The notes beneath the pieces were generated by a model. It had not been told where the DNA came from, did no database searches, and saw nothing but the letters and a program-made list of their open reading frames with translations. From assembly GCF_021732705.1 (NCBI RefSeq), contig NZ_JAKFUM010000011.1, positions 62,001 through 126,000 on the forward strand: a stretch of 64,000 nt of DNA, read 5' to 3'. Source of the stretch: Nevskia sp. Lineage in GTDB: Bacteria > Pseudomonadota > Gammaproteobacteria > Nevskiales > Nevskiaceae. Positions 1-64,000 of the stretch are shown piece by piece. Positions within the stretch are counted from its first letter, which is position 1. Each line of letters starts with the position of its first letter. A program made the translations under genes and the position numbers.

Positions 1-1253
1 ACCTTGCCCTTCTTCCACGGCACGACGGCGCCGAGACCGACCAGCACGAACAGCGGCGCGATCATCGGCAGGAACACGGCGTTGAAGTACGGCGGGCCGA
101 CCGAAATCTTGCCGAGGTTCAGCGCATCGAGCACCAGCGGGTACAGCGTGCCAACCAGAATGGCGGCTGCCGCGACGACCAGAAACACGTTGTTGAACAG
201 GAGCAGGCCTTCGCGCGAGAACAGGTTCAGCTCGCCGATGCTGACCAGCTTCGGTGCCCGCCACGCATAGAGCAGCAAGGCGCTGCCGGTGACGATCGCC
301 ATGAAGATGAGGATGAACAGGCCGCGCGCCGGATCGCTGGCAAACGCGTGGACGGACACCAGCACGCCGGAGCGGACGAGAAACGTGCCGAGCAGCGACA
401 GCGAAAAGGTCAGGATCGCAAGCAGTGCCGTCCAGCTCTTCAGCAGGCCGCGTTTCTCGGTCACCGCCAGCGAATGGATCAGCGCGGTGCCGGCAAGCCA
501 CGGCATGAACGAGGCGTTCTCGACCGGATCCCAGAACCACCAGCCACCCCAGCCCAGTTCGTTGTAGGCCCACCACGAACCCAGCGTGATGCCCAAGGTC
601 AGGAACATCCACGCCGTCGTCGTCCACGGGCGCGTCCAGCGCGCCCAGGCCGCATCGAGCTTGCCGGTGATCAGCGCCGCCACGGCGAACGCGAACGCGA
701 CGCTGAAGCCGACATAGCCCATGTACAGCGTCGGCGGATGGATGGCGAGGCCGAAATCCTGCAGCAGCGGATTGAGGTCCCGTCCCTGCAGCGGCACCGG
801 GAACAGGCGTTCGAACGGGTTCGAGGTCAGCAGCATGAACAGCAGCAGGCCGGTGCTGATCACGCCGAGTATGGCGATGACCAGCGCGCTGAGATCGGCC
901 GGCAGACGGCGATTGAACACCGACACGGCAAATGTCCAGCCCGACAGCATGAACATCCACAGCAGCAGCGAACCTTCGTGCGCGCCCCAGACCGCCGACA
1001 CGCGGTAGATCAGCGGCAAATCGGTGTGGGCATTGGCGGCGACGTAGGCAACCGAGAAATCGGTGTCGACGAACGAGATCGTCAGACAAACGTACGCCAC
1101 GGCAATGCAGAAGAACTGCCCCTGCGCCGCGGAGCCGGCGAACGCGAGCAGCTTGGCATCGCGGCGCGCGTAGCCGATCAGCGGTGCGACGGTCTGCAGC
1201 AGCGCAATGCCCAGCGCCAGAATCAGCGCGAAGTGTCCCAGTTCAGGAATCAT
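1..1253 (-). CDS. ccmF: Cytochrome c-type biogenesis protein CcmF, heme lyase subunit (C-terminus cut by window edge)
   Basis: CcmF is the large integral-membrane subunit of the system I heme lyase, which receives heme from CcmE and joins it to apocytochrome c on the periplasmic side. About 417 residues are visible from the ATG at 1253; the C-terminal third lies outside the window. The protein is strongly hydrophobic with many membrane segments. The WWD heme-handling signature (GWGGWWFWDPVENASFMPWL) lies near residues 233-252. It is the last visible gene of the minus-strand ccmC-D-E-F run, starting 16 bp after the ccmE stop. Identity is very secure; only the C-terminus is unseen. Confidence 0.96.
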   Translation of the reverse strand, partial: MIPELGHFALILALGIALLQTVAPLIGYARRDAKLLAFAGSAAQGQFFCIAVAYVCLTISFVDTDFSVAYVAANAHTDLPLIYRVSAVWGAHEGSLLLWMFMLSGWTFAVSVFNRRLPADLSALVIAILGVISTGLLLFMLLTSNPFERLFPVPLQGRDLNPLLQDFGLAIHPPTLYMGYVGFSVAFAFAVAALITGKLDAAWARWTRPWTTTAWMFLTLGITLGSWWAYNELGWGGWWFWDPVENASFMPWLAGTALIHSLAVTEKRGLLKSWTALLAILTFSLSLLGTFLVRSGVLVSVHAFASDPARGLFILIFMAIVTGSALLLYAWRAPKLVSIGELNLFSREGLLLFNNVFLVVAAAAILVGTLYPLVLDALNLGKISVGPPYFNAVFLPMIAPLFVLVGLGAVVPWKKGK

Positions 1254-1269
1254 TCGACGGTGCCACCGG

Positions 1270-1737
1270 TCATGACGCTGCGACGGCCTTGAACGGCATG
1301 CACGAATGCTTGCCCGATTCCGGATTGCCCTTCAGCGACTCCGCCACCTGCGGCGGCATGTAGTTTTCGTCGTGCTTGGCGAGGATGCGGGTGGCGACGA
1401 ACACCTTGTCCGGGCCGAGGTGACCATCGGCGACCACGCCCTGCCCTTCACGGAACAGGTCCGGCAGCACGCCTTCATAGCGCACCGGCACGTTCTTTTC
1501 GCAGTCGGCGACCTTGAACTCGATCTTCAGACCTTCGGCACGCACCAGACTACCCTGCACCACGAGTCCGCCGAGCTGCAGGCTGGCGCCTTCCGGCACA
1601 CCGCCGGCGACGAGATCGCTCGGCGTGTAGAAATACATCATGTTCTTGCGGAAGGCGGTAAAGCCGAGCGCAGCGGCGACGCCGACCCCAACGACCAAGG
1701 CGGCCACCGCCAGCAGTCTCTGTCTACGTTTGGTCAT
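1270..1737 (-). CDS. ccmE: Periplasmic heme chaperone CcmE
   Basis: CcmE is a membrane-anchored periplasmic chaperone that covalently carries heme b from CcmC to CcmF. The 155-residue protein has one N-terminal membrane anchor (about residues 8-28), a beta-barrel OB-fold body and the heme-attachment motif KHDENYMPP with the conserved histidine at residue 122. Length matches the family. Its start overlaps the ccmD stop (ATGA, 1734-1737), so the two are probably translationally coupled. A cysteine-containing tail follows the heme motif; I assign it no function. Confidence 0.96.
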   Translation of the reverse strand: MTKRRQRLLAVAALVVGVGVAAALGFTAFRKNMMYFYTPSDLVAGGVPEGASLQLGGLVVQGSLVRAEGLKIEFKVADCEKNVPVRYEGVLPDLFREGQGVVADGHLGPDKVFVATRILAKHDENYMPPQVAESLKGNPESGKHSCMPFKAVAAS

Positions 1738-1883
1738 TCCGCGTTTTCCTCGTCAGGCGCATCCTCAGACAGCTGCCTGCGCAGTTCGTTGCGCCGAAAT
1801 CGCGGCGCCAGCCAGTTCCACAGCAGCACGCCGAAGGTCAGGGCGTAGCTGGTCCAGATGAAGACGGCGTGCTTCGGATTCAT
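1734..1883 (-). CDS. ccmD: Heme exporter protein CcmD (49 aa)
   Basis: CcmD is the tiny membrane protein that helps release holo-CcmE from the CcmABC complex. This one has 49 residues, with one membrane segment (about residues 8-26) followed by a charged Arg/Glu-rich cytoplasmic tail (RRNELRRQL). It is identified by size, topology and position exactly between ccmC and ccmE. Its ATG overlaps the ccmC stop and its stop overlaps the ccmE start, both as ATGA junctions. CcmD sequences are poorly conserved, so context carries much of the assignment. Confidence 0.9.
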   Translation of the reverse strand: MNPKHAVFIWTSYALTFGVLLWNWLAPRFRRNELRRQLSEDAPDEENAE

Positions 1884-2674
1884 GGGTTGCTGCCGGCTCG
1901 GGGAGCGACATCCAGCAGATCGGCGGGCGATGCCTGCAACGCGATCTGCCTGACCCACTTGGCCCGCTTTTCGCGCACCAGCACTTCGTTCTGCATGCGG
2001 CGCAGCCAGATCGCGCCGAAGAACAGGTAGGAGCCGAACAGCGTCATCAGCAGCGGGCCGAGCATCTCGCCGGCGATCTTCGGCTTGGCAATGCCTTCGG
2101 CGCTGAGGATGGTCGAACCCTGGTGCAGCGAGTTCCACCAGGTGACCGAGTAATGGACGATCGGCACGTTGACCACGCCGACCAGCGCCAGCCAGGCGCA
2201 GGCGCGCGCGGCGGTGCGCGGATCGGAATAGGCCTGTTGCAGGCCGATGACGCCGAGGTACAGGAACAGCAGCACCAGTTCCGAGGTCAGTCGCGCGTCC
2301 CACACCCAGTACGCCCCCCAGGTCGGCTTGCCCCAGAGCATGCCGGTGACGAGCGCGAGTGCGGTGAACGTGGCGCCGATCGGAGCCGCCGAGACCACGG
2401 CAACCTCGGCCAGCTTCATTCGCCAGATCAGGGCGATGGCACCGGCCACGGCCATGGCGGTGTAGATCGACAGGCTCAGCGCCGCTGCCGGCACGTGCAC
2501 GTAGATGATGCGGAACGAGTCGCCCTGCTGGTAATCGGTCGGGGCGACGAACAGGCCGCGCCAGACGCCGATGCCGATCAGCACCACCGCAATCGCCAGC
2601 AGCCACGGTGCCAGTCGTTCGGCGAACCGGTAGAACGTCGGCGGCGATGCCAGTCGATGAAACCAGGTCCACAT
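1880..2674 (-). CDS. ccmC: Heme exporter protein CcmC
   Basis: CcmC is the six-helix membrane protein that loads heme onto CcmE. The 264-residue protein carries the WWD-type motif WGAYWVWDARLTS and the surrounding conserved helices (VHVPAAALS, VHYSVTWWNSLHQG with its conserved histidine). The start at 2674 (MWTWFHRLASPPTFYRF) is chosen because it matches the usual CcmC N-terminus; an upstream in-frame ATG at 2812 would add 46 non-conserved residues. It heads the ccmC-D-E-F overlap chain. It is separated from ccmAB by an opposite-strand HTH gene, so it probably needs its own promoter in 2675-2937. Confidence 0.95.
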   Translation of the reverse strand: MWTWFHRLASPPTFYRFAERLAPWLLAIAVVLIGIGVWRGLFVAPTDYQQGDSFRIIYVHVPAAALSLSIYTAMAVAGAIALIWRMKLAEVAVVSAAPIGATFTALALVTGMLWGKPTWGAYWVWDARLTSELVLLFLYLGVIGLQQAYSDPRTAARACAWLALVGVVNVPIVHYSVTWWNSLHQGSTILSAEGIAKPKIAGEMLGPLLMTLFGSYLFFGAIWLRRMQNEVLVREKRAKWVRQIALQASPADLLDVAPRAGSNP

Positions 2675-2937
2675 GGGTTCAGCAGCGCTCCAACGGCGAA
2701 CGGCGGCAATGGCGGGCGCCGGGATGCCGGCGGATCGAAGCATTATGCCCGTTCCGATGTCTCTGTCGGGTTGATCGATCCGCGATTCGCGCCAGATGGA
2801 TGACGATTTCATCCGTGCGCCGCATCCGGGTCTTCAACATAAGAATTGGCTATCGACTGCAAAGGAAAAAATGAATCTGTGTGCATGGAAATCGTGATAT
2901 CCAACGATCACTCCTTTTCCATCCCAACCTGTCCACC

Positions 2938-3243
2938 ATGAACCTACGCACGCTGGAATATGTCGTTGCCGTTGCCGATCTGGGCCACTTCAGCCGCGCC
3001 GCCGAGCGTTGCCAAGTGTCGCAGCCGACGCTGAGCCTGCAGATTCGCAGTCTCGAGCAGCAGTTGGGGCTCGAGCTGTTCGAGCGGCAATCGCACCCGG
3101 TACAGCTGACGCCGGTCGGTCGCCGTCTGATCGGCCTGATGCGGAACACGACGACCGAGGCCCGCAACATCGAAGTGCTGGCGCGGTCGCTGCGGGAATC
3201 GGCCGCCACGCAAAGCCCGGACGTGGTCCCGGCCGCGCCCTGA
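2938..3243 (+). CDS. Orphan LysR-type helix-turn-helix protein (DNA-binding domain only, 101 aa)
   Basis: The 101 residues match the winged-HTH region of LysR-type regulators, most like OxyR (MNLRTLEYVVAVADLGHFSRAA, then QVSQPTLSLQIRSLEQQLGLELFER). After about residue 85, where a LysR protein would enter its linker and effector domain, the chain ends in a short Ala/Pro tail. There is no inducer-binding domain before the ccmB-ccmA genes on the other strand. The start at 2938 fits the family; an in-frame ATG at 2881 is possible. It could be a stable stand-alone DNA-binding protein or a truncated OxyR-like gene. It lies in opposite orientation between ccmB and ccmC. Target unknown. Confidence 0.8.
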   Translation: MNLRTLEYVVAVADLGHFSRAAERCQVSQPTLSLQIRSLEQQLGLELFERQSHPVQLTPVGRRLIGLMRNTTTEARNIEVLARSLRESAATQSPDVVPAAP

Positions 3244-3285
3244 GCCACCGCGACGGGCGGACCTGCCGCTGCAACGGCCGGTCCG

Positions 3286-3951
3286 TCAGTCGATGGCGTT
3301 GCGCAGTGCGCCGGCGGCCGCCACCGGCAGCAGCGTCAGGCTCAGCGCCAGCAGCGCGCCGAGGAAATACAGCGGCGCATCGCTCGGCAGCCCGGACGTT
3401 GCCGCACGCACGGCACCGCCGCCAAAGATCACTGCCGGCGTCATCAGCGGCAGCACCAGGATCGGCAGCAGCAGGCCGGCCCTCGGAGCCCCGACGGTCA
3501 GCGCCGCGGCAAAGCCGCCGGTGAAGACCAGCGTTGGCGTGCCGAGCAACAGGCTCAGCACCAGCACTTGCACCGCCGGCGTTTCGAGTCCCAGACCGTA
3601 GCCCAGCAGCGGCGATGCCAGCACCAGCGGCGCGGCAGTCAGCAGCCATTGCGCGGCGAGCTTCGCGGCCAGCAGAAACGACAGCGGCGTATCGCTGACC
3701 AGCATCTGCTCCAGCGTGCCGTCATCGAGATCGCCGCGAAACAGGCGCTCGACGCCGAGCAGGGCCGACAACAGCGCCCCGACCCAGACGATCGCCGGCG
3801 CAAACGTGGTCAGGGCCGGATCGCGCGGCGCGATGCCCAGTGGAAACAGCAGCGCGACGATGCCGTAGAACACCAGCGGCTGAGCCCATTCCGCCGGCCG
3901 GCGCAGCGCAATCCGCAACTCCCGCGCAAAGACGGCGGCGACCGCGCTCAT
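3286..3951 (-). CDS. ccmB: Heme exporter protein CcmB
   Basis: CcmB is the membrane subunit of the CcmAB ABC transporter, which with CcmC and CcmD uses ATP to release heme-loaded CcmE. The 221-residue protein has about six hydrophobic segments and the family features FARELRIALRRPAEW near the N-terminus and GVERLFRGDLDDGTLEQ in the cytoplasmic loop. Length is typical. The ATG overlaps the ccmA stop (ATGA at 3948-3951), giving a two-gene ccmAB unit. Confidence 0.95.
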   Translation of the reverse strand: MSAVAAVFARELRIALRRPAEWAQPLVFYGIVALLFPLGIAPRDPALTTFAPAIVWVGALLSALLGVERLFRGDLDDGTLEQMLVSDTPLSFLLAAKLAAQWLLTAAPLVLASPLLGYGLGLETPAVQVLVLSLLLGTPTLVFTGGFAAALTVGAPRAGLLLPILVLPLMTPAVIFGGGAVRAATSGLPSDAPLYFLGALLALSLTLLPVAAAGALRNAID

Positions 3952-4538
3952 GGCGTCAGGCTCAGTGCCCGCAGTCCGGGAATCTCGCCCGGCAGCGGTT
4001 GATGGCTGGTGACGATCACCGTGCCGCCGCCGCTGACTTGCGCCGTCACCAGTCGCGCGAACACGTCGAGCCCTTCGAGATCGAGCCCGGCCAGCGGCTC
4101 ATCGAGAAACCACCACGGTCGCGGCGCTGCCACCAGCCTTGCCAGCGCGGCGCGGCGCTTCTGGCCGGTCGACAAGGTGCCGGCCGGCCGCAACGCCTGC
4201 GCCTTGAGGCCGACGGATGCGAGCGCGCCCCGCGGGTCGCGCAAGGTGACGCCGTTCAGGCCCGCCCAGAACTGCAGATTCTCGAGCGCCGACAGCACCG
4301 GATTCAGGCCGTTCTTGTGGCCGATCCAGTGCCGCTCGGACGGCGCAGGCTGTTGCTCGATCCGCCCGCCGCTGGCCGTGCGCAGCCCGCACAGCACTTC
4401 CAGCAGCGAGGTCTTGCCAGCGCCGTTGCGCCCGCGGATGTGCAGCACTTCACCGGCCGCCACGCTGAAGCTCAGATCGTCGAGCACGGTGCGATCGCCG
4501 CGGCTGACGACGAGCTGGTGGACGTGCAGGCTGGACAT
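3948..4538 (-). CDS. ccmA: Heme exporter ATP-binding protein CcmA
   Basis: CcmA is the ABC ATPase of the cytochrome c maturation complex. In 196 residues it shows Walker A (GRNGAGKTS), a degenerate signature LSTGQKRRAALAR (Thr-Gly-Gln form usual in CcmA), Walker B (WWFLDEPLAGLD) and the switch histidine (VTSHQ). The start at 4538 is picked because it begins the conserved MSSLHVHQLVVSRG segment; further upstream the frame is not protein-like. It shares a divergent promoter region with folD (4539-4650). Confidence 0.95.
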   Translation of the reverse strand: MSSLHVHQLVVSRGDRTVLDDLSFSVAAGEVLHIRGRNGAGKTSLLEVLCGLRTASGGRIEQQPAPSERHWIGHKNGLNPVLSALENLQFWAGLNGVTLRDPRGALASVGLKAQALRPAGTLSTGQKRRAALARLVAAPRPWWFLDEPLAGLDLEGLDVFARLVTAQVSGGGTVIVTSHQPLPGEIPGLRALSLTP

Positions 4539-4650
4539 GGACGCGCAGGCCGGTGGGGAGCGCGAAAGTTTACGTGAAGCCCCGGCCGGCCTGCGGGTCG
4601 CCGCGGCGCCATGACACAATCCGGCACGAACTTTCAGAGGACGACGCGCC

Positions 4651-5508
4651 GTGACCGCACAACTGATCGATGGCAAGGCCGTGGCAGCGCAGGTGCACGA
4701 ACGGGTGCGGCAGGCCGTCGAAGCGCGCGTCGCGGCCGGCAAGCGCGCCCCGGCGCTGGCCACGGTGCTGGTCGGCGCCGACCCGGCGTCCGAGATCTAT
4801 GTCCGCAGCAAGCGCCAGACCTGCGAGAAGATCGGCATCCGCTCGGTGCCGACCCATCTCGACGCCGCGATCAGCGAAGCCGAGCTGCTGGCCGTCGTCG
4901 ATCAGTTGAACGCCGACGACAGCATCGACGGCATCCTCGTGCAGCTGCCGCTGCCGAAGAACATCAACGCCGACAAGGTCATCGAGCGCATTCGTCCGGA
5001 CAAGGACGTTGACGGCTTCCATCCGTACAACTTCGGCCGTCTTGCGCAGAAGACGCCGACCTTGCGGCCATGCACGCCGTGGGGCTCGGTCGAGCTGCTG
5101 AAGTCCACCGGCGTGCCGCTGGCCGGCAAGCGGGCGCTGGTGATCGGCCAGTCGAACATCGTCGGCCGGCCGATGGCGCTGGAACTGCTGCTGCTCGGCT
5201 GCACGGTCACCGTGGCCCACAGCAAGACCCGCGACCTGCCCGAGGAAGTGGCGCGGGCCGAGGTCCTGGTCGTCGGCACCGGCATTCCGGACATGATCAA
5301 GGGCGACTGGATCCGCGAAGGCGCCATCGTCATCGATGTCGGCATCAACCGCCTGCCGAGCGGCAAGCTGTGCGGTGATGTCGAGTTCGACGCGGCGCGT
5401 CAGAAAGCGGCGTTCATCACCCCGGTGCCGGGCGGCGTCGGGCCGATGACGGTGGCCATGCTGATGGAAAACACGCTGCGCGCGGCGGAGCTGCGCGAAA
5501 CGGCCTGA
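4651..5508 (+). CDS. folD: Bifunctional methylenetetrahydrofolate dehydrogenase/cyclohydrolase FolD
   Basis: FolD interconverts 5,10-methylene-THF and 10-formyl-THF with NADP, supplying one-carbon units. The 285-residue sequence has every family signature: [13 protein letters not shown] (catalytic Lys), [24 protein letters not shown], the nucleotide-binding [11 protein letters not shown] and the C-terminal [18 protein letters not shown]. The start is GTG at 4651, preceded by an AGAGGA-type ribosome binding site about 10 bases upstream. The stop abuts the convergent regulator gene at 5509. Its closeness to a formate dehydrogenase locus is suggestive for C1 metabolism, but FolD is a housekeeping enzyme. 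Confidence 0.98.
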
Positions 5509-6612
5509 CTAGCGTCGGCCCGCCCGCGGTTTCGGCACCTTGCCGAACTGCGGAAAGGCTTCGTCGATGCTCAGCACTTCGCCGCAGCGCAATGCGTCGT
5601 AGCCCGGCAATGCATTGACCAGATTGCGGAAATCCGGATTGCACAGGGTATCGATGACACTCTGCAGCGCCGGTGTCTTCAGCGCCGACTTCGAGCACAG
5701 GAAGAAGTAGCGCTCGCCGGCCAGCGGCACGAAACCGAGATCGAAGCGCTTCGCTGCAGCCTCGACGCCGACGCCGGCATCGGCCATGCCGCTGGCGACG
5801 TACGCCGCCACGGCCGCATGGGTGAACTCGCCGCTTTCGTAGCCGTTGATCTTGCCGCCGTCGAGCCCGGCGCGGTTCAGCATCAGATCCAGAAGCATCC
5901 GCGTGCCGGATCCCGGCTGGCGATTGACGAAGCGGACATCGTCCCGCGTCAGATCGGCCAGTGATTGCAGGCCCTTGGGATTGCCCGGTGCCACGATCAG
6001 TCCCTGACGACGCGTGGCCAGCATGATCAGGCGCTGGGTCTGCGGCTTGAGCCAGGCGGCGCACTGCTGCAGCGCCTGCGTCTCGAACTCGCCGACCGGC
6101 ACGTGAAAGCCGGCCAGATCGCAGGATGCGGTCTTCAGCGAGGCCAGCGCCTCGAAGCTGGACCGGTACTTCAGATCGATCGGAATGCGGCTGCGCACGA
6201 ACCAGTCGCGCAAGGTTTCGACGGCAAAGCCGTGGCTGGCCTGCACACGCAGGATCGTGCCGGTATCGGTCAGTGCCCGTTCCAGTTCGACTTCCAGCTC
6301 CGACGCCAGGCTGTCGAGCAGTGGCGCAAGGCGCGCGTTGGTGCGCTTGTCGGCCCAGACCAGTTTTTCCGCCAGCGGCGTCAGCACCGCCCCGCGACCG
6401 CGCTGCATCGTCACCAGCGGCGCACCGAAGGTTCGGGTGCCATCCTGCAGCAGCCCCCAGGCATAGCGGTACGACAGACCGGCCTGGATGCAGGCTTCAG
6501 CCAGGGTGCCGGTCTCGCGAACACGCGCCAGCAGTTCGACCAGACGGGGCAGCGACTGCTTTCCATCGGCCTGTTCGAGCTGCCATTGCGGCTGGATCGA
6601 TACCTTGAACAT
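5509..6612 (-). CDS. ModE-type winged-HTH regulator with periplasmic-binding-protein-like domain
   Basis: A 367-residue one-component regulator. Residues about 15-100 form a ModE/LysR-like winged HTH (LPRLVELLARVRETGTLAEACIQAGLSYRYAW). Residues about 120-345 resemble the type II periplasmic-binding-protein fold seen in molybdate-type sensors and in the C-terminal part of MoaA-linked proteins, with NRQPGSGTRMLLDLML and GMADAGVGVEAAAKRF typical of that family. It diverges from the OFA transporter and fds operon across 162 bp, so control of formate or molybdate genes is a fair inference. There is no signal peptide, so it is cytoplasmic. The ligand (molybdate, formate, oxalate or cofactor precursor) cannot be read from sequence. 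Confidence 0.85.
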   Translation of the reverse strand: MFKVSIQPQWQLEQADGKQSLPRLVELLARVRETGTLAEACIQAGLSYRYAWGLLQDGTRTFGAPLVTMQRGRGAVLTPLAEKLVWADKRTNARLAPLLDSLASELEVELERALTDTGTILRVQASHGFAVETLRDWFVRSRIPIDLKYRSSFEALASLKTASCDLAGFHVPVGEFETQALQQCAAWLKPQTQRLIMLATRRQGLIVAPGNPKGLQSLADLTRDDVRFVNRQPGSGTRMLLDLMLNRAGLDGGKINGYESGEFTHAAVAAYVASGMADAGVGVEAAAKRFDLGFVPLAGERYFFLCSKSALKTPALQSVIDTLCNPDFRNLVNALPGYDALRCGEVLSIDEAFPQFGKVPKPRAGRR

Positions 6613-6774
6613 GTCTGCCTCGAAGCCTCGCGATGACCCGTCTGATTCGGCTGTTCGCAGCCTATTTTAATCACTCCGGCATCAGACTAACGTAGCGTAG
6701 TCGCGTGAAGTTGTGCCGGTTCAATATGCGTACTAGAGGATAAATATCGTTGAACGGACACGCGAGGAGCCCGC

Positions 6775-8445
6775 ATGACCAGCACCCCCATTGACAGCGC
6801 GCACGACAGCCCGGCGGCGACCGCCGGGTTCCTGTCGAAAGCGCGCACGATCGCCGGCCCCGGCTTCAACCGGTGGCTGGTGCCGCCCGCCGCGCTCGCG
6901 ATTCATCTGTGCATCGGCATGGCCTATGGCTTCAGTGTGTTCTGGCTGCCGCTGTCGAAGGCGATCGGCATCACCGATCCGGTTGCCTGCCCTACCGGCA
7001 CCGGGTTCTTCGACGAGATGTTCACCACCACCTGCGACTGGAAAATCTCCACGCTGGGCTGGATGTACACGCTGTTCTTCGTGTTCCTCGGCTCCAGCGC
7101 CGCGATCTGGGGCGGCTGGCTCGAGCGCGCCGGCCCGCGCAAGGCGGGCCTGATCTCGGCCCTCTGCTGGTGCGGCGGCATGCTGATCTCGGCATTCGGC
7201 GTCTACAGCCACCAGTTCTGGCTGATGCTGCTCGGCTCCGGCGTCATCGGCGGCATCGGTCTCGGCCTCGGCTATATCTCGCCGGTGTCGACCCTGATCA
7301 AGTGGTTCCCGGATCGCCGCGGCATGGCCACCGGCATGGCGATCATGGGTTTCGGCGGCGGCGCGATGATCGGCAGCCCGCTGGCGCAGAAGCTGATGAC
7401 GAGCTTCGCCACATCGACCTCGGTCGGCGTCTGGCAGACCTTCGTGGTGATGGCGCTCGGCTATGCCGTGTTCATGACCTGCGGTGCGCTCGGGTATCGG
7501 GTGCCGCCGGCCGGCTGGAAACCGGCCGGCTGGTCGCCGCCGACGGCGGCCAGCGGCAACGCGATGATCACGACCAAGCAGGTGCATCTGAAGAACGCCC
7601 ACAAGACGCCGCAGTTCTGGCTGATCTGGGCCGTGCTGTGCCTGAACGTCACCGCCGGCATCGGCGTGCTCGGGATGTCGTCGCCAATGCTGCAGGAAGT
7701 GTTCGGCGGCAAGCTGATCGGGCTCGATCTCGGCATCGGCAGCCTCGACGCCGACCAGAAGAAGGCGATTGCCGCGATCGCCGCCGGCTTCACCGGTCTG
7801 CTGAGCCTGTTCAACATCGCCGGCCGCTTCTTCTGGGCCTCGTTCTCGGACAGGCTCGGCCGGAAGCTCACCTATGCCACCTTCTTCGCGCTCGGCATCG
7901 CCCTGTACGCCTCGGTGCCGGGATCCGGTCACATCGGCAGCACGGCGCTGTTCGTCGGCGCCTTCTGCATCATCCTGTCGATGTACGGCGGCGGCTTCGC
8001 GACGGTGCCCGCCTACCTCGCCGACATGTTCGGCACGCAGTTTGTCGGCGCGATCCACGGCCGGCTGCTGACGGCGTGGTCGATGGCGGGAATCTTCGGC
8101 CCGATCATCGTCAACTACCTGCGCGAGTACCAGCTCAGCCAGGGTGTCGCCAAGGCACAGGTTTACGACACCACCATGCTGATTCTGGCCGGTCTGCTGG
8201 TCGCCGGCTTCCTGTGCAACCTGCTGATCAAGCCCGTGGCCCCGAAATGGCATATGACCGAGGCAGAGGTCGCGGAAGCCAGAAAACTGGCACATGAAAT
8301 TGCACCGCCAGCCGCTGCCGGGACTCAGGCTGCCGGTGCCAGCGGCCCGAGCCCGATGGTGCTGCTCGCGTGGCTGGCCGTCGGCATTCCGCTGGCGTGG
8401 GGCGTTGCCCAGACCGTCGCGAAAGCCGCCGTTCTGTTCAAGTAA
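6775..8445 (+). CDS. OFA-family MFS transporter (oxalate/formate antiporter type)
   Basis: A 556-residue major facilitator with about 12 membrane segments plus an extra C-terminal helix (about residues 523-552). The OFA family features are present: the IHLCIGMAYGFSVFWLPLSKA first helix, GWLERAGPRKAG in the 2-3 loop and GYISPVSTLIKWFPDRRGMATG in helices 4-5. A long periplasmic insert (about residues 60-85, ACPTGTGFFDEMF) holds two cysteines, found in the larger OFA proteins. The start is supported by GAGGAG about 6 bases upstream. It sits 25 bp before fdsG, so formate or oxalate import for the formate dehydrogenase is likely. Exact substrate unproven. Confidence 0.9.
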   Translation: MTSTPIDSAHDSPAATAGFLSKARTIAGPGFNRWLVPPAALAIHLCIGMAYGFSVFWLPLSKAIGITDPVACPTGTGFFDEMFTTTCDWKISTLGWMYTLFFVFLGSSAAIWGGWLERAGPRKAGLISALCWCGGMLISAFGVYSHQFWLMLLGSGVIGGIGLGLGYISPVSTLIKWFPDRRGMATGMAIMGFGGGAMIGSPLAQKLMTSFATSTSVGVWQTFVVMALGYAVFMTCGALGYRVPPAGWKPAGWSPPTAASGNAMITTKQVHLKNAHKTPQFWLIWAVLCLNVTAGIGVLGMSSPMLQEVFGGKLIGLDLGIGSLDADQKKAIAAIAAGFTGLLSLFNIAGRFFWASFSDRLGRKLTYATFFALGIALYASVPGSGHIGSTALFVGAFCIILSMYGGGFATVPAYLADMFGTQFVGAIHGRLLTAWSMAGIFGPIIVNYLREYQLSQGVAKAQVYDTTMLILAGLLVAGFLCNLLIKPVAPKWHMTEAEVAEARKLAHEIAPPAAAGTQAAGASGPSPMVLLAWLAVGIPLAWGVAQTVAKAAVLFK

Positions 8446-8470
8446 ATCAGACACTTATCCGGATCCATCC

Positions 8471-8989
8471 ATGTCGACCTCCACCTTCGAGCGCAAACCG
8501 CCGATCAAGCTCGCCGAGCTGTCATCGCTGTCGCCATCCGATCTCGCGACCGTCAACGGCGTGCTTGCGAAGCTGAAAGACCTGCCCGGCGCGCTGCTGC
8601 CGGTGCTGCATGGCATTCAGGACGCGCTTGGCCACGTGCCGAAAGACGCGGTGCCGATGGTGGCGAAGTCGCTGAACCTGTCGCGCGCCGAAGTGCATGG
8701 CGTGGTGTCGTTCTATCACTGGTACCGCACCGAAAAGCCGGGCGCGCACGTCATCCACCTGTGCCGCGCCGAAGCCTGTCAGGCGGTTGGCGGCCGGGCG
8801 CTGGAAACGCACGTGAAGGCGAAGCTCGGCATCGATTTCCACGAGACCACGGCCGATCGCCGCTACACCCTCGAACCGGCCTACTGCCTCGGCAACTGCG
8901 CGGTCGGCCCGAGCCTGCTGATCGACATGCAGCTGAAGGGCCGCGTGACGCCGGAGCGCTTCGATCGCCTGACCGGAGCGATGGCATGA
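8471..8989 (+). CDS. fdsG: NAD-dependent formate dehydrogenase gamma subunit FdsG
   Basis: FdsG is the NuoE-like [2Fe-2S] subunit of the soluble, oxygen-tolerant Mo-dependent formate dehydrogenase and relays electrons toward the FMN subunit. In 172 residues it has the thioredoxin-like ferredoxin fold with the four cluster cysteines arranged as CRAEAC and CLGNC, and the NuoE-type segment VHGVVSFYHWYRTEKPG. The start at 8471 begins the conserved region after a short leader. The stop overlaps the fdsB ATG (ATGA), giving translational coupling. Confidence 0.95.
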   Translation: MSTSTFERKPPIKLAELSSLSPSDLATVNGVLAKLKDLPGALLPVLHGIQDALGHVPKDAVPMVAKSLNLSRAEVHGVVSFYHWYRTEKPGAHVIHLCRAEACQAVGGRALETHVKAKLGIDFHETTADRRYTLEPAYCLGNCAVGPSLLIDMQLKGRVTPERFDRLTGAMA

Positions 8990-10581
8990 AGCCGATCACC
9001 GTCTACGTCCCTCGCGATTCGGCGGCGATCTCGCTCGGTGCCGATGAGGTCGCGGTCGCGATCGCGGCCGAAGCGACTCGTCTGGGTATCGCGATCAATC
9101 TCGTCCGCAACAGCTCGCGCGGCATGTTCTGGCTGGAGCCGCTGGTCGAGGTCGCGACCGACGCCGGTCGCATCGGCTACGGCCCGGTAGAGGTGGAGGA
9201 TGTCGCGAGCCTGTTCGCGGCCGGCCTCGGCAATGCCCATTCGCTGAATCTGGGCATCGTCGACGAACTGCCGTACCTGAAGACCCAAGAGCGCCTGACC
9301 TTCGCGCGCGCCGGCATCACCGATCCGGTCAGCCTCGACGATTACCTGGCCCATGACGGCTACAAGGGCTTGAAGAACGCGCTGGCGATGGAGCCGGCCG
9401 CGATCGTCGCCGCCGTCACCGAATCCGGCCTCCGCGGTCGCGGCGGCGCGGCGTTCCCGGCCGGCATCAAGTGGAGAACTGTTTTAGGCGCGCCTGGCGG
9501 CACGCCGGGGGTATTGGGGGCCGAAGGCGCGCAGAAATACATCGTCTGCAATGCCGACGAAGGCGATTCCGGCACCTACGCCGATCGCATGGTCTGCGAA
9601 GGCGACCCGTTCCTGCTGATCGAAGGCATGACCATCGCCGGCCTCGCGGTCGGCGCCACGCGCGGCTACATCTACCTGCGCTGCGAATACCCGTACGGCG
9701 AGCGCGCGCTGAATGAAGCGATTGCCAGTGCCTACGCGAGCGGCTGGCTCGGCGCGAACATCCAGGGCTCCGGCAAGCGTTTCGATCTGGAAGTGCGTAT
9801 GGGTGCCGGCGCCTACATCTGCGGCGAGGAAACTTCGCTGCTGGAATCGCTGGAAGGCAAGCGCGGCATGGTCCGCTTCAAGCCGCCGCTGCCGGCGATC
9901 AAGGGCCTGTTCGGCTGCCCGACGGTGATCAACAACGTCATCACCCTGGCCTCGGTGCCGGTCATCCTCGACAAGGGGGCCGAGTTCTACAAGCACTTCG
10001 GCGTCGGCCGCTCTCGCGGCACCTTGCCGGTGCAGCTCGCTGGCAACGTCAAGTTCGGCGGGCTGGTCGAGAAGGCCTTCGGCGTCACCTTGCGCGATCT
10101 GCTCTACACCTACGGCGGCGGCACGCTGTCCGGCCGGCCGATCCGCACCGTGCAGGTCGGCGGCCCGCTCGGCGCCTACATCCCGGAATCGCAGTTCGAT
10201 CTGCCGCTGGACTACGAGGCCTACGCCAAGCTCAACAACATGGTCGGCCACGGCGGCATCACCGTGTTCGACGACACCGTCGACATGGCCGAACAGGCCC
10301 GTTTCTCGATGGAGTTCTGCGCCACCGAGTCCTGCGGCAAGTGCACGCCGTGCCGCATCGGCTCCACGCGCGGCATGGAGGTGATCGACAAGCTCGTCGC
10401 CGGCGATCAGCCGGTCAAGCAGGAAGCGCTGCTGCGCGATCTCTGCGACACGATGCTGGCCGGCTCGCTGTGCGCGCTCGGCGGCATGGCGCCGTTCCCG
10501 GTGCTGTCGGCGCTCAACCATTTCCCTGACGACTTCCGTCCTCGTGCGACTGCGGCCCAAATGGCCAACGTCAACCGTTAA
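8986..10581 (+). CDS. fdsB: NAD-dependent formate dehydrogenase beta subunit FdsB (FMN/NADH)
   Basis: FdsB passes electrons from the formate dehydrogenase core via FMN to NAD. The 531-residue chain has a thioredoxin-like N-terminal part and a NuoF-like body: GLRGRGGAAFPAGIKW and CNADEGDSGTY (FMN/NADH site), GAYICGEETSLLESLEGKRG, and the [4Fe-4S] motif ESCGKCTPCRIGSTR. Two oddities stand out. Residues about 164-179 look like a short insertion written with codons rare in the neighbourhood (AGA, TTA, GTA, TTG, GGG). The last codons (Asn-Arg-stop) lie inside the left 46-bp inverted repeat of a mobile-like element, so the native C-terminus may have been altered. Confidence 0.95.
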   Translation: MKPITVYVPRDSAAISLGADEVAVAIAAEATRLGIAINLVRNSSRGMFWLEPLVEVATDAGRIGYGPVEVEDVASLFAAGLGNAHSLNLGIVDELPYLKTQERLTFARAGITDPVSLDDYLAHDGYKGLKNALAMEPAAIVAAVTESGLRGRGGAAFPAGIKWRTVLGAPGGTPGVLGAEGAQKYIVCNADEGDSGTYADRMVCEGDPFLLIEGMTIAGLAVGATRGYIYLRCEYPYGERALNEAIASAYASGWLGANIQGSGKRFDLEVRMGAGAYICGEETSLLESLEGKRGMVRFKPPLPAIKGLFGCPTVINNVITLASVPVILDKGAEFYKHFGVGRSRGTLPVQLAGNVKFGGLVEKAFGVTLRDLLYTYGGGTLSGRPIRTVQVGGPLGAYIPESQFDLPLDYEAYAKLNNMVGHGGITVFDDTVDMAEQARFSMEFCATESCGKCTPCRIGSTRGMEVIDKLVAGDQPVKQEALLRDLCDTMLAGSLCALGGMAPFPVLSALNHFPDDFRPRATAAQMANVNR

Positions 10582-10617
10582 ACGCAAAGGCGCAAAGGGA
10601 AAAGAAAGGACGCAAAG
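10572..10617 (+). repeat. Left 46-bp terminal inverted repeat of the GxxExxY element
   Basis: The 46 bases at 10572-10617 match the reverse complement of 11013-11058 at 45 of 46 positions (one A/G difference). The arm holds three GCAAAG units and an A/G-rich stretch whose AAAGGA serves as ribosome binding site for the gene starting at 10618. Its outer end carries the last codons and TAA of fdsB. Confidence 0.95.
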
Positions 10618-10995
10618 GTGGATGAAAATGAATGCTCGAAGATCATCATTGGTGCGGCCATCGAAGTTCATAACGAGCTCGGCGCTGGGCTGCTCGAATC
10701 AGCTTATGAAGCTGCGCTCGCAATCGAATTCACTGATCGCAGACTCCAGTTTCATCGACAACTTGCGTTGCCTGCACGCTACAAAGGTGTGGAGTTGGGT
10801 GATGCATACAGAATCGACTTTCTCGTTGAAGACTTGGTCATCGTTGAACTCAAAGCCGTTACCGCGCTGGCTCCAGTTCATTCCGCGCAAGTCCTCACGT
10901 ACCTCCGTCTTTCCGGCAAGCGTCTCGGCCTGCTGTTCAACTTCCATGCGGATTCAATCCGCGACGGCACCCGCCGCGTCGTCAATCAGCTCTGA
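10618..10995 (+). CDS. GxxExxY family protein (PD-(D/E)XK nuclease-like)
   Basis: A 125-residue protein of the GxxExxY family (PF13366/TIGR04256 type). The signature appears as GLLESAY near residues 24-30. The downstream stretch YRIDFLVEDLVIVELKAV carries Asp followed by Glu-x-Lys, the layout of PD-(D/E)XK nuclease active sites; family function is not established. The start is GTG at 10618, the first base after the left inverted repeat, with AAAGGA inside the repeat about 7 bases upstream, so repeat and gene form one unit. The coding sequence is much less GC-rich than fdsB and fdsA. No partner gene is present. Confidence 0.88.
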   Translation: MDENECSKIIIGAAIEVHNELGAGLLESAYEAALAIEFTDRRLQFHRQLALPARYKGVELGDAYRIDFLVEDLVIVELKAVTALAPVHSAQVLTYLRLSGKRLGLLFNFHADSIRDGTRRVVNQL

Positions 10996-11012
10996 ATTCC
11001 TCTCAGGCGTTA

Positions 11013-11058
11013 CTTTGCGTCCTTTCTTTTCCCTTCGCGCCTTTGCGTTTAACGGTTG
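11013..11058 (-). repeat. Right 46-bp terminal inverted repeat of the GxxExxY element
   Basis: Mirror copy of 10572-10617 with a single mismatch. It lies 17 bp after the stop of the GxxExxY gene and 46 bp before the fdsA start. If the operon is transcribed through, the two arms could pair around a 395-nt loop, which might affect fdsA expression. Confidence 0.95.
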
Positions 11059-11104
11059 CTTTTCCCGCCGCTACGCAGCGATCAGTCTCCCGAGGTAAGC
11101 AGCC

Positions 11105-14041
11105 ATGTTCTCGATCATCGACAAGGATCTCGGCACCCCCGCGCCGCGCCCGCCGCGCAATGTCGGCCAGAAGACCGCCGTTGCCGAAATCCCGGCCAAG
11201 CAGATCACGCTCAGCATCGACGGCCGCGAGGTCACGGTGCCGGAAGGCACATCGGTGATGCGCGCCGCAGCGCTGGCCGACATCAACATCCCCAAGCTCT
11301 GTGCGACCGACACCTTGGAAGCCTTCGGCTCCTGTCGCCTGTGTCTGGTGCAGATCGAAGGCATGCGCGGCTATCCGGCCTCGTGCACGACCTTGGTGGC
11401 GGACGGCATGAAGGTGACCACGCAGAACGACAAGCTGGCCGACCTGCGCCGCGGCGTCATGGAGCTGTACATCTCCGATCACCCGCTGGACTGCCTGACC
11501 TGCCCGGCCAATGGCCACTGCGAACTGCAGGACATGGCTGGTGCTGTAGGCCTGCGCGAAGTGCGCTACGGCTACGACGGCGAGAACCATGTCCATCCGA
11601 AAGTGGACGGCAAGGCCAACGAGCGCTTCGTCGCGAAGGACGAATCGAACCCCTACTTCACCTTCGATCCGAGCAAGTGCATCGTCTGCTCACGCTGCGT
11701 GCGCGCCTGCGACGAGCAGCAGGGCACGCTGGCGCTGACGATTCAAGGTCGCGGCTTCGACTCCAAGGTCAGCCCGAGCCAGAACGATGACTTCATGGGC
11801 TCGGAGTGCGTGTCCTGCGGCGCCTGCGTCGCTGCCTGCCCCACCGCAACCTTGAGCGAGAAATCGCTGATCGCCAAGGGCCAGGCCGAGCACAGCGTCA
11901 CCACCACCTGCGCCTACTGCGGCGTCGGCTGCAGCTTCCGCGCCGAGATGAAGGGCGAAGAGATCGTCCGCATGGTGCCGAACAAGGACGGCCACGCGAA
12001 CCACGGCCATTCCTGCGTCAAGGGCCGCTTCGCCATCGGCTATGCCACGCACCAGGACCGGATCACCAAGCCAATGATCCGCGCGAAGATTTCCGACCCG
12101 TGGCGCGAAGTGAGCTGGCAGGAAGCGATCGACCACGCGGCGAGCGAATTCAAGCGCATCCAGGCCAAGGCCGGGCGCGGCTCGGTCGGCGCGATCACGT
12201 CGAGCCGCTGCACCAACGAAGAGGTCTACGTCGTCCAGAAGATGGTTCGCGCGGCGTTCGGCAACAACAACGTCGACACCTGCGCCCGCGTCTGCCACTC
12301 GCCGACCGGCTATGGCTTGAAGCAGACCATCGGCGAGTCGGCCGGCACCCAGACCTTCGACTCGGTGATGCAGTCCGACGTCATCGTCGTCATCGGCGCC
12401 AACCCGACCGACGGCCATCCGGTGTTCGCATCGCAGATGAAGCGCCGCCTGCGGCAGGGCGCGAAGCTGATCATCGCCGACCCGCGCGGCATCGATCTGG
12501 TGCGCACGCCGCACATCGAGGCCGACTACCACCTGAAGCTGCTGCCGGGCACCAATGTCGCGCTGATCAATTCGCTCGCCCACGTCGTGGTCACCGAAGG
12601 GCTGGTCAAGGAGGATTACGTCGCCGAGCGCTGCGATGTCGGCTCGTTCAACAAATGGCGCGATTTCGTCGCCCAGCCCCGCAACTCGCCGGAAGCGATG
12701 GAAGCGGTCACCGGCGTGCCGGCGGCGATGGTGCGCGGTGCGGCACGCCTGTACGCGACCGGCGGCAATGGCGCGATCTACTACGGCCTCGGCGTCACCG
12801 AGCACAGCCAGGGCTCGACGATGGTGATCGGTATCGCCAACCTGGCGATGGCCACCGGCAACGTCGGCCGCGAAGGCGTGGGCATCAACCCGCTCAGAGG
12901 CCAGAACAACGTGCAGGGCTCCTGCGACATGGGCAGCTTCCCGCATGAACTGCCAGGCTATCGGCACGTGTCCGATGTCGCGGCACGAAGCGAGTTCGAA
13001 GGCGAGTGGAAGGTGTCGCTGTCGAACGAACCCGGCCTGCGCATCCCGAACATGTTCGAAGCCGCACTGGACGGTGAATTTCTCGGCCTGTACGTCCACG
13101 GCGAGGACATCGCCCAGAGCGATCCGAACACCCAGCATGTGACCGCAGCACTGAGCGCGATGGAATGCGTCGTCGTCCAGGACCTGTTCCTGAACGAGAC
13201 CGCGAAGTTCGCCCACGTGTTCCTGCCCGGCTCGTCGTTCCTCGAAAAGGACGGCACCTTCACCAACGCCGAGCGGCGCATCTCGCCGGTCCGGCAGGTG
13301 ATGCGGCCGAAGTCGGGTGTCGGCGAGTGGGAAGCCACGCAGATGCTCAGCAATGCGCTCGGCTATCCGATGAACTACACGAGCTCGGCCGAAATCATGG
13401 ACGAGATCGCGCGCCTGACGCCGACCTTCAAGGGCGTGTCGTTCAAGAAGCTCGATGAACTGGGCAGCGTGCAGTGGCCGTGCAACGACGACGCCCCGCT
13501 CGGCACGCCGACGATGCACATCGACGAGTTCGTGCGCGGCAAGGGTCGTTTCCTGCTGACCGAATACGTGCCGACGCACGAGAAGGTCAACGGCAAGTTC
13601 CCGCTGATCCTGACCACCGGCCGCATCTTGAGCCAGTACAACGTCGGTGCGCAGACCCGGCGTACCGCGAACAGCGAGTGGCACAGCGAGGACGTGTTCG
13701 AGATCCATCCGCACGATGCCGAGACCCGAGGTGTCAAGGATGGCGACTGGGTCGGCATCGAAAGCCGCTCCGGCAACACCGTGCTCAGAGCCAAGGTCAC
13801 CGATCGCGTCCAGCCCGGCGTCGTCTACACCACGTTCCATCATCCGTTCAGCGGCGCCAACGTCATCACCACCGACAACTCCGATTGGGCGACCAACTGC
13901 CCGGAGTTCAAGGTCACAGCCGTGCAGGTGACGCGGGTCAGCCAGCCGAGCGAATGGCAGCGCCGCTATCGCGAGTTCAGCGACAACCAGCAGCAGTTGC
14001 TGCAACAGGCCAGCGATGTCGGCGCCGCAGTCGCCAAGTAG
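11105..14041 (+). CDS. fdsA: NAD-dependent formate dehydrogenase alpha subunit FdsA (Mo-bisPGD catalytic subunit)
   Basis: FdsA oxidises formate to CO2 at a molybdenum bis-pterin centre. The 978-residue chain has a NuoG-like N-terminus with a [2Fe-2S] ferredoxin domain (about 33-115, FGSCRLCLVQIEG), a His/Cys-ligated cluster (HPLDCLTCPANGHC), two [4Fe-4S] motifs (CIVCSRCVRAC, CVSCGACVAACPT), then the Mo oxidoreductase with its own cluster (CAYCGVGC) and the catalytic segment CARVCHSPT. The Mo ligand is cysteine (Cys397), not selenocysteine. The start is supported by GAGG upstream. The fdhD ATG lies within its last 26 bases. It is downstream of the inverted-repeat element. Confidence 0.97.
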   Translation: MFSIIDKDLGTPAPRPPRNVGQKTAVAEIPAKQITLSIDGREVTVPEGTSVMRAAALADINIPKLCATDTLEAFGSCRLCLVQIEGMRGYPASCTTLVADGMKVTTQNDKLADLRRGVMELYISDHPLDCLTCPANGHCELQDMAGAVGLREVRYGYDGENHVHPKVDGKANERFVAKDESNPYFTFDPSKCIVCSRCVRACDEQQGTLALTIQGRGFDSKVSPSQNDDFMGSECVSCGACVAACPTATLSEKSLIAKGQAEHSVTTTCAYCGVGCSFRAEMKGEEIVRMVPNKDGHANHGHSCVKGRFAIGYATHQDRITKPMIRAKISDPWREVSWQEAIDHAASEFKRIQAKAGRGSVGAITSSRCTNEEVYVVQKMVRAAFGNNNVDTCARVCHSPTGYGLKQTIGESAGTQTFDSVMQSDVIVVIGANPTDGHPVFASQMKRRLRQGAKLIIADPRGIDLVRTPHIEADYHLKLLPGTNVALINSLAHVVVTEGLVKEDYVAERCDVGSFNKWRDFVAQPRNSPEAMEAVTGVPAAMVRGAARLYATGGNGAIYYGLGVTEHSQGSTMVIGIANLAMATGNVGREGVGINPLRGQNNVQGSCDMGSFPHELPGYRHVSDVAARSEFEGEWKVSLSNEPGLRIPNMFEAALDGEFLGLYVHGEDIAQSDPNTQHVTAALSAMECVVVQDLFLNETAKFAHVFLPGSSFLEKDGTFTNAERRISPVRQVMRPKSGVGEWEATQMLSNALGYPMNYTSSAEIMDEIARLTPTFKGVSFKKLDELGSVQWPCNDDAPLGTPTMHIDEFVRGKGRFLLTEYVPTHEKVNGKFPLILTTGRILSQYNVGAQTRRTANSEWHSEDVFEIHPHDAETRGVKDGDWVGIESRSGNTVLRAKVTDRVQPGVVYTTFHHPFSGANVITTDNSDWATNCPEFKVTAVQVTRVSQPSEWQRRYREFSDNQQQLLQQASDVGAAVAK

Positions 14042-14900
14042 GACGCCGCTGATCGACGACTCGGCAGCCGGCTACGCGCTGCTGCCGGTCGCCACCCTGA
14101 GCGATGGCATCGCACAGGCGACGCAGGACTGCGTCGCCGAGGAAGTGCCGGTGGCGCTGATCGTCAACGGCGCGCCGCACGTGGTGATGATGGCGACCCC
14201 CTGCGACCTCGCCGATTTCGCGCTCGGTTTCTGCCTGAGCGAGGCGATCGTCGAGTGTCGCGAGGACCTTGAGCTGCTCGGCATCACGGCGCTTGACAAT
14301 GGTTACGAAGTCGCGTTGCGGATTCCCGAGGCCCGCCACGCACGGCTGGCCGACCGCCGCCGCAATCTGGTCGGCCGCAGCGGCTGCGGGCTGTGCGGCT
14401 CGGAAACCATTGCCGAGGCCATGCGCCCTGCCCCGCATGTGCCGGCCGGCCTGCCGATCGACGCCGCGGCACTCCACAAGGCTTTGCACGCGCTGCGTCA
14501 GCGCCAGCCGATCAACGCCGTGACCGGTGCCACCCATGCCGCCGGCTGGGCTGATGTCAGCGGCCGGCTGCTGCTGGTTCGCGAGGATGTCGGCCGTCAC
14601 AACGCGCTCGACAAGCTGATCGGCGCGATGAGCCACGAACGCCTCGACTGTGCCCGAGGCTTCGCGGTGATCACCTCGCGCGCGAGCTACGAGATGGTGC
14701 TGAAGGCGGCGACGATCGGGATGCCGCTGCTGGCGGCGATCTCCGCACCCACGGCACTGGCCGTGCGCATGGCCGACGACGCCGGGCTGACCCTGGTCGG
14801 CTTCGCCCGGAACAACAACCACGTGGTCTATGCCTGCGGTGCGCGCCTGATCGCGACGCCCGAAGTGCTGCCCGCCGACAACGAGAAGATGCCTGCATGA
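14016..14900 (+). CDS. fdhD: Formate dehydrogenase accessory sulfurtransferase FdhD
   Basis: FdhD moves sulfur from a cysteine desulfurase to the Mo-bisPGD cofactor, an essential step for formate dehydrogenase activity. The 294-residue protein has the catalytic GRSGCGLCG motif (Cys124 and Cys127) and the conserved REDVGRHNALDKLIG. The ATG at 14016 overlaps the 3' end of fdsA by 26 bp, and its stop overlaps the fdsD start (ATGA at 14897). Codons before residue 10 are weakly conserved, so a later start is possible. Confidence 0.95.
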   Translation: MSAPQSPSRTPLIDDSAAGYALLPVATLSDGIAQATQDCVAEEVPVALIVNGAPHVVMMATPCDLADFALGFCLSEAIVECREDLELLGITALDNGYEVALRIPEARHARLADRRRNLVGRSGCGLCGSETIAEAMRPAPHVPAGLPIDAAALHKALHALRQRQPINAVTGATHAAGWADVSGRLLLVREDVGRHNALDKLIGAMSHERLDCARGFAVITSRASYEMVLKAATIGMPLLAAISAPTALAVRMADDAGLTLVGFARNNNHVVYACGARLIATPEVLPADNEKMPA

Positions 14901-15124
14901 ACCCGCAGAACCTCAGCGAGATGGCGAACAGCATCGCCGACTTCTTTGCCGCCGAACCCGATCACGCCGAAGCGGTGGCCGGTGTCGCCAATCACATCGA
15001 CAAGTTCTGGGAACCGCGGATGCAGAAGCAGCTTCGTGCCTGCATCGCCAAGGGCGAGGAGCACGTGCATCCGCTGGTGATCGAAGCGATGCGGACGCTC
15101 TCAGCAACGGCGGCTGTTGGCTGA
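14897..15124 (+). CDS. fdsD: Formate dehydrogenase delta subunit FdsD
   Basis: FdsD is a small (75 aa) helical protein found at the end of fds operons and needed for full activity or maturation of the NAD-dependent formate dehydrogenase. The pattern MANSIADFFAAEPD, then VANHIDKFWEPRMQKQL, is characteristic. It overlaps the fdhD stop by four bases and ends the operon 10 bp before the convergent lipoprotein gene. Confidence 0.93.
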   Translation: MNPQNLSEMANSIADFFAAEPDHAEAVAGVANHIDKFWEPRMQKQLRACIAKGEEHVHPLVIEAMRTLSATAAVG

Positions 15125-15134
15125 GCGCAGATCG

Positions 15135-16499
15135 TCACGGCAGCGCAGCCGGTGCCAGCAGATAGGCGTTCGACAGGCGCTGGAACTGGCCATCATCGGA
15201 GCTGATGTCGGTCTGGTTGGGTTCGCCGGTCGAGAACACCACGGCCATGCCACCCGCGGCGACCAATTCACTTGCGTGCGTCAGGAAGTAGTTCACCCGG
15301 TTGTCGCGCCAGCGCTTGGAACGGCCGCCGAGTGACGACGCGGCCGGCTGGCCCATCGGCGTCTGCCACCACACCAGCGGCAGATTGCCGATTGCCCGTC
15401 CGAATGATTGCGCCGCGGCGAAATGCTCCCGGAAGTTCGGACTGGTCTGGTTCGACTCGTCCCAGTAATACGGGATTCGCACGCGCTGGCAGTAGCTCGG
15501 CTGCGGCACGGCCTCGAAGCAGCCGGCATCCCGATCCAGCGTCTGCATCGTCACGAAATCCGCAGTCGCCGCGCCAATCCGGTTCATGAACGCTTCGACA
15601 TTGGCCTGCACCGGGTCACCGAACGTCGACGGCGGAAAGCCGACCGCGACTCGCGGTGCGTACTGCCGGGCGATGCGGACCAGACAGCGGCCGACGCCCG
15701 TCACATCGTTCGGCAATGTCGCGCATTCCGGCGTGATGTTGACCCAGGCGAAGCGTGCGGTCGGATCGCCGCCAGCGGTCTGCTGCTGGACATAGCCCCA
15801 GAAGTCCGGCTCGAAACTGACCAGCGCCGGCCGGTTGTAGGTTGCCAGTCGCTGGAACAGCAGCACCGTCTGTGACCAGTACTGGGTCATCACGTTGCGG
15901 TTGTCGAGAATCGACAGGTTGCCGTCGCCGAGCGCGGCCATCTGGTACAGCGTGAACATCGGAATCGCGCCGATGCTGTCGGCGGCGGCGGCCACCTGAT
16001 TGACATACTCGCCGCGCGGCGCGCCGGGCACGTACTCCGGCCACTGTCCGGTACCGATGCCGGTCAGATAGCGATCGTAGATGTCGGGGCGCAGCGCCTG
16101 GCTGTTGATCCGCGACAGATCATTGCCTTCGCCGAGGCCGATCAGCAGGCGATTGGCACGACCGAGGCGCGCCGACAGCCGCGCTGCCGGACCCGTGCCG
16201 ATGCTTCCGCCCGTGGTGCCGCCGGTGGTGCCACCCGTCGAGCCTCCGGTCGTGCCGCCCGTGCTGCCGCCGCCGGTCGAGCCGCCGGTCGTTGACCCGC
16301 CGCTGGTTGCGCCCGTCGTCGAACCGCCCGTCGTGCTGCCAGTGCTGGTGCCACCGGTCGAGCCACCCGTCGTCGAGCCTCCGGTCGTCCCGCCGCTCGT
16401 GGTGCCGGACGTGCCGCCGGAACCGGGACTGCCGCCTCCGCAGGCCGACAGCAACAGACACAGCAGCAACACGGACGGCAGCGGCAGCTTGGCGGACAT
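15135..16499 (-). CDS. Secreted lipoprotein with Gly/Ser/Thr-rich linker and unidentified C-terminal domain
   Basis: The 454-residue protein starts with a lipoprotein signal (MSAKLPLPSVLLLCLLLSAC; lipobox Cys20). A low-complexity linker of GGST/GGTT units (about residues 21-105) follows, then a roughly 340-residue globular domain. That domain has the look of a TIM-barrel hydrolase (repeated segments such as PMFTLYQM, PALVSFEPDFWGY, RIPYYWDES, GMAVVFSTGEPNQTD), with acidic residues at strand ends. I do not recognise a specific family. The start at 16499 is set by the signal peptide; an upstream ATG at 16610 gives no signal. It is convergent with fdsD and probably unrelated to it. Confidence 0.8.
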   Translation of the reverse strand: MSAKLPLPSVLLLCLLLSACGGGSPGSGGTSGTTSGGTTGGSTTGGSTGGTSTGSTTGGSTTGATSGGSTTGGSTGGGSTGGTTGGSTGGTTGGTTGGSIGTGPAARLSARLGRANRLLIGLGEGNDLSRINSQALRPDIYDRYLTGIGTGQWPEYVPGAPRGEYVNQVAAAADSIGAIPMFTLYQMAALGDGNLSILDNRNVMTQYWSQTVLLFQRLATYNRPALVSFEPDFWGYVQQQTAGGDPTARFAWVNITPECATLPNDVTGVGRCLVRIARQYAPRVAVGFPPSTFGDPVQANVEAFMNRIGAATADFVTMQTLDRDAGCFEAVPQPSYCQRVRIPYYWDESNQTSPNFREHFAAAQSFGRAIGNLPLVWWQTPMGQPAASSLGGRSKRWRDNRVNYFLTHASELVAAGGMAVVFSTGEPNQTDISSDDGQFQRLSNAYLLAPAALP

Positions 16500-16681
16500 T
16501 CCTGGTCTCGATTCGGATTCATGGCGGAGCGCGTTCGCGACGCGGCCCCGAGGCAAGAATGCCGGGCAGCAAGGCGCGATGTGAACGGGCGCGCCATCGA
16601 AACCACCCAACGGCCGAACCCGGCCGATGGTCGGCTGACGCGCTGGTCAGCCCGGGCCAGCGGAGTGGTCCGCGTTCCCGA

Positions 16682-17224
16682 TCAGTCCCGGTTCGACGGG
16701 CGCTTCGGGCCGGCAGGACGATCCGGCGATTCCTTCATCCGCGGAATGATGTCGACCAGATTGCACGGTCGCGTCGCCGCGCTCAGCTGCAGGCCGATGA
16801 TCTTGTCCCAGGCCAGTTCGCAGGCACCGCGAGAACCCGGCAGGCAGAACACGAGGCGGCCATTGGCCGAGCCGGCGAACGCCCGCGACTGGATCGCGGA
16901 CGTGCCGATGTCGGCATACGACAGCATCCGGAACAGTTCGCCGAAGCCATCGGTGATCCGGTCCAGCAGCGGCTTGACCGCCTCCGGCACCAGATCGCGG
17001 CCGGTCAAGCCGGTGCCGCCGGTGATCAGGATCACGTCGACGGTCTCGTCGATCAGCCAGTTCGAGACCTGGGCACGGATGCCGTAGCGATCATCGCTGC
17101 GGATCACGCGCGCGGCCAGGCGATGGCCGTCCCGGGCGATGCGCTCGACCAGCAGGTTGCCGGATTTGTCGTCGTCCAGGGTGCGGGTGTCGGAAACGGT
17201 CAGCACGGCGATGCCGAGATTCAT
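16682..17224 (-). CDS. moaB: Molybdenum cofactor biosynthesis protein MoaB (MogA/MoaB fold)
   Basis: MoaB/MogA proteins act in the adenylation of molybdopterin before molybdate insertion. The 180-residue chain has the family motifs LTVSDTRTLDDDKSG, ILITGGTGLTGRDLVPEAV and LVFCLPGSRGACELAWDKII. The start is backed by a GGAGGA site about 9 bases upstream. It lies 34 bp after the RND gene in the same direction, yet functionally matches the Mo-dependent fds operon 1.6 kb away. MoaB and MogA are not always separable by eye; the length favours MoaB. Confidence 0.93.
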   Translation of the reverse strand: MNLGIAVLTVSDTRTLDDDKSGNLLVERIARDGHRLAARVIRSDDRYGIRAQVSNWLIDETVDVILITGGTGLTGRDLVPEAVKPLLDRITDGFGELFRMLSYADIGTSAIQSRAFAGSANGRLVFCLPGSRGACELAWDKIIGLQLSAATRPCNLVDIIPRMKESPDRPAGPKRPSNRD

Positions 17225-17258
17225 CGGGTGTTCCTCCAGTCGAACGGCGGACTCGTGA

Positions 17259-19877
17259 TCACTTGGCCAGATGCCGCCAGCGCAGCGCCAGCAGGCTCGG
17301 CAGCAGCACCAGCGCGCACAGCAGGGTCATCGCGAGGCCCAGCGTCAGCAGCAGGCCCATGCTGACCATGCCTGGGTGCTTGGCGAAGGCGAGGTTGCCG
17401 AAGTTGACCATCGTGATCAGCGCGCCGAACAGCACGGCACGCGCGGTGCCGGTGCGCAGCAGCGAGCCATCGGCCGCATCGCGTCCGCGCTGCACGAGGT
17501 AGACGCCGTAATCGACGCCGACGCCGAGGATCAACGGCAGCGCGATGACATTCGCGAAGTTGAACGGCACGCCCGCGAGCACCGAGGCCGCCACGGTGAG
17601 CAGGCCGGCCATCGCCAGCGGCACCAATACCAGCAGCGTGTCGATGATCGACCGCATCAGCACCAGCAGCAGCAGCGTGATCACGGCGAACGAGAATGCG
17701 AAGGCCTTCTGGAACGCGAGCACGACCGCCTTGCCGGCCTCATCCTGCGCCAGCGGCGCACCGATCGCCGTGGGCGACACCGAGCGCACGGCATCGATGA
17801 AGCGGTGGGCGGCATCCGGGTTGTCGAGGATCTCGTTCGGCGCGGCTTCGACGCGGAACAGCCCGTCCCGGCTCTTCCAGCGATCGACCAGCGAGGGCGG
17901 CAGATCGGCTTCGCCGACGGCGCTCGCCTTCAGCGCTTCCTTCAGCCCCGCCAGCCGCGCCGGCAGGGTGCCGAGCAGGTTCGCACGCAATTGCGCCAGC
18001 AGCACAGCCTTGCCCGCGTCATCACGCTTCGTGTACGCCGCCGCGAAGGCATCGAGGGCGGCCTGCAGTGCCTTCGCCGCCGCGCCCTGCGCGCCGGTCT
18101 GCTGCGCGACATACGCCGGCAGGCCGACGCGCATCGCGTCGATCGTCGCAAAGTCGTCGTCACGCACGGCCGGTTCGGTCGGCGCCGGCGCATCGGCCAG
18201 CTGCGGGCCGAGGGCAAAGCGCAGGTCTTCGAGGATCGGCAGCTTCTCGTCCTGTTGCACCGGCACGAAGCTGCGCAGCGACAGGGCCCGCTTCACTTCC
18301 TTGAGCTTCGACAGCTCGGCTGCCAGTCGCGCCGCAGTGTCGGCGTCCGGCACCAGCGTCGACAGCGTCAAGGTCGGCAGTTCCGGGTCCTGCAGCAGGT
18401 CACGGAAGGTCATGATCGCTTCGGACTTCGGATCACGCAGATTCAGCGGATCGCTGTCGAAACGCGCGCCCGGCACCAGCAGCAGCGAACCGACGATCAG
18501 TACGCCGGAGACGATCCAGATCGGCTTGGCGTGCGCGAACGGCCAGGCCAGCACGGCCGACAGGCGATTGCCGATGACCGGTTGCCACGCAAGCTTCTTC
18601 GGATCTGGCGCGAACAGCTCGATCAGCGCCGGCAGCAGGGTCACCGTCACCAGCAGACTGATGATCATGCCGGCCCCGGAAATGATGCCGAGCTCGCCGA
18701 TGCCGACGAAATCGGTCGGAATGAAGGCGAAGAAGCCGAGCGAGGTCGTCGCCGCACACACCGTCATGTAGCCGCCGACGTCCGCCGCCGAAATGCCGAG
18801 CGCGCCCTTCACCGGCAGGCCCTGCCCGAGCCGTTCGCGGTACTGCATGCACAGGTACAGCGCGTAATCGAGGCCGAGCCCGATGTACAGCACGCCGAAC
18901 GCCACCGAAATCAGGTTCAGGTGCCCGATGCTGATTGCCGCGAACGCCGTCGTCAGCAGCAGCCCGTAGGCCAGCGAGATCACCGTGGCCAGCACCAGAC
19001 GCACCGAACGCAGCGCGAACCACAACAGGAAGGCCGAGACGCACAGTGCCAGGAACGCGGCGATGCCGGCACCGGAGAACGCGGTCTGGATTTCCTCGTG
19101 CTCCATCGCGACGGTGCCGGTCAGGCGCACGCGGACGCCGCGCTCGGCCAGCTTCAGATCACGAACAGCGTCGCGCACACCCTGCACCGGCGCCTGCGCC
19201 GGCAGCAGTTGCTTGAAATCGAGCTTGGCGCCGAGTTCGATGAAGCGCCGGCTGCCGCCGAGGCCGCTGGCGGAATCGCCGATCAGGCCCTGCCAGCTCA
19301 GCGGCTGGTCCTCGCCCTTCACGCTGCCGTCGACACTGGCGGCAATCTTGGTGAACGCCGGCGACAGGTCGAAATCCGTGCCTTCGGGCGCGTTCAGCGC
19401 CCGGCCGAGCAGGGTGAACAGGCCGCGCAGGCTCGGGTCCTGGTCGAGCGCGCCGAGGAACGGCTGCGCGGTGGTCACGTCGTCGGCGAGCTTCTGCAGC
19501 GCGTCCGGCTCGAGGAACATCAGCCCGTTGCGGCGGAAATAGCTTTCGGTCTCGATCGCGAACACTTCGTCGTAGACATCGGTGCGCTTGCGCAGGGTCT
19601 CCACCAGCCGCGCCTGCGCCTCGTCGAGCACTTCCGGAATGCCGCCTTCGATGACCACGACCAGCGTGTACCCGAGCTTCGGGAACTGCCGGTCCATCTC
19701 GATCTCGGCCTGCCGCCACGGCAGCTTGGCCGACAGCAGGTTCTGCGTGTCGGTATCGATCGACAGATGCGTGGCCGTGTACTTCGCAAGCCCCGCCCCG
19801 GCCAGCACGGCGATGATCACCACCCAGACTGCGCGGCGTTGCGCGGCATCCACCAGCGCTGCCAAAAATCGACTCAT
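17259..19877 (-). CDS. hpnN: MMPL/RND-family transporter, HpnN-like
   Basis: An 872-residue RND-type membrane protein of the MMPL class. It has an N-terminal helix, a large periplasmic domain (about 45-255), five or six helices (about 260-420), a second periplasmic domain (about 460-700) and a final membrane bundle containing GVDYGVYLVQRGRDAADG. The overall pattern (HLSIDTDTQNLLSAKLPWRQAEIEMDRQFP) is that of HpnN, which moves hopanoids to the outer membrane. It is divergent from an MlaC/HpnM-type gene, as in hopanoid loci, but no squalene-hopene genes are visible here. I use the ATG at 19877; a TTG at 19886 is also possible. Confidence 0.8.
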   Translation of the reverse strand: MSRFLAALVDAAQRRAVWVVIIAVLAGAGLAKYTATHLSIDTDTQNLLSAKLPWRQAEIEMDRQFPKLGYTLVVVIEGGIPEVLDEAQARLVETLRKRTDVYDEVFAIETESYFRRNGLMFLEPDALQKLADDVTTAQPFLGALDQDPSLRGLFTLLGRALNAPEGTDFDLSPAFTKIAASVDGSVKGEDQPLSWQGLIGDSASGLGGSRRFIELGAKLDFKQLLPAQAPVQGVRDAVRDLKLAERGVRVRLTGTVAMEHEEIQTAFSGAGIAAFLALCVSAFLLWFALRSVRLVLATVISLAYGLLLTTAFAAISIGHLNLISVAFGVLYIGLGLDYALYLCMQYRERLGQGLPVKGALGISAADVGGYMTVCAATTSLGFFAFIPTDFVGIGELGIISGAGMIISLLVTVTLLPALIELFAPDPKKLAWQPVIGNRLSAVLAWPFAHAKPIWIVSGVLIVGSLLLVPGARFDSDPLNLRDPKSEAIMTFRDLLQDPELPTLTLSTLVPDADTAARLAAELSKLKEVKRALSLRSFVPVQQDEKLPILEDLRFALGPQLADAPAPTEPAVRDDDFATIDAMRVGLPAYVAQQTGAQGAAAKALQAALDAFAAAYTKRDDAGKAVLLAQLRANLLGTLPARLAGLKEALKASAVGEADLPPSLVDRWKSRDGLFRVEAAPNEILDNPDAAHRFIDAVRSVSPTAIGAPLAQDEAGKAVVLAFQKAFAFSFAVITLLLLVLMRSIIDTLLVLVPLAMAGLLTVAASVLAGVPFNFANVIALPLILGVGVDYGVYLVQRGRDAADGSLLRTGTARAVLFGALITMVNFGNLAFAKHPGMVSMGLLLTLGLAMTLLCALVLLPSLLALRWRHLAK

Positions 19878-20011
19878 CCGCCGCAAACCCCTGTGCTAGT
19901 CTGAACTTGATGTGAGGACCGGGGTCGATGAGAGGCGGATGGCAGTCGCTGATCGCCGCTGCAGACCGCCGCACTCGCATCCCACCCGGAATGATCCCTC
20001 CATTGTCGCCG

Positions 20012-20629
20012 ATGCCGAAGCCTTTCGTATCCCTGCTCGCCCTCGCCTTCTCTGCCGGCGCCGCGTTCAGCGCGTCCGCCGCCACGACCACCCCGGCCGA
20101 GACCGTCACCTCGTTCCACGCCGTGCTGATCGACAACATGAAGGCCGGTGCCACGCTGAAATGCGGCGGGCGCGCGGAAAAGGTCGGTGCGGCCGTGGAT
20201 GCCGACTTCGATCTGCCGTTCCTCGCGCAGCGCGTGCTGCGCCGGCAGTGGAAGGATCTGAGCGAGGAACAGCGCGCGCAGTTCATCGCGACGTTCCGGG
20301 AACTGGTGCTGGCGACCTACGCCAGCCAGTTCGCGAAGTTCGGCGGCGAGAAGTTCGAAACCCGCGAGACCAAGGATCTGGCCGATGGCACGCGTCTGGT
20401 CAATGCCAAGCTGACACCGGGCAGCGGCGCGCCGGTCAACTTCGACTACGTGCTGCGGGAAGTGCCCGAGTCGGGCAAGGGCTGGCGGATCATCAACGTC
20501 GTCGCCGATGGGGTCAGCGATCTGGCGATCCGCGCCAGCCAATACGACAAAATCTACAAGGCCAGCGGCTTCGATGGCCTGATCAAGCAGATCAAGCAGC
20601 AGACCGAAGCCAACAAGGCCGGCTGCTGA
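20012..20629 (+). CDS. MlaC/Ttg2D (HpnM)-family periplasmic lipid-binding protein
   Basis: A 205-residue protein with a signal peptide (about residues 1-24, cleavage near AFSASA) and the MlaC-type fold: VTSFHAVLIDNMK, DFDLPFLAQRVLRRQWKDLSEEQRAQFIATFRELVLATYASQF, and a C-terminal GWRIINVVADGVSDLAIRASQY. MlaC proteins carry phospholipids across the periplasm; HpnM is the version paired with HpnN. Its divergence from the HpnN-like RND gene supports the latter. The ribosome binding site is weak, and an ATG at 19991 is an alternative start. Confidence 0.85.
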   Translation: MPKPFVSLLALAFSAGAAFSASAATTTPAETVTSFHAVLIDNMKAGATLKCGGRAEKVGAAVDADFDLPFLAQRVLRRQWKDLSEEQRAQFIATFRELVLATYASQFAKFGGEKFETRETKDLADGTRLVNAKLTPGSGAPVNFDYVLREVPESGKGWRIINVVADGVSDLAIRASQYDKIYKASGFDGLIKQIKQQTEANKAGC

Positions 20630-20679
20630 TCGCGGCCGGCGTCGATCGCTGGCCGGCCGAGACGGTCAGCCGACCGGCT

Positions 20680-20820
20680 TCAGGCCGATTCCAGCGCCTC
20701 CAGGTCCTGCCGCGACGCGCGCTGCGAGCGCTGCAGCGCGACGAATTCGAGCACGCCGAGCAACAGCAGGCCGCCGATGACGACCGGCGGGGAGCTGAAC
20801 ATCTGTGCGATTCGGTTCAT
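20680..20820 (-). CDS. Small single-pass membrane protein (46 aa), unknown
   Basis: An open frame of 46 codons with a good GGAGA ribosome binding site about 8 bases before the ATG at 20820. The product has one clear membrane segment (about residues 10-29, PPVVIGGLLLLGVLEFVAL) followed by an Arg/Gln/Glu-rich tail. No family is recognised. Topology and translation signals make it more convincing than random frames nearby, but conservation cannot be tested here. Confidence 0.5.
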   Translation of the reverse strand: MNRIAQMFSSPPVVIGGLLLLGVLEFVALQRSQRASRQDLEALESA

Positions 20821-21036
20821 GGGACGGTCTCCGATGGTGTTCGTTCGCTGACGGAACGAATCCTGCAGCGGCTTCGCGTCAGCGCCGCGAACCTTACGGC
20901 GCTTCGGTGACAGGACGATGGCAGCCCGGTGACAGCCGCCGACGCCGGGCTGTCGCCACCGTCGATGCGCTGACATATTTCGTTTATATGCTCATGGCCT
21001 GCCGACTCCCCTGACCGAATTCGCACGCGCTCCGCG

Positions 21037-22062
21037 ATGTCCCCTGACTTGCCGCAACTTGCCGCGCTCGAAGCGCTGATCGACGAGGGGCAGCCACTCC
21101 TGCAGACGCAGGTCGTGGGTCAGGTCCAGGCCGGACGGCACCGGTTGCCGATCCATGCGCTGACGCTCGGCAATCCCGATCCGGAAGTCCCCGCCGTCGG
21201 TTTCTTCGGCGGCGTGCACGGGTTGGAGCGGATCGGCGCCGACGTCGTGATCGCCTTCCTCGGCAGTCTGGTCAAGCGGCTGGCCTGGGACAGCGTGCTG
21301 CACGCGCAGTTGCAGAAGGTCCGGCTGGTGTTCATGCCGCTGGTCAATCCGGGCGGGCTGCTGCTCGGCACCCGCGCCAATCCGCGCGGCGTCGATCTGA
21401 TGCGCAACGCGCCGATGGAAGCGGTCGAGAAGGTGCCCTTCCTGATCGGCGGCCAGCGCATCAGCCGCGGCCTGCCGTGGTTCCGCGGCGAGGCCGGCGC
21501 GCCGATGGAAATCGAAAGCCGTGCGCTGTGCGCGTTCGTCGAGGCCGAACTGCTGAGCCGGCGCTTCAGCCTGGCGGTCGACTGCCATTCCGGCTTCGGC
21601 ACGCAGGACCGCATCTGGTTTCCGTACGCGCACACCGCCACGCCGATCCGGCATCTGCCGGAAATCCATGCGCTGAAGACCATCTTCGAGCAGACGCACA
21701 ACCATCACGTCTACCTGTTCGAGCCCCAGAGCCGCCAGTACCTCACGCATGGCGACATCTGGGACTACCTCTACCGCAAGGCCGAGCAGGCGCGCGATCG
21801 CGTGTTCCTGCCGCTGACGCTCGAAATGGGTTCGTGGATGTGGATCAAGAAGAACCCGCGGCAGATGTTCACGCGGCTCGGCATTTTCAACCCGATCCTC
21901 GATCACCGGCACCATCGCGTGATGCGCCGCCACATCGCCCTGCTCGATTTCCTCGCCCGCGCCGCCAGCAGTCACCTGCGCTGGCTGCCGTCGTCGGACG
22001 ACGATCTGGCGCGCCATCGTGATGCCGCGATCAGCCGCTGGTATCGCGAGAAGCCGCGATGA
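21037..22062 (+). CDS. M14-family zinc carboxypeptidase / succinylglutamate desuccinylase-like protein
   Basis: A 341-residue cytoplasmic protein. Zinc ligands appear as the HxxE pair in GVHGLERIGADV and the His in VDCHSGFGTQDR; the substrate-binding NPRGVDLMRN and late catalytic Glu in LTLEMGSW complete the M14 layout. There is no signal peptide. The stop overlaps the start of the next gene (ATGA at 22059), so the two are co-translated. Likely a peptidase or amidase on small amide substrates; the exact substrate is unknown. Confidence 0.85.
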   Translation: MSPDLPQLAALEALIDEGQPLLQTQVVGQVQAGRHRLPIHALTLGNPDPEVPAVGFFGGVHGLERIGADVVIAFLGSLVKRLAWDSVLHAQLQKVRLVFMPLVNPGGLLLGTRANPRGVDLMRNAPMEAVEKVPFLIGGQRISRGLPWFRGEAGAPMEIESRALCAFVEAELLSRRFSLAVDCHSGFGTQDRIWFPYAHTATPIRHLPEIHALKTIFEQTHNHHVYLFEPQSRQYLTHGDIWDYLYRKAEQARDRVFLPLTLEMGSWMWIKKNPRQMFTRLGIFNPILDHRHHRVMRRHIALLDFLARAASSHLRWLPSSDDDLARHRDAAISRWYREKPR

Positions 22063-22820
22063 GCGCGCCGACCTGGGTGTTCCTGCGTGGCCTGATGCGC
22101 GATCAGCGCCACTGGGGCGAATTTCCTCACGTTTTCCGAGACTTGATACCCGACACTCGGATCGAATGCCTGGACTTCGCCGGCAACGGCACGCGCCATC
22201 GCGAGCGCAGCGCGCGCACGATCGAGGCAATGGCCGACGATGCCCGCGCCGACCTGCTGCGTCGCGGCCTGAAGCCGCCGTATCGGCTGCTGGCGATGTC
22301 GCTCGGCGCGATGGCGGCCACCTCATGGGCTGATCGCCATCCGCAGGACATCGACGCCTGCGTGCTGATCAACACCAGCCTGCGCCCGTTCAGCCCGCCG
22401 CACTGGCGCCTGCGGCCGAAGGTCTGGCCGCGCGTGCTGGAAATCGCGCTGCGGCCACCGGCGCCGCGCGCCATCGAAGCGATGATCCTCGACTTGACCA
22501 CGCAGCTTGCGCGGCGGCCCGAGCGAGCGCCGCAAGCCTTGCTCGACCAATGGACCGCGTGGCGCGAGTCCGATCCGGTATCACGCAGCAACGCGCTGCG
22601 GCAGTTGCTGGCCGCCGCAGCCTATCGGGCACCGAAGCGCTGCCCCGATACCCGGGTGCTGATCCTGAACGGCGCGAAGGACGAACTGGTCGACAGCCGC
22701 TGCTCGCGCCGTCTGGCCGAGCGCTGGGGCTGCCCGTTGCGCGTGCATCCCGAAGCCGGTCACGATCTGCCGCTCGACGACGGACACTGGGTGGCGGCCA
22801 GCATCCGCAACTGGCTGTAA
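22059..22820 (+). CDS. Alpha/beta-fold hydrolase
   Basis: A 253-residue alpha/beta hydrolase. The nucleophile elbow is AMSLGAMAA (Ser in S-L-G), the acid is in LNGAKDELVDSRC and the catalytic His is in EAGHDLPLDDG near the C-terminus. There are no signal peptide or membrane segments. It is coupled to the upstream M14 gene and followed after 26 bp by a small DUF1272 gene. It resembles esterase or BioH-like enzymes, but substrate cannot be assigned. Confidence 0.88.
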   Translation: MSAPTWVFLRGLMRDQRHWGEFPHVFRDLIPDTRIECLDFAGNGTRHRERSARTIEAMADDARADLLRRGLKPPYRLLAMSLGAMAATSWADRHPQDIDACVLINTSLRPFSPPHWRLRPKVWPRVLEIALRPPAPRAIEAMILDLTTQLARRPERAPQALLDQWTAWRESDPVSRSNALRQLLAAAAYRAPKRCPDTRVLILNGAKDELVDSRCSRRLAERWGCPLRVHPEAGHDLPLDDGHWVAASIRNWL

Positions 22821-22846
22821 CCGGGATCACGCGCGGAGGATTGACG

Positions 22847-23038
22847 ATGCTGCTGATGAAACCTGCTTGCGAAGCCTGCGCCGCACCGCTGCCCCTGCTG
22901 GCCGCAGCGTTCATCTGCTCGTATGAATGCACGTTCTGCCCGGCATGCGCCGCGCGCATGCAACACACCTGTCCGAACTGCAGCGGCGTGCTGCTGGCAC
23001 GACCGACACGGGTGATGGCGCCAGAACGCGCGGACTGA
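22847..23038 (+). CDS. DUF1272 zinc-ribbon-like protein (63 aa)
   Basis: A 63-residue cysteine-rich protein of the DUF1272 family. Eight cysteines in Cys-x-x-Cys-type pairs (ACEACA, ICSYECTFCPACA, HTCPNCSG) suggest two metal sites. The start has an excellent GCGGAGGA site six bases upstream. Function is unknown in the family. It is the last gene of the M14-hydrolase-DUF1272 run, before the convergent tRNA-Ala gene. Confidence 0.88.
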   Translation: MLLMKPACEACAAPLPLLAAAFICSYECTFCPACAARMQHTCPNCSGVLLARPTRVMAPERAD

Positions 23039-23099
23039 CCTGTCCACGCGCCAGCGAGCCACAGGGCTTCGTCGGGATGGAAAGCGGAGCTGTCACACG

Positions 23100-23120
23100 G
23101 TGCCGGCAGCCTGCCGGCAC
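23100..23120 (-). terminator. Possible hairpin downstream of tRNA-Ala
   Basis: A perfect 10-base palindromic pair (GTGCCGGCAG / CTGCCGGCAC) separated by one base lies 17 bp past the CCA end. There is no U-run, so it may be a processing or Rho-related structure rather than a strict intrinsic terminator. Confidence 0.4.
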
Positions 23121-23137
23121 GGTCGAGGCGAAAGGTT

Positions 23138-23213
<76 letters not shown>

Positions 23214-23291
23214 ACGTGAAACCTGCTGCTGCCTCGACGTCGATCCACGGCGGACGGTGCATTGACCGGGCCCTGCTCGACGGCGCGCAGT

Positions 23292-23319
23292 TTAACAGTG
23301 TTGCCATGTCGCGGCGCAA
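23292..23319 (-). promoter_or_regulatory. Putative sigma-70 promoter of tRNA-Ala
   Basis: On the minus strand TTGCGC (23319-23314) and TGTTAA (23297-23292) form a -35/-10 pair with a 16-base spacer, about 80 bp upstream of the tRNA 5' end. This is consensus matching only. Confidence 0.4.
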
Positions 23320-23454
23320 CTTTTTCGAGGCCGTTCGCACCGCCGTCGGCCGCCGCTCGGTCGCCACGTCCCGACCCTGACTGGCGCACGGCCAAGCGCT
23401 TGGCCGATGATCGCGATCAAGCGCCTTTCCCTTCGCGTTCCGACCGAGCCCCCC

Positions 23455-25707
23455 ATGAATCGCAAGCCCTTGTCCGTGCTGTTGCTGGTACTCGCCGCGA
23501 CGCCGCCGGCATGGGCCATCGCGCCATCGGGATCATCCGCCGCATCGTCGGCGACCGATGCCCGCTGGTATCGCCCCGGCGAAGTGCTGGTGAAGTACCG
23601 CGCCCGCGCATCCGCGCCGGCTGCGAGCGCGCTCAAGGACGCGCACGGCTTCGTCGCCAAGCAGACCTTGCTCGATGGCCGGATGGACCATCTCGTCCTG
23701 CCGTCGGCGATGGATGTGCCGGGCGCGATCGCGATGCTGTCGGCGGACCCGGCGGTCGAGTACGCGGAGCCGAACTTCCTGCGCTTTCCCGATGCCGTGA
23801 TTCCGAACGATCCGCAATTTCCGCAGCAATGGGGTCTGCGCAACACCGGGCAGCCGAACTTCGTCAGCGGCGGCCCGGCCGGCATTCCCGGCGGCGACCT
23901 GAACATGATCAATGCCTGGGACGCGAACAATGACGGCACCGCCGATCGCACCGGTCGCGGCCGCGTCGTGATCGCGATTGTCGACGACGCCGTCCAGACT
24001 TCGCATCCCGATCTCGTCGGCAACCTCGTGCCGGGCTTCGATTTCGCCGACAACGACAGCAACCCGAATCCGAATACCAGCAGCCAGTCGCACGGCACGG
24101 CGGTGGCCGGCAGCGCGGCGGCGGTCGGCAACAACGGCATCGGCGTGGCTGGCACCGCGTGGAACGAGCGGATCATGCCGCTGCGCTTCGGCTTCGACAC
24201 CGCCAGCGAAGTCCGCGCGCTGGAATTCGCGCGCAACAACGGCGCGACCATCGTCAACGCCAGCTTCGGCGGGCCGACCTACACGCGCACCGAATTCGAT
24301 GCCGTCTCGGCCCTGAACGATGCCGGCGTGCTGCTCGTCGCCTCGGCCGGCAATCAGGATTCGAACATCGACATCTCCGGGGCTTCGTACCCGGCGAACT
24401 ACCGGCTGCCGAACGTCATCGCCGTCGCTGCCACCAACCGCCAGGACGGCATCGCCAGCTTCTCCAGCTATGGCTCGGTCACGGTGCCGGTGGCCGCACC
24501 GGGCCTGCAGATCGTCACGACGACGATCAATGGCGGCTACACCACCACCGGCATCAGCGGCACCTCGTTCTCGGCGCCGTACGTGGCCGGCATCGCCGCG
24601 CTGATCCGCGACTACATACCGACCGTCACGGTCAGCGAAATCCGCGCAAGACTCATTGAAAGCGGCTCGGCCGGCGTAGACCCGAACAGCCCGGTCAACC
24701 TGCGCACGGCCGGCGGCCGGGTCGATGCGAATACCGCGCTGAATCTGACGCCGCGGCCGTCGATCGTCATCCGCCCGCTGCAGAGCAGCCGCTACCAGTT
24801 GCAGTTCAGCAGCGGCACGATCGATGTGCCGGTCTACATTCCGGTGCTGGTCGAGGACAACGGCAACCGCGCGCTGGACCCGGGCGAGACCACGAACATC
24901 GCCGTCACGCTGGAGAACCTGTGGCTCGCGGCGGCCAACGTGCAGGCGCGGCTGAGCGCATCAGGCGGCGGCGTCACCGTCAACAGTGGTGCGGTGACTT
25001 TCGGCAACATCGCGCCGCAGGGGGCCATCACCGGGCGTTTCAACGTGACGGTGCCAGCGACGACCACCGGCCACCAGTACGTCAATTTCACGCTGGCGAT
25101 CACCGCCGATGGCGGCTACACGGCGACGCGCAGCTTCATCCTCGAGATCGGCCGCCTGAGCAACGGTCAGACGGTGACGCAGACGATCCAGACCGGCGCC
25201 AACAACAGCAACCTGTACGACGAATTCCATACCTGGACCTTCGATGTCACCAGCCTGCCGGCCAACGGCGGCAGCCTGACGTTCGCGACCACCGGCAGCA
25301 ACGACATCGATTTCTTCGTGCGTTACGGCGAACCGGCGCAATACGACATTGAACTGGCCGCCGACCCATCGCCGCCGACCGACACCAACCCGGCGCCGTT
25401 CTACTTCATCAACGTGCCGGCCACGCAGCAGGGCGCGGCGCGTACCAATGGCAACGAATCGGTGACCATCGCCACACCGCGCGTCGGGACCTATTACGTC
25501 ACCGTGGTCAATTTCGATCGCGCGCCGAATGCGACCTACACCCTGCGCGCATCGCTCGATGCCGCGGCCCCGCCCGCCAACGGCGGCAGCAATGGCGGCG
25601 GCGGCGCACTCGGGCTGTGGAGCCTGACCGGACTGTTCGCTGGCGCACTGATGCGGCGGCGAAATCGCCGCGCCAAGCTTGTTCGGCGCCCGCTGACTCA
25701 CGGCTGA
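23455..25707 (+). CDS. Secreted S8 subtilisin-like serine protease with GlyGly-CTERM-like anchor
   Basis: A 750-residue exoprotease. A signal peptide (residues 1-21) precedes an inhibitor-like prodomain (about 35-110) and the S8 catalytic domain (about 120-420) with Asp177 (IVDDAV), His213 (QSHGTAVAG), oxyanion Asn300 (ASAGNQD) and Ser371 (GISGTSFSAPYVAG). Beta-rich domains follow: one of the CARDB/NEW3 kind (about 450-570) and a PPC-like domain (about 580-700). The tail has glycines, a hydrophobic helix and an Arg cluster (GGGGALGLWSLTGLFAGAL, then RRRNRR), the layout of a GlyGly-CTERM signal processed by rhombosortase in type II secretion. The start at 23455 is set by the signal peptide. 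Confidence 0.92.
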   Translation: MNRKPLSVLLLVLAATPPAWAIAPSGSSAASSATDARWYRPGEVLVKYRARASAPAASALKDAHGFVAKQTLLDGRMDHLVLPSAMDVPGAIAMLSADPAVEYAEPNFLRFPDAVIPNDPQFPQQWGLRNTGQPNFVSGGPAGIPGGDLNMINAWDANNDGTADRTGRGRVVIAIVDDAVQTSHPDLVGNLVPGFDFADNDSNPNPNTSSQSHGTAVAGSAAAVGNNGIGVAGTAWNERIMPLRFGFDTASEVRALEFARNNGATIVNASFGGPTYTRTEFDAVSALNDAGVLLVASAGNQDSNIDISGASYPANYRLPNVIAVAATNRQDGIASFSSYGSVTVPVAAPGLQIVTTTINGGYTTTGISGTSFSAPYVAGIAALIRDYIPTVTVSEIRARLIESGSAGVDPNSPVNLRTAGGRVDANTALNLTPRPSIVIRPLQSSRYQLQFSSGTIDVPVYIPVLVEDNGNRALDPGETTNIAVTLENLWLAAANVQARLSASGGGVTVNSGAVTFGNIAPQGAITGRFNVTVPATTTGHQYVNFTLAITADGGYTATRSFILEIGRLSNGQTVTQTIQTGANNSNLYDEFHTWTFDVTSLPANGGSLTFATTGSNDIDFFVRYGEPAQYDIELAADPSPPTDTNPAPFYFINVPATQQGAARTNGNESVTIATPRVGTYYVTVVNFDRAPNATYTLRASLDAAAPPANGGSNGGGGALGLWSLTGLFAGALMRRRNRRAKLVRRPLTHG

Positions 25708-25835
25708 CGGCAGGTCTCGCCGAAGGCGCGCGCCTGATCCGCGGCCGCAGTGGTCGTGGGGGCTTCCACGCCTTGCGAAAGCCTGATAAAACGCGCCCGA
25801 ACAGCACCCCCGATCGACACGGAGACACCGCAGGT

Positions 25836-26084
25836 ATGGCAGGCAGACCCGCCAAGAAAGCGTAGCCGCAGCCCAAGCCGTTCGACGAGTTCGCGGAAGA
25901 GTCCGAGGGCTTCGACGACGACGTCCCGAACGTCGACGCCAAGGGCAACCCAGTGACCGCCGCCAAGTCGCGCGACTGGCGCGACGTCGAGCGCTTTCGC
26001 GAAGATCGAGAACTGAAGAAGCTGATCGGCGAAGACTTCGACGATTTCCTCGACGACAAGCCAGGCCGCCGCCGCACCAGTTGA
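25836..26084 (+). pseudogene. Small acidic protein gene interrupted by an in-frame TAG at codon 10
   Basis: A start with GGAGA about 10 bases upstream opens a frame reading MAGRPAKKA, then TAG at 25863-25865, then 72 further codons to TGA at 26082. The part after the TAG is protein-like and charged (FDEFAEESEGFDDDVPN, SRDWRDVERFREDRELKKL, IGEDFDDFLDD), resembling small acidic proteins common in gammaproteobacteria. No ATG/GTG/TTG follows the TAG until a GTG at 25950-25952, which would leave a 43-residue product. So it is a recent nonsense mutation, a short internal-start gene, or a suppressed amber codon. It was scored as pseudogene by default. Confidence 0.55.
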
Positions 26085-26186
26085 TCGAGCCGCGCCGGCG
26101 CGGCGCGCTGCCGGTTCGCGTCTTCGAGCCGAGCGCTCTTGGCAAAGGTGCTCGCGGCTACGGCTTCCACGAGTCTGGACGCTAAC

Positions 26187-26225
26187 AACGGAAAAGGCGC
26201 GATCACCGATCGCGCCTTTTCCGTT
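26187..26225. terminator. Bidirectional intrinsic terminator between the subtilase side and orn
   Basis: A perfect 18-bp stem (26187-26204 with 26208-26225) with a three-base loop; A-rich on one arm and T-rich on the other, so it can work in both directions between the plus-strand genes and convergent orn. Confidence 0.85.
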
Positions 26226-26255
26226 CGTGCCGCCGGAATGCGGCGCAGCCCGCGG

Positions 26256-26801
26256 TCACACGCGAATGAAGTGCTCGCGGTAGTAGCGCAGTTCGGCCAC
26301 CGAATCGCGGATGTCGTCCAGCGCCAGATGCGTCGATTCCTTGGTGAAGCCCCGCGCCACCTGTGGCGACCAGCGCACGCACAGTTCCTTCAGCGTGCTG
26401 ACGTCGAGATTGCGGTAGTGGAAGTAGCGTTCGAGCTTCGGCATGCCGCGCGCGAGAAAGCGCCGGTCCTGACAGATCGAATTGCCGCAGATCGGCGACT
26501 TGCCCGGCGTCACCCACTGCCGCAGGAACTCGATCGTCAGCGCTTCCGCTTCGGCCTCGCCGATGGTGCTGGCGCGCACGCGTGCAGTGAGGCCGGACTG
26601 GCCGTGCTGCCGCACGTTCCAGTCGTCCATCTTGGCCAGTTCGTGCTCGGGCTGGTGCACGGCGATGACCGGGCCTTCGGCCAGCAGGTTCAGATCGCTG
26701 TCGGTCACGAGGGTGGCGATCTCGATGATGCGGTGTTCGTCGGGGATCAGACCGGTCATCTCGCAGTCGATCCAGATCAGGTTCAGATCAGGGTTGTTCA
26801 T
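26256..26801 (-). CDS. orn: Oligoribonuclease
   Basis: Orn is the DEDDh 3'-5' exoribonuclease that degrades di- and short oligoribonucleotides, including pGpG from c-di-GMP turnover. The 181-residue protein shows the active-site motifs IWIDCEMTG (Asp12, Glu14), [13 protein letters not shown] and [10 protein letters not shown] with the catalytic His, and the usual N-terminal [11 protein letters not shown]. Length is typical. It is followed by the strong terminator at 26187-26225. Confidence 0.97.
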
Positions 26802-26929
26802 GGCGCGAAGCCTAGCAGGGAGCGCCCGATTTTCGCGGCCGCAGCCGGGCGACCGGCATCAAGCAGCGGGCCAAAACCTGCGTGCTACTCTCCGCCCAAC
26901 TTCCCTTTTGCACCATTTCGGAGGGTCTC

Positions 26930-28297
26930 ATGGCCCGCGACGGCAACGTGTTGAACACCATCGGCCATACGCCGCTGGTGGAGCTGAAAAATCTCGATAC
27001 CGGCCTGTGCCGGCTGTTCGTCAAGCTGGAAAACCAGAACCCGACCGGTTCGATCAAGGACCGCATCGGCCTGTCGATGATCGAAGCGGCCGAGAAGCAG
27101 GGCCTGATCCAGCCCGGCGGCACCCTGATCGAAGCGACCGCCGGCAACACCGGCCTGGGTCTTGCGCTGGTGGCAGCCCAGAAGGGCTACAAGATCATCC
27201 TGGTGATTCCGGACAAGATGGCGCAGGAGAAGATCCTGCATCTGCGCGCGCTCGGCGCGGTCACGCACATCACGCGCAGCGATGTCGGCAAGGGCCACCC
27301 GGAGTACTACCAGGACATCGCCGAGCGACTGAGCCGCGAGATTCCGAACAGTTTCTACGTCAACCAGTTCGCCAATCCGGCGAACCCGCTGGCGCACGAG
27401 TCGACCACCGGCCCGGAAATCTGGGCCCAGACCCAGCAGATGTGCGATGCCGTGGTCGTCGGCGTCGGCTCCGGTGGCACCCTGACCGGGCTCGGACGCT
27501 ATTTCGCCCGCGTCGCGCCGCATCTGGAGATGGTGCTGGCCGATCCGAAGGGCTCGATCCTCGAACCGCTGATCGAGCGCAACGAAACGATCACGCCGGG
27601 ATCGTGGCTGGTCGAAGGCATCGGCGAGGACTTCATTCCGCCGAACTGCGAGCTGAAGTACGCGAAGAAGGCCTATTCGATCACCGACGCCGAAAGCTTC
27701 CTGACCGCGCGCGAAGTGCTGGCCAAGGAAGGCATCCTCGGCGGCTCGTCGGCCGGCACGCTGGTGGCGGCTGCCCTGCGCTACTGCCGCGACCAGACGT
27801 CGCCGAAGCGCGTGGTGACCTTCATCTGCGACTCGGGCAACAAGTACCTGACCAAGATGTACAACGACTACTGGATGTTCGAGCAGGAACTGCTGCCGCG
27901 TCCGAAGCACGGCAACCTGATCGACCTGATCTTGCGGCGTTACCAGGAAGGCGGCACCGTCACCCTAGCCGCGACCGATTCGCTGCTGCTCGCCTATCGC
28001 CGGATGAAGCTGTTCGACGTCTCGCAGATTCCGGTGATGGCCGGCGAAGCAGTGGTCGGCATCGTCGATGAATCCGACCTGCTGCTGCATGTCCAGGCCG
28101 ATCCGGCGCGCTTCAGCGACCCGGTGTCGACGGCGATGGTGGCGAAGGTCGAGACGATCCGCCCGGACGCGCCGATCGCCGATCTGGTCGCCGTGTTCCA
28201 GCGCGACCACGTGGCGGTCGTGGCCGGTGCCGATGGCCGCTTCATCGGCTTGATCACGAAGATCGATCTGCTGAACTATCTGCGCCAGCAGCTCTGA
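26930..28297 (+). CDS. Cystathionine beta-synthase (PLP enzyme with C-terminal CBS pair)
   Basis: A 455-residue fold-type II PLP enzyme. It has the PLP lysine in NPTGSIKDRIG (about Lys43), the phosphate-binding GVGSGGTLTGLGRY and the late LGGSSAGTLVAA, then a tandem CBS regulatory module (about residues 340-455). This domain order matches cystathionine beta-synthase, which condenses serine and homocysteine to cystathionine. An ideal GGAGG lies six bases before the ATG. Together with the gamma-lyase/synthase gene at 33589 it would give a transsulfuration route. A cysteine synthase role is the main alternative. Confidence 0.92.
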   Translation: MARDGNVLNTIGHTPLVELKNLDTGLCRLFVKLENQNPTGSIKDRIGLSMIEAAEKQGLIQPGGTLIEATAGNTGLGLALVAAQKGYKIILVIPDKMAQEKILHLRALGAVTHITRSDVGKGHPEYYQDIAERLSREIPNSFYVNQFANPANPLAHESTTGPEIWAQTQQMCDAVVVGVGSGGTLTGLGRYFARVAPHLEMVLADPKGSILEPLIERNETITPGSWLVEGIGEDFIPPNCELKYAKKAYSITDAESFLTAREVLAKEGILGGSSAGTLVAAALRYCRDQTSPKRVVTFICDSGNKYLTKMYNDYWMFEQELLPRPKHGNLIDLILRRYQEGGTVTLAATDSLLLAYRRMKLFDVSQIPVMAGEAVVGIVDESDLLLHVQADPARFSDPVSTAMVAKVETIRPDAPIADLVAVFQRDHVAVVAGADGRFIGLITKIDLLNYLRQQL

Positions 28298-28357
28298 TCA
28301 CCACGCCAATCTCCGGGCCGGCTTCGGACCAGCCTCGGGCCATCTCAAGGACTTTCC

Positions 28358-28813
28358 ATGCGCAGAATCACCCTGTCTCTCGACGACAACCTCGCCGACC
28401 AGTTCGACCAGTGGGCCGAGCGCCACGGCTACGAGAATCGCTCGGAAGCGTTCCGCGACCTGCTGCGCGGCCGGCTTGAGAATGAGCGGATCGACGACGG
28501 CCGCGCCAGTCACTGCGTGGCGACGGTGTCGTACGTCTACAACCATCACGAGCGTCAGCTTGCCAGCCGTCTGGCCGAGAACCAGCACGATCACCATGGC
28601 CTGAGCATGGCGACGATGCACGTCCATCTCGACCACGACAATTGCCTGGAAACCATGGCGCTGCGCGGGCCGCTGCAACGGGTCCGCGAGTTCGGCGAAT
28701 CGCTGATCGCCGAACGCGGCGTGCGTCACGGCTATCTGCATCTGGTGCCGGTGGCGCTGGAAATCTCGCGCGTGATGGGCGAGCCGCACATGCACGTGAG
28801 CCCGACCAGCTAG
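28358..28813 (+). CDS. nikR: Nickel-responsive transcriptional regulator NikR
   Basis: NikR is a ribbon-helix-helix repressor with an ACT-like nickel-binding domain. In 151 residues the N-terminal RHH (MRRITLSLDDNLADQFDQW, then RSEAFRDLLRG) precedes the metal domain with ligands aligned as His77, His88, His90 and Cys96 (QHDHH, HVHLDHDNC). The last part RGVRHGYLHLVP is typical. The nearest candidates for control are the two TonB receptors on the opposite strand; no nickel ABC transporter is in the window. Confidence 0.95.
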   Translation: MRRITLSLDDNLADQFDQWAERHGYENRSEAFRDLLRGRLENERIDDGRASHCVATVSYVYNHHERQLASRLAENQHDHHGLSMATMHVHLDHDNCLETMALRGPLQRVREFGESLIAERGVRHGYLHLVPVALEISRVMGEPHMHVSPTS

Positions 28814-28852
28814 CGCCGACCGCCGGATTCGAACACGGCGGACAAAAAGAAA

Positions 28853-28869
28853 GCCGCCTCGAGGGCGGC
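28853..28869 (-). terminator. Terminator for the TonB receptor gene (minus strand)
   Basis: A six-base stem (GCCGCC/GGCGGC) with a five-base loop is followed, reading the minus strand, by TTTCTTTTTTG. It suits termination of the receptor transcript coming from 28949 and lies 40 bp after nikR on the other strand. Confidence 0.65.
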
Positions 28870-28911
28870 CAAAACTTTCATCGGAGAAAACACTCGCAGC
28901 CTTTATCCCAC

Positions 28912-28939
28912 GGCCGCGACGACGAAACTCGTCGCGGCC
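28912..28939. terminator. Hairpin immediately after the first TonB receptor gene
   Basis: A perfect 11-bp stem (28912-28922 with 28929-28939) with a six-base loop, ten bases past the receptor stop. It lacks a U-run, so it may act with the downstream hairpin at 28853. Confidence 0.5.
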
Positions 28940-28948
28940 GGCGAACGG

Positions 28949-31039
28949 TCAGTAGCTGTAGCTGAACGTCACTCGGCCGTTGATCGGCTCGATCGGATGG
29001 AAGTGGATGTCGTCGACGCCTTCCGGCGCTTCGCCCTGCAGGCGCGACGTGTAGAAGTAGTCGATGTCGTGATCCTTCGAGTTGAACAGGTTGTTGATCT
29101 GGCCGCTGATCTTGAACCGCGGCGTCACGCGGTAGCCGGCGCCGACGCTGACGATCGTGGTCGAGGCGGACTTCACCGAATTGTCCTCGGTCAGCGGCCG
29201 CGGTCCGAAGTAGCGGAAGCGGAACGCGGTATCCCAGCCACGCGGGCTGGTGTACGTCACGCCCAGCGTCGCCACCCCCTGAATCGCCTGCGGCACGCGC
29301 TTGCCGATCGGATTGCCGTCCTCGTCGAGCTGCTGATCGCGGAAGCGGGCACTGGTGTAGGCCACGTCGCCGTCGACCACGAGGCCCTTCGCCGGCTTCC
29401 AGTAGATCGACAGCTCGCCGCCGTAGCGCTCGGTGGAGCCGAAGGCTTCGGTGGTGCCGGCATCGCCGACGTAGACCAGTTCCGAATCCGAGCGCAGGCG
29501 GAACAGGCTGGCGGCCACCTGCACTTTCGGGATGATCGCGGTGCGCACGCCGAGATCGATGCCGCGCGCCGGCGCCAGCGGCGTCACCGGATTCACCGAA
29601 TCGCCGCTGCGCGGGTCGATGGTCTGCGTCGCCCCTCGGGCATCGTTCGAGTGGAAGCCCTGACCGGCGTTGATGAAGAACTCGGTCTTCGCCCATGGGC
29701 CGAACACCAGCGCGCCTTTCGGGCTGATCAAGGTGTCGGACGCCTTGCCGGTGTTCGCCGGGTTGTTGTTGACGACGTCGAAATTGATCGAGTCGAAGCG
29801 GACGCCAGCGTTCACGCGCAGCCAGGAGGTCAGGTGCACGCCGGTCTGCGCATAACCCGAGCCGATCCATTCCTTGACGTCGCTGACCGTGGTCGTTTCC
29901 AGCCGCGTACGGGCCCGCGTCAGGTACAGGCCGACATCGTCGATGTCGTCGTAGCGGGTCTGGGCACCGATCTCGTTGTGGAATTCGAGGCCGAACAGCT
30001 GGGTATCGACCTTGTAGCTGATGTCGCCGCCGAAGACGTTGCGCTTGTCCGACTGCTCGAACTGGTCGCCGTTGACCGGATCGTCGAGGAAGTAGGTGAA
30101 GTTCGAGAACAAATCCAGCCGGTAGCGGAAGGCATAGCCGTTGACCGTCAGGGTGCCGGGACCGAGGTCCTGCACCAGCCCGCCGGAGAAGTTGACGCGA
30201 TGGGTCTTGCCGCCGTCGGTGCCGTCGAGGAAGCCACGGGCCCCGATGATGCCCTGCTCGACCGCGCGCACCGGGATCTGGTCCGGCGACAGGTTGCGCG
30301 TCGAGTAGCCGGTGGCGGCGAGGTGGTAGCTGCCGCCGTCGTAGCGCCGGGAATAACGCAAGACCAGGTTGCCCTTGTTGAAGCTCTGCTTCAGGTCATA
30401 CGGGCCGTCGTAATGCACGTATTCGAGCCCGTACAGCAGGTTGCCGCCGGCGAGCCCCAGCGAGCCGACCGACAGCGCGCGGCCGTAGCCGTAGGCGCCG
30501 CCGGTGAGTTCGACGAGGTTCTGGTCGAACTTTTCCTTGTAGCGGATATCGACCGCGCCGGCCGCCGAGAAATCGCCGTACTGCGCGTAGTACGGGCCCT
30601 TGCGATACTCGATCGAATCAACCAGTTCCGGAATGAAGAAGCCGTTGTCGGCGTAACCCTGACCATGGGCGTGCGTCGGCGCATTGACCGGCAGGCCGTC
30701 GATGAAGATCGCGAAATCGGTGCCGTGGTCGAGGTTGTAACCGCGCAGGAAATACTGGTTCGCCTTGCCCTCGCCGCTGTGCTGCGTGACGATCAGGCCC
30801 GGCACCACCTCCAGAACCTCGCCGGTGCGCGAGATCGGCCGATTCTCGAACTGCTCCGCGTAGACCGTGCCGATCGAGGCCGAATCGCTTTCGCCGACCA
30901 GTTCATCCGGCGTCACCACGACGGTATCCAGCTTCACGGCTTCTCCCGGCAGACCGGCAGCGTGCGCAAGCGGAATGCCGAAGGTCGACGCGATGGCCGC
31001 TGCAATGACGGGCGAACGCCTGTAAAGCCTTGATTTCAC
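28949..31039 (-). CDS. TonB-dependent outer-membrane receptor, candidate nickel/metal-complex uptake
   Basis: An outer-membrane beta-barrel of about 696 residues. A signal peptide (RRSPVIAAAIASTFGIPLAHA) is followed by a TonB-box-like segment, the plug domain (about 45-160, with FLRGYNLDHGTDFAIFIDGLP) and a 22-strand-type barrel ending in Tyr (VTFSYSY). A GTG at 31039 with GGAAG five bases upstream is used as start; in-frame ATGs further upstream would not leave a good signal peptide. The proximity of nikR and GTATG/CATAC half-sites in its upstream region point to nickel-linked control. The substrate is inferred, not shown. Confidence 0.88.
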   Translation of the reverse strand: MKSRLYRRSPVIAAAIASTFGIPLAHAAGLPGEAVKLDTVVVTPDELVGESDSASIGTVYAEQFENRPISRTGEVLEVVPGLIVTQHSGEGKANQYFLRGYNLDHGTDFAIFIDGLPVNAPTHAHGQGYADNGFFIPELVDSIEYRKGPYYAQYGDFSAAGAVDIRYKEKFDQNLVELTGGAYGYGRALSVGSLGLAGGNLLYGLEYVHYDGPYDLKQSFNKGNLVLRYSRRYDGGSYHLAATGYSTRNLSPDQIPVRAVEQGIIGARGFLDGTDGGKTHRVNFSGGLVQDLGPGTLTVNGYAFRYRLDLFSNFTYFLDDPVNGDQFEQSDKRNVFGGDISYKVDTQLFGLEFHNEIGAQTRYDDIDDVGLYLTRARTRLETTTVSDVKEWIGSGYAQTGVHLTSWLRVNAGVRFDSINFDVVNNNPANTGKASDTLISPKGALVFGPWAKTEFFINAGQGFHSNDARGATQTIDPRSGDSVNPVTPLAPARGIDLGVRTAIIPKVQVAASLFRLRSDSELVYVGDAGTTEAFGSTERYGGELSIYWKPAKGLVVDGDVAYTSARFRDQQLDEDGNPIGKRVPQAIQGVATLGVTYTSPRGWDTAFRFRYFGPRPLTEDNSVKSASTTIVSVGAGYRVTPRFKISGQINNLFNSKDHDIDYFYTSRLQGEAPEGVDDIHFHPIEPINGRVTFSYSY

Positions 31040-31393
31040 TGTAGCTTCCAGAATTGGGAGGATGTGCCCGGGGCCACCGCGTGCCATTGAGGCGCCGCTG
31101 TCGATGAAGCGCTGCGCGATGCACGTATGCAGTGTTACCTGTATAGCTTTGTTCATACGAATGAACCATTGATGACCATCAACCGCAACGCCGGCCCCGC
31201 CTGATGGCGGCATCCGCAACGAAGCTGCCCGGAATCAGGCCCCCATGATCGCGTCGGCGTGGCTCCTTTCGATCCGCGGTCGCCTGCAGCCGGGAAGACG
31301 CATCGAATCGAGCGTGAAGCGCCGTCGATCGGTGATCGACAGCACGACGACGCCTGTCGCGGGCAATGGCGACAGCGTCTGCCGATCGAACGA
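31040..31393. promoter_or_regulatory. Intergenic region between the two TonB receptors, with inverted CGTATG/CATACG half-sites
   Basis: This 354-bp stretch has no convincing gene and must hold the promoter of the downstream receptor. CGTATG at 31124-31129 and CATACG at 31154-31159 form an inverted pair 24 bases apart. NikR of E. coli recognises GTATGA-N16-TCATAC; the half-sites match but the spacing does not, so the link is tentative. Confidence 0.4.
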
Positions 31394-33418
31394 TCAGAAC
31401 GTGTAGCGATAGGACGCGCCGTATTCGAAGTTCGGTTGCGGGTTGAACGAGCTGCCCGCCTGATCCGAGGCGAAATCGCGAGGCCGCCAGACGCCGAACA
31501 GCGCGATTGCGGAGTGGCCGCGCTCGTAGGCCACACGCAGGTTGTTCTCCTGATAAGGCGTGGTCTCGAACAGCACATTGTTGGCGTAGTACGGCTTGGC
31601 ACCCACCTGCTGCAGGAAGAAGTCGGTCAGCACCGAGCCGCCGAACGCCGACATCGAGTGCTGCACGCCAGCGCTGATCGTGCTGCGCGGATTGCTGTCG
31701 ACCCGGTCGCGACCCGCGATCGCCGGATTGATCACGCGCGCATGCACGTGCGAATACGCCGCAGTCAGGCTCAAGCCCGGCATCACCTCGAGGCGGCCAT
31801 CGACCTGATACCCCTGTCGCTTGGTATTGCCGATGTTGGCGAAGACATTGCTCCCCGGCGCGGTTTCCTGGATCTCGTCGGCGACCGTCGCGGTGTAGAC
31901 CGACACGTTGACCATCGCCGCTCCCATCGACAGGCGCAGCCCGGTGTCGCGCGCCCTGACCTGCGGCGGCGTCAGGTCGAACCCCTGCGGTCGCGTGGCG
32001 CTGACCGGCGACAGTTCGGTGACCTGCAGCGACCGGAATCCGGTGCCGTAGTTGGCGAACAGCTCCAGCCAATCGGTCGCCTCGAACACGAGGCCGACAT
32101 GCGGTGACGCGATGGTCTGCGATCCATCGCCGGACTGGGTCGGCGTCAGCCGATTGAAGATGTCCTGGCGGAAGATGTCGTAGCGCAGGCCGCCGAGCAG
32201 CTTGAGCCGCTGCCAGGGCCGCACGCTGCCTTCGGTGTAGAACGAGATGGCATCGATATCGAACTCGTAATCGCGGCTGACCACGCCGTTCCGCGCACGG
32301 CGCACGGCCTGGAACTGGCCATTGACGCCATTGTCGTGGCGATATTCGTAGCCGACGTTGAGATCGCCGCGGCCCTCGAATTCCCAGGTGTAGTAGGCCT
32401 TGCTGCCGAAGACGTTGCGCAGGTCATCCTGCTCGTTCTGCGGTGCGGTGCCGAACGTGCCGAAGCGCGACCGGCGGATGTTCTCGTAGTAGGCGGTGGC
32501 GGTCAGGCCGTTCCCGGGTGCCGGCGCATGGGTGATCACCAGCGAAGTCTTGCGACCGCGGCCACCATCGGTCTCGAACAGCGAGTCGGTCGGCGAGAAG
32601 GCGCCGGCCTGATAGGCCGCGAACGGAATGTAGCCGGGTGCGCTCCAGTCCGCCGAATAATGGCTCGCGCGTGCCGACAGCACACCGCTCGAGATCGCTT
32701 TCGAGCCCTTCAGGAAGACGTTGACACGGTCGTAGTCGGAATTGGCGCGATAGCCGTCGCGACGCGTCAGTTCGGCCACGCCGAGGACGTCGACCTCGCC
32801 GATGCGCTGCCCGAACACGCTGCTCAGCTGGGTATCGCCATAGCTGCCGGCCCGGACGTTGACGCTCGACTTGGCGCGCGTGCGCGTCGTGATGAACACC
32901 GCACCGGACAGCGCCTGATCGCCGGCCAGTGCCGTGGCCGGCCCCTGCACCACCTCGATTCGCTCGATCATGTCCGGCGTCAGCCAGCTGTAATCGGCGT
33001 TGCCGTGGCCTCCGGACGAGCCGGACGGCGTGTTCTGCGGCACGCCGTCGATGATGATCGCGACATCGCGGCCATGTTCGCCGTTGAATCCGCGCAGGCG
33101 CAGCGGATGGCCGATGTCGCCCTGCCCGAAGGTATGCGACTGCGCACCCGGGACCTTCTGGAACAGGTCGGCCACGGTACGCACGTTGAGGCGACGGATG
33201 TCCTCGGCCTCGATCACGGTGGTCTGCGTGGCCGGTTTCACCGTCCGCCGCTGGCTTTCACCACGGACCTGAACGCCGTCGAGCTGGACCGGCTCGGCAA
33301 CCGCCACGACGGTCGGCGTCTCGTCGGCGGCAACAGGCCTTGCCTGCAGACCTCCCAGGAAAACCAGCGGCAGCAGGGCGGCAGGCGATATCGGACGGAA
33401 GCGATCGGAGCGGCGCAT
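31394..33418 (-). CDS. TonB-dependent outer-membrane receptor (second), candidate metal uptake
   Basis: A 674-residue TonB receptor. A signal peptide (about residues 1-36, ending near ARPVAA), plug domain (about 50-175, LRLRGFNGEHGRDVAIIIDGVP and IERIEVVQGPATALAGDQ) and barrel ending in the aromatic motif SYRYTF are all visible. The start at 33418 (MRRSDRFRP) has GAGGA eight bases upstream; the ATG at 33457 lies inside an inverted repeat and is less likely. It is upstream of and in the same direction as the other receptor. Similar half-sites in its promoter suggest shared, perhaps NikR-dependent, control. Confidence 0.9.
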   Translation of the reverse strand: MRRSDRFRPISPAALLPLVFLGGLQARPVAADETPTVVAVAEPVQLDGVQVRGESQRRTVKPATQTTVIEAEDIRRLNVRTVADLFQKVPGAQSHTFGQGDIGHPLRLRGFNGEHGRDVAIIIDGVPQNTPSGSSGGHGNADYSWLTPDMIERIEVVQGPATALAGDQALSGAVFITTRTRAKSSVNVRAGSYGDTQLSSVFGQRIGEVDVLGVAELTRRDGYRANSDYDRVNVFLKGSKAISSGVLSARASHYSADWSAPGYIPFAAYQAGAFSPTDSLFETDGGRGRKTSLVITHAPAPGNGLTATAYYENIRRSRFGTFGTAPQNEQDDLRNVFGSKAYYTWEFEGRGDLNVGYEYRHDNGVNGQFQAVRRARNGVVSRDYEFDIDAISFYTEGSVRPWQRLKLLGGLRYDIFRQDIFNRLTPTQSGDGSQTIASPHVGLVFEATDWLELFANYGTGFRSLQVTELSPVSATRPQGFDLTPPQVRARDTGLRLSMGAAMVNVSVYTATVADEIQETAPGSNVFANIGNTKRQGYQVDGRLEVMPGLSLTAAYSHVHARVINPAIAGRDRVDSNPRSTISAGVQHSMSAFGGSVLTDFFLQQVGAKPYYANNVLFETTPYQENNLRVAYERGHSAIALFGVWRPRDFASDQAGSSFNPQPNFEYGASYRYTF

Positions 33419-33447
33419 CGGCGGGATCCTCGACAGGATAAAATGGG

Positions 33448-33476
33448 ACGTATGCAATATTTCTCATACGTCATAC
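33448..33476. promoter_or_regulatory. Candidate NikR-type operator upstream of the second TonB receptor
   Basis: ACGTATG (33448-33454) is exactly inverted as CATACGT (33465-33471), 10 bases apart, followed at once by a further TCATAC (33471-33476). GTATG to the last CATAC is 17 bases, close to the 18 in the E. coli NikR site. It lies 30-58 bp before the receptor start. Confidence 0.5.
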
Positions 33477-33588
33477 ATCTTGTCCGGCAGGCAACCGATG
33501 CAGCATTGATTTGCGTCAGAGCCATGCGCTCGCGAACACTGCAGGGTATTCGCCGACCACCGACGGCTCTCCCTGCTCTTCATTCGTC

Positions 33589-34758
33589 ATGACCCACACA
33601 GCCAACCCGCGCAATGCCTTTGCGACCCGCGTGATCCACGCCGGCCAGAGCCCGGACCCGACCACCGGCGCGATCATGCCGCCGATCTACGCGACCTCGA
33701 CCTACGTCCAGGAAAGCCCGGGCGTGCACAAGGGCTTCGAGTACTCGCGCACGCACAACCCCACCCGCTTCGCCTACGAGCGCTGCGTGGCCGATCTCGA
33801 AAGCGGCACGCGCGGCTTCGCGTTTGCCTCGGGTCTGGCCGCCACGGCAACCGTGCTCGACCTGTTCGAGCCCGGCGCCCACATCATCGCCAGCGATGAC
33901 CTGTACGGCGGCAGCTACCGGCTGTTCGAGCGCGTGCGCGCGAAATCGGCCGGGCTCAAGTTCTCGTTCGTCGACATGCGCGATGCCGCGAACGTCGAAG
34001 CCGCGATCACGCCGGACACGAAGCTGATCTGGGTCGAAACACCCACCAACCCGACGATGAAGCTGGCCGATCTCGCCGCCATCGCCGCCATCGGCAAGCG
34101 CCACGGCGTGCTGACCGCCGCCGACAACACCTTCGCCAGCCCGTACGTGCAGCGCCCGATCGAACTCGGCTTCGATCTGGTCATGCACTCGGCCACGAAG
34201 TATCTGAACGGCCACAGCGACATGGTCGGCGGCATGCTGGTGGTCGCTGACGATGCCGATCTGGCCGAACGCCTCGCCTTCCTGCAGAACGCCGTCGGCG
34301 GCATCGCCGGGCCGTTCGATTCGTTCCTGGCGCTGCGCGGCGTCAAGACGCTGGCGATCCGCATGGAGCGGCATTGCCAGAGCGCGCTGGCGCTGGCGGG
34401 CTGGCTGGAAGCGCATCCGAAAGTGGCGCGCGTCTACTATCCGGGGCTCCCGTCGCACGCGCAGCACGCGCTGGCGCTGCGTCAGATGCCGCGCGGTTTC
34501 GGCGGCATGATCTCGATCGACCTGAAAGGCGGTCTGGCCGAATCCCGACGCTTCCTGGAGCGCTGCGAACTGTTTGCGCTGGCCGAAAGCCTGGGCGGCG
34601 TCGAAAGCCTGATCGAGCACCCGGCGATCATGACCCACGCCAGCATCCCCGCCGAGAACCGCGCCAAGCTCGGCATCAGCGATTCGCTGTGCCGGCTGTC
34701 GGTCGGCATCGAGGATCTGGCAGACCTTCGGGCGGATCTGGACCACGCGCTGAACTGA
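33589..34758 (+). CDS. Cystathionine gamma-lyase/gamma-synthase family PLP enzyme
   Basis: A 389-residue member of the Cys/Met metabolism PLP family (fold type I). The PLP lysine is in HSATKYLNGHSD (Lys204), with YSRTHNPTR, YGGSYRLFERV and ETPTNPTMKLADL also typical. The end SLGGVESLIEHPAIMTHASIP favours gamma-lyase or gamma-synthase over methionine gamma-lyase. The start at 33589 begins the conserved block; there is no strong SD. With the cystathionine beta-synthase at 26930 it could complete reverse transsulfuration to cysteine. Lyase versus synthase cannot be decided by eye. Confidence 0.92.
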   Translation: MTHTANPRNAFATRVIHAGQSPDPTTGAIMPPIYATSTYVQESPGVHKGFEYSRTHNPTRFAYERCVADLESGTRGFAFASGLAATATVLDLFEPGAHIIASDDLYGGSYRLFERVRAKSAGLKFSFVDMRDAANVEAAITPDTKLIWVETPTNPTMKLADLAAIAAIGKRHGVLTAADNTFASPYVQRPIELGFDLVMHSATKYLNGHSDMVGGMLVVADDADLAERLAFLQNAVGGIAGPFDSFLALRGVKTLAIRMERHCQSALALAGWLEAHPKVARVYYPGLPSHAQHALALRQMPRGFGGMISIDLKGGLAESRRFLERCELFALAESLGGVESLIEHPAIMTHASIPAENRAKLGISDSLCRLSVGIEDLADLRADLDHALN

Positions 34759-34927
34759 ACGTCGGTCCTGCGACGTGCATCTGGGATAATCCGCGCATTC
34801 AAGGCACGCGTCCGGAAATCGGAGACGTCCCGGCTCGGGTGATTCGCCTCACCCGATGTCCGGTGCGTCGTCCGATTCTCGCCGCCAGAACGCGGCCACG
34901 TCCTCCCACCTTTCGCTCAGGCTTCCG

Positions 34928-35272
34928 ATGACCACCACCAAAACCCTCGCCGAACGCCGTTGCCTCCCCTGTGAAGGCGGCGTTGCCGCGCTCACGCTCG
35001 ATCAGGCCACCGCGCTGCTGCCGAAGCTCGGCAGCCAGTGGACCCTGACCGCCGACGGCAAGCAGATTGTCGGCCACTTCGAGTTCAAGAACTATTTCCG
35101 CACGCTGTCGTTCGTCAACGCGGTGGCCTACATCGCGATCCACGAGGACCATCACCCGGACATCACCTTCACATACAAGAACTGCGACATCACGTTCTGG
35201 ACCCATGCGATCGACGGGCTTTCGGAAAACGACTTCATCTGCGCGGCGAAAGTCGACGCACTGCTGCTCTGA
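34928..35272 (+). CDS. phhB: 4a-hydroxytetrahydrobiopterin dehydratase (pterin-4a-carbinolamine dehydratase)
   Basis: A 114-residue protein matching PhhB/PCD, which regenerates the pterin cofactor of phenylalanine hydroxylase. The active-site pattern is clear in HEDHHPDITFTYKNCDITFW followed by THAIDGLSENDF. The start at 34928 leaves a slightly long N-terminus with two cysteines (RRCLPCEGG), usual in proteobacterial members. No phenylalanine hydroxylase gene is nearby. Confidence 0.95.
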   Translation: MTTTKTLAERRCLPCEGGVAALTLDQATALLPKLGSQWTLTADGKQIVGHFEFKNYFRTLSFVNAVAYIAIHEDHHPDITFTYKNCDITFWTHAIDGLSENDFICAAKVDALLL

Positions 35273-35280
35273 GCGCGCCG

Positions 35281-35751
35281 GTGGCGGACGTGAACGCGCC
35301 GGCGATCACCTGGCGCTGCTGGCAGTGGAACGAGTGGTCGAACACCCAGCTGTATGACGCGCTGCGCCTGCGCAGCCATATCTTCGTGGTCGAGCAGAAC
35401 TGCGTGTTTCCGGAAATGGACGGCATCGACCCGGATTGCGAACACGTCTGCGGCACCGATGCAGCCGGCCGGCTGCTGGCCTACGCCAGGCTGCTGCGGC
35501 CCGGGCTCAAGTACGACGAGGCGTCGATCGGCCGGGTCGTCGTCGACGAATCGGCGCGCGGCTTCAAGCTTGGCGTGCGGCTGATGGAAACCAGCCTCGC
35601 GCTGTGCCGCGCTCGTTGGCCGGGGCAGCCGATCCGGATCGGTGCCCAGCAGCATCTCGGCAAGTTCTACGGCAGCCTCGGCTTCATGCAGATCAGCGAG
35701 CCGTATCTGGAAGACGGCATCTGGCATATCGACATGCGTGTCGCAGGCTGA
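35281..35751 (+). CDS. elaA: ElaA-like GNAT acetyltransferase
   Basis: A 156-residue GNAT-fold protein of the ElaA type. It shows the N-terminal YDALRLRSHIFVVEQNCVFPEMDGID, acetyl-CoA-binding IGRVVVDESARGFKLGVRLME (R-x-x-G-x-G/K variant) and C-terminal FYGSLGFMQISEPYLEDGIWHI. The start is GTG at 35281, eight bases after phhB; another GTG at 35290 is possible. The natural substrate of ElaA is unknown. Confidence 0.9.
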   Translation: MADVNAPAITWRCWQWNEWSNTQLYDALRLRSHIFVVEQNCVFPEMDGIDPDCEHVCGTDAAGRLLAYARLLRPGLKYDEASIGRVVVDESARGFKLGVRLMETSLALCRARWPGQPIRIGAQQHLGKFYGSLGFMQISEPYLEDGIWHIDMRVAG

Positions 35752-35824
35752 CGCACTGCAAGAAGAACCGCGCAGACCCTCCGCTATACTCCGCTGTCCC
35801 CCGCCTTTCCTCTGACTGAACGCC

Positions 35825-37513
35825 TTGTACGCCGCGCACTACAAGCTCCGCGAGCCGCCGTTTTCGATCGCACCCGATCCGGCGTTCCTGTACATGAGCT
35901 CGCGTCATCAGGAGGCGCTCGGTCACCTGCTTTACGGCACCGGCCAGTACGGCGGCTTCGTCCAGCTGACCGGCGAAGTCGGTACCGGCAAGACCACGAT
36001 CGTCCGCACGCTGCTCGCGCAGAAGCTGGAAAACGTGGACATCGCGATGATCCACAACCCGCGCCAGAACGAGATCGAGTTCGTGGCGTCGATCTGCGAC
36101 GAGCTCGGCGTGGACTACCCGGGCCGCGGCGGCGATCTGGCGGCGATGTCGATCAAGGTGCTGGTCGATGCCCTGAACCTGCACTTGCTGGCCAATCACG
36201 CAGCCGGCCGGCGCACGGTGCTGATCATCGACGAAGCCCAGAACCTGCCGCAGCCGGTGCTGGAGCAGGTGCGCCTGCTGACCAACCTCGAGACCGACAA
36301 GGAAAAGCTGCTGCGGATCATGCTGATCGGCCAGCCGGAGCTGGCCGACCTGCTGGCCCGCGCCGACCTGCGCCAGCTCGCCAGCCGTATCACGGCGCGT
36401 TTCCACCTGACGCCGCTGAGCGTGGTCGAGACGCTGCAATACATCATCCATCGCCTGCATGTGGCGGGCGGCCCGGCAGACCTGTTCACCGATGCCGCGA
36501 TGCGTCGCGTGCATCACTACGCCAAGGGCATTCCGCGCCAGATCAACATCATCTGCGACCGCTCGCTGCTCGGCGCCTATGCCAAGGGCCTGCGCTCGGT
36601 GACACCTGCCGTGGTCGATCAGGCGGCGGTCGAAGTGCTTGGCGCGCAGCCGCACCGCTCGGCGTTCAGCAAACTGTTCGGCCGGCTCGGCGCGCGTGGC
36701 GTGCCGCTGCCGTGGGTCGAGGGCGCACTCGCGATTGCCGCGCTGCTGATCGCCGGCGTGCTGCTGAATCAGGCGCTGAACCGCCCGGTTGCAGCACCGG
36801 TCACGGCCGTCGCGCCGCCCGCGGCACCGGTTGCGGCGGCCCCGGCGCCGGTGGCAGCACCGCCGCCGGTCGCGACCCCGATCGCCGCGCAGACGCCGGT
36901 CGGCCTCGGTGCGCTGCGGGCAACCGCGCAGCCGCTGCCGCAGGTGATGTCGAAGCTGATCGGCCTGTGGCGGCCCGGCCTGAACGTGCCGCGCGGCGAA
37001 AACGTCTGTCGCGTGCTGGCGCGCAATGCGCTCGATTGCTACAAGGGCGAAGCGACGCTGAACGAGCTGCGCCAGATCAACCGGCCGGCGATCCTGACCC
37101 TGGCACTCGACGACAGCGCTCGGCAGTTCGTGCTGCTGCGCGCGATCAGCGGCCTGGACGCCGTGATCGAGACCGCGTCCGGCCCGCTGAAGGTCGCCGC
37201 TTCGGAACTCGAAACCGCCTGGACCGGCGAATTCCTGTTGCTGTGGCAGCGGCCGATCGAGGAAGTCGAGGTCAATCCGGCGACGCGCGGCGATGCCATC
37301 GTCTGGCTGCGGCGCATGCTGGCGCAGGCCGAAGGCAAGACGCTGACGGGTGCCATTCCGACGAACTACGGCCCGGAACTGCGGGCCCAGCTGATCCGCT
37401 TCCAGACCGCGCGTGGCCTGAATGCCGATGGTGTCGCCGGCACCCGCACCCTGATCGCACTGACCAATCTCGCCCCGAAACCCGGCCTGCCGTCGCTGGA
37501 CGACGTGCCATGA
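35825..37513 (+). CDS. gspA: GspA/ExeA-type AAA ATPase with peptidoglycan-binding domain
   Basis: GspA (ExeA) works with GspB to open or organise the peptidoglycan for assembly of the type II secretin. The 562-residue chain has an AAA ATPase domain with Walker A GEVGTGKTT (residues 50-58) and Walker B VLIIDEAQ (about 131-138), a single membrane helix (about 299-318), an Ala/Pro-rich linker and a C-terminal peptidoglycan-binding domain (about 470-550, LRAQLIRFQTARGLNADGVAGTRT). The start is TTG at 35825, chosen from the conserved MYAAHYKLREPPFSIAPDP. It is followed after 10 bp by gspB. Confidence 0.93.
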   Translation: MYAAHYKLREPPFSIAPDPAFLYMSSRHQEALGHLLYGTGQYGGFVQLTGEVGTGKTTIVRTLLAQKLENVDIAMIHNPRQNEIEFVASICDELGVDYPGRGGDLAAMSIKVLVDALNLHLLANHAAGRRTVLIIDEAQNLPQPVLEQVRLLTNLETDKEKLLRIMLIGQPELADLLARADLRQLASRITARFHLTPLSVVETLQYIIHRLHVAGGPADLFTDAAMRRVHHYAKGIPRQINIICDRSLLGAYAKGLRSVTPAVVDQAAVEVLGAQPHRSAFSKLFGRLGARGVPLPWVEGALAIAALLIAGVLLNQALNRPVAAPVTAVAPPAAPVAAAPAPVAAPPPVATPIAAQTPVGLGALRATAQPLPQVMSKLIGLWRPGLNVPRGENVCRVLARNALDCYKGEATLNELRQINRPAILTLALDDSARQFVLLRAISGLDAVIETASGPLKVAASELETAWTGEFLLLWQRPIEEVEVNPATRGDAIVWLRRMLAQAEGKTLTGAIPTNYGPELRAQLIRFQTARGLNADGVAGTRTLIALTNLAPKPGLPSLDDVP

Positions 37514-37523
37514 GTGACTGTCC

Positions 37524-38459
37524 ATGAGCTACATCCTGGAAGCGCTGAAACGCGCCGAACGCGAACGCAAGCTCGGCCAGGCCCCGGCAGCGCTGGACGA
37601 GGTGGCCGCGCCGCCACCGGTCACCAAGGCCAAGGCCGGTCCGCGCAATCTGCTGATCGGTCTTGCCGCGATCGTCGTCGCAGCACTCGCCGGCTACGCC
37701 GTGTTCCTGTTCCGCGGGCCACCTCCGGCCGCGCCGGCCGCTGCCCCGGAGCTGCCGGTTGCCGCGGCCCCCGTGCCAGCACCGCCACCGGCGCCGGTCA
37801 CCGTCGTGGCGACGCCGGACGGCAGCGTCGACGCCCGGATCGAGGATGGCGGCGAGATCGCATCGCTCGATGATCTGACCGATCCGGCGGCCGATCCTGC
37901 CGCCGCACAGGCAGCAGCGGAACTGGCCGCTGCCCAGCAGGCGGCCGCCTTGCAGGCGCAGGCTGCGGCCGCTGCAGCCTATTCGCAGGATGCGGCGCAA
38001 GGCGCGGACACGCCGTCGACGCTGCGCACACCGAATCCGGTGGCTGCGGCACCGCGGCCACAGCCGGCCCCCGCTGCGGTACCGCCACCGCCGGGCGCCA
38101 GTTCATCGATCCAGCTCGATGCCAATCCGCTGACGGCCCAGCCGGCGGCCAACACGCCGGAGCCGACCCCGGCACCACCGCCCGTGGCCGCCATTCCCGA
38201 GCCGCAAATCGCACCCGCGCCAGCTGCGGAGTTCCGCCGCCTGAAGGACATGCCCGCCGGATTCCGGTCCGAGTTCCCGCCGCTGTCGGTCGACGTTCAC
38301 GTCTACAACGACAATCCGCAGCGGCGCTTCGTGCTGATCACTGGCAAGCGCTATCGCGAGACCGATGTCATCGCCGAAGGGCCGAGAATCGCGCGGATCG
38401 TGCCCGAAGGCATCGTCTTCGACTGGCGCAACGAACAGGTGCTGTTCCCGGTTCGCTGA
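37524..38459 (+). CDS. gspB: GspB-type general secretion pathway protein
   Basis: GspB (ExeB) is the inner-membrane partner of GspA. The 311-residue protein starts with the typical MSYILEALKRAERERKLG, has one membrane helix (about 46-66), a long Ala/Pro-rich periplasmic linker (about 70-235) and the C-terminal GspB domain (about 245-311, PPLSVDVHVYNDNPQRRFV to EGIVFDWRNEQVLFPVR). No secretin gene is in the window. A type II system would fit the exported subtilase with the GlyGly-CTERM-like tail. Confidence 0.93.
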   Translation: MSYILEALKRAERERKLGQAPAALDEVAAPPPVTKAKAGPRNLLIGLAAIVVAALAGYAVFLFRGPPPAAPAAAPELPVAAAPVPAPPPAPVTVVATPDGSVDARIEDGGEIASLDDLTDPAADPAAAQAAAELAAAQQAAALQAQAAAAAAYSQDAAQGADTPSTLRTPNPVAAAPRPQPAPAAVPPPPGASSSIQLDANPLTAQPAANTPEPTPAPPPVAAIPEPQIAPAPAAEFRRLKDMPAGFRSEFPPLSVDVHVYNDNPQRRFVLITGKRYRETDVIAEGPRIARIVPEGIVFDWRNEQVLFPVR

Positions 38460-38479
38460 ACGCTGGCTTGCGGCACAAA

Positions 38480-38515
38480 AAAAGCCCGCTCGATGTTGCC
38501 ATCGAGCGGGCTTTT
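38480..38515. terminator. Bidirectional intrinsic terminator between gspB and argD
   Basis: A perfect 16-bp stem (38480-38495 with 38500-38515) and four-base loop with A-run on one side and T-run on the other, serving both convergent genes. Confidence 0.92.
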
Positions 38516-38532
38516 CACATCTTGTCGGCCGA

Positions 38533-39753
38533 TCAGGCGGCAGCCGCTTTCGCCGTGCCGACCAGATCCGCCACGCCCGCTTCGAGCCGGCGCAGGCCCT
38601 CGGCGATGTCGGCCTCGCTGATGATCAGGCTCGGCGCCATGCGCAGCACGTCCGGGCCTGCAACCAGTGTCCAGACGCCATGTGCCATCGCCGCGTTGAC
38701 GATGTCCTTGGCGCGACCCTTCCAGGCGTCGCTCATCGGCGCACCGATCAGCAGACCCAGACCACGGCTCGGCGTGAACACGCCGTAACGCCGGCCGATC
38801 GAGTCCAGCCCGTCCCGGAACAGCTGGGCGCGATGCAGCACGCCCGCCAGCAGCGCCGGATCGTTGACCGTGTCGATCACCGCTTCGCCCACGGCGCAGG
38901 CCAGCGGGTTGCCGCCGTAGGTCGAGCCATGCGTGCCGAAGGCCAGCACATCGGCCGCAGCCTTGGTGCACAGCATTGCGCCGATCGGGAAGCCACCGCC
39001 GAGGCCCTTGGCCGAGGTCAGCACGTCCGGCGCCACGCCGTAGTGCTGGTAGGCATACAGATGGCCGCTGCGGCCCATGCCGCTCTGCACTTCGTCGAAG
39101 ATCAGCAGGGCCCGGTGCTGATCGGCCAGACGGCGCGCCGCGGCGATGAATGCCGGCGTGGCCGGCATGATGCCGCCCTCGCCCTGAATCGGCTCCAGCA
39201 CGATGGCGCAGGTGTTTTCGGACACCGCCGCTTCGAGTGCCGCGACATCGTTGAACGGCAGATGGGTGATGCCGGCCGGAATCGGCTCGAAGCCCTGCGT
39301 GTACTTGGCCTGACCACCAACGCTGACCGTGAACAGGGTGCGGCCGTGGAACGCGTTGTAGAACGAGATGATCTGGTTCTTGGTCGGGCTGATTCCGTTG
39401 CCGTAGCGACGCGCCAGCTTGAACGCCGCCTCGTTGGCTTCGGCGCCGGAATTGCAGAAGAACACGCGATCGGCAAACGTCGCATTGACCAGCTTGGTCG
39501 CGAGTTGCAGCGCCGGCTCGTTGGTCATCACGTTCGACAGGTGCCAGAGCTTGCCGGCCTGCTCGGTCAGCGCGTGGACCAGCTTCGGATGGCAATGACC
39601 GAGCAGGGTCACGGCGATGCCGCCGGCGAAGTCGATGTAGTCGCGGCCGGCCTGATCCCACACTCGGCTGCCCTCGCCTCGCACCATGACCATGTCGGCG
39701 GGCTGATAGTTGGGAACCATGACCTCGTTGAAGGTCGAGCGTGTGACGTTCAT
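38533..39753 (-). CDS. argD: Acetylornithine/succinylornithine aminotransferase
   Basis: A 406-residue class III PLP aminotransferase. It shows [18 protein letters not shown], the substrate-binding [32 protein letters not shown] and the PLP lysine in [15 protein letters not shown] (about Lys249). Start and length match ArgD/AstC, which transaminate acetylornithine in arginine synthesis or succinylornithine in catabolism. No other arginine gene is adjacent, so the direction of use is open. AGG lies about seven bases upstream of the ATG. Confidence 0.93.
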
Positions 39754-39857
39754 GTCTTACCTGCGGGACTGCCGCAACTGGAATTCGTGGAAAAGCCCAC
39801 AGATTATGGTGACAGTTTGCGTCGCAGTTCGATATGAAAATGGTTCACTGGGCCGAT

Positions 39858-39891
39858 GAAATCGCCGCAATCCCGGGATTGCGGCGATTTC
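39858..39891 (-). terminator. Strong palindromic hairpin after the secreted PHP-type gene
   Basis: A perfect 17+17 palindrome (centre CCCGGG) 26 bp past the stop at 39917, with A/T-rich outer bases (GAAATC/GATTTC). It probably ends the transcript of the 39917-42157 gene. Confidence 0.7.
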
Positions 39892-39916
39892 CGGCTCGCT
39901 CTCTTGCCGCAGCCGC

Positions 39917-42157
39917 TTACTGCGACAGCACGCTCACGTCATCGACCACGAACGAGGTCTGCAAGGTCGAGCCTTCCGTGCCGGTGAAGAACAGGTTCAC
40001 CGTCTGCCCGCGGTAGGCGTTGAGATTGAAGCTGCGCTGCACATAGCTGGCACCCGCATTGAGGTTCGAGTAGGTGCCCAGCGTCGCCAGAACGGTGCCG
40101 GCCGTGTTGCGGACTTGCACCTGCATCGTGTCCCACGCCGTGGTGGTGGTGGTTTCCGCGGTGTCGATGCGCAGCCAGAAGCTGAACGTGACATTGGTCG
40201 CCGCCGCGGGAATCGCGACGCTGCGGCTGACGGTCTCGGTCGACGACACCGCGTTGCCCAGGAGCCAGGCCTTCCAGCTGCCGGTGCGCGCCGGGCGCGC
40301 CGTCGAATTGGTGATGACGCCGGTCGAGGCCGTCCAGCCGGTGGCGCCGCTTTCGAAGTCGCCGTTGGTCAGCAGCTCGGTCGGCGCGGCGCCGGCGGTC
40401 TGATTGACCCACACCGGCGCGGTCCACAGGATCGTGCCGTTGTTCTGGGTGATGCGCGCGTAGAAGAAATGCGCGCCGACGGTCGGCGTCAGCGTCGTGG
40501 TCGCGGTCGTCGACAACTGGGTGACCGTGCCGTTGCGGCCCGGCACGCCGCGGAAGACCTGGATCTGCGAAGCACTGCGGCCGGGGCCCGGCGCGTAGTT
40601 GACTGTCAGCGTCAGCGGGCCGGAGTTGCTGAAGGTTTCGCCCATCAGACGACCATTGGCGGTCAGGGCGATCTGCGAGGTCCGATCGGTCGACGCGTAG
40701 ACGCGACGGGCGCGCAGGGCGGCAACGAAGCTGGCCTGGGTCAACGCCGTGCCGTTCGGCAGCAGCACGCCGGTGCGATTGGTGTAGCTCGCGCTCCAGT
40801 TCGCGCAGTGGTTGTCCTGATTGGTGCTGAAGGCCACGTGGTAACCACGCTCCAGCAGCGTGTTGCAGGCGCTTTCATAGCTCGAACGGCCGGTTTCGGT
40901 CTCGCTGGTGTTGGTCGAGAACGCCGAACTGTTCAGCACTTCGCACAGCACCATCGCGTTGTCGCCATCCGCCGTGTAGGCCAGCGGAGTGCCACCGATC
41001 TGGAACTGCCCGGTGGTCGCCGGATGGTTGAACTGGCCGATCCAGCCACGGCTGCGCATCAGGGTGTACAGCGCCTGATAGTTGCCCTGCTCGGTGAAGG
41101 TGTTGCCGATCAGCTGACCGCTGGAGTTCGATTCCCAGGCCAGCAGCTCGTTGGAATTGAAGATGTTGAGGTGACCGCCGTTGTTGATCACGCCCCATTC
41201 CATGCCGTAGACGCCGAGGAAGCCCGGGTTGGCGCTGTTGAACGAGGTCGCGGCCGACAGGCCGGACTGATAACGGTTGATCGCCGTCGTCGGGTTGGCG
41301 GAGGCATTGGTGCCGGTCGAGCCGTCGGCATAGTGGTTGTGCTCGGTCACCGCGAGGATGTTGGTGTTGCGCCCGCGCGAATAGGTGAAGGCGTCGGCCG
41401 GGCCGAAAGCACCGGCCTGCGGCGCCTGCGAACTGGTGCAGTTGGTCAGGGCACCGCCGCCGTCGCTGTGGTTCGCCTGGCTGTGCAGGTTGGCCAGATA
41501 GACCGTGTACGGAAGGCCGCCGGGCGCCGGCGCGGACGCCTGCGTGGTCGCACCGTTCGCCGCCGCCTTGGCGCTTTCGGCCTTGGTCGGCTCGGCCGAC
41601 GCGAGCACCGGGCGCTCGTTGTCGGCGAACGCCATCGCCGGCATCGGCGTGATCGGGGCTGGCGGGACATTGCCGACTTCGATCGACCATTCCTGTTGCT
41701 GCGCATCACCGGCCGCCAGCGCATCGTCGATGCGCTTGTCGCCGAAGCCGAGCGCGGTCAGCCCGAGCTTGCCGGTGTCGAGCGCCGTCGAGGTCAGGCG
41801 GAAGCGGTAATGGCCGTCGGGCAGCAGACCGTTGCGCGGGTCGCGCTCGTACCAGCTGACGACTTCATCGGAACGGCCGCCGGTGAGGCGGGTATCGCCA
41901 CGCCAGCTGCGAATGACCCGATCGCGGCTGCCGAGCAGTTCAAGACGCCAGACCGCGACGGTACGATCGACCGCGCCGGGGAATCTGAACTGCAACTCGA
42001 TGTCGCGGCGACCGTTGGCATCGGCGCGATACGGCGCTGCCAGCATCGCATCGAACTCGAAATGGTCGACGAGGTTTTCGGCAGACACCGGAACCGCCAT
42101 CGCGGCAGCGCCGGTCAGGATCCAGCCGGTCATCGCCCTGAGCACAGGCTTCATCAT
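39917..42157 (-). CDS. Secreted PHP/CehA-McbA-like metallohydrolase domain protein
   Basis: A 746-residue exported protein. The signal peptide (residues 1-26, ending PVSA) is followed by a region of unknown fold (about 30-190). A PHP/CehA-type metal domain (about 215-480) has [41 protein letters not shown] and [12 protein letters not shown] as likely metal ligands. A carbohydrate-binding-like beta module (about 600-746, [14 protein letters not shown]) ends the chain. Metal-dependent phosphoesterase activity is the family expectation; substrate unknown. The C-terminal module suggests binding to a surface or polymer. It is monocistronic, with a terminator at 39858. Confidence 0.85.
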
Positions 42158-42353
42158 GCTTCTCCGTATTCGTGTAGTGGGTATAAAACGCCGCCACTAC
42201 ACGCGAAGAAGCTTGCACGGTCATTGCATCAGGTCAGTTACTGCGTTCGGGCTTGATCGAGGTTCAGATCAAGCGCGCAGACGGCGGCCGTGTGCCCGGA
42301 ATCCAGCGTTTTCACGCGACAACCGGACCAGGCAACCCGGCGCCGAACGCCGG

Positions 42354-42749
42354 TCAGCCGCGGTCGCGCACCCGCACGCGCATCACGGCGCGACGACGGG
42401 CCATGACGGGGCGTGGCGCACGCGCCGCCGCCGGCACCCGTTCCTTGATCAGTTGCAGCACACTGCGGGCCACCTGATCGGCCATGGTCGGGGTCGATAC
42501 CGATGCAACCCGGAGCATTCGCTCGGCGCCGACATCGGTCAGCGTCCAGGCATCGTCCGCCAGCGCAACCAGACTTTCGGCGGTGGTCAGCAGTTCCAGC
42601 GACAGGTACAAATCCGTGTGTCGCAAGCCGGTCATGCGCCACTGCGACCGGAGGCTGTCGAGCGGCACGGGCTTGCCGGCTTCCGCGTGCAGCGCATGAA
42701 GCACGTCATAGAGCGCGTATTCGAAGATGCTGTCGTCAAGTTTGAGCAT
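42354..42749 (-). CDS. Unknown small protein, winged-helix-like (131 aa)
   Basis: An open frame of 131 codons from the ATG at 42749 (an alternative ATG at 42809 adds 20 residues). Residues about 5-75 are helical with a winged-helix look (FEYALYDVLHALHAEAG, then LRHTDLYLSLELLTTAESLVALADD). The C-terminus is very Arg-rich (RAPRPVMARRRAVMRVRVRDRG), which may aid nucleic acid binding. I do not recognise a family. An Anr/FNR-like palindrome lies 82 bp upstream, so anaerobic or redox control is possible. Confidence 0.6.
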   Translation of the reverse strand: MLKLDDSIFEYALYDVLHALHAEAGKPVPLDSLRSQWRMTGLRHTDLYLSLELLTTAESLVALADDAWTLTDVGAERMLRVASVSTPTMADQVARSVLQLIKERVPAAARAPRPVMARRRAVMRVRVRDRG

Positions 42750-42830
42750 GGCGGGGCGTCCTGAAGCGTGAGAAGGGTTTTGGTTTTCTGTGTGCGTCCT
42801 ATCGGCCATACGACCGTGTTCTGAAGCGGC

Positions 42831-42844
42831 TTGACTTGAGTCAA
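42831..42844. promoter_or_regulatory. Anr/FNR-family box candidate TTGACTTGAGTCAA
   Basis: A perfect 5-4-5 palindrome fitting the Crp/Fnr-family pattern TTGAY-N4-RTCAA. It is 82 bp upstream of the small unknown gene (minus strand) and 215 bp before the SDR gene. Confidence 0.5.
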
Positions 42845-42982
42845 GGCGGGAGCGGTATCGATCAACCGATCAGCGGTCATTTTGCACGCGGTAATCTCGA
42901 TTTTCGAACTGACAGAAGATTCAACAAATGTACGGTTCGAAACACTGAGTCCACGGCGCTTTCAGCACCGTTATTTTGTTAT

Positions 42983-43002
42983 TCCGTCATTGAATTGACG
43001 GA
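42983..43002. promoter_or_regulatory. Palindromic operator candidate upstream of the SDR gene
   Basis: TCCGTCA and TGACGGA form a perfect seven-base inverted pair with six bases between, 57 bp before the SDR ATG. The pattern suits a dimeric regulator; which one is unknown. Confidence 0.5.
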
Positions 43003-43059
43003 GTCCAAAAAAGTTACACTTGTTTACCCGATACCTCCCACAACCCCGAGGAAAGCACG

Positions 43060-43842
43060 ATGATTCTTGATGGTTCCGTCACTGCCGTGGTCACCGGCGG
43101 TGCATCCGGTCTGGGCGAGGCCACGGCCCGCCGCCTGGCCGCCCACGGCGTTCGCGTGGCCCTGTTCGACATGAACGAGGCCCGCGGCGAAGCGCTGGCC
43201 GCCGAACTGGGCGGCGTGTTCTGCAAGGTCAACGTGACGTCGGACGCCGATGTCGACGCCGGCTTCGCCAAGTCGCGCGCCGCGCTCGGTCAGGAACGCA
43301 TCCTGGTCAATTGCGCCGGCATCGCCACCGCTGCGAAGACCGCCGGCTTCGACAAGAAGACCGGCGAAATCAAGCATTTCGCGCTCGATCAGTGGGAAAA
43401 GACCATCCAGATCAACCTGATCGGCACGTTCCGCTGCATCGCCAAGTCGGCCGCCGGCATGATCACCGCGGCGCCGCTGGAGCACGGCGAGCGCGGCGTG
43501 ATCATCAACACGGCGTCGGTCGCCGCACAGGACGGCCAGATCGGCCAGTCGGCGTACTCGGCATCGAAGGCCGGCGTCGTCGGCATGACTCTGCCGATTG
43601 CCCGCGATCTGATGAACGACGGCATCCGCATCAACACCATCCTGCCGGGCATCTTCATGACGCCGATGATGGCGGGCATGCCGCAGAACGTGCAGGACGG
43701 CCTCGCCGCCTCGGTGCCGTTTCCGAAGCGCCTCGGCAATCCGGCCGAATACGCCAGTCTGGTTGTCGAGATGTGCTCGAACGGCTACTTCAACGGCGAA
43801 TGCGTGCGCCTCGATGGTGCCATCCGCATGGCGCCGCGCTGA
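43060..43842 (+). CDS. SDR-family 3-hydroxyacyl-CoA dehydrogenase type 2-like protein
   Basis: A 260-residue classical short-chain dehydrogenase. It has the cofactor motif TGGASGLGEA, NCAG (ILVNCAGIA), the catalytic Ser in INTASVAAQDGQIG, and Tyr-x-x-x-Lys in SAYSASKAG. The long insertion about residues 92-110 (FDKKTGEIKHFALDQWEK) and INTILPGIFMTPMM resemble human HSD17B10-like 3-hydroxyacyl-CoA dehydrogenases. NAD-linked oxidation of a 3-hydroxyacyl-CoA would fit the neighbouring acyl-CoA genes. The ribosome binding site is CGAGGA, about 8 bases upstream. Confidence 0.9.
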   Translation: MILDGSVTAVVTGGASGLGEATARRLAAHGVRVALFDMNEARGEALAAELGGVFCKVNVTSDADVDAGFAKSRAALGQERILVNCAGIATAAKTAGFDKKTGEIKHFALDQWEKTIQINLIGTFRCIAKSAAGMITAAPLEHGERGVIINTASVAAQDGQIGQSAYSASKAGVVGMTLPIARDLMNDGIRINTILPGIFMTPMMAGMPQNVQDGLAASVPFPKRLGNPAEYASLVVEMCSNGYFNGECVRLDGAIRMAPR

Positions 43843-43866
43843 GCGACGCCCGGCAGCACGCATGAA

Positions 43867-43900
43867 AAAGCCCGCGACCGAGCCTTCGGTCGCGGGCTTT
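43867..43900. terminator. Bidirectional terminator between the SDR gene and the 350-aa protein
   Basis: A 14-bp perfect stem (43867-43880 with 43887-43900), six-base loop, with A-run before and T-rich bases after; it serves two convergent transcripts. Confidence 0.88.
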
Positions 43901-43920
43901 CTGTTTCGTCAGCCGCGAGA

Positions 43921-44973
43921 TCAGCGGTCGTTCAGCAGGGGCATCAGCAGCGCCGGGTCCGGCAGGGTCAGACCGATCTGCTGCGCGACGGCGTCGAGCT
44001 TGGTGCGGGCATCCGCTTCCAGCTGCGTCAGCAGCAGGATCACCGGCCGGATGTCCGGCAGCCGGAACACGGCACGGATGATGTCGCCGAAGATTGCGTC
44101 GTCCTGAATCACCGGCAGGTTGATCACGCGCTTCTGAAGCCTTGGCTCCATTCGCGCCACGATCGGCAGCAGCACGTCCCAGCGGCCGATCGCCTGCGTG
44201 TTCTTGACGATGTTGTTCAGAGCCGCTTCCGGCAGTTCGCCGGTGATCGCTGCCAGCTTCTGCTGGAGCGCGGCATCGACGCCGGAAATCAGCGCCAGCG
44301 CTTCGGCCCAGAGGTCCGACGAACCGGTTGCCGCGTGACCGACCACCGCCTGCAGGCGCTCCGGCGCGATGCGGGCGACGATGTCGCCGAGCCGCTCGGT
44401 GCTTTCGGCGAAGAACGCGATGTGCAGCAGCTTGGCGTCATCGGTGATCGCATCGACCACCGGCCGGATCGCGTCGAGCGCGATCAGGTCGATGAAGCGG
44501 CCCATCGTCACGTATTCGCCGCGCTGTGCCAGTTCGCGGGCAATTGCGACGATCAGATGCTTCGGAAAGCCCGCGATCAACTCCTGGGCCGAGCGCGGGT
44601 CGAGTTCGATGCAGGCATCGACGAGGAACGGCAGCTTCAGCTTCTCGGCGATCTCGATCGCCCGCGCCGCCGGCACCAGCCCGCAGACGCGCGCGCAGAT
44701 CAAGGGTCCGATCACCTTCTCGATGATCAGCACGAGGATCGGGATCGGCAGCAGACGGCTGGCCGTCGCCATGTTCTGGAAGCGCTTGCGATCGGCATCG
44801 AACATCGCCGCGGTCGCCCGCTCGCGCAGCGCCCGGATCAGCGGCGCGTCGAGCTTGCCGAGCCAGGCCAAGGACGCGTCCTCGACCCGGCACAGCCGCG
44901 CCAGCTTGATGATTTCCGCCCGCTGCGCCAGCGACAGCGCGGTCAGTGCCGCCTGGGTGGTGGACTTCGCCAT
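43921..44973 (-). CDS. Unknown helical-repeat protein downstream of the RND gene (350 aa)
   Basis: A 350-residue, mainly alpha-helical protein without signal peptide. Near residues 75-105 is a hydrophobic segment (LLPIPILVLIIEKVIGPLICA), then repeated helical pairs that look like HEAT or MgtE-N-type repeats (for example AQELIAGFPKHLIVAIARELAQRG and RLGDIVARIAPERLQAVVGHA). I do not recognise a named family. It is the last gene of the minus-strand DUF1302-DUF1329-YCF48-RND run, 4 bp after the small gene at 44978, so it is probably co-transcribed. A role in organising the transporter or linking it to the cytoplasm is conceivable only. Confidence 0.72.
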   Translation of the reverse strand: MAKSTTQAALTALSLAQRAEIIKLARLCRVEDASLAWLGKLDAPLIRALRERATAAMFDADRKRFQNMATASRLLPIPILVLIIEKVIGPLICARVCGLVPAARAIEIAEKLKLPFLVDACIELDPRSAQELIAGFPKHLIVAIARELAQRGEYVTMGRFIDLIALDAIRPVVDAITDDAKLLHIAFFAESTERLGDIVARIAPERLQAVVGHAATGSSDLWAEALALISGVDAALQQKLAAITGELPEAALNNIVKNTQAIGRWDVLLPIVARMEPRLQKRVINLPVIQDDAIFGDIIRAVFRLPDIRPVILLLTQLEADARTKLDAVAQQIGLTLPDPALLMPLLNDR

Positions 44974-44977
44974 CGGC

Positions 44978-45211
44978 CTACAGATCCAGGATCTTGCGCA
45001 CGGCGCCGCGCAGCAGCAACGGCACGTGGCTCAGCGATTCGGTCAGCGCCGCATCGACCTGCGCCTTCTGCGTGCGCTTGGCCTCGCTCAGCAGGCGCGC
45101 CAGCTTGCCGAGTTCGGCCGCATCCAGTGCATCGAGCCCGGCTGGCGGCTGCCGTTCAAGCGCAGCCTCCAGTTCGCCGAGCGCTGCCGATCGGGTGTCT
45201 GATCGATCCAT
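44978..45211 (-). CDS. Unknown small helical protein (77 aa) in the RND operon
   Basis: A 77-residue, Leu/Ala-rich helical protein (ELEAALERQPPAGLDALDA, then KLARLLSEAKRTQKAQVDAAL) without membrane segment. The ATG is 12 bp after the RND stop and its stop is 4 bp before the next gene, so position and spacing support a real gene. No family recognised. Confidence 0.65.
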   Translation of the reverse strand: MDRSDTRSAALGELEAALERQPPAGLDALDAAELGKLARLLSEAKRTQKAQVDAALTESLSHVPLLLRGAVRKILDL

Positions 45212-45223
45212 GACGATGAAGGA

Positions 45224-47815
45224 TCAGACCGGACGCGCCGGCGCCAGATTGGTCGGCCGCACGGCCGGCGCTTCACCCGGCTTCGGCGGGTACAGGAATG
45301 CCGCGATGGCCGGCAGGCCGAGCACGGCGCCGAACATGTTCGCGGTGAACATGAACAGCAGCAGCAGGCCCATGTCGATCTGGAACTGCAGCTGCGACAG
45401 CAGCCAGGTCGAAACCGACGCCGCCAAGGTGATGCCGGTGAAGATCACCGCCTTGCCGGTGCCGCGCAGGGTTTCGAAGTAGGCCACGCGCAGGCTCTTG
45501 CCTTCCTTCAGGCCCGACACCAGCACGCCGTAGACATAGATGCCGTAGTCGACGCCGATGCCGACCGCCAGTGCCAGCACCGGCAGGGTCGCGACCTTCA
45601 TGCCGATATCGAGCGAGGCCATCACCGCGTAGCCCATCTCCGACACCAGACCCAGCGGCACGAGAATGCAGACCAGTGCGCGCCACTCCTGGAAGCACAT
45701 CCACAGCAGCACGAGGATCACGGCGTAGACCAGCAGCACGACGCGGCCTTCCTGCTCCTCCACCACCTCGTTGGTGGCGGCCATCACGCCGACGTTGCCG
45801 GTGGCGAGCGCGAAGTTCACCGGGCAATCCTTGGTCATGCCTTCGTAGGCCGTGCGCAGGTCCGTCTGGTTCTTGCGGGCGGCTTCCAGCACTTCCGGCT
45901 TGGCCGAGTCGCCGAGCTGGAACACTTCGGCATTCGCCGCCTTCAGCTTCTGGAACGTCGTGTACTTGGTCGAGCAGTACTCCGGGGTCACGTCCGGGGC
46001 GCGCGAGAAGAAGTCCTTGGCGTTCTCGTCATTGAACTTCTTCACTTCCTCGACGATGTGGCTGATGGTCGCGGCCTTGTGATCCTTGGTGAACAGGTAG
46101 ATCGCGAGCGCGTCGCAGTCGTCGTTCAGCAGGCCGGTGGATGTCGGCACCAGTGCCGTGGCCTGCGCCAGCGCGAACTGGTTGCGCGGCAGCACCAGCG
46201 CGTTCAGGCGGCCTTCCGACAGGCCCTGATAGACGAGTTTGGCGAAGGTCAGCAGGCTCAGCGTCGACTGCACGCCATCGGTGTTTTCCATCTTCCACGC
46301 GAAGCGGTCGGCCTGATCCATCAGCTGGTAGCTGACGCAGCCATTCGGCTTGGTTTCGGCGATGACCTTGAAGATGTCGACGGCGATCTGGAAGTTGTCG
46401 GTGATCGCGTTGAAATCCTGATTGAAGCGGGAATCCGGCCGCAGTTCCGGCACGCCCTTCAGCGCGTCGCCGATCTTGAGATCCGCCTTGCCCCACAGCG
46501 CCCAGCCCAGCATGGCACCGGACACCGCCAGCACGCCGGTCGCCACCGCCGGCTTGGTGACACCCGACAGCCACCACCAGATCGGATCGAGCTTCGCGTC
46601 CTTCTTGGTCTGGCGATCGATGAAGGCATTCACGTCCTTCAGCTTGACCATCGTCAGCCAGATCGGCACGAACATCTTGTTGGCGACGATGATCGCCAGT
46701 CCGCCGAGCACGGCGTTGATCGACATCTCCTGAATGATCTGGATCTTGATCAGGTAGATCGTCGCGAAGCCGGCGACGTCGGTCAGCAGCGCGATGGTGC
46801 CGGCGATGGCCAGACGGCGGAACGTTTCGAGCGAGGCATCGAAGCTCGACTTGCCGGCGTGCACTTCATCGACCCAGGCGTTGACGTACTGCACGCCGTG
46901 CGACACGGACACCGCAAGAATCAGGAACGGCACCAGGATCGCGAACGGATCGACCCCGTAGCCGAGGGTCTTCAACAGACCCATTTCCCAGACCACGGCG
47001 ACCACGGACGAGAACAGCGGGATCATCGCCAGCTTGAACGAGCCGCAATAGATCCACAGCAGGAAGCCGGTGATGATCAGGGTCAGGCCGAAGAAGCCGG
47101 CGACCTCGAGCGAGGCCTTGGTCATGTCATCGACGATTTTCGCGAAGCCGATGATGTGGACCTTGATGCCGTCCTTCTCGTACTTCGCGCGCAACTGTTC
47201 GAGATACTGGCCGACCTTCGGGTAGTCGAGCTTCTCGCCGGTCTGCGGATCGATCTCGAGCAGTTCGGTCAGGATCATCGCGCCGCGCTGGTCGTTGGTG
47301 ACGATGCGACCGATCACCTGCGCCTTGGCGACGTTCGACTTCACCTTCTGCAGCACGTCCGGCGTCGGCTGATAGTCGGGCGGAATCACTGTGGCGCCGG
47401 ACAGGCCGCCTTCGATGTTCTCGACGTAGTTGACGTTCGGCGTGAACAGCGACGTGACCTTGGCGCGGTCAACACCCGGCATGAAGAACACTTCATCGGT
47501 CGCCTTCTGCAAGGTGCCCATGAATTCCGGCGTGTAGATGTCGCCGGTGCCCTCGTCCTTGATCAGCGCGACGAGCACCGTGTTGGCGCCACCGAAGTCA
47601 CGGTAGTACTCGCGGAACTTCTCCATGTACGGATGTTCCAGCGGCACCGACTTCAGCCAGCCGGCGTCCGGCTTCAGGCGCCCGGTCTGCACGACGAACA
47701 GCAGGGTCAGCACGATCAGCACCCAGTGCGTGATGTGCCGCTTGCCGTAGATGATCGGTTCAACGACCTTGAGAATCTTCTCGGCCCAGACGCCGCCTAC
47801 TGCTGCACCTGCCAT
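45224..47815 (-). CDS. MMPL/RND-superfamily transporter
   Basis: An 863-residue RND-type protein. The first helix (about 27-45) and first periplasmic domain (about 50-235) precede five helices (about 237-415). A second periplasmic domain (about 450-680), rich in cysteines (NGCVSYQ, NDDCDALA, EYCSTKY, KDCPVNF), and the last bundle with VGIGVDYGIYVYGVLVSGLKEG follow. It differs clearly from the HpnN-like protein. A GAAGGGA site precedes the ATG. It sits between YCF48 and two unknown genes; such RND proteins with DUF1302/DUF1329 are thought to move lipids or hydrophobic compounds across the envelope, substrate unknown. Confidence 0.9.
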   Translation of the reverse strand: MAGAAVGGVWAEKILKVVEPIIYGKRHITHWVLIVLTLLFVVQTGRLKPDAGWLKSVPLEHPYMEKFREYYRDFGGANTVLVALIKDEGTGDIYTPEFMGTLQKATDEVFFMPGVDRAKVTSLFTPNVNYVENIEGGLSGATVIPPDYQPTPDVLQKVKSNVAKAQVIGRIVTNDQRGAMILTELLEIDPQTGEKLDYPKVGQYLEQLRAKYEKDGIKVHIIGFAKIVDDMTKASLEVAGFFGLTLIITGFLLWIYCGSFKLAMIPLFSSVVAVVWEMGLLKTLGYGVDPFAILVPFLILAVSVSHGVQYVNAWVDEVHAGKSSFDASLETFRRLAIAGTIALLTDVAGFATIYLIKIQIIQEMSINAVLGGLAIIVANKMFVPIWLTMVKLKDVNAFIDRQTKKDAKLDPIWWWLSGVTKPAVATGVLAVSGAMLGWALWGKADLKIGDALKGVPELRPDSRFNQDFNAITDNFQIAVDIFKVIAETKPNGCVSYQLMDQADRFAWKMENTDGVQSTLSLLTFAKLVYQGLSEGRLNALVLPRNQFALAQATALVPTSTGLLNDDCDALAIYLFTKDHKAATISHIVEEVKKFNDENAKDFFSRAPDVTPEYCSTKYTTFQKLKAANAEVFQLGDSAKPEVLEAARKNQTDLRTAYEGMTKDCPVNFALATGNVGVMAATNEVVEEQEGRVVLLVYAVILVLLWMCFQEWRALVCILVPLGLVSEMGYAVMASLDIGMKVATLPVLALAVGIGVDYGIYVYGVLVSGLKEGKSLRVAYFETLRGTGKAVIFTGITLAASVSTWLLSQLQFQIDMGLLLLFMFTANMFGAVLGLPAIAAFLYPPKPGEAPAVRPTNLAPARPV

Positions 47816-47860
47816 GTCCCTTCTCCGCGACGAATCGTTATGTGGTGTGAGCAGCGAGCG

Positions 47861-48970
47861 TCAGTTCGGAACCGGCAGCGCCTGCACGCCCGAGGTTCCG
47901 ACCACGATCAGGCCGCCGGCAGCAGCCAGCCCCATGTTCATGTTGATGTTGGTCGGCAGCACGATGCGGTTGAGCGCACCGGCGGCGAAATCCGCCTTCA
48001 TGACGCGGCCGTTGGCGCCGAACAGCAGCACCTGGCCGTCGTCGCTGACCGAGCCGCCGAACAGGCTTTCGGTGTCTTCCGATGCCAGACGGGTCCAGCC
48101 CGCGACTTCGCTGATCGGATTGGCCAGACTGCCCGAGGCTTCCGGATTCGCGGCCAGTTCCCGCAGCGCGGCGAGGTCGGCTTCGGTCAGCACGGCCGCC
48201 TTCGACAGGTCGGCCGCATGGAACGCGTTGCCGCGCAGGCCGAACATCACGGCACCGTTGGCACCATCGGGCACCGTGCCGAAGTAAGAACCGGTGTACG
48301 GCGACTTGAGCTGTGTCCAGGTCGAGCCCCGATCGACCGAGCGCGCCAGGAAGCCGCGTTCACCGGTCAGCAGCAGGCTGCCATCGCCGAGCGTGACGAG
48401 GTTGTAGAGATTCGGCTGATCCTCGAACACGGACGATTCGATCGTCTCCCAGGTCTTGCCGCCATCGGCCGTGCGCTTCAGCGCACCATTGCCGCCGGCG
48501 ACGAGGCCATTGCTCGTGTCGAAGAACAGGATGTCGAAATACGGCTTGCCCCAGCTGGCATCGAACTGCGCCAGCGTCCAGGTCTTGCCGGCATCCTCGG
48601 TCGCGAGGATGGTGCCGTCGTAGCCCACGGCCCAGCCATGGGTGTCATCGAGAAAGCGGACGCGCACGAGGGTCGCATCCGCCGGAGTCGGAACCTGCTT
48701 CCACGCCTTGCCGTCTTCGGACAGCAGCACGCCGCCGCGCTGGCCCACCGCGACATAGCCCGAGCCGGCCTTGGCGATGCCCAGCAGCAGGCTCGACACC
48801 GCACGCGGCGCTTCGACCGAAGGCCGTGCGACGAGCGTCGTGTCGGTACCGGTGTCTTCGTCGCCGGAAGATTCCGCTTCCTGCGCGAACAGGTAGACCG
48901 GGAAGGCAACGGCGACCGCGAGCGACGACAGCGCGGCCAGCTTGCGCAGCGAGAGAGCGTGACGATTCAT
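47861..48970 (-). CDS. YCF48-related (BNR-repeat beta-propeller) exported protein
   Basis: A 369-residue protein with a signal peptide (residues 1-29, ending YLFA) and a propeller of repeated blades each holding a Asp-x-Gly-x-x-W motif (SEDGKAWKQV, TEDAGKTWTL, TADGGKTWET, VDRGSTWTQL). The family is named after the photosystem II assembly factor Ycf48/HCF136, but bacterial copies beside RND, DUF1302 and DUF1329 genes have no proven function. It is 45 bp upstream of the RND gene in the same operon. It may be a periplasmic assembly or substrate-handling component; this is inference. Confidence 0.88.
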   Translation of the reverse strand: MNRHALSLRKLAALSSLAVAVAFPVYLFAQEAESSGDEDTGTDTTLVARPSVEAPRAVSSLLLGIAKAGSGYVAVGQRGGVLLSEDGKAWKQVPTPADATLVRVRFLDDTHGWAVGYDGTILATEDAGKTWTLAQFDASWGKPYFDILFFDTSNGLVAGGNGALKRTADGGKTWETIESSVFEDQPNLYNLVTLGDGSLLLTGERGFLARSVDRGSTWTQLKSPYTGSYFGTVPDGANGAVMFGLRGNAFHAADLSKAAVLTEADLAALRELAANPEASGSLANPISEVAGWTRLASEDTESLFGGSVSDDGQVLLFGANGRVMKADFAAGALNRIVLPTNINMNMGLAAAGGLIVVGTSGVQALPVPN

Positions 48971-49029
48971 GCGAGGGTCCTGAAATCTTGAGCCGGCGCC
49001 GTGCCGTCAACGACGGCGCTTCCGGCACG

Positions 49030-49055
49030 GGGCCGGCGAGTGGTCTCGCCGGCCC
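49030..49055 (-). other. Stable hairpin between the DUF1329 and YCF48 genes
   Basis: An 11-bp perfect stem (49030-49040 with 49045-49055), GC-rich, four-base loop, no U-run. It could modulate message stability or partly uncouple the downstream genes. Confidence 0.45.
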
Positions 49056-49085
49056 GGTGGAGCTGCCAGTACTGCGACTGCGCGA

Positions 49086-50633
49086 CTACTTCGACTGCGA
49101 CTTGCGGTTCAGGCTGCCCGGCGAGAAGTAGTCATCCTTGAAGCCGATCTTGAAGTCGCTGATCTTGTCTTCGTTCGACAGCGCGGTGACGAAGTAGCGG
49201 CCCGACTGCAGGTCGTAGATCACTTCCGGAATGCCGGTGACGGTCGGCACGAACGGCACCGAGATCAGCTGCGCTTCCTGCACCTTCCACAGCTGGTCGC
49301 GGTTGTCGTAGGCATCGACCGCGGCGATCGCCCAGCTGTCCTCGTCGACATAGAAGCGGCGCTTCTTGAACTGGTGACGCAGGCCGGCGCGCAGCGTGGC
49401 CTCGACGATCCAGACGCGATGCAGCTCATAGCGCGACAGGTTCTGGTTGATGTGGCCCGGACGGACGATGTCCTTGTACTTGATCAGCGGCGCGTTGATC
49501 AGGAACGAGTTGTACGCGATGTACATCTCCTTCTTGCCGACGAGCTTCCAGTCATAGCGATCGAGCGCGCCGTTGAACACGTCGACCTGGTCGTTGAACT
49601 GCTCGCCGTCGGTACCGATGTACGGGTTGTCGTAGCCCACGTCCGGCGCGCGGTTCACGCGGCCGAGGCCCGGGTTGAAGATCCACGCATCACGGCCTGA
49701 ACCGCCGGCACCCGAGGTTTCATGCACGAGCGTCAGCTGCCCGGCGACCTTGGCGGGCGCCACGACGTTCGAGAGGTAGTACAGCAGGATCTTGGTGCCC
49801 GGATTGGCTTCCTCGAGGTTCGCGTACTTGAACTTCACGTCCTCGATCAGCTTGGTGATCTTGTACGAACCATCGGCCTTGACCACGGCCTGGTTGTTGT
49901 AGCGCTTCACCGCTGAACCGCGGTAGCGCATCTTGTGGTTCCAGATCACTTCCGCGCCCGACTTCGGAATCGGGAACGGGAAGCCGAGCACCGCGCCTTC
50001 GACTTCATCGGTGCCCTTCAGCTCGGCCGTCGTCGCGTTCTTGATCGTCGCGGCGTTGATCTGGTCCGGGAAGAACGCCGAACGCAAGGTCGGGTAGACG
50101 ATCATCTTGTACGTCGGGTACTTCGCGAACATCGCCTTCTGACCTTCGGTCAGCTTGTCGGCGTACTTCGCGACATCCGCCTTGGTGATGATGAACAGCG
50201 GCTTCTCGAACGTGCCGCCGCCACCGATCTGCTGGCGCTGCTTGGTGGCCAGCTTGGCCAGATCCGGCGGCAGCTTGGCGATGATGTCGTCGATCTGCTT
50301 GGAGATCTTCGGGTAGTCGGCCAGCGTGAAGGTATCGAGATACTTCAGCAGCGCGTCGAAGTCGCCCGGGCTCTTCGCGCGGATCGCTTCGAACTGCTGA
50401 CGCAGTTCCTCGAGCTTCGCCGGCGTCAGCGCACGCACTTCGGCGTCGAAGTTCTTGCCGCCGACCCAGGCCGGAATCGAGCCGTCGGCGTTGGCACCGG
50501 CCACGGCACCGACCGGCGTCAATTCCTTGCCGAGCTTGGCCGCCTCATCGGGACCCGCCTTGGCAAATGCCGCGGAACTGGCGGCCATGCCGATCGCGGC
50601 ACCCGCCACATACAGACTCATTTTCTTGAACAT
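49086..50633 (-). CDS. DUF1329 outer-membrane lipoprotein-sorting-like protein
   Basis: A 515-residue exported protein. The signal peptide (residues 1-23, MFKKMSLYVAGAAIGMAASSAAFA) is followed by the DUF1329 domain: AKLGKELTPVGAVAGANADGSIPAW, a central LolA/LolB-like half-barrel (PIPKSGAEVIWNHKMRYRG) and C-terminal HRVWIVEATLRAGLRHQFKKRRFYVDED, VDAYDNRDQLWKVQEA. The family has an outer-membrane lipid-transfer look. The start at 50633 has GAGGAG six bases upstream. It is the partner of the DUF1302 gene directly upstream, as in many pseudomonads and related bacteria. Confidence 0.93.
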   Translation of the reverse strand: MFKKMSLYVAGAAIGMAASSAAFAKAGPDEAAKLGKELTPVGAVAGANADGSIPAWVGGKNFDAEVRALTPAKLEELRQQFEAIRAKSPGDFDALLKYLDTFTLADYPKISKQIDDIIAKLPPDLAKLATKQRQQIGGGGTFEKPLFIITKADVAKYADKLTEGQKAMFAKYPTYKMIVYPTLRSAFFPDQINAATIKNATTAELKGTDEVEGAVLGFPFPIPKSGAEVIWNHKMRYRGSAVKRYNNQAVVKADGSYKITKLIEDVKFKYANLEEANPGTKILLYYLSNVVAPAKVAGQLTLVHETSGAGGSGRDAWIFNPGLGRVNRAPDVGYDNPYIGTDGEQFNDQVDVFNGALDRYDWKLVGKKEMYIAYNSFLINAPLIKYKDIVRPGHINQNLSRYELHRVWIVEATLRAGLRHQFKKRRFYVDEDSWAIAAVDAYDNRDQLWKVQEAQLISVPFVPTVTGIPEVIYDLQSGRYFVTALSNEDKISDFKIGFKDDYFSPGSLNRKSQSK

Positions 50634-50739
50634 CGGTGTGCTCCTCTCGTGATTCTTCATTGCCAATCGAGGTGGCTCGGGGGTTGCGGCGTGCCGGCCT
50701 GCCGCATCCCTGCGACGCGCCGGCGGCATGCATCAGGGA

Positions 50740-52929
50740 TCAGAACGTGTACGAAATCTGGAAGCCGAAAGTGTCGCGATCGCGCTGGGTGTTGTTGGTG
50801 CCGCCACCGGTCGAGCCGAGATAGATCAGCTGGCCGGCCCACGGGCCGCCATTCTCGATTTCGGTACTGATCGAATACGTGATCGTGCCTTCGATGAAGT
50901 TCTGCACCGGCAGCGGCGAGATGCCATAGACGTCGTGGCCGAAGAACAGCGCCGGCTTGAAGTTCAGGCCCAAGAACACGTTGTTGTATTCGAAGCGCGT
51001 CAGGATGCGGTAGCCGGCCGAGAAGTCGCTGGCAAAGCCCTTGCGCTGCTGCGTCGGGTTCAGCGAGCGCGCGTCCGGCGTGCCGTTCGGGCGGCCGGTG
51101 CCGTCGGCACCCGGGCTGGCGTGCGTGTTGTTGTTGTTGCCGCCTTCGATCTGCAGGCGATCGATGCTCGGCAGGCCGTAGATGTGGGTCAGGCCCACTT
51201 CCGCGAGGATGATGACCTGATCGGCGCCGAACGGGTTTTCCGACGCACCGATGGCGCGGATGCCGGTCAGGTCCAGCTGGTCGACCGTGAAGCGCTCATA
51301 GCCGCGAATGCGCTGGTTCGGCTGGATTTCCTGGCCGCGATAGCCGGAGATGAAGTCCGGCACGGCATTGCGCGACGACGGCAGCGTGAAGACATCGCCC
51401 GAACCGACGGCGCCGAGCAGCGTCGGCAGGCCGTTCAGCAGACCGGTGACATTGCCGAGCAGCTGCTGCGGATTCGACGTGGTGATGTCGCCGATCGCCG
51501 GGCCGAGCGCAGCGATGGTCTGGGTGATGAACTGCGGCGACAGGCCGAGGGTGATGTCCTGCCGTGGCAGCGACGGCTGCAGGCCGGCAAAGAACAGATC
51601 GACGACGCTGACCTGCAGCGGCAGATTCGGGCGCACCGAATACTCGCCAGCCAGCGACCACTTGCCGATGTTGGTGTTGAAGCTGACACCGAACACCTGG
51701 TTGTTCTCCGGGTAGTCGAAGAACACCTTCAGCGAATCGATCGGCGCCGGCTCCAGCCCGGTCTCCGGATTCAGGCCGACGAAGCCATTGCAGGAAGTGA
51801 ACGCATCGACGAAGCCGTTGGCGTCGCGGGCACAGGATTCGCTGGTCGCGATCACGCTCACGTACGGCAGGCGGCTGTGATAGTTCAGCCCATAGAAGCC
51901 GAGTTCGGTGCCGCCGTTGAACTCCGGCAGATACCAGGTCAGCTTGAAGCCGCCCTGCCCCTGATTGTTCGGCTGCGCGAAGCTCAGCGGCAGTACCTGC
52001 GCCGTCAGGGACGAGTTCGAGATGGCGTTGATCGGGAACGGAATCCGCTGCAGGCGATCCGGATCTTCCGAGAACTGGCCGACCGACACCAGGAAGCTGT
52101 CGGCATTGTAGAAATCGAGGAACGAATAGAACGTGCCGCCCACGTCCGGATTCACGCGGCGCCACGCGAACTGGTAGATCAAGTCGAGCGACAGGCCTTC
52201 GCCGAGCTGGGTGTTGAAGCTCAGCAGCGGCACCGACTGGAACACTTCGTTGATCGGCGTACCCGGCTGGTGCAGCAGGCGGGCGTCCGGCGGCTGCAGT
52301 TCGTTGATCGAGTTCAGCACCACGAAGCTCGACTCGCCCCAGCGGATGTGCTGGTAGCCGACGGTGGCGTTGAAATCCTGCCCGAGCAGGTTGAAGGCGC
52401 CGCCGATGAAGGCGTCCTTGATCTGGAAATCCTGACCGACCGGACGGCCCTGATTGCTCGGACGGGCGGTTCGCGCCGGCTGGAAATTGGTGTCCGGATG
52501 GCTTTCGGTGAAGCGGTAGTTCACCGGATCGAAGAACGCCAGCACGCCGAACTTGAAGTTCAGGTTGTCGTACTGGCCGCTGAGATCGGTGCTGAGCTTG
52601 GTGACGCCCGACACCAGATCCCACTGGTCGTAGTTCAGGTCGCCGTTGTCCTTGTTGGTGCCGACGAAGGCGCCGGGCGCATCGACCAGACGCTGGTTCG
52701 GGGCCGGATCACCGGTGAAGCTGAGGCAGCCGTCGGGGCACAGCGCCGGGTTGATGTTGGTCTTGCCGATCAGTCGGGCGTCGGCCTTCTCGGCGCGAAC
52801 CGCGGCACCGACCGACAGGCTGCTCTTCCACGAGCCGGTGAATTCACCGAACTCGAAGTCGATCGCGTGCGCGGGCATCTGATAGGCCAGCGCCACGAGA
52901 ACGGCGCTGCGGAATGCATTCAGTTTCAT
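50740..52929 (-). CDS. DUF1302 outer-membrane protein
   Basis: A 729-residue outer-membrane beta-barrel candidate. A signal peptide (residues 1-22, ending MPAHA) precedes a barrel rich in alternating aromatic strands and ending in Phe (GFQISYTF). The DUF1302 start IDFEFGEFTGSWKSSLSVGAAVRAEKAD and GYQHIRWGESSFVVLNSINELQPPDARLL are characteristic. The start at 52929 is set by the signal peptide with GGAG about 9 bases upstream. It heads the DUF1302-DUF1329-YCF48-RND set. Likely a channel for a hydrophobic substrate; no experiment known to me fixes that. Confidence 0.93.
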   Translation of the reverse strand: MKLNAFRSAVLVALAYQMPAHAIDFEFGEFTGSWKSSLSVGAAVRAEKADARLIGKTNINPALCPDGCLSFTGDPAPNQRLVDAPGAFVGTNKDNGDLNYDQWDLVSGVTKLSTDLSGQYDNLNFKFGVLAFFDPVNYRFTESHPDTNFQPARTARPSNQGRPVGQDFQIKDAFIGGAFNLLGQDFNATVGYQHIRWGESSFVVLNSINELQPPDARLLHQPGTPINEVFQSVPLLSFNTQLGEGLSLDLIYQFAWRRVNPDVGGTFYSFLDFYNADSFLVSVGQFSEDPDRLQRIPFPINAISNSSLTAQVLPLSFAQPNNQGQGGFKLTWYLPEFNGGTELGFYGLNYHSRLPYVSVIATSESCARDANGFVDAFTSCNGFVGLNPETGLEPAPIDSLKVFFDYPENNQVFGVSFNTNIGKWSLAGEYSVRPNLPLQVSVVDLFFAGLQPSLPRQDITLGLSPQFITQTIAALGPAIGDITTSNPQQLLGNVTGLLNGLPTLLGAVGSGDVFTLPSSRNAVPDFISGYRGQEIQPNQRIRGYERFTVDQLDLTGIRAIGASENPFGADQVIILAEVGLTHIYGLPSIDRLQIEGGNNNNTHASPGADGTGRPNGTPDARSLNPTQQRKGFASDFSAGYRILTRFEYNNVFLGLNFKPALFFGHDVYGISPLPVQNFIEGTITYSISTEIENGGPWAGQLIYLGSTGGGTNNTQRDRDTFGFQISYTF

Positions 52930-53020
52930 CAACTTTCTCCCCACTGGACGCCGCATGCGTGCACGGCGGTTGTTCTTGTTGTCGTATGCCCCCGAGCGGG
53001 CATCGTTGGTCTGCTGCAGG

Positions 53021-53761
53021 TCAGTCGCCCAGCACTCCGCGGCTGACAAAATGGACGTAATCCCGGATCAGTTCATCGCGCCGCCCCGGGTACAGCGGCG
53101 CGTTGTTTCCGAATGGCGAAAAGCGGAGTCCGCCCAGCGCCGTCAAGCCGAACAACGTGGAACTCAGGCACAGCAACATCTGCAGCCACAGCTTTTCACG
53201 CGGCTTGCGCGGCAGGCGCTTCGCCAGAAGCCGTTCGATCTCGATGACGTACGACGCGCTCTTGCTCAGCAGCAGCGACTGGCCGACATCGCCGCCATCG
53301 GAGGCCAGCTTGGCCAGAAAGCGGATCGCATCGCGGCCGGTTTCGTTGGCGTGGAAGACCAGCACCACCGGCATCACCAGCGCGGTGACCAGATCCTCGG
53401 TGCCCAGGGTGCCGGCCTCGTCGGCTGCGCGGACATCGGCCAGCGCCGCATCGTAGTAAGGCTGGAAAATCTGCTGGACATGCTCGGCCACGGCGTCGAC
53501 GAGGCCCTGCTTGTCCTTGAAGTGATAGTGGATCGCCGACTGATTGCCCTGCCCGGCCTTCTGCACGATTTCGCGCAGGCTGACAGCGCCAATCGCGCGG
53601 TCGGCGAACAGCTTCATCGCTTCCCGGATCAGCACCTCGCGGGTGCCGCTGGTGCTTTCGGCGATGCGCTTGCTGCGCGGACTGCGCGCAATGGCCCGCG
53701 AGACCACGGCACGACCATCGGCTTTCTTGCTGGCGACAGGTCGTTTGGCAGCGATCAGCAT
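53021..53761 (-). CDS. TetR-family transcriptional regulator
   Basis: A 246-residue TetR protein. After a Lys/Arg-rich extension (about residues 1-35) the HTH is clear (TREVLIREAMKLFADRAIGAVSLREIVQKAGQGNQSAIHYHFKDKQGLVDAV). The rest is an all-helical ligand domain. The Asn-Gln-Ser-Ala-Ile-His-Tyr-His-Phe form is typical of regulators of lipid or aromatic metabolism. The start is the ATG at 53761. It is 91 bp upstream of DUF1302 in the same direction and divergent from the methyltransferase gene, so it may control both sides. The ligand may be an acyl-CoA or the transported substrate. Confidence 0.92.
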   Translation of the reverse strand: MLIAAKRPVASKKADGRAVVSRAIARSPRSKRIAESTSGTREVLIREAMKLFADRAIGAVSLREIVQKAGQGNQSAIHYHFKDKQGLVDAVAEHVQQIFQPYYDAALADVRAADEAGTLGTEDLVTALVMPVVLVFHANETGRDAIRFLAKLASDGGDVGQSLLLSKSASYVIEIERLLAKRLPRKPREKLWLQMLLCLSSTLFGLTALGGLRFSPFGNNAPLYPGRRDELIRDYVHFVSRGVLGD

Positions 53762-53786
53762 GGACGGGGGGCGACATCCAGGAGTT

Positions 53787-53814
53787 AATGCGGTTCCATT
53801 ACGATAGTCGCATT
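53787..53814. promoter_or_regulatory. Palindromic operator candidate AATGCG-N16-CGCATT in the TetR/methyltransferase divergent region
   Basis: Perfect six-base arms (AATGCG at 53787, CGCATT at 53809) flank a 16-base spacer, 26 bp before the TetR start and 51 bp before the methyltransferase start. Location fits autoregulation; identity is unproven. Confidence 0.4.
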
Positions 53815-53864
53815 CATGTTTTCGCGGCAAGCCTGCAGTGAATTTTTCCCAAAGGAGTTCAGTG

Positions 53865-54728
53865 ATGCCGAAACCGTCGCGTGCCGCCGCCGTCAGCCCC
53901 ACCGCGCTGTACACCGGTGCCGTCTGGGCCCGCAACGGCCTGTCGCATCCGGCCTTCGCAACGCTCGAAGGCCATCTGATGTTCCAGGCCGCGCGGCCGG
54001 CGCTGGCGCTGGCGCGCGCGCTCGGCGGACCGACGCTCGAGGGTCTGCTGCTGTCGCGCCATCGGGTCATCGACCAGCAACTCCATGCCGCGATCAAGGC
54101 CGGCAGGGTCACGCAGGTGATCGAGATCGCCGCCGGCCTGTCGCCGCGCGGCTGGCGCTTCGTCAAGCACTACGGCCCGCGCATCCGCTACATCGAGGCC
54201 GACCTGCCGGGCATGGCGGCACGCAAGCGCGCGTTGCTGACGCGGCTGGGGCATCACGGTGACCGCCATCGCGTGGTCGATATCGACGCCTTCGCCGAAG
54301 CCGGGCCGATGAGCCTCGCGGCCATCGCCGACACCCTCGATCCGACCCAAGGCACGGCGATCATCACCGAAGGCCTGATCAACTATTTCCCGGTCGATGC
54401 CGTCACCGGCCTGTGGTCGCGCATGGCGACAACGCTGTCGCGCTTCCCGAACGGGCTGTACCTGTCGGACCTGCACATCGGCGGCGAAAACCGCAATCCG
54501 GCCGTGCGCGCGTTCGTGCAGGCGCTGTCGGTGTTCGTCCGCGGCCGCGTGCACCTGCACTTCTCGTCGGCCGACGAGGCAGTCCAAGCAATTGAATCAG
54601 CAGGCTTTTCCAGCGCGAAACTGCTGCGCCCGTCGGACCTTGCGAAAGACTGGCCGGACTGTCGCGATCCGGCCGCGCGCCTGGTCCGCGTGATCGTCGC
54701 CCACACCGAGTCTCCGCGCGCCGCGTGA
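53865..54728 (+). CDS. LCMT/PPM-like class I SAM-dependent methyltransferase
   Basis: A 287-residue protein of the leucine carboxyl methyltransferase-like family. It has VIEIAAGLSPRGWRF (SAM-binding loop), YIEADLPGMAARKRALL, ITEGLINYFPVDAV and a C-terminal SSAKLLRPSDLAKDW. The start at 53865 has AAAGGAG about 8 bases upstream. It is divergent from the TetR gene. In bacteria such enzymes methylate carboxyl or hydroxyl groups of small or lipid-like compounds; the substrate is unknown. Confidence 0.88.
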   Translation: MPKPSRAAAVSPTALYTGAVWARNGLSHPAFATLEGHLMFQAARPALALARALGGPTLEGLLLSRHRVIDQQLHAAIKAGRVTQVIEIAAGLSPRGWRFVKHYGPRIRYIEADLPGMAARKRALLTRLGHHGDRHRVVDIDAFAEAGPMSLAAIADTLDPTQGTAIITEGLINYFPVDAVTGLWSRMATTLSRFPNGLYLSDLHIGGENRNPAVRAFVQALSVFVRGRVHLHFSSADEAVQAIESAGFSSAKLLRPSDLAKDWPDCRDPAARLVRVIVAHTESPRAA

Positions 54729-54770
54729 GTGCACGCGACCGGACTAGGCAAAAACCAACCGGTGGAAGTT

Positions 54771-54787
54771 TGTGAACACTTGTTCCA
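54771..54787. promoter_or_regulatory. DesT-like TetR operator candidate before the acyl-CoA operon
   Basis: TGTGAACACTTGTTCCA contains a perfect GAACA-CT-TGTTC palindrome and resembles the P. aeruginosa DesT site (as I recall it, AGTGAACGCTTGTTGACT). It lies 31 bp upstream of the metal-dependent hydrolase ATG. Confidence 0.5.
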
Positions 54788-54818
54788 TTATCCGCCGCAT
54801 CGCAGGAGGAGACCGTCC

Positions 54819-55712
54819 ATGAATCGCACGACCGAGGGCAGCCCGAACCCCGGCAGCACCGTCACCGTCGCGCCCTCCGGCGCCGCCGCGATCACGCGCC
54901 GGGATCTGCATTTCGCGATCGACGACGTCGACCTCAAGCACTGGCACGGCGACGGCACGAGCGTCAGCCAGTTCTACAACGCCATGTCGCTGTTCTTCCC
55001 GGAAGGCGAGCAATTCTTCATCGACAGCGTCCGTCATTACCGCGAACGCATCACCGATCCGGCGCTGCTGGCCGACATCAAGGGCTTCATCGGTCAGGAA
55101 GCGATGCATGGCCGCGAGCATCGCGCCTACAACGCCCGCCTGGCCGAGCAGGGCTACGACGCCGAGCTGCTCGAAGCCCGCGCGCTGAGCCTGCTGAACT
55201 TCGCTCGCCAGCACCTGCCGCCGATCCATCATCTGGCCGCGACCATCGCGCTCGAACACTTCACCGCGATCCTCGCCGACGTGCTGCTGCGCGAGCCGCG
55301 CCTCACCGCCGGTGCCGACCCGCGCATGGCCGCGCTGTGGCGCTGGCACGCGGTCGAGGAAACCGAGCACAAGGCCGTCGCGTTCGACGTGTTCCGCGCG
55401 ATCACCCGCGGCTCGGTTCGCGGCTACGTGCTGCGCTGCACGGTGATGGTCAGCGTCTCGATCCGCTTCCTGTGGCAGACCGCGCGCACCCACTACCACC
55501 TGATCCGGCAGGACGGCGAGCATCGCAACCTGCGCGGCTGGTTGCGGTTGATGAACCATCTCTGGGGCCGACCGGGCCTGCTTCGCCGCATCGTGCTGCC
55601 GTGGCTTGCGTACTTCCGTCCCGGCTTCCACCCGTGGCAGCACGACAACCGCGCGCTGCTCGAAGGCTGGCAGCCGGTCTCGGTCGCCCGCAACCTGCCG
55701 CGCGCTGCCTGA
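54819..55712 (+). CDS. PF10118-type metal-dependent hydrolase
   Basis: A 297-residue protein of the PF10118 family (COG3687). It is helical with histidine/glutamate pairs placed like di-metal proteins: GQEAMHGREHRAYN (E-x-x-x-x-x-x-H) near residue 91, IALEHFTAI near 147 and WHAVEETEHKAVAFD near 178. Despite its name the family has a ferritin-like look and its reaction is not proven. A strong AGGAGGA site lies 8 bases upstream of the ATG. It heads the operon with the acyl-CoA synthetase (5-bp gap). Confidence 0.88.
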   Translation: MNRTTEGSPNPGSTVTVAPSGAAAITRRDLHFAIDDVDLKHWHGDGTSVSQFYNAMSLFFPEGEQFFIDSVRHYRERITDPALLADIKGFIGQEAMHGREHRAYNARLAEQGYDAELLEARALSLLNFARQHLPPIHHLAATIALEHFTAILADVLLREPRLTAGADPRMAALWRWHAVEETEHKAVAFDVFRAITRGSVRGYVLRCTVMVSVSIRFLWQTARTHYHLIRQDGEHRNLRGWLRLMNHLWGRPGLLRRIVLPWLAYFRPGFHPWQHDNRALLEGWQPVSVARNLPRAA

Positions 55713-55717
55713 ACCCC

Positions 55718-57532
55718 ATGCGCGGAAGCTCCGATCAGCCGCAGGATCGCCTGCACCTGACCGACATCGTGCGCGGCGCGCTGTCGGCGCTGCCGGATGC
55801 CCTGATCGTCGGGCAGGGGCTAGCGACCTTGGCGCTGAAGAAGCCGGCCTCGATCGATTCGATCGGGTTGCGCATCGAGGAACTGGCGCGCAGTCACGGC
55901 CAGAACATCGCGATCAAGTTCGATGACCGGACCTGGACCTATGCCGAGTTCAATGGCTGGGCCAATCGCATCGCTGCCGTGCTGCGCGGGCGCGGCCTGC
56001 GCGCCGGCCAGCGCGTGGCAGTGCTGCTGCACAACCGGCCGGAAGCCCTGGCCGTGGTCACCGCCGTGGTCAAGCTCGGTGCCGTGGCGGCGATGGTCAA
56101 CCACAACCAGCGCGGCAGCGTGCTGGCGCACAGCCTGAAGCTCAGCGCGCCGGGCATCATCGTTGCCGGCGAGGAATGCCTCGAAGCGCTGGACTCGCTG
56201 GCGGCGGGCGAGCGGCTCGATGCCAGCGTCGTCCGGCTCTGGCTCGGCAGCGGCAAGGCGCCGCGCGGCTGGCGCGATCTGGCCAAGCTCGCCGACGACG
56301 AATCGTCCGCCGACTGCCCGGAAACTCAGGCCGTGGCGATGAAGACGCCGGCGTTCCACATCTTCACGTCCGGCACCACCGGCCTGCCCAAGGCGTCGGT
56401 GATGACGCATTACCGCTGGCTGCGCGGCATGGCCGGGCTCGGCCAGATGTCGCTGCGCCTGCACGCCGATGACACGCTGTACTGCCCGCTGCCGCTGTAT
56501 CACAACAATGCGCTGACCGTGTCGTGGGGCGCCGCCATCGGCGCCGGTGCGGCGCTGGCCATCGGCCGCAAGTTTTCGGCCTCGCGCTTCTGGGACGACG
56601 TGCGCCACTTCGACGCCACCGCGTTCTGCTACATCGGCGAACTGTGCCGCTACCTGCTGAACCAGCCGCCGGGCCCGCGTGATCAGGAACATCGCATCCG
56701 GCTGATCGTCGGCAACGGCCTGCGTCCGGAAATCTGGGACGCGTTCCAGTCCCGCTTCGCGATTCCGCGGATCAACGAGTTCTACGGTGCCAGCGAATCG
56801 AACGTGGCCTTCGTCAATGGTTTCGGCCTGTCGAAGACCACCGGCTTCTGCCCGCTGCCGTTCGCCATCGTCGAGTTCGATGCCGAAGCCGAAGCACCGG
56901 TGAAGGATGCTCGCGGCTTCCTGAAGAAGGTGCCGAGCGGCGGAGTCGGCCTGCTGCTGGCCGAGATCACCGATCGCGCGCCGTTCGACGGCTACACCGA
57001 CGCCAAGGCCAGCAACAGCAAGCAGCTGCGCAATGTCTTCAAGCGCGGCGACTGCTGGTTCAACACCGGCGATCTGGTGCGCGATCAGGGCTGGCGTCAC
57101 ATCCAGTTCGTCGACCGCGTCGGCGACACCTTCCGCTGGAAAGGCGAGAACGTCGCCACCACCGAGGTCGAAGCGGCACTGAACCAGATCGACGGCGTCG
57201 AGCAGGCCGTGGTCTACGGTGTGGAAGTGCCGAACTGCGACGGCCGCGCCGGGATGGCCTCGCTGTCCTGCGTCGGCGAACGCTTCGACGGCAAGGCGGT
57301 CGCCGCGACGCTGCGTCAGGCGCTGCCCGCGTATGCCGTGCCGCTGTTCATCCGGTTGCGGCAGGAGCAGGAAGTCACCGCCACCTTCAAGTACCGCAAG
57401 GTCGATCTCAAGCGCGACGGCTTCGATCCGGCCGTGGTCGAAGACCCGCTGTATCTGCTCGATCGCGATGGCTATGTCCGCCTGACCCGCGCGCTGCACG
57501 CGAAGATCGTCAGCGGCGCGCTGCGCCTGTGA
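55718..57532 (+). CDS. Long-chain acyl-CoA synthetase (FATP/FadD6-like)
   Basis: A 604-residue AMP-binding enzyme that activates a fatty or steroid side-chain acid to its CoA ester. The AMP motif is HIFTSGTTGLPKASVMTHYR (about residues 212-231), with LPLYHNNALT, INEFYGASESN and NTGDLVRDQGWRHIQFVDRVGDTFRWKGENV in order, and the late Lys-containing VTATFKYRKVDLKRDGFDP. The Tyr-His-Asn-Asn form and WKGENV mark the fatty-acid transport protein (FATP) subgroup. There is no strong ribosome binding site before the ATG at 55718; coupling from upstream is likely. Confidence 0.93.
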   Translation: MRGSSDQPQDRLHLTDIVRGALSALPDALIVGQGLATLALKKPASIDSIGLRIEELARSHGQNIAIKFDDRTWTYAEFNGWANRIAAVLRGRGLRAGQRVAVLLHNRPEALAVVTAVVKLGAVAAMVNHNQRGSVLAHSLKLSAPGIIVAGEECLEALDSLAAGERLDASVVRLWLGSGKAPRGWRDLAKLADDESSADCPETQAVAMKTPAFHIFTSGTTGLPKASVMTHYRWLRGMAGLGQMSLRLHADDTLYCPLPLYHNNALTVSWGAAIGAGAALAIGRKFSASRFWDDVRHFDATAFCYIGELCRYLLNQPPGPRDQEHRIRLIVGNGLRPEIWDAFQSRFAIPRINEFYGASESNVAFVNGFGLSKTTGFCPLPFAIVEFDAEAEAPVKDARGFLKKVPSGGVGLLLAEITDRAPFDGYTDAKASNSKQLRNVFKRGDCWFNTGDLVRDQGWRHIQFVDRVGDTFRWKGENVATTEVEAALNQIDGVEQAVVYGVEVPNCDGRAGMASLSCVGERFDGKAVAATLRQALPAYAVPLFIRLRQEQEVTATFKYRKVDLKRDGFDPAVVEDPLYLLDRDGYVRLTRALHAKIVSGALRL

Positions 57533-57569
57533 ACCCGCCCGCCGCTCGCCCTGCCCGTCCTGTCATCCG

Positions 57570-58103
57570 ATGAAAATCGACCTCAATATCGAACGCAGCC
57601 TGATGCTGCCTGTCTCGCATGCGCGCGCGCTGACGCTGCTGGACGACGTCGAAAGCACGATCGGCCGCTTCCCGAATCTGAAAGCCTTGACCCGGCTCGA
57701 CGATCACAGCTACCGCTGGGACATGCGCACGATGGGCGTGCGCATCGCCCGCATCGCGCATGACCTGAGCTACGCCGCGCGCTACAGCATCGACCGTGGC
57801 AACGGCGTCATCCGCTGGGTGCCGGTCCCCGGTCACGGCAATGCCAGCATCGGCGGCGAGATTCGCCTGACCGCGAGCGGCGACGCCACGCAGATGCAGT
57901 TCAAGGTCAATGGCGTGATGAACGACGTGCCGGTGCCGCTGCTGTACCGGCCGCTGGCCCCGAGTTTCATCAGCGCCAAGATGAGCACGCTGATCGAGCG
58001 CTTCCTCGCTCGCACCGCCGAAGCCCTCGCCGCCGAGCCGGCAGCGCCGGCGTCGCAGCCGAAATCCCGTTCCCCGAAACAACCTGCACCGAAGAAACCA
58101 TGA
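57570..58103 (+). CDS. SRPBCC/START-like lipid-binding fold protein
   Basis: A 177-residue protein of the SRPBCC (START/Bet v1) superfamily. The pattern is an N-terminal strand (MKIDLNIERSLMLPV), SHARALTLLDDVESTIGRFPN, strand-rich middle and a long C-terminal helix (APSFISAKMSTLIERFLARTAEAL). The last 30 residues are Ala/Pro/Lys-rich. Such proteins hold hydrophobic ligands in a cavity. Its stop overlaps the next ATG (ATGA at 58100), so it is co-translated with the acyl-CoA dehydrogenase. Ligand unknown. Confidence 0.85.
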   Translation: MKIDLNIERSLMLPVSHARALTLLDDVESTIGRFPNLKALTRLDDHSYRWDMRTMGVRIARIAHDLSYAARYSIDRGNGVIRWVPVPGHGNASIGGEIRLTASGDATQMQFKVNGVMNDVPVPLLYRPLAPSFISAKMSTLIERFLARTAEALAAEPAAPASQPKSRSPKQPAPKKP

Positions 58104-59428
58104 AACCTGCTGCCCCCCTTGCCGATGTCCTGATGGGCCGCGGCCTGCGCGTGCTGAACCGCGTGTCCGCCCTGCCCGTGATCGACCGCCTTGGCCTGCG
58201 CAAGCCGGCCGAACGTCTGCTGTTCAACACGTCGAAGAACGCGTTCCGCGTCGCCGGTGCCGCCGGCCGCCAGTTCGCCGCGACGCAGAAGCTGCTGAAG
58301 CCGTCGCGCCTGCCGAAGGCGCCGTCGCGCGATCTGTTCGACCTCACGCCGAGCGAAGAGCAGCAGATGCTGCGCGACGCCGTGCTCGGCTTTGCCAGCG
58401 AGCAGCTGCGTCCGGCCGCCGTCGCCGCCGATGCCGCGTGCAAGGCGCCGCGCGAGCTGCTGACGCAGGCCGCCGAACTCGGCATCGCGATGATGGGCAT
58501 CCCGGAAGATCTCGGTGGCGTCGGTGCCGAGCGCTCCGCCGTCACCAATGTGCTGGTCGCTGAAGCGCTGGCCCAGGGCGATCTCGGCCTGGCCGTGGCC
58601 TGCCTCGCGCCGAGTGCGGTTTCGACCGCGCTGGTGCTGTGGGGCAACGAAACGCAGCAGGCCAAGTATCTGCCGGCGTTCACCGGCGAAAGCCTGCCAG
58701 CCGCCGCGCTGGCGATCCAGGAACCGCGCGCGCTGTTCAACCCGTTTGCGCTGAAGACCGTCGCGAAGCCGGTGGCGAACGGCTATCTGCTCAGCGGCGA
58801 GAAGTCGCTGGTGCCGCTGGCCGCCGATGCCGAACTGTTCATCGTCGCTGCCGATCTCGAAGGACATGGCCCCGCCCTGTTCGTGGTCGAAGCCGGCAGC
58901 GCCGGCATCAGCGTCGAAGCCGAGCCGGCAATGGGTCTGCGCGCGGCCGGCACCGGTCGCGTCCGGTTCACCGACGTCAGCCTGCCGGACGAAGCACTGC
59001 TCGCCGCCGGTGATGCCAGCGCCTATGCCGACTGTATCCAGCTCGCGCGCATCGGCTGGTGCGCGCTGGCCGTGGGCGCGTCGCAGGCCGCGCTCGACTA
59101 CCTGATTCCGTACGTGAACGAGCGCGTCGCGTTCGGCGAGCCGATCAGCCATCGCCAGTCGGTGGCGTTCAACATCGCCAACATCGGCATCGAACTCGAA
59201 GGCATGCGGCTGGCGACCTATCGCGCCGCCGCGCGTGCCGAACAGGGCCTCGACTTCGCGCGCGAGGCCGCCATCGCCCGCAAGCTGTGCAGCGACAAGG
59301 CGATGACCATCGGCTCAGACGCCGTGCAGCTGCTTGGTGGCCACGGCTTCGTCAAGGAGCATCCGGCCGAACGCTGGTACCGCGACCTGCGCGCAGTCGG
59401 CGTGATGGAAGGCGTGGTCCTCGTCTAA
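58100..59428 (+). CDS. Acyl-CoA dehydrogenase family protein (first of two)
   Basis: A 442-residue acyl-CoA dehydrogenase with an extra N-terminal stretch of about 75 residues before the usual helical domain (LTPSEEQQMLRDAVLGFASEQL). The middle and FAD-binding C-terminal domains are recognisable (RIGWCALAVGASQAALDYLIPYVNERVAFGEPI, then SDAVQLLGGHGFVKEHPAERWYRDLRAVGVMEG). The chain ends at EGVVLV, lacking the usual EGTxxIQ tail. So the catalytic base is uncertain and the protein may act as a heteromeric partner of the next gene product, as in some sterol-degrading dehydrogenases. It overlaps the SRPBCC gene by 4 bp. Confidence 0.9.
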   Translation: MKPAAPLADVLMGRGLRVLNRVSALPVIDRLGLRKPAERLLFNTSKNAFRVAGAAGRQFAATQKLLKPSRLPKAPSRDLFDLTPSEEQQMLRDAVLGFASEQLRPAAVAADAACKAPRELLTQAAELGIAMMGIPEDLGGVGAERSAVTNVLVAEALAQGDLGLAVACLAPSAVSTALVLWGNETQQAKYLPAFTGESLPAAALAIQEPRALFNPFALKTVAKPVANGYLLSGEKSLVPLAADAELFIVAADLEGHGPALFVVEAGSAGISVEAEPAMGLRAAGTGRVRFTDVSLPDEALLAAGDASAYADCIQLARIGWCALAVGASQAALDYLIPYVNERVAFGEPISHRQSVAFNIANIGIELEGMRLATYRAAARAEQGLDFAREAAIARKLCSDKAMTIGSDAVQLLGGHGFVKEHPAERWYRDLRAVGVMEGVVLV

Positions 59429-59440
59429 GGAATTCCGAAC

Positions 59441-60652
59441 ATGATCAATCTCGAAACCCCGAAGAAGTTCGCCGGCCTGGCGATGCAGGCCCATCAGGTC
59501 GCGAAGGAAATCTTCCGGCCGATCTCGCGCAAGTACGATCTCGCCGAACACGCGTATCCGAAGGAACTGGACATGCTGGCCTCGCTGCTCGACGGCATGA
59601 CCGCCGGCGGCGGCGCTGCCGGCGCCGGTGCCGCCGGTGTCGGCCGCGGCACCCGTGACAGCAGCAACGAGAACCGCAATGGCTCGAACCTGTCGTCGCT
59701 GGTCGGCGTGATGGAACTGTGCTGGGGCGACGTCGGCCTGCTGCTGTCGATGCCGCGTCAGGGCCTCGGCAACTCGGCGATCGCGGCCGTTGCCAACGAG
59801 GAGCAGTTGGAACGCTTCAAGGGCCGCTGGGCCGCGATGGCGATCACCGAACCGGGCTGCGGCTCGGACTCCGCCGCGATCCGTACCACCGCGGTCAAGG
59901 ATGGCGACGACTACATCCTGAACGGCGAAAAGATCTATGTCACGGCCGGCGACCGTGCCGAACTGGTCGTGGTCTGGGCAACACTCGATCGCAACATCGG
60001 CCGTGCCGCGATCAAGAGCTTCGTCGTCGAGAAGGGCACGCCGGGCTTCGAACTGGTGCGCCTCGAACACAAGCTCGGCATTCGCGCGTCCGACACCGCC
60101 GCGTTCGTGCTGAAGGATGTCCGCGTGCCGGCGAAGAACCTGCTCGGCGATCCGGAAATCAATGTCGAAAAGGGCTTCGCCGGCGTCATGCAGACCTTCG
60201 ACAACACCCGGCCGCTGGTCGCCGGCATGGCGCTGGGCCTGACCCGCGCCGTGCTCGAGGAAACGCGCCGCATCCTCGAGGAAGCCGGTGTGGTGATCGA
60301 CTACAACGCGCCGGTGATCGCGCTCAGTGCCGCCGCCGCGCAGTTCATCGCGATGGAAGCGGACTACGAGTCCGCCCGCCTGCTGACCCTGCAGGCCGCA
60401 TGGATGGCCGACAACCGCAAGCCGAACTCGCTGCAGGCCTCGATGGCCAAGGCCAAGGCCGGCCGCACCTGCGTCGATGTCTCGCTGAAGGCGCTGGAAC
60501 TGGCCGGCGCGGTCGGCTACAGCGAAACCAGCCTGCTCGAAAAGTGGGCCCGCGACGCGAAGATCCTCGACATCTTCGAAGGCACGCAGCAAATCCAGCA
60601 GCTGATCGTCGCCCGTCGCCTGCTCGGCAAGAGCTCCGCGGAACTGCGCTGA
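59441..60652 (+). CDS. Acyl-CoA dehydrogenase (second, canonical)
   Basis: A 403-residue acyl-CoA dehydrogenase with all domains: helical start, FAD/substrate strand region (AMAITEPGCGSDSAAIRTTAVKDGDDYILNGEKIYVT) and C-terminal helical domain with the catalytic Glu in LDIFEGTQQIQQLIVARRLLG. A Gly/Ala-rich insert occurs at about residues 52-75 (GGGAAGAGAAGVGRG), probably surface-exposed. AAGGA lies about 10 bases upstream of the ATG, 12 bp after the previous stop. It oxidises an acyl-CoA to the 2-enoyl-CoA; chain length or substrate class is unknown. Confidence 0.95.
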   Translation: MINLETPKKFAGLAMQAHQVAKEIFRPISRKYDLAEHAYPKELDMLASLLDGMTAGGGAAGAGAAGVGRGTRDSSNENRNGSNLSSLVGVMELCWGDVGLLLSMPRQGLGNSAIAAVANEEQLERFKGRWAAMAITEPGCGSDSAAIRTTAVKDGDDYILNGEKIYVTAGDRAELVVVWATLDRNIGRAAIKSFVVEKGTPGFELVRLEHKLGIRASDTAAFVLKDVRVPAKNLLGDPEINVEKGFAGVMQTFDNTRPLVAGMALGLTRAVLEETRRILEEAGVVIDYNAPVIALSAAAAQFIAMEADYESARLLTLQAAWMADNRKPNSLQASMAKAKAGRTCVDVSLKALELAGAVGYSETSLLEKWARDAKILDIFEGTQQIQQLIVARRLLGKSSAELR

Positions 60653-60685
60653 GTCCAGCGGCACGCATCTCGATGCGGTACCTCG

Positions 60686-60720
60686 GCCCTCCTCCGCTTG
60701 CGCGGTGGAGGGCTTTTTTT
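60686..60720 (+). terminator. Intrinsic terminator after the acyl-CoA operon
   Basis: A 12-bp stem with one mismatch (60686-60697 with 60702-60713) and four-base loop, followed by seven T. It ends the 54819-60652 operon. Confidence 0.92.
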
Positions 60721-60724
60721 CTGG

Positions 60725-60813
60725 GTCCAACGCCGCGTCAAGCGGCCGAGCCGCGACCACGCATCAGGAAACATCGAAACCTCTCCGAGGTCCATTTGAA
60801 CGCGAAGTTCGAT
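60725..60813 (-). repeat. attC-like integron recombination site
   Basis: Read on the minus strand, this site ends with R' CGGCGTTGGAC (core GTTGGAC fits GTTRRRY), preceded by L'-like CGCTTGACG. About 70 bases earlier are CGTTCAAATG (L''-like; pairs with L' with one extra unpaired T, the usual attC feature) and ATCGAAC (R''-like, 5 of 7 to the complement of R'). The four-box order and spacing are those of attC. No integrase is in the window. Confidence 0.6.
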
Positions 60814-60828
60814 GCCAATACGACAGAC

Positions 60829-61176
60829 TCATTCGGCAAGCCCCCTGAGGACGGCGAGGCTGTTTGCAGGTGCAGTCAGGGACATGAAGTCAGAAATAGT
60901 GGACGGGGTTCGCCTTGGACGTGATAGGAACTCTGCAGGCCACTCGGTAATGCGATGCGCTTTGACGTGGACGGACCGGGGCGGCTCTTCCTCGTCGACG
61001 TACTCCTCCAGAAGCACGAGCGCGAGCGGCTTGTGGGCCCCTACTGTCCTGAAGGAAAAGTCTTCAGCTTCCTCGAATGAAGCGAAAGCGTAGTAATAGT
61101 CACAACCGCCGCAGATGTCAGCTGCTGCCGCGCTGGGATAGCACCAAACTCGATACTCCAGAACCGCATTCCAAAT
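60829..61176 (-). pseudogene. Cassette-like acetyltransferase-type fragment without proper start
   Basis: An open stretch of 115 codons ends at 60829 and is preceded in frame by TAG at 61177-61179. The translation is protein-like (LEYRVWCYPSAAADICGGCDYYYAFASFEEAEDFSFRTVG, quoted in parts: LEYRVWCYPS, CDYYYAFASFEEAEDF, KPLALVLLEEYVDEEEPP, HRITEWPAEFLSRPRRTP) and seems to be a small cassette-encoded protein, possibly of acetyltransferase type. There is no ATG; a CTG stands where the family methionine would be, so the start may have mutated. An overlapping out-of-frame ATG frame (61041-61262) is not protein-like. Confidence 0.45.
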
Positions 61177-61266
61177 CTAGCCGCCCCAGCGTTGGCTGAT
61201 GCCGGATAGGTGCCCACGAGCGCACTGTCTATTGCTTCGGGGTAGCGCGACAAACTGTCCATCGGA

Positions 61267-61331
61267 AACTAACGCCAAAATTCACCTGCGGAACGGCCGG
61301 AGGCGGGGCACTAGGGCTCAATGGCTAGTTG
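61267..61331 (-). repeat. Degenerate attC-like site after the TPR-type gene
   Basis: On the minus strand GGTGAATTTTGGCGTTAGTT resembles an L'-R' end (core GTTAGTT, one base off GTTRRRY), with AACTAGCC near the gene stop as a possible R''. The inner boxes pair poorly, so this is a weak match. Confidence 0.35.
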
Positions 61332-61949
61332 AATGGCATTGACCGCCAGCTTCTTGCGAATGCCGACGTATGAATCGCCAACTAGGCCGACGCCCGGATG
61401 GTAGCGGAACCCAGAGTGCTCCTTGTCTGCTGCCTCAAGCGCGCGCACTGCATGAGCTTGTGCATCTGGCGCATTACCGAGCTCGGCGTAGATCAGCGAG
61501 TGAGCGGTGTGCCAGCGAAAATGATCGATCGGAAACGTAAGCCTCGACTTGTGCTCACTGAGGATGTGCAACGCCTGCTGATAACGCCCTCTGATACCTT
61601 GAGTTGCGATTACGAACGGCAGATCCAAGTAAGCCTGAGTTTTCAGGTTCGGGCGCTTTTCTTCCGTTGCAAGAGCGGCCTCATAAGACCTTATAGCTTC
61701 TTCTAAACTGCCGAGCGCAAGATGCGCCGTTGCACGATCCACATGCGCTTGCGCGTGATCGAAATGCTCGCCCAGGCCGAAGTATTGCTCCAGCAGGTAT
61801 AGGGCAGCGGCAGGGTGCTTACGTGCGAGTGTGCATGCCTGAATTCTTAGATATTGGGCCTTGTCGCGTGCGCGCTTCAGCTTGACAAGAAATGCAGCCT
61901 CAATTTCCGAGTTCCACTCTGTGTTTCGGAACCAATCATCACGCGCCAT
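61311..61949 (-). CDS. TPR-like cassette-borne protein (212 aa)
   Basis: A 212-residue, mainly helical protein. Segments YLRIQACTLARKHPAAALYLL, QAHVDRATAHLALGSLEEAIRSYEAAL, QAYLDLPFVIATQGIRGRYQQAL and HTAHSLIYAELGNAPDAQAHAVRAL look like tetratricopeptide-type pairs. The base composition is less GC-rich than the surrounding chromosome. It has no good ribosome binding site; the ATG lies 8 bases after a GTTGGAC core, the arrangement of integron cassettes. I recall similar proteins in many bacteria, often in variable regions, but cannot name a function. Confidence 0.75.
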   Translation of the reverse strand: MARDDWFRNTEWNSEIEAAFLVKLKRARDKAQYLRIQACTLARKHPAAALYLLEQYFGLGEHFDHAQAHVDRATAHLALGSLEEAIRSYEAALATEEKRPNLKTQAYLDLPFVIATQGIRGRYQQALHILSEHKSRLTFPIDHFRWHTAHSLIYAELGNAPDAQAHAVRALEAADKEHSGFRYHPGVGLVGDSYVGIRKKLAVNAIQLAIEP

Positions 61950-62185
61950 TTATGCCGTCCAACGCTAACTAGCTAAACATTAGTGAATAACACCGTCGTA
62001 CCTGCCTCATCCGTCCTGTTGTCGGACAAACCCGAAGAACGATGCTTGCAAGGCATCCTGCCGCTTGGTCCATGCCCAAGCCATTGGCGGCCATTCCGGA
62101 GTTCAGCTGCATGCAGGTTTCGTCATCGAGTTTTGACTCACACCACACTTCATGATGAACCTACAGTAGAAAGGAGTCAGGCACA
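61950..62185. other. Gene-free AT-richer stretch with a cassette boundary core
   Basis: About 236 bp between the TPR-type gene and the DUF2891 gene. GTCCAAC at 61957-61963 (GTTGGAC on the minus strand) fits a cassette R' core, preceded by GTTTAGCTAGTTAGC. I find no matching R''/L'' pair and no gene. Confidence 0.5.
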
Positions 62186-63205
62186 TTATTCGGCGGCGAG
62201 CAGCGCCAACAGCGCAAAGGTCGCGAGCCAGTGTTCGCCCATGTAGTCGCCAGCGACGGCCGCGAGGCTGGCGTCCAGATGGCGCTCCGCCGATTCCAGC
62301 AGCACGGCGCGGCGAGCGTCGGTCACGGGCAGGCTCGCGGCCAGTGATCGCCAGCACCATGCGCGGCTGAGGTTGAGTCCATCGAGATGGGCAATCTTGC
62401 CGTCGCTGGGGTCGCTGACCTCGGCCGGCATGAACAGGCTGGCCGGCTCTCGCGCCGCGAGGCGCGGCAGGAAGGCGTCGAACCAGCGTGCGAAGTCCAA
62501 CGACGTCAGCAGGCGGCGCAGCGCTTCGGCTTCGATCAGGGTCGACGACAGGAAGTCGTCGCCTGACGGTTCCCAGGCCTGCGCGTCGCGATCCTGCGCA
62601 TGCCAGCGCCAAGCGCAGTCCTTGAGCAGGGCCATGAACGCAGTGTCGCCGACCGCATCGGCGTAGTCGGCCGCGAGCCGCAGCGCGAACGCGGTGTTGA
62701 AGTGCGTGCCGACGCGCACCGGATAGGTCGCGAGCGGCAGATGACTGCGAAAGCGCGCGACGAAATCATCGGCAAGCGGCTGCAGGATCGCGGCGTGACG
62801 ACGGCCGGCGTCATCGACATGGCGCAGCAGTTCCGCCTGCAGCATCAGCAGCCAGGCCCAGCCGTACGGCCGCTCGAAACCGCGATTGCCGGGTTGCGCC
62901 AGCATGGCGCGCTCGCCGGCGACCTTGTCGGCGGTGAACGCGTGCTCGAACTGACGGCGGATGGCGGGGGCTTCCGGAATGCCGGGAAACAGCCTCAGCA
63001 CGGTCGCGAGCAGCCAGTAGCCGTGGACGCAGGAATGCCAGTCGAGGCTGCCGTGGAAGATCGGATACAGCATCCGCGGCAGCTTCAGATCGGCATCGTC
63101 GCGCAGGATCAGCTTCACTGCGTTCGGATACTCGCGGCCGACATGGCCAAGTGCGATGCGGGCGAACTTCGAAGCGGTGGCTTCGGTCAGGCGATGGCGG
63201 GTCAT
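62186..63205 (-). CDS. DUF2891 family protein
   Basis: A 339-residue cytoplasmic protein of the DUF2891 family, which has a helical-toroid look. Conserved segments include YPIFHGSLDWHSCVHGYWLL, GFERPYGWAWLLMLQAEL, GTHFNTAFALRLAADYA, DFLSSTLIEAEALRRLL, HLDGLNLSRAWCWRSLA and GDYMGEHWLATFALLAL. Function unknown. It is 36 bp downstream of a DUF979 gene in the same direction; DUF969-DUF979-DUF2891 often go together, hinting at a transporter-linked enzyme. Confidence 0.9.
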   Translation of the reverse strand: MTRHRLTEATASKFARIALGHVGREYPNAVKLILRDDADLKLPRMLYPIFHGSLDWHSCVHGYWLLATVLRLFPGIPEAPAIRRQFEHAFTADKVAGERAMLAQPGNRGFERPYGWAWLLMLQAELLRHVDDAGRRHAAILQPLADDFVARFRSHLPLATYPVRVGTHFNTAFALRLAADYADAVGDTAFMALLKDCAWRWHAQDRDAQAWEPSGDDFLSSTLIEAEALRRLLTSLDFARWFDAFLPRLAAREPASLFMPAEVSDPSDGKIAHLDGLNLSRAWCWRSLAASLPVTDARRAVLLESAERHLDASLAAVAGDYMGEHWLATFALLALLAAE

Positions 63206-63241
63206 GGCGTCGACGAGTGATGACTCGGGGGCGGTGGCGGG

Positions 63242-64000
63242 TCAGTCCGGGAACACGAACGCGATCATCACGACGGTATTGAACGCGAGCAGCAGCAGTG
63301 CCGTCGGCACCTGCACCTTGATCACGGCATGGCGATCACGCAGTTCAAGCAGGGCGGCCGGCACCAGATTGAAGTTGGCCGCCATCGGCGTCATCAGCGT
63401 GCCGCAAAAGCCGGACAGCATGCCGAGCGCGCTCATCACGACGACATCGCCGCCGTAGCGGCCGACGATCAGCGGCAGGCCGATGCCCGCCGTCATCACC
63501 GGGAACGCCGCAAAAGCGTTGCCCATCACCATCGTGAACAGCGCCATGCCGGCGGTGTAGGCGCAGACGGCGGCGATGCGGCTGTCGACCGCGAGACTCT
63601 GCGTCGCCAGATCGCCGATCACCGGGCCGACGCCGGCGAGCGCGAACACTGCGCCGAGCGAGGCCAGCATCTGCGGCAGCAGTGCCGCCCAGCCCACGGT
63701 ATCCATCAGCCGCCGTCCGTCATGCGCCGGCGAGGACCACGGCTGCCGCAGCAGCGTGATCGCCAAGGTCATGCCGACGACCGCACCCAAGGTCAGCGAG
63801 ACCAAGGTGGCCTGCTTCGGATCGATCAGCGGCGCGCCGTGGATCGTCATGCGCTTCAGCAGCAAGGTTCCGAGCAGGGTCGTCAGCGGAATCGCCAGCG
63901 CCGGCACGAACAGCTTCAGACCCAGCCGCTGCGCGCTCGCCGTGCGCTGCTCGGCGCTCGTCGTCTTCGGCTGCCCGAGGCCCAGCCCCCGAATGCCGGC
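63242..64000 (-). CDS. DUF979 membrane permease (N-terminus outside window)
   Basis: About 252 C-terminal residues of a polytopic membrane protein of the DUF979 family, with at least six membrane segments and the conserved GNAFAAFPVMTAGIGLPLIVGRYGGD and SGFCGTLMTPMAANFNLVPAALLEL. The frame runs open to the end of the window, so the true start is beyond 64000 (the GTG near 63907 is internal). DUF979 proteins pair with DUF969 to form a probable permease; DUF969 is expected just outside. Confidence 0.88.
   Translation of the reverse strand, partial: AGIRGLGLGQPKTTSAEQRTASAQRLGLKLFVPALAIPLTTLLGTLLLKRMTIHGAPLIDPKQATLVSLTLGAVVGMTLAITLLRQPWSSPAHDGRRLMDTVGWAALLPQMLASLGAVFALAGVGPVIGDLATQSLAVDSRIAAVCAYTAGMALFTMVMGNAFAAFPVMTAGIGLPLIVGRYGGDVVVMSALGMLSGFCGTLMTPMAANFNLVPAALLELRDRHAVIKVQVPTALLLLAFNTVVMIAFVFPD

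Follow-up and report, generated by a model that had tools for sequence, protein, structure and literature searches.

The window, by which we mean the whole stretch of Nevskia sp. DNA analysed here (64,000 nucleotides), carries fdsB (8986-10581, forward strand, its start inferred at the Met of MKPITVYVP) and fdsA (11105-14041, forward strand), and the two genes are separated by an element made of one gene between two inverted arms. A repeat search places the left arm at 10572-10617 (forward strand) and the inverted right arm at 11013-11058 (reverse strand). As a preliminary description of this DNA had reported, both are 46 bp long and agree at 45 of 46 positions; they are 98% complementary, with 395 nt between them. 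The enclosed gene (10618-10995, forward strand; 125 aa, GTG start) had been assigned to the GxxExxY family, which is confirmed by profile scores above cut-off for TIGR04256 (146 bits, cut-off 35) and PF13366 PDDEXK_3 (143 bits, cut-off 22). Each arm is composed of three units of the CGCAAAG type, read from the sequence, so that 3+3 units enclose the gene. In the left arm (forward strand) unit 1 lies at 10583-10589, unit 2 at 10591-10597 and unit 3 at 10611-10617, all three reading CGCAAAG. The right arm (reverse strand) has unit 3 at 11013-11019 (CGCAAAG), unit 2 at 11033-11039 (CGCGAAG, the sole mismatch between the arms) and unit 1 at 11041-11047 (CGCAAAG).

The arm is interwoven with its neighbours in the way that had been described. 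The ribosome binding site of the gene was said to be in the left arm, and a Shine-Dalgarno-like AAGGA is read there at 10606-10610 (forward strand), with unit 3 forming the spacer to the start codon; the gene indeed begins with the first base past the arm (GTG at 10618), and fdsB does end inside the arm with a TAA stop at 10579-10581. The element was also correctly described as AT-richer than its flanks, with a GC content of 0.521 against 0.671 for fdsB and 0.651 for fdsA, and of the 505-bp segments taken at 50-base steps through the 64 kb, none had so low a GC content. The local inverted-repeat score at the locus is 87, and the highest of 100 shuffles scored 28. Searched in the genome, 35 bases of the arm have 8 matches (up to 3 mismatches) and the reversed pattern has 0; a chance origin of the arms is therefore excluded. 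When 36 copies were aligned, conservation extended about 16-22 bp outside unit 1 on both sides, and the limits of the element are therefore roughly 10559-11063 (forward strand). The final codons of FdsB (NVNR-stop, within 10559-10581) seemingly come from the terminal sequence of the element, which may thus have changed the FdsB C-terminus.

The genome of the window (G000; 4.5 Mb, 28 contigs) contains a single GxxExxY gene but 8 paired arms. Further arm copies, which the preliminary description had proposed to look for, are indeed present: beside the fds element there are 7 hairpins that have these arms but no gene and that span about 110-150 bp, measured from the first unit to the last. In the relative G016, 28 of 33 further sites are clean arm pairs without a gene, and these 28, the 7 hairpins of the window genome and the fds element make up the set of 36 units; the remaining five sites were excluded for arms that are irregular, one-sided or nested. 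By eye, one G016 site (L296, G016:C4:20700-22300) appears to be a hairpin within a hairpin, with a CGCAAAG-type arm inside a CGCAGAG/CGCGGAG-type pair, and the same genome has a second GxxExxY gene (L065) with CGCAGAG arms. Panacagrimonas perspica (G021) has 91 exact double-unit matches, and in the 20 hairpins read there by eye the common ends are shorter, reaching about 5 bp beyond unit 1.

Comparing the outer ends of the fds element with those of gene-less hairpins (6 to 50 arms per genome), identity was highest within the own genome for G016, G030 and G021. For the window genome it was 0.82 with its own hairpins and 0.83 with those of G016, whose ends are the same. G032 (0.55 own, 0.60 with G030) and G014 (0.35 own, 0.41 with G021) did not match their own genome best, and the fds element of G014 has arms altered on both sides (CACAAAG). 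Lineage-specific outer ends are common to the fds element and the gene-less hairpins in G000, G016, G030 and G021. Within the seven fds elements each arm agrees with its own partner at 240 of 252 positions, against a mean of 204 when arms were dealt at random (21 of 1000 deals as good).

Of 18 genus genomes searched with FdsA, only G012 lacks a recognisable fdsB-fdsA junction, which leaves 17. The full element occurs at four of the 17 (G000, G016, G014, G005) and a gene-less hairpin with CGCAAAG/CGCAGAG units, judged by eye, at two (G001, G003). Eight junctions (G010, G009, G002, G013, G006, G017, G004, G007) have, again by eye, no element and 18-63 nt between fdsB and fdsA. The preliminary description would have been contradicted by a gene and repeats belonging to every related fds operon, and this is not what is seen, since 8 of 17 genus junctions show no element. 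The last three junctions hold another inverted repeat, again by eye (G015, L081; G011, L088; G008, L090), and the junction may therefore be a hot spot for hairpin elements. An fds element is also found in G030, G021 and G032, genomes of other genera that were chosen because they are gene-positive.

Two gene-less hairpin sites elsewhere vary as well. The first is occupied in G016, G014 and G005, decayed in G010 and absent from G013 and G002, while G009 has another repeat there and no flank was recovered for G015. The second is occupied in G016 and G014 and absent from G002, G013 and G005; G009 and G010 gave a single flank only. Presence/absence variation is therefore seen at three sites, in a collection of one genome per species and with diverged flanks that blur the exact joints. 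The 36 units, whose ends are approximate, showed no excess of direct repeats of the kind left by target-site duplication; 20 G021 units, also with inexact ends, gave a marginal excess (equalled or surpassed by 19 of 500 permutations). A single clade with support 97/93 unites the seven fds-located genes, which come from three genera. The fds copy is therefore old, and a fresh insertion at fds was rejected. We also observed that the fds-located GxxExxY gene of G014 (L045) clusters with another genus (95/88), and that the fds genes of G014 are about as close to those of the window as the ones of G005 are; element replacement is possible there.

The PD-(D/E)XK-like Asp...Glu-x-Lys pattern noted earlier is fully present in the window protein (D67, E77-x-K79, followed by Q91-x3-Y95) and kept across aligned members of the family: D67, E77 and Q91 are invariant in 24 of them, K79 occurs in at least 90% and Y95 is near-invariant. 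The conserved D/E/K residues argue for a putative catalytic activity. A predicted model of the protein (pLDDT 95.8) has Cas4 and lambda exonuclease as its top PDB fold matches; these are weak (best E 8e-3, TM about 0.5), with no match at E 0.001 or below, and the PDB holds no close sequence relative (one chain at E 0.077). Purifying selection acts on the gene, with dN/dS of 0.04-0.21 in eight of nine comparisons (the ninth not computable, and synonymous sites near saturation in several) and of 0.04-0.13 in five computable comparisons of the fds-located genes among themselves. Decay also occurs: L050 and L051 carry units on just one side, the catalytic Lys is missing from L050, and the genomes of the two have 3 and 16 C-type arm matches, respectively.

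An anti-phage defence gene encoding a Cas4-like nuclease would agree with the weak PADLOC matches to Cas4b/Cas4 (best E 5e-4). However, with the window protein or the clade-A alignment A2 as query, no match was found in 50,697 phage records or PHROGs and a scan of viral contigs gave one locus, and relatives of the window protein were found in 8 of 72,556 plasmids. They are nearly absent from phages and plasmids, and in the window the gene stands alone between two metabolic genes; we regard a defence role as very unlikely.

The architecture seen at fds is a property of the family. The family was found in 31 of 100 genomes searched, including that of the window. Among the 42 loci of the window genome and its relatives, 33 of the 41 testable ones have a flanking inverted repeat scoring above all 100 shuffles; the eight that fail include two gene fragments, and one of the 33, L053, has a repeat that is not built of units. 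We then used alignment A2 in a contig scan and kept the best 80 of at least 580 relatives (at least 589 stretches), from many bacterial phyla and some archaea. These 80 named loci are therefore biased to clade A, and one locus occurs in both sets, here as L143 and among the relatives as L032. Sixty of 77 testable named loci pass the shuffle test, although not every alignment among the 60 consists of units. An inward CRCNRAG unit is present on both sides at 65 of these best 80 of at least 580, and at least two units on both sides at 58; at 15 of the 80 inward units are absent on one side or both, three of them having incomplete flanks.

The arm units are strand-specific and face inward. At the named loci we counted 229 inward units upstream and 223 downstream; the opposite strand had 63 and 84, and far flanks 1 kb away had 45 and 33 with both sides taken together. 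At 40 loci of the relatives the inward counts were 62/58 for CRCNRAG, 16/17 for CRCRAAT and 28/36 for CRCRGAT, compared to 19/8, 2/3 and 1/4 for the opposite strand and, in the far flanks, 7/35, 2/5 and 20/9. Neighbouring units are 8-10 bp apart in 319 of 394 intervals, with a second small group at 17-22 bp (34 intervals), over 120 loci from both sets with one locus in both; five-fold shuffling gave 23 intervals in all. Three units is the commonest number per 150-bp flank (109 of 240), and 22 flanks have none. Tandem units spaced in this near-helical way resemble an array of binding sites for a protein.

Taken together, gene and arms recur jointly across phyla, and gene-bearing genomes contain cognate gene-less hairpins. 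An ordinary vertically inherited gene with incidental inverted-repeat flanks would accord with the single clade formed by the fds-located genes of seven genomes, but it is contradicted by arms in multiple copies, by the absence of the gene from 8 of 17 genus fds junctions and by the recurrence of this architecture at different locations in many phyla; we consider it extremely improbable. The preliminary description had instead seen a compact mobile or selfish unit that lacks a transposase. Recurrence across phyla strongly supports this proposal, while no movement was observed, no convincing target duplication was found and the fds copy is old.

In a tree of 40 proteins, from which the gene fragments L057 and L069 had been removed beforehand, three arm types (CRCNRAG, CRCRAAT or CRCRGAT) are distributed by protein clade. 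Mapped on the 39 labelled rows (L053 has no clear arm type), arm type requires 2 changes, the minimum for three types, whereas 500 shuffles required at least 11; host family (7 states, minimum 6) requires 12. The arm code follows the protein and not the host. This is also visible within single genomes, since in G058, G062, G065, G076, G077 and G082 two types of gene coexist and each keeps to its own arms.

Counts of the arm patterns over whole genomes point the same way. The A pattern occurs at least 5 times in 12 of 12 genomes that have a gene of the CGCAAAG type and in 8 of 84 without, the B pattern in 6 of 6 genomes with a clade B gene and in 5 of 92 without, and the C pattern in 12 of 13 genomes with a clade C gene and in 4 of 87 without. 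The clade A count excludes G010, G015, G092 and G099, and the clade B count excludes G037 and G061. Arms of the element itself add a few matches per gene-bearing genome, which matters at low counts such as those of G063 and G060 (6 each). At a cut-off of at least 10 the figures with and without the gene are 11/12 and 6/84 for A, 6/6 and 4/92 for B, and 11/13 and 2/87 for C. The p-values at the cut-off of 5 range from 4e-7 to 2e-11 and are only a guide because the genomes are related. Contrasts are also seen inside a genus: in g3 the gene and 40 matches occur together in G030, and G019 and G040 have neither; in g6, G033 has 23 matches and G022 none.

The opposite case exists in the window's own genus, where G001 has 102 matches and no gene. 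At least 10 arm matches with no cognate gene detected were found for A in G001, G003, G009, G013, G020 and G031, for B in G011, G034, G042 and G081, and for C in G038 and G081. Among them G042, of the same family (5.4 Mb, one contig, 99% complete), has 212 CGCRAAT matches and no detected GxxExxY gene. Upkeep is therefore independent of the gene, or the gene has been lost; the hairpins either persist after the gene is gone or can be maintained by other means. Such genomes would be expected if the hairpins were moved by another enzyme, a transposase or a RAYT-like protein, with GxxExxY as a passenger or maintenance gene. Yet a mere passenger would not be expected to show the match of clade and arm that 39 genes display, nor to have cognate arms in almost every gene-bearing genome, and we think that another enzyme is unlikely to be responsible. 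Because the motif follows the protein type and gene-less copies are scattered in the genome, the gene resembles the core of a widespread mobile-element family more than it does an ordinary bacterial gene. Linked inheritance alone would be able to make arm type follow protein clade; it does not easily account for units that are conserved while the outer ends have diverged.

The hairpins could also act as RNA. They would then be mainly host-useful RNA elements, transcribed from intergenic positions, folded and processed, and the GxxExxY nuclease would act on folded RNA, tuning operons like fdsBA. The RNA of the element folds better than 100 of 100 shuffles (z -7.8), the Shine-Dalgarno sequence of the gene is located in the stem, and the gene is under purifying selection as described above. 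By a heuristic ORF call, 30 of the 36 units are intergenic, and 19 of those lie between co-directional genes. Against this reading stand the units kept as tandem motifs at near-helical spacing and the arms whose spacers, by eye, are unpaired in some hairpins (e.g. L274, L290, L294). The fold best matches Cas4 and DNA exonucleases, if weakly, and the sites vary between related species. We therefore consider a principal role as RNA improbable.

The gene and its arms form a heritable unit with a deep clade-specific arm code and gene-less relatives. The explanation that we favour, and hold to be probable, is that of a widespread family of palindromic chromosomal elements in which a Cas4-like nuclease recognises the arm units of its own element and the gene-less hairpins are non-autonomous relatives. 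A full element would consist of one GxxExxY gene between inverted arms, usually of about three units each that are spaced about one helical turn apart. We infer both the recognition of the arms and the movement: the PD-(D/E)XK protein would bind the arm units of its own element as well as those of gene-less hairpins, and would nick or process the folded arms, either as a cruciform or in single strands exposed during replication. Processing of the arms would in turn allow copies to spread within the chromosome. The fds element would be an old resident, whose arm apparently supplies fdsB with its stop codon and the enclosed gene with its ribosome binding site. The arm units give GxxExxY a concrete candidate substrate and would explain hairpins that otherwise resemble intergenic noise. 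If it is true that the nuclease moves or copies hairpins, this would be a transposition route without a transposase.

Several known systems resemble the element in part. REP/RAYT is the closest functional analogue and the rRNA intervening sequence (IVS) is the closest in anatomy, each having a defining feature that the element does not share. REP and REPIN sequences are short chromosomal palindromes that are repeated tens of times, mostly between genes, and that are associated with a small protein, TnpA-REP (RAYT), for which a genome has one or a few genes. GxxExxY hairpins likewise are palindromes in many copies, most of them between genes, and go with a single protein gene. However, the enclosed gene encodes a PDDEXK_3 nuclease and not a Y1/HUH transposase, and the arms have tandem 7-bp units with the gene inside the palindrome, an arrangement that REP stems are not known to share. 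MITEs are similar in that gene-less copies share the arms of a gene-bearing element, but here the gene-bearing element has no transposase and there is no clear target duplication. With Cas4 and lambda exonuclease the protein shares the best, though weak, fold matches, and with Cas4 also weak profile matches and the motif order D...E-x-K...Q-x3-Y, an order common to Cas4 and RecB-like nucleases. It differs in that the window protein has 125 aa, lies outside any CRISPR or recombination operon in the window and is encoded within its own inverted repeat. In the literature searched, which covered no preprints and few subscription journals, two papers mention GxxExxY in passing, and neither a function for it nor an account of these elements was found.

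An IVS lies within 23S rRNA, from which RNase III excises it. A study of the Coxiella IVS describes an element of 428 nt that has inverted repeats at its ends and a single small ORF, S23p, ahead of which stand three GACAGAT heptamers in tandem (PMC4990558). Inverted repeats around one small ORF, with tandem heptamers, are thus common to both. In contrast, the S23p ORF encodes a four-helix bundle where the GxxExxY element has a nuclease fold, the arm units are different, and the GxxExxY element lies between the protein genes fdsB and fdsA and not in rRNA. We found that four-helix-bundle genes of TIGR02436 have flanking inverted repeats above shuffles at 14 of 22 loci in the window genome and its relatives, a few of these alignments being GC-rich or non-tandem repeats. 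We speculate, tentatively and with less confidence than we place in the family itself, on a class of transposase-free mobile elements in bacteria and archaea. In such a class a solitary Cas4-like nuclease would read tandem units and drive the copying of its own and of gene-less hairpins, with an arm code that co-evolves, and the unrelated S23p four-helix-bundle protein would share the architecture, making the rRNA IVS a special case. The similar architecture around four-helix-bundle genes would then offer a possible answer to what rRNA intervening sequences are.

TIGR02436 loci lying in inverted repeats include one in the window genome itself (L115, G000:C11:6158-6475) as well as L106, L108, L110, L112, L113, L119, L121 and L125. 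Several TIGR02436 repeats are made of other short tandem units, of the GTGAGGC, GGGAATC and GTAGATA types.
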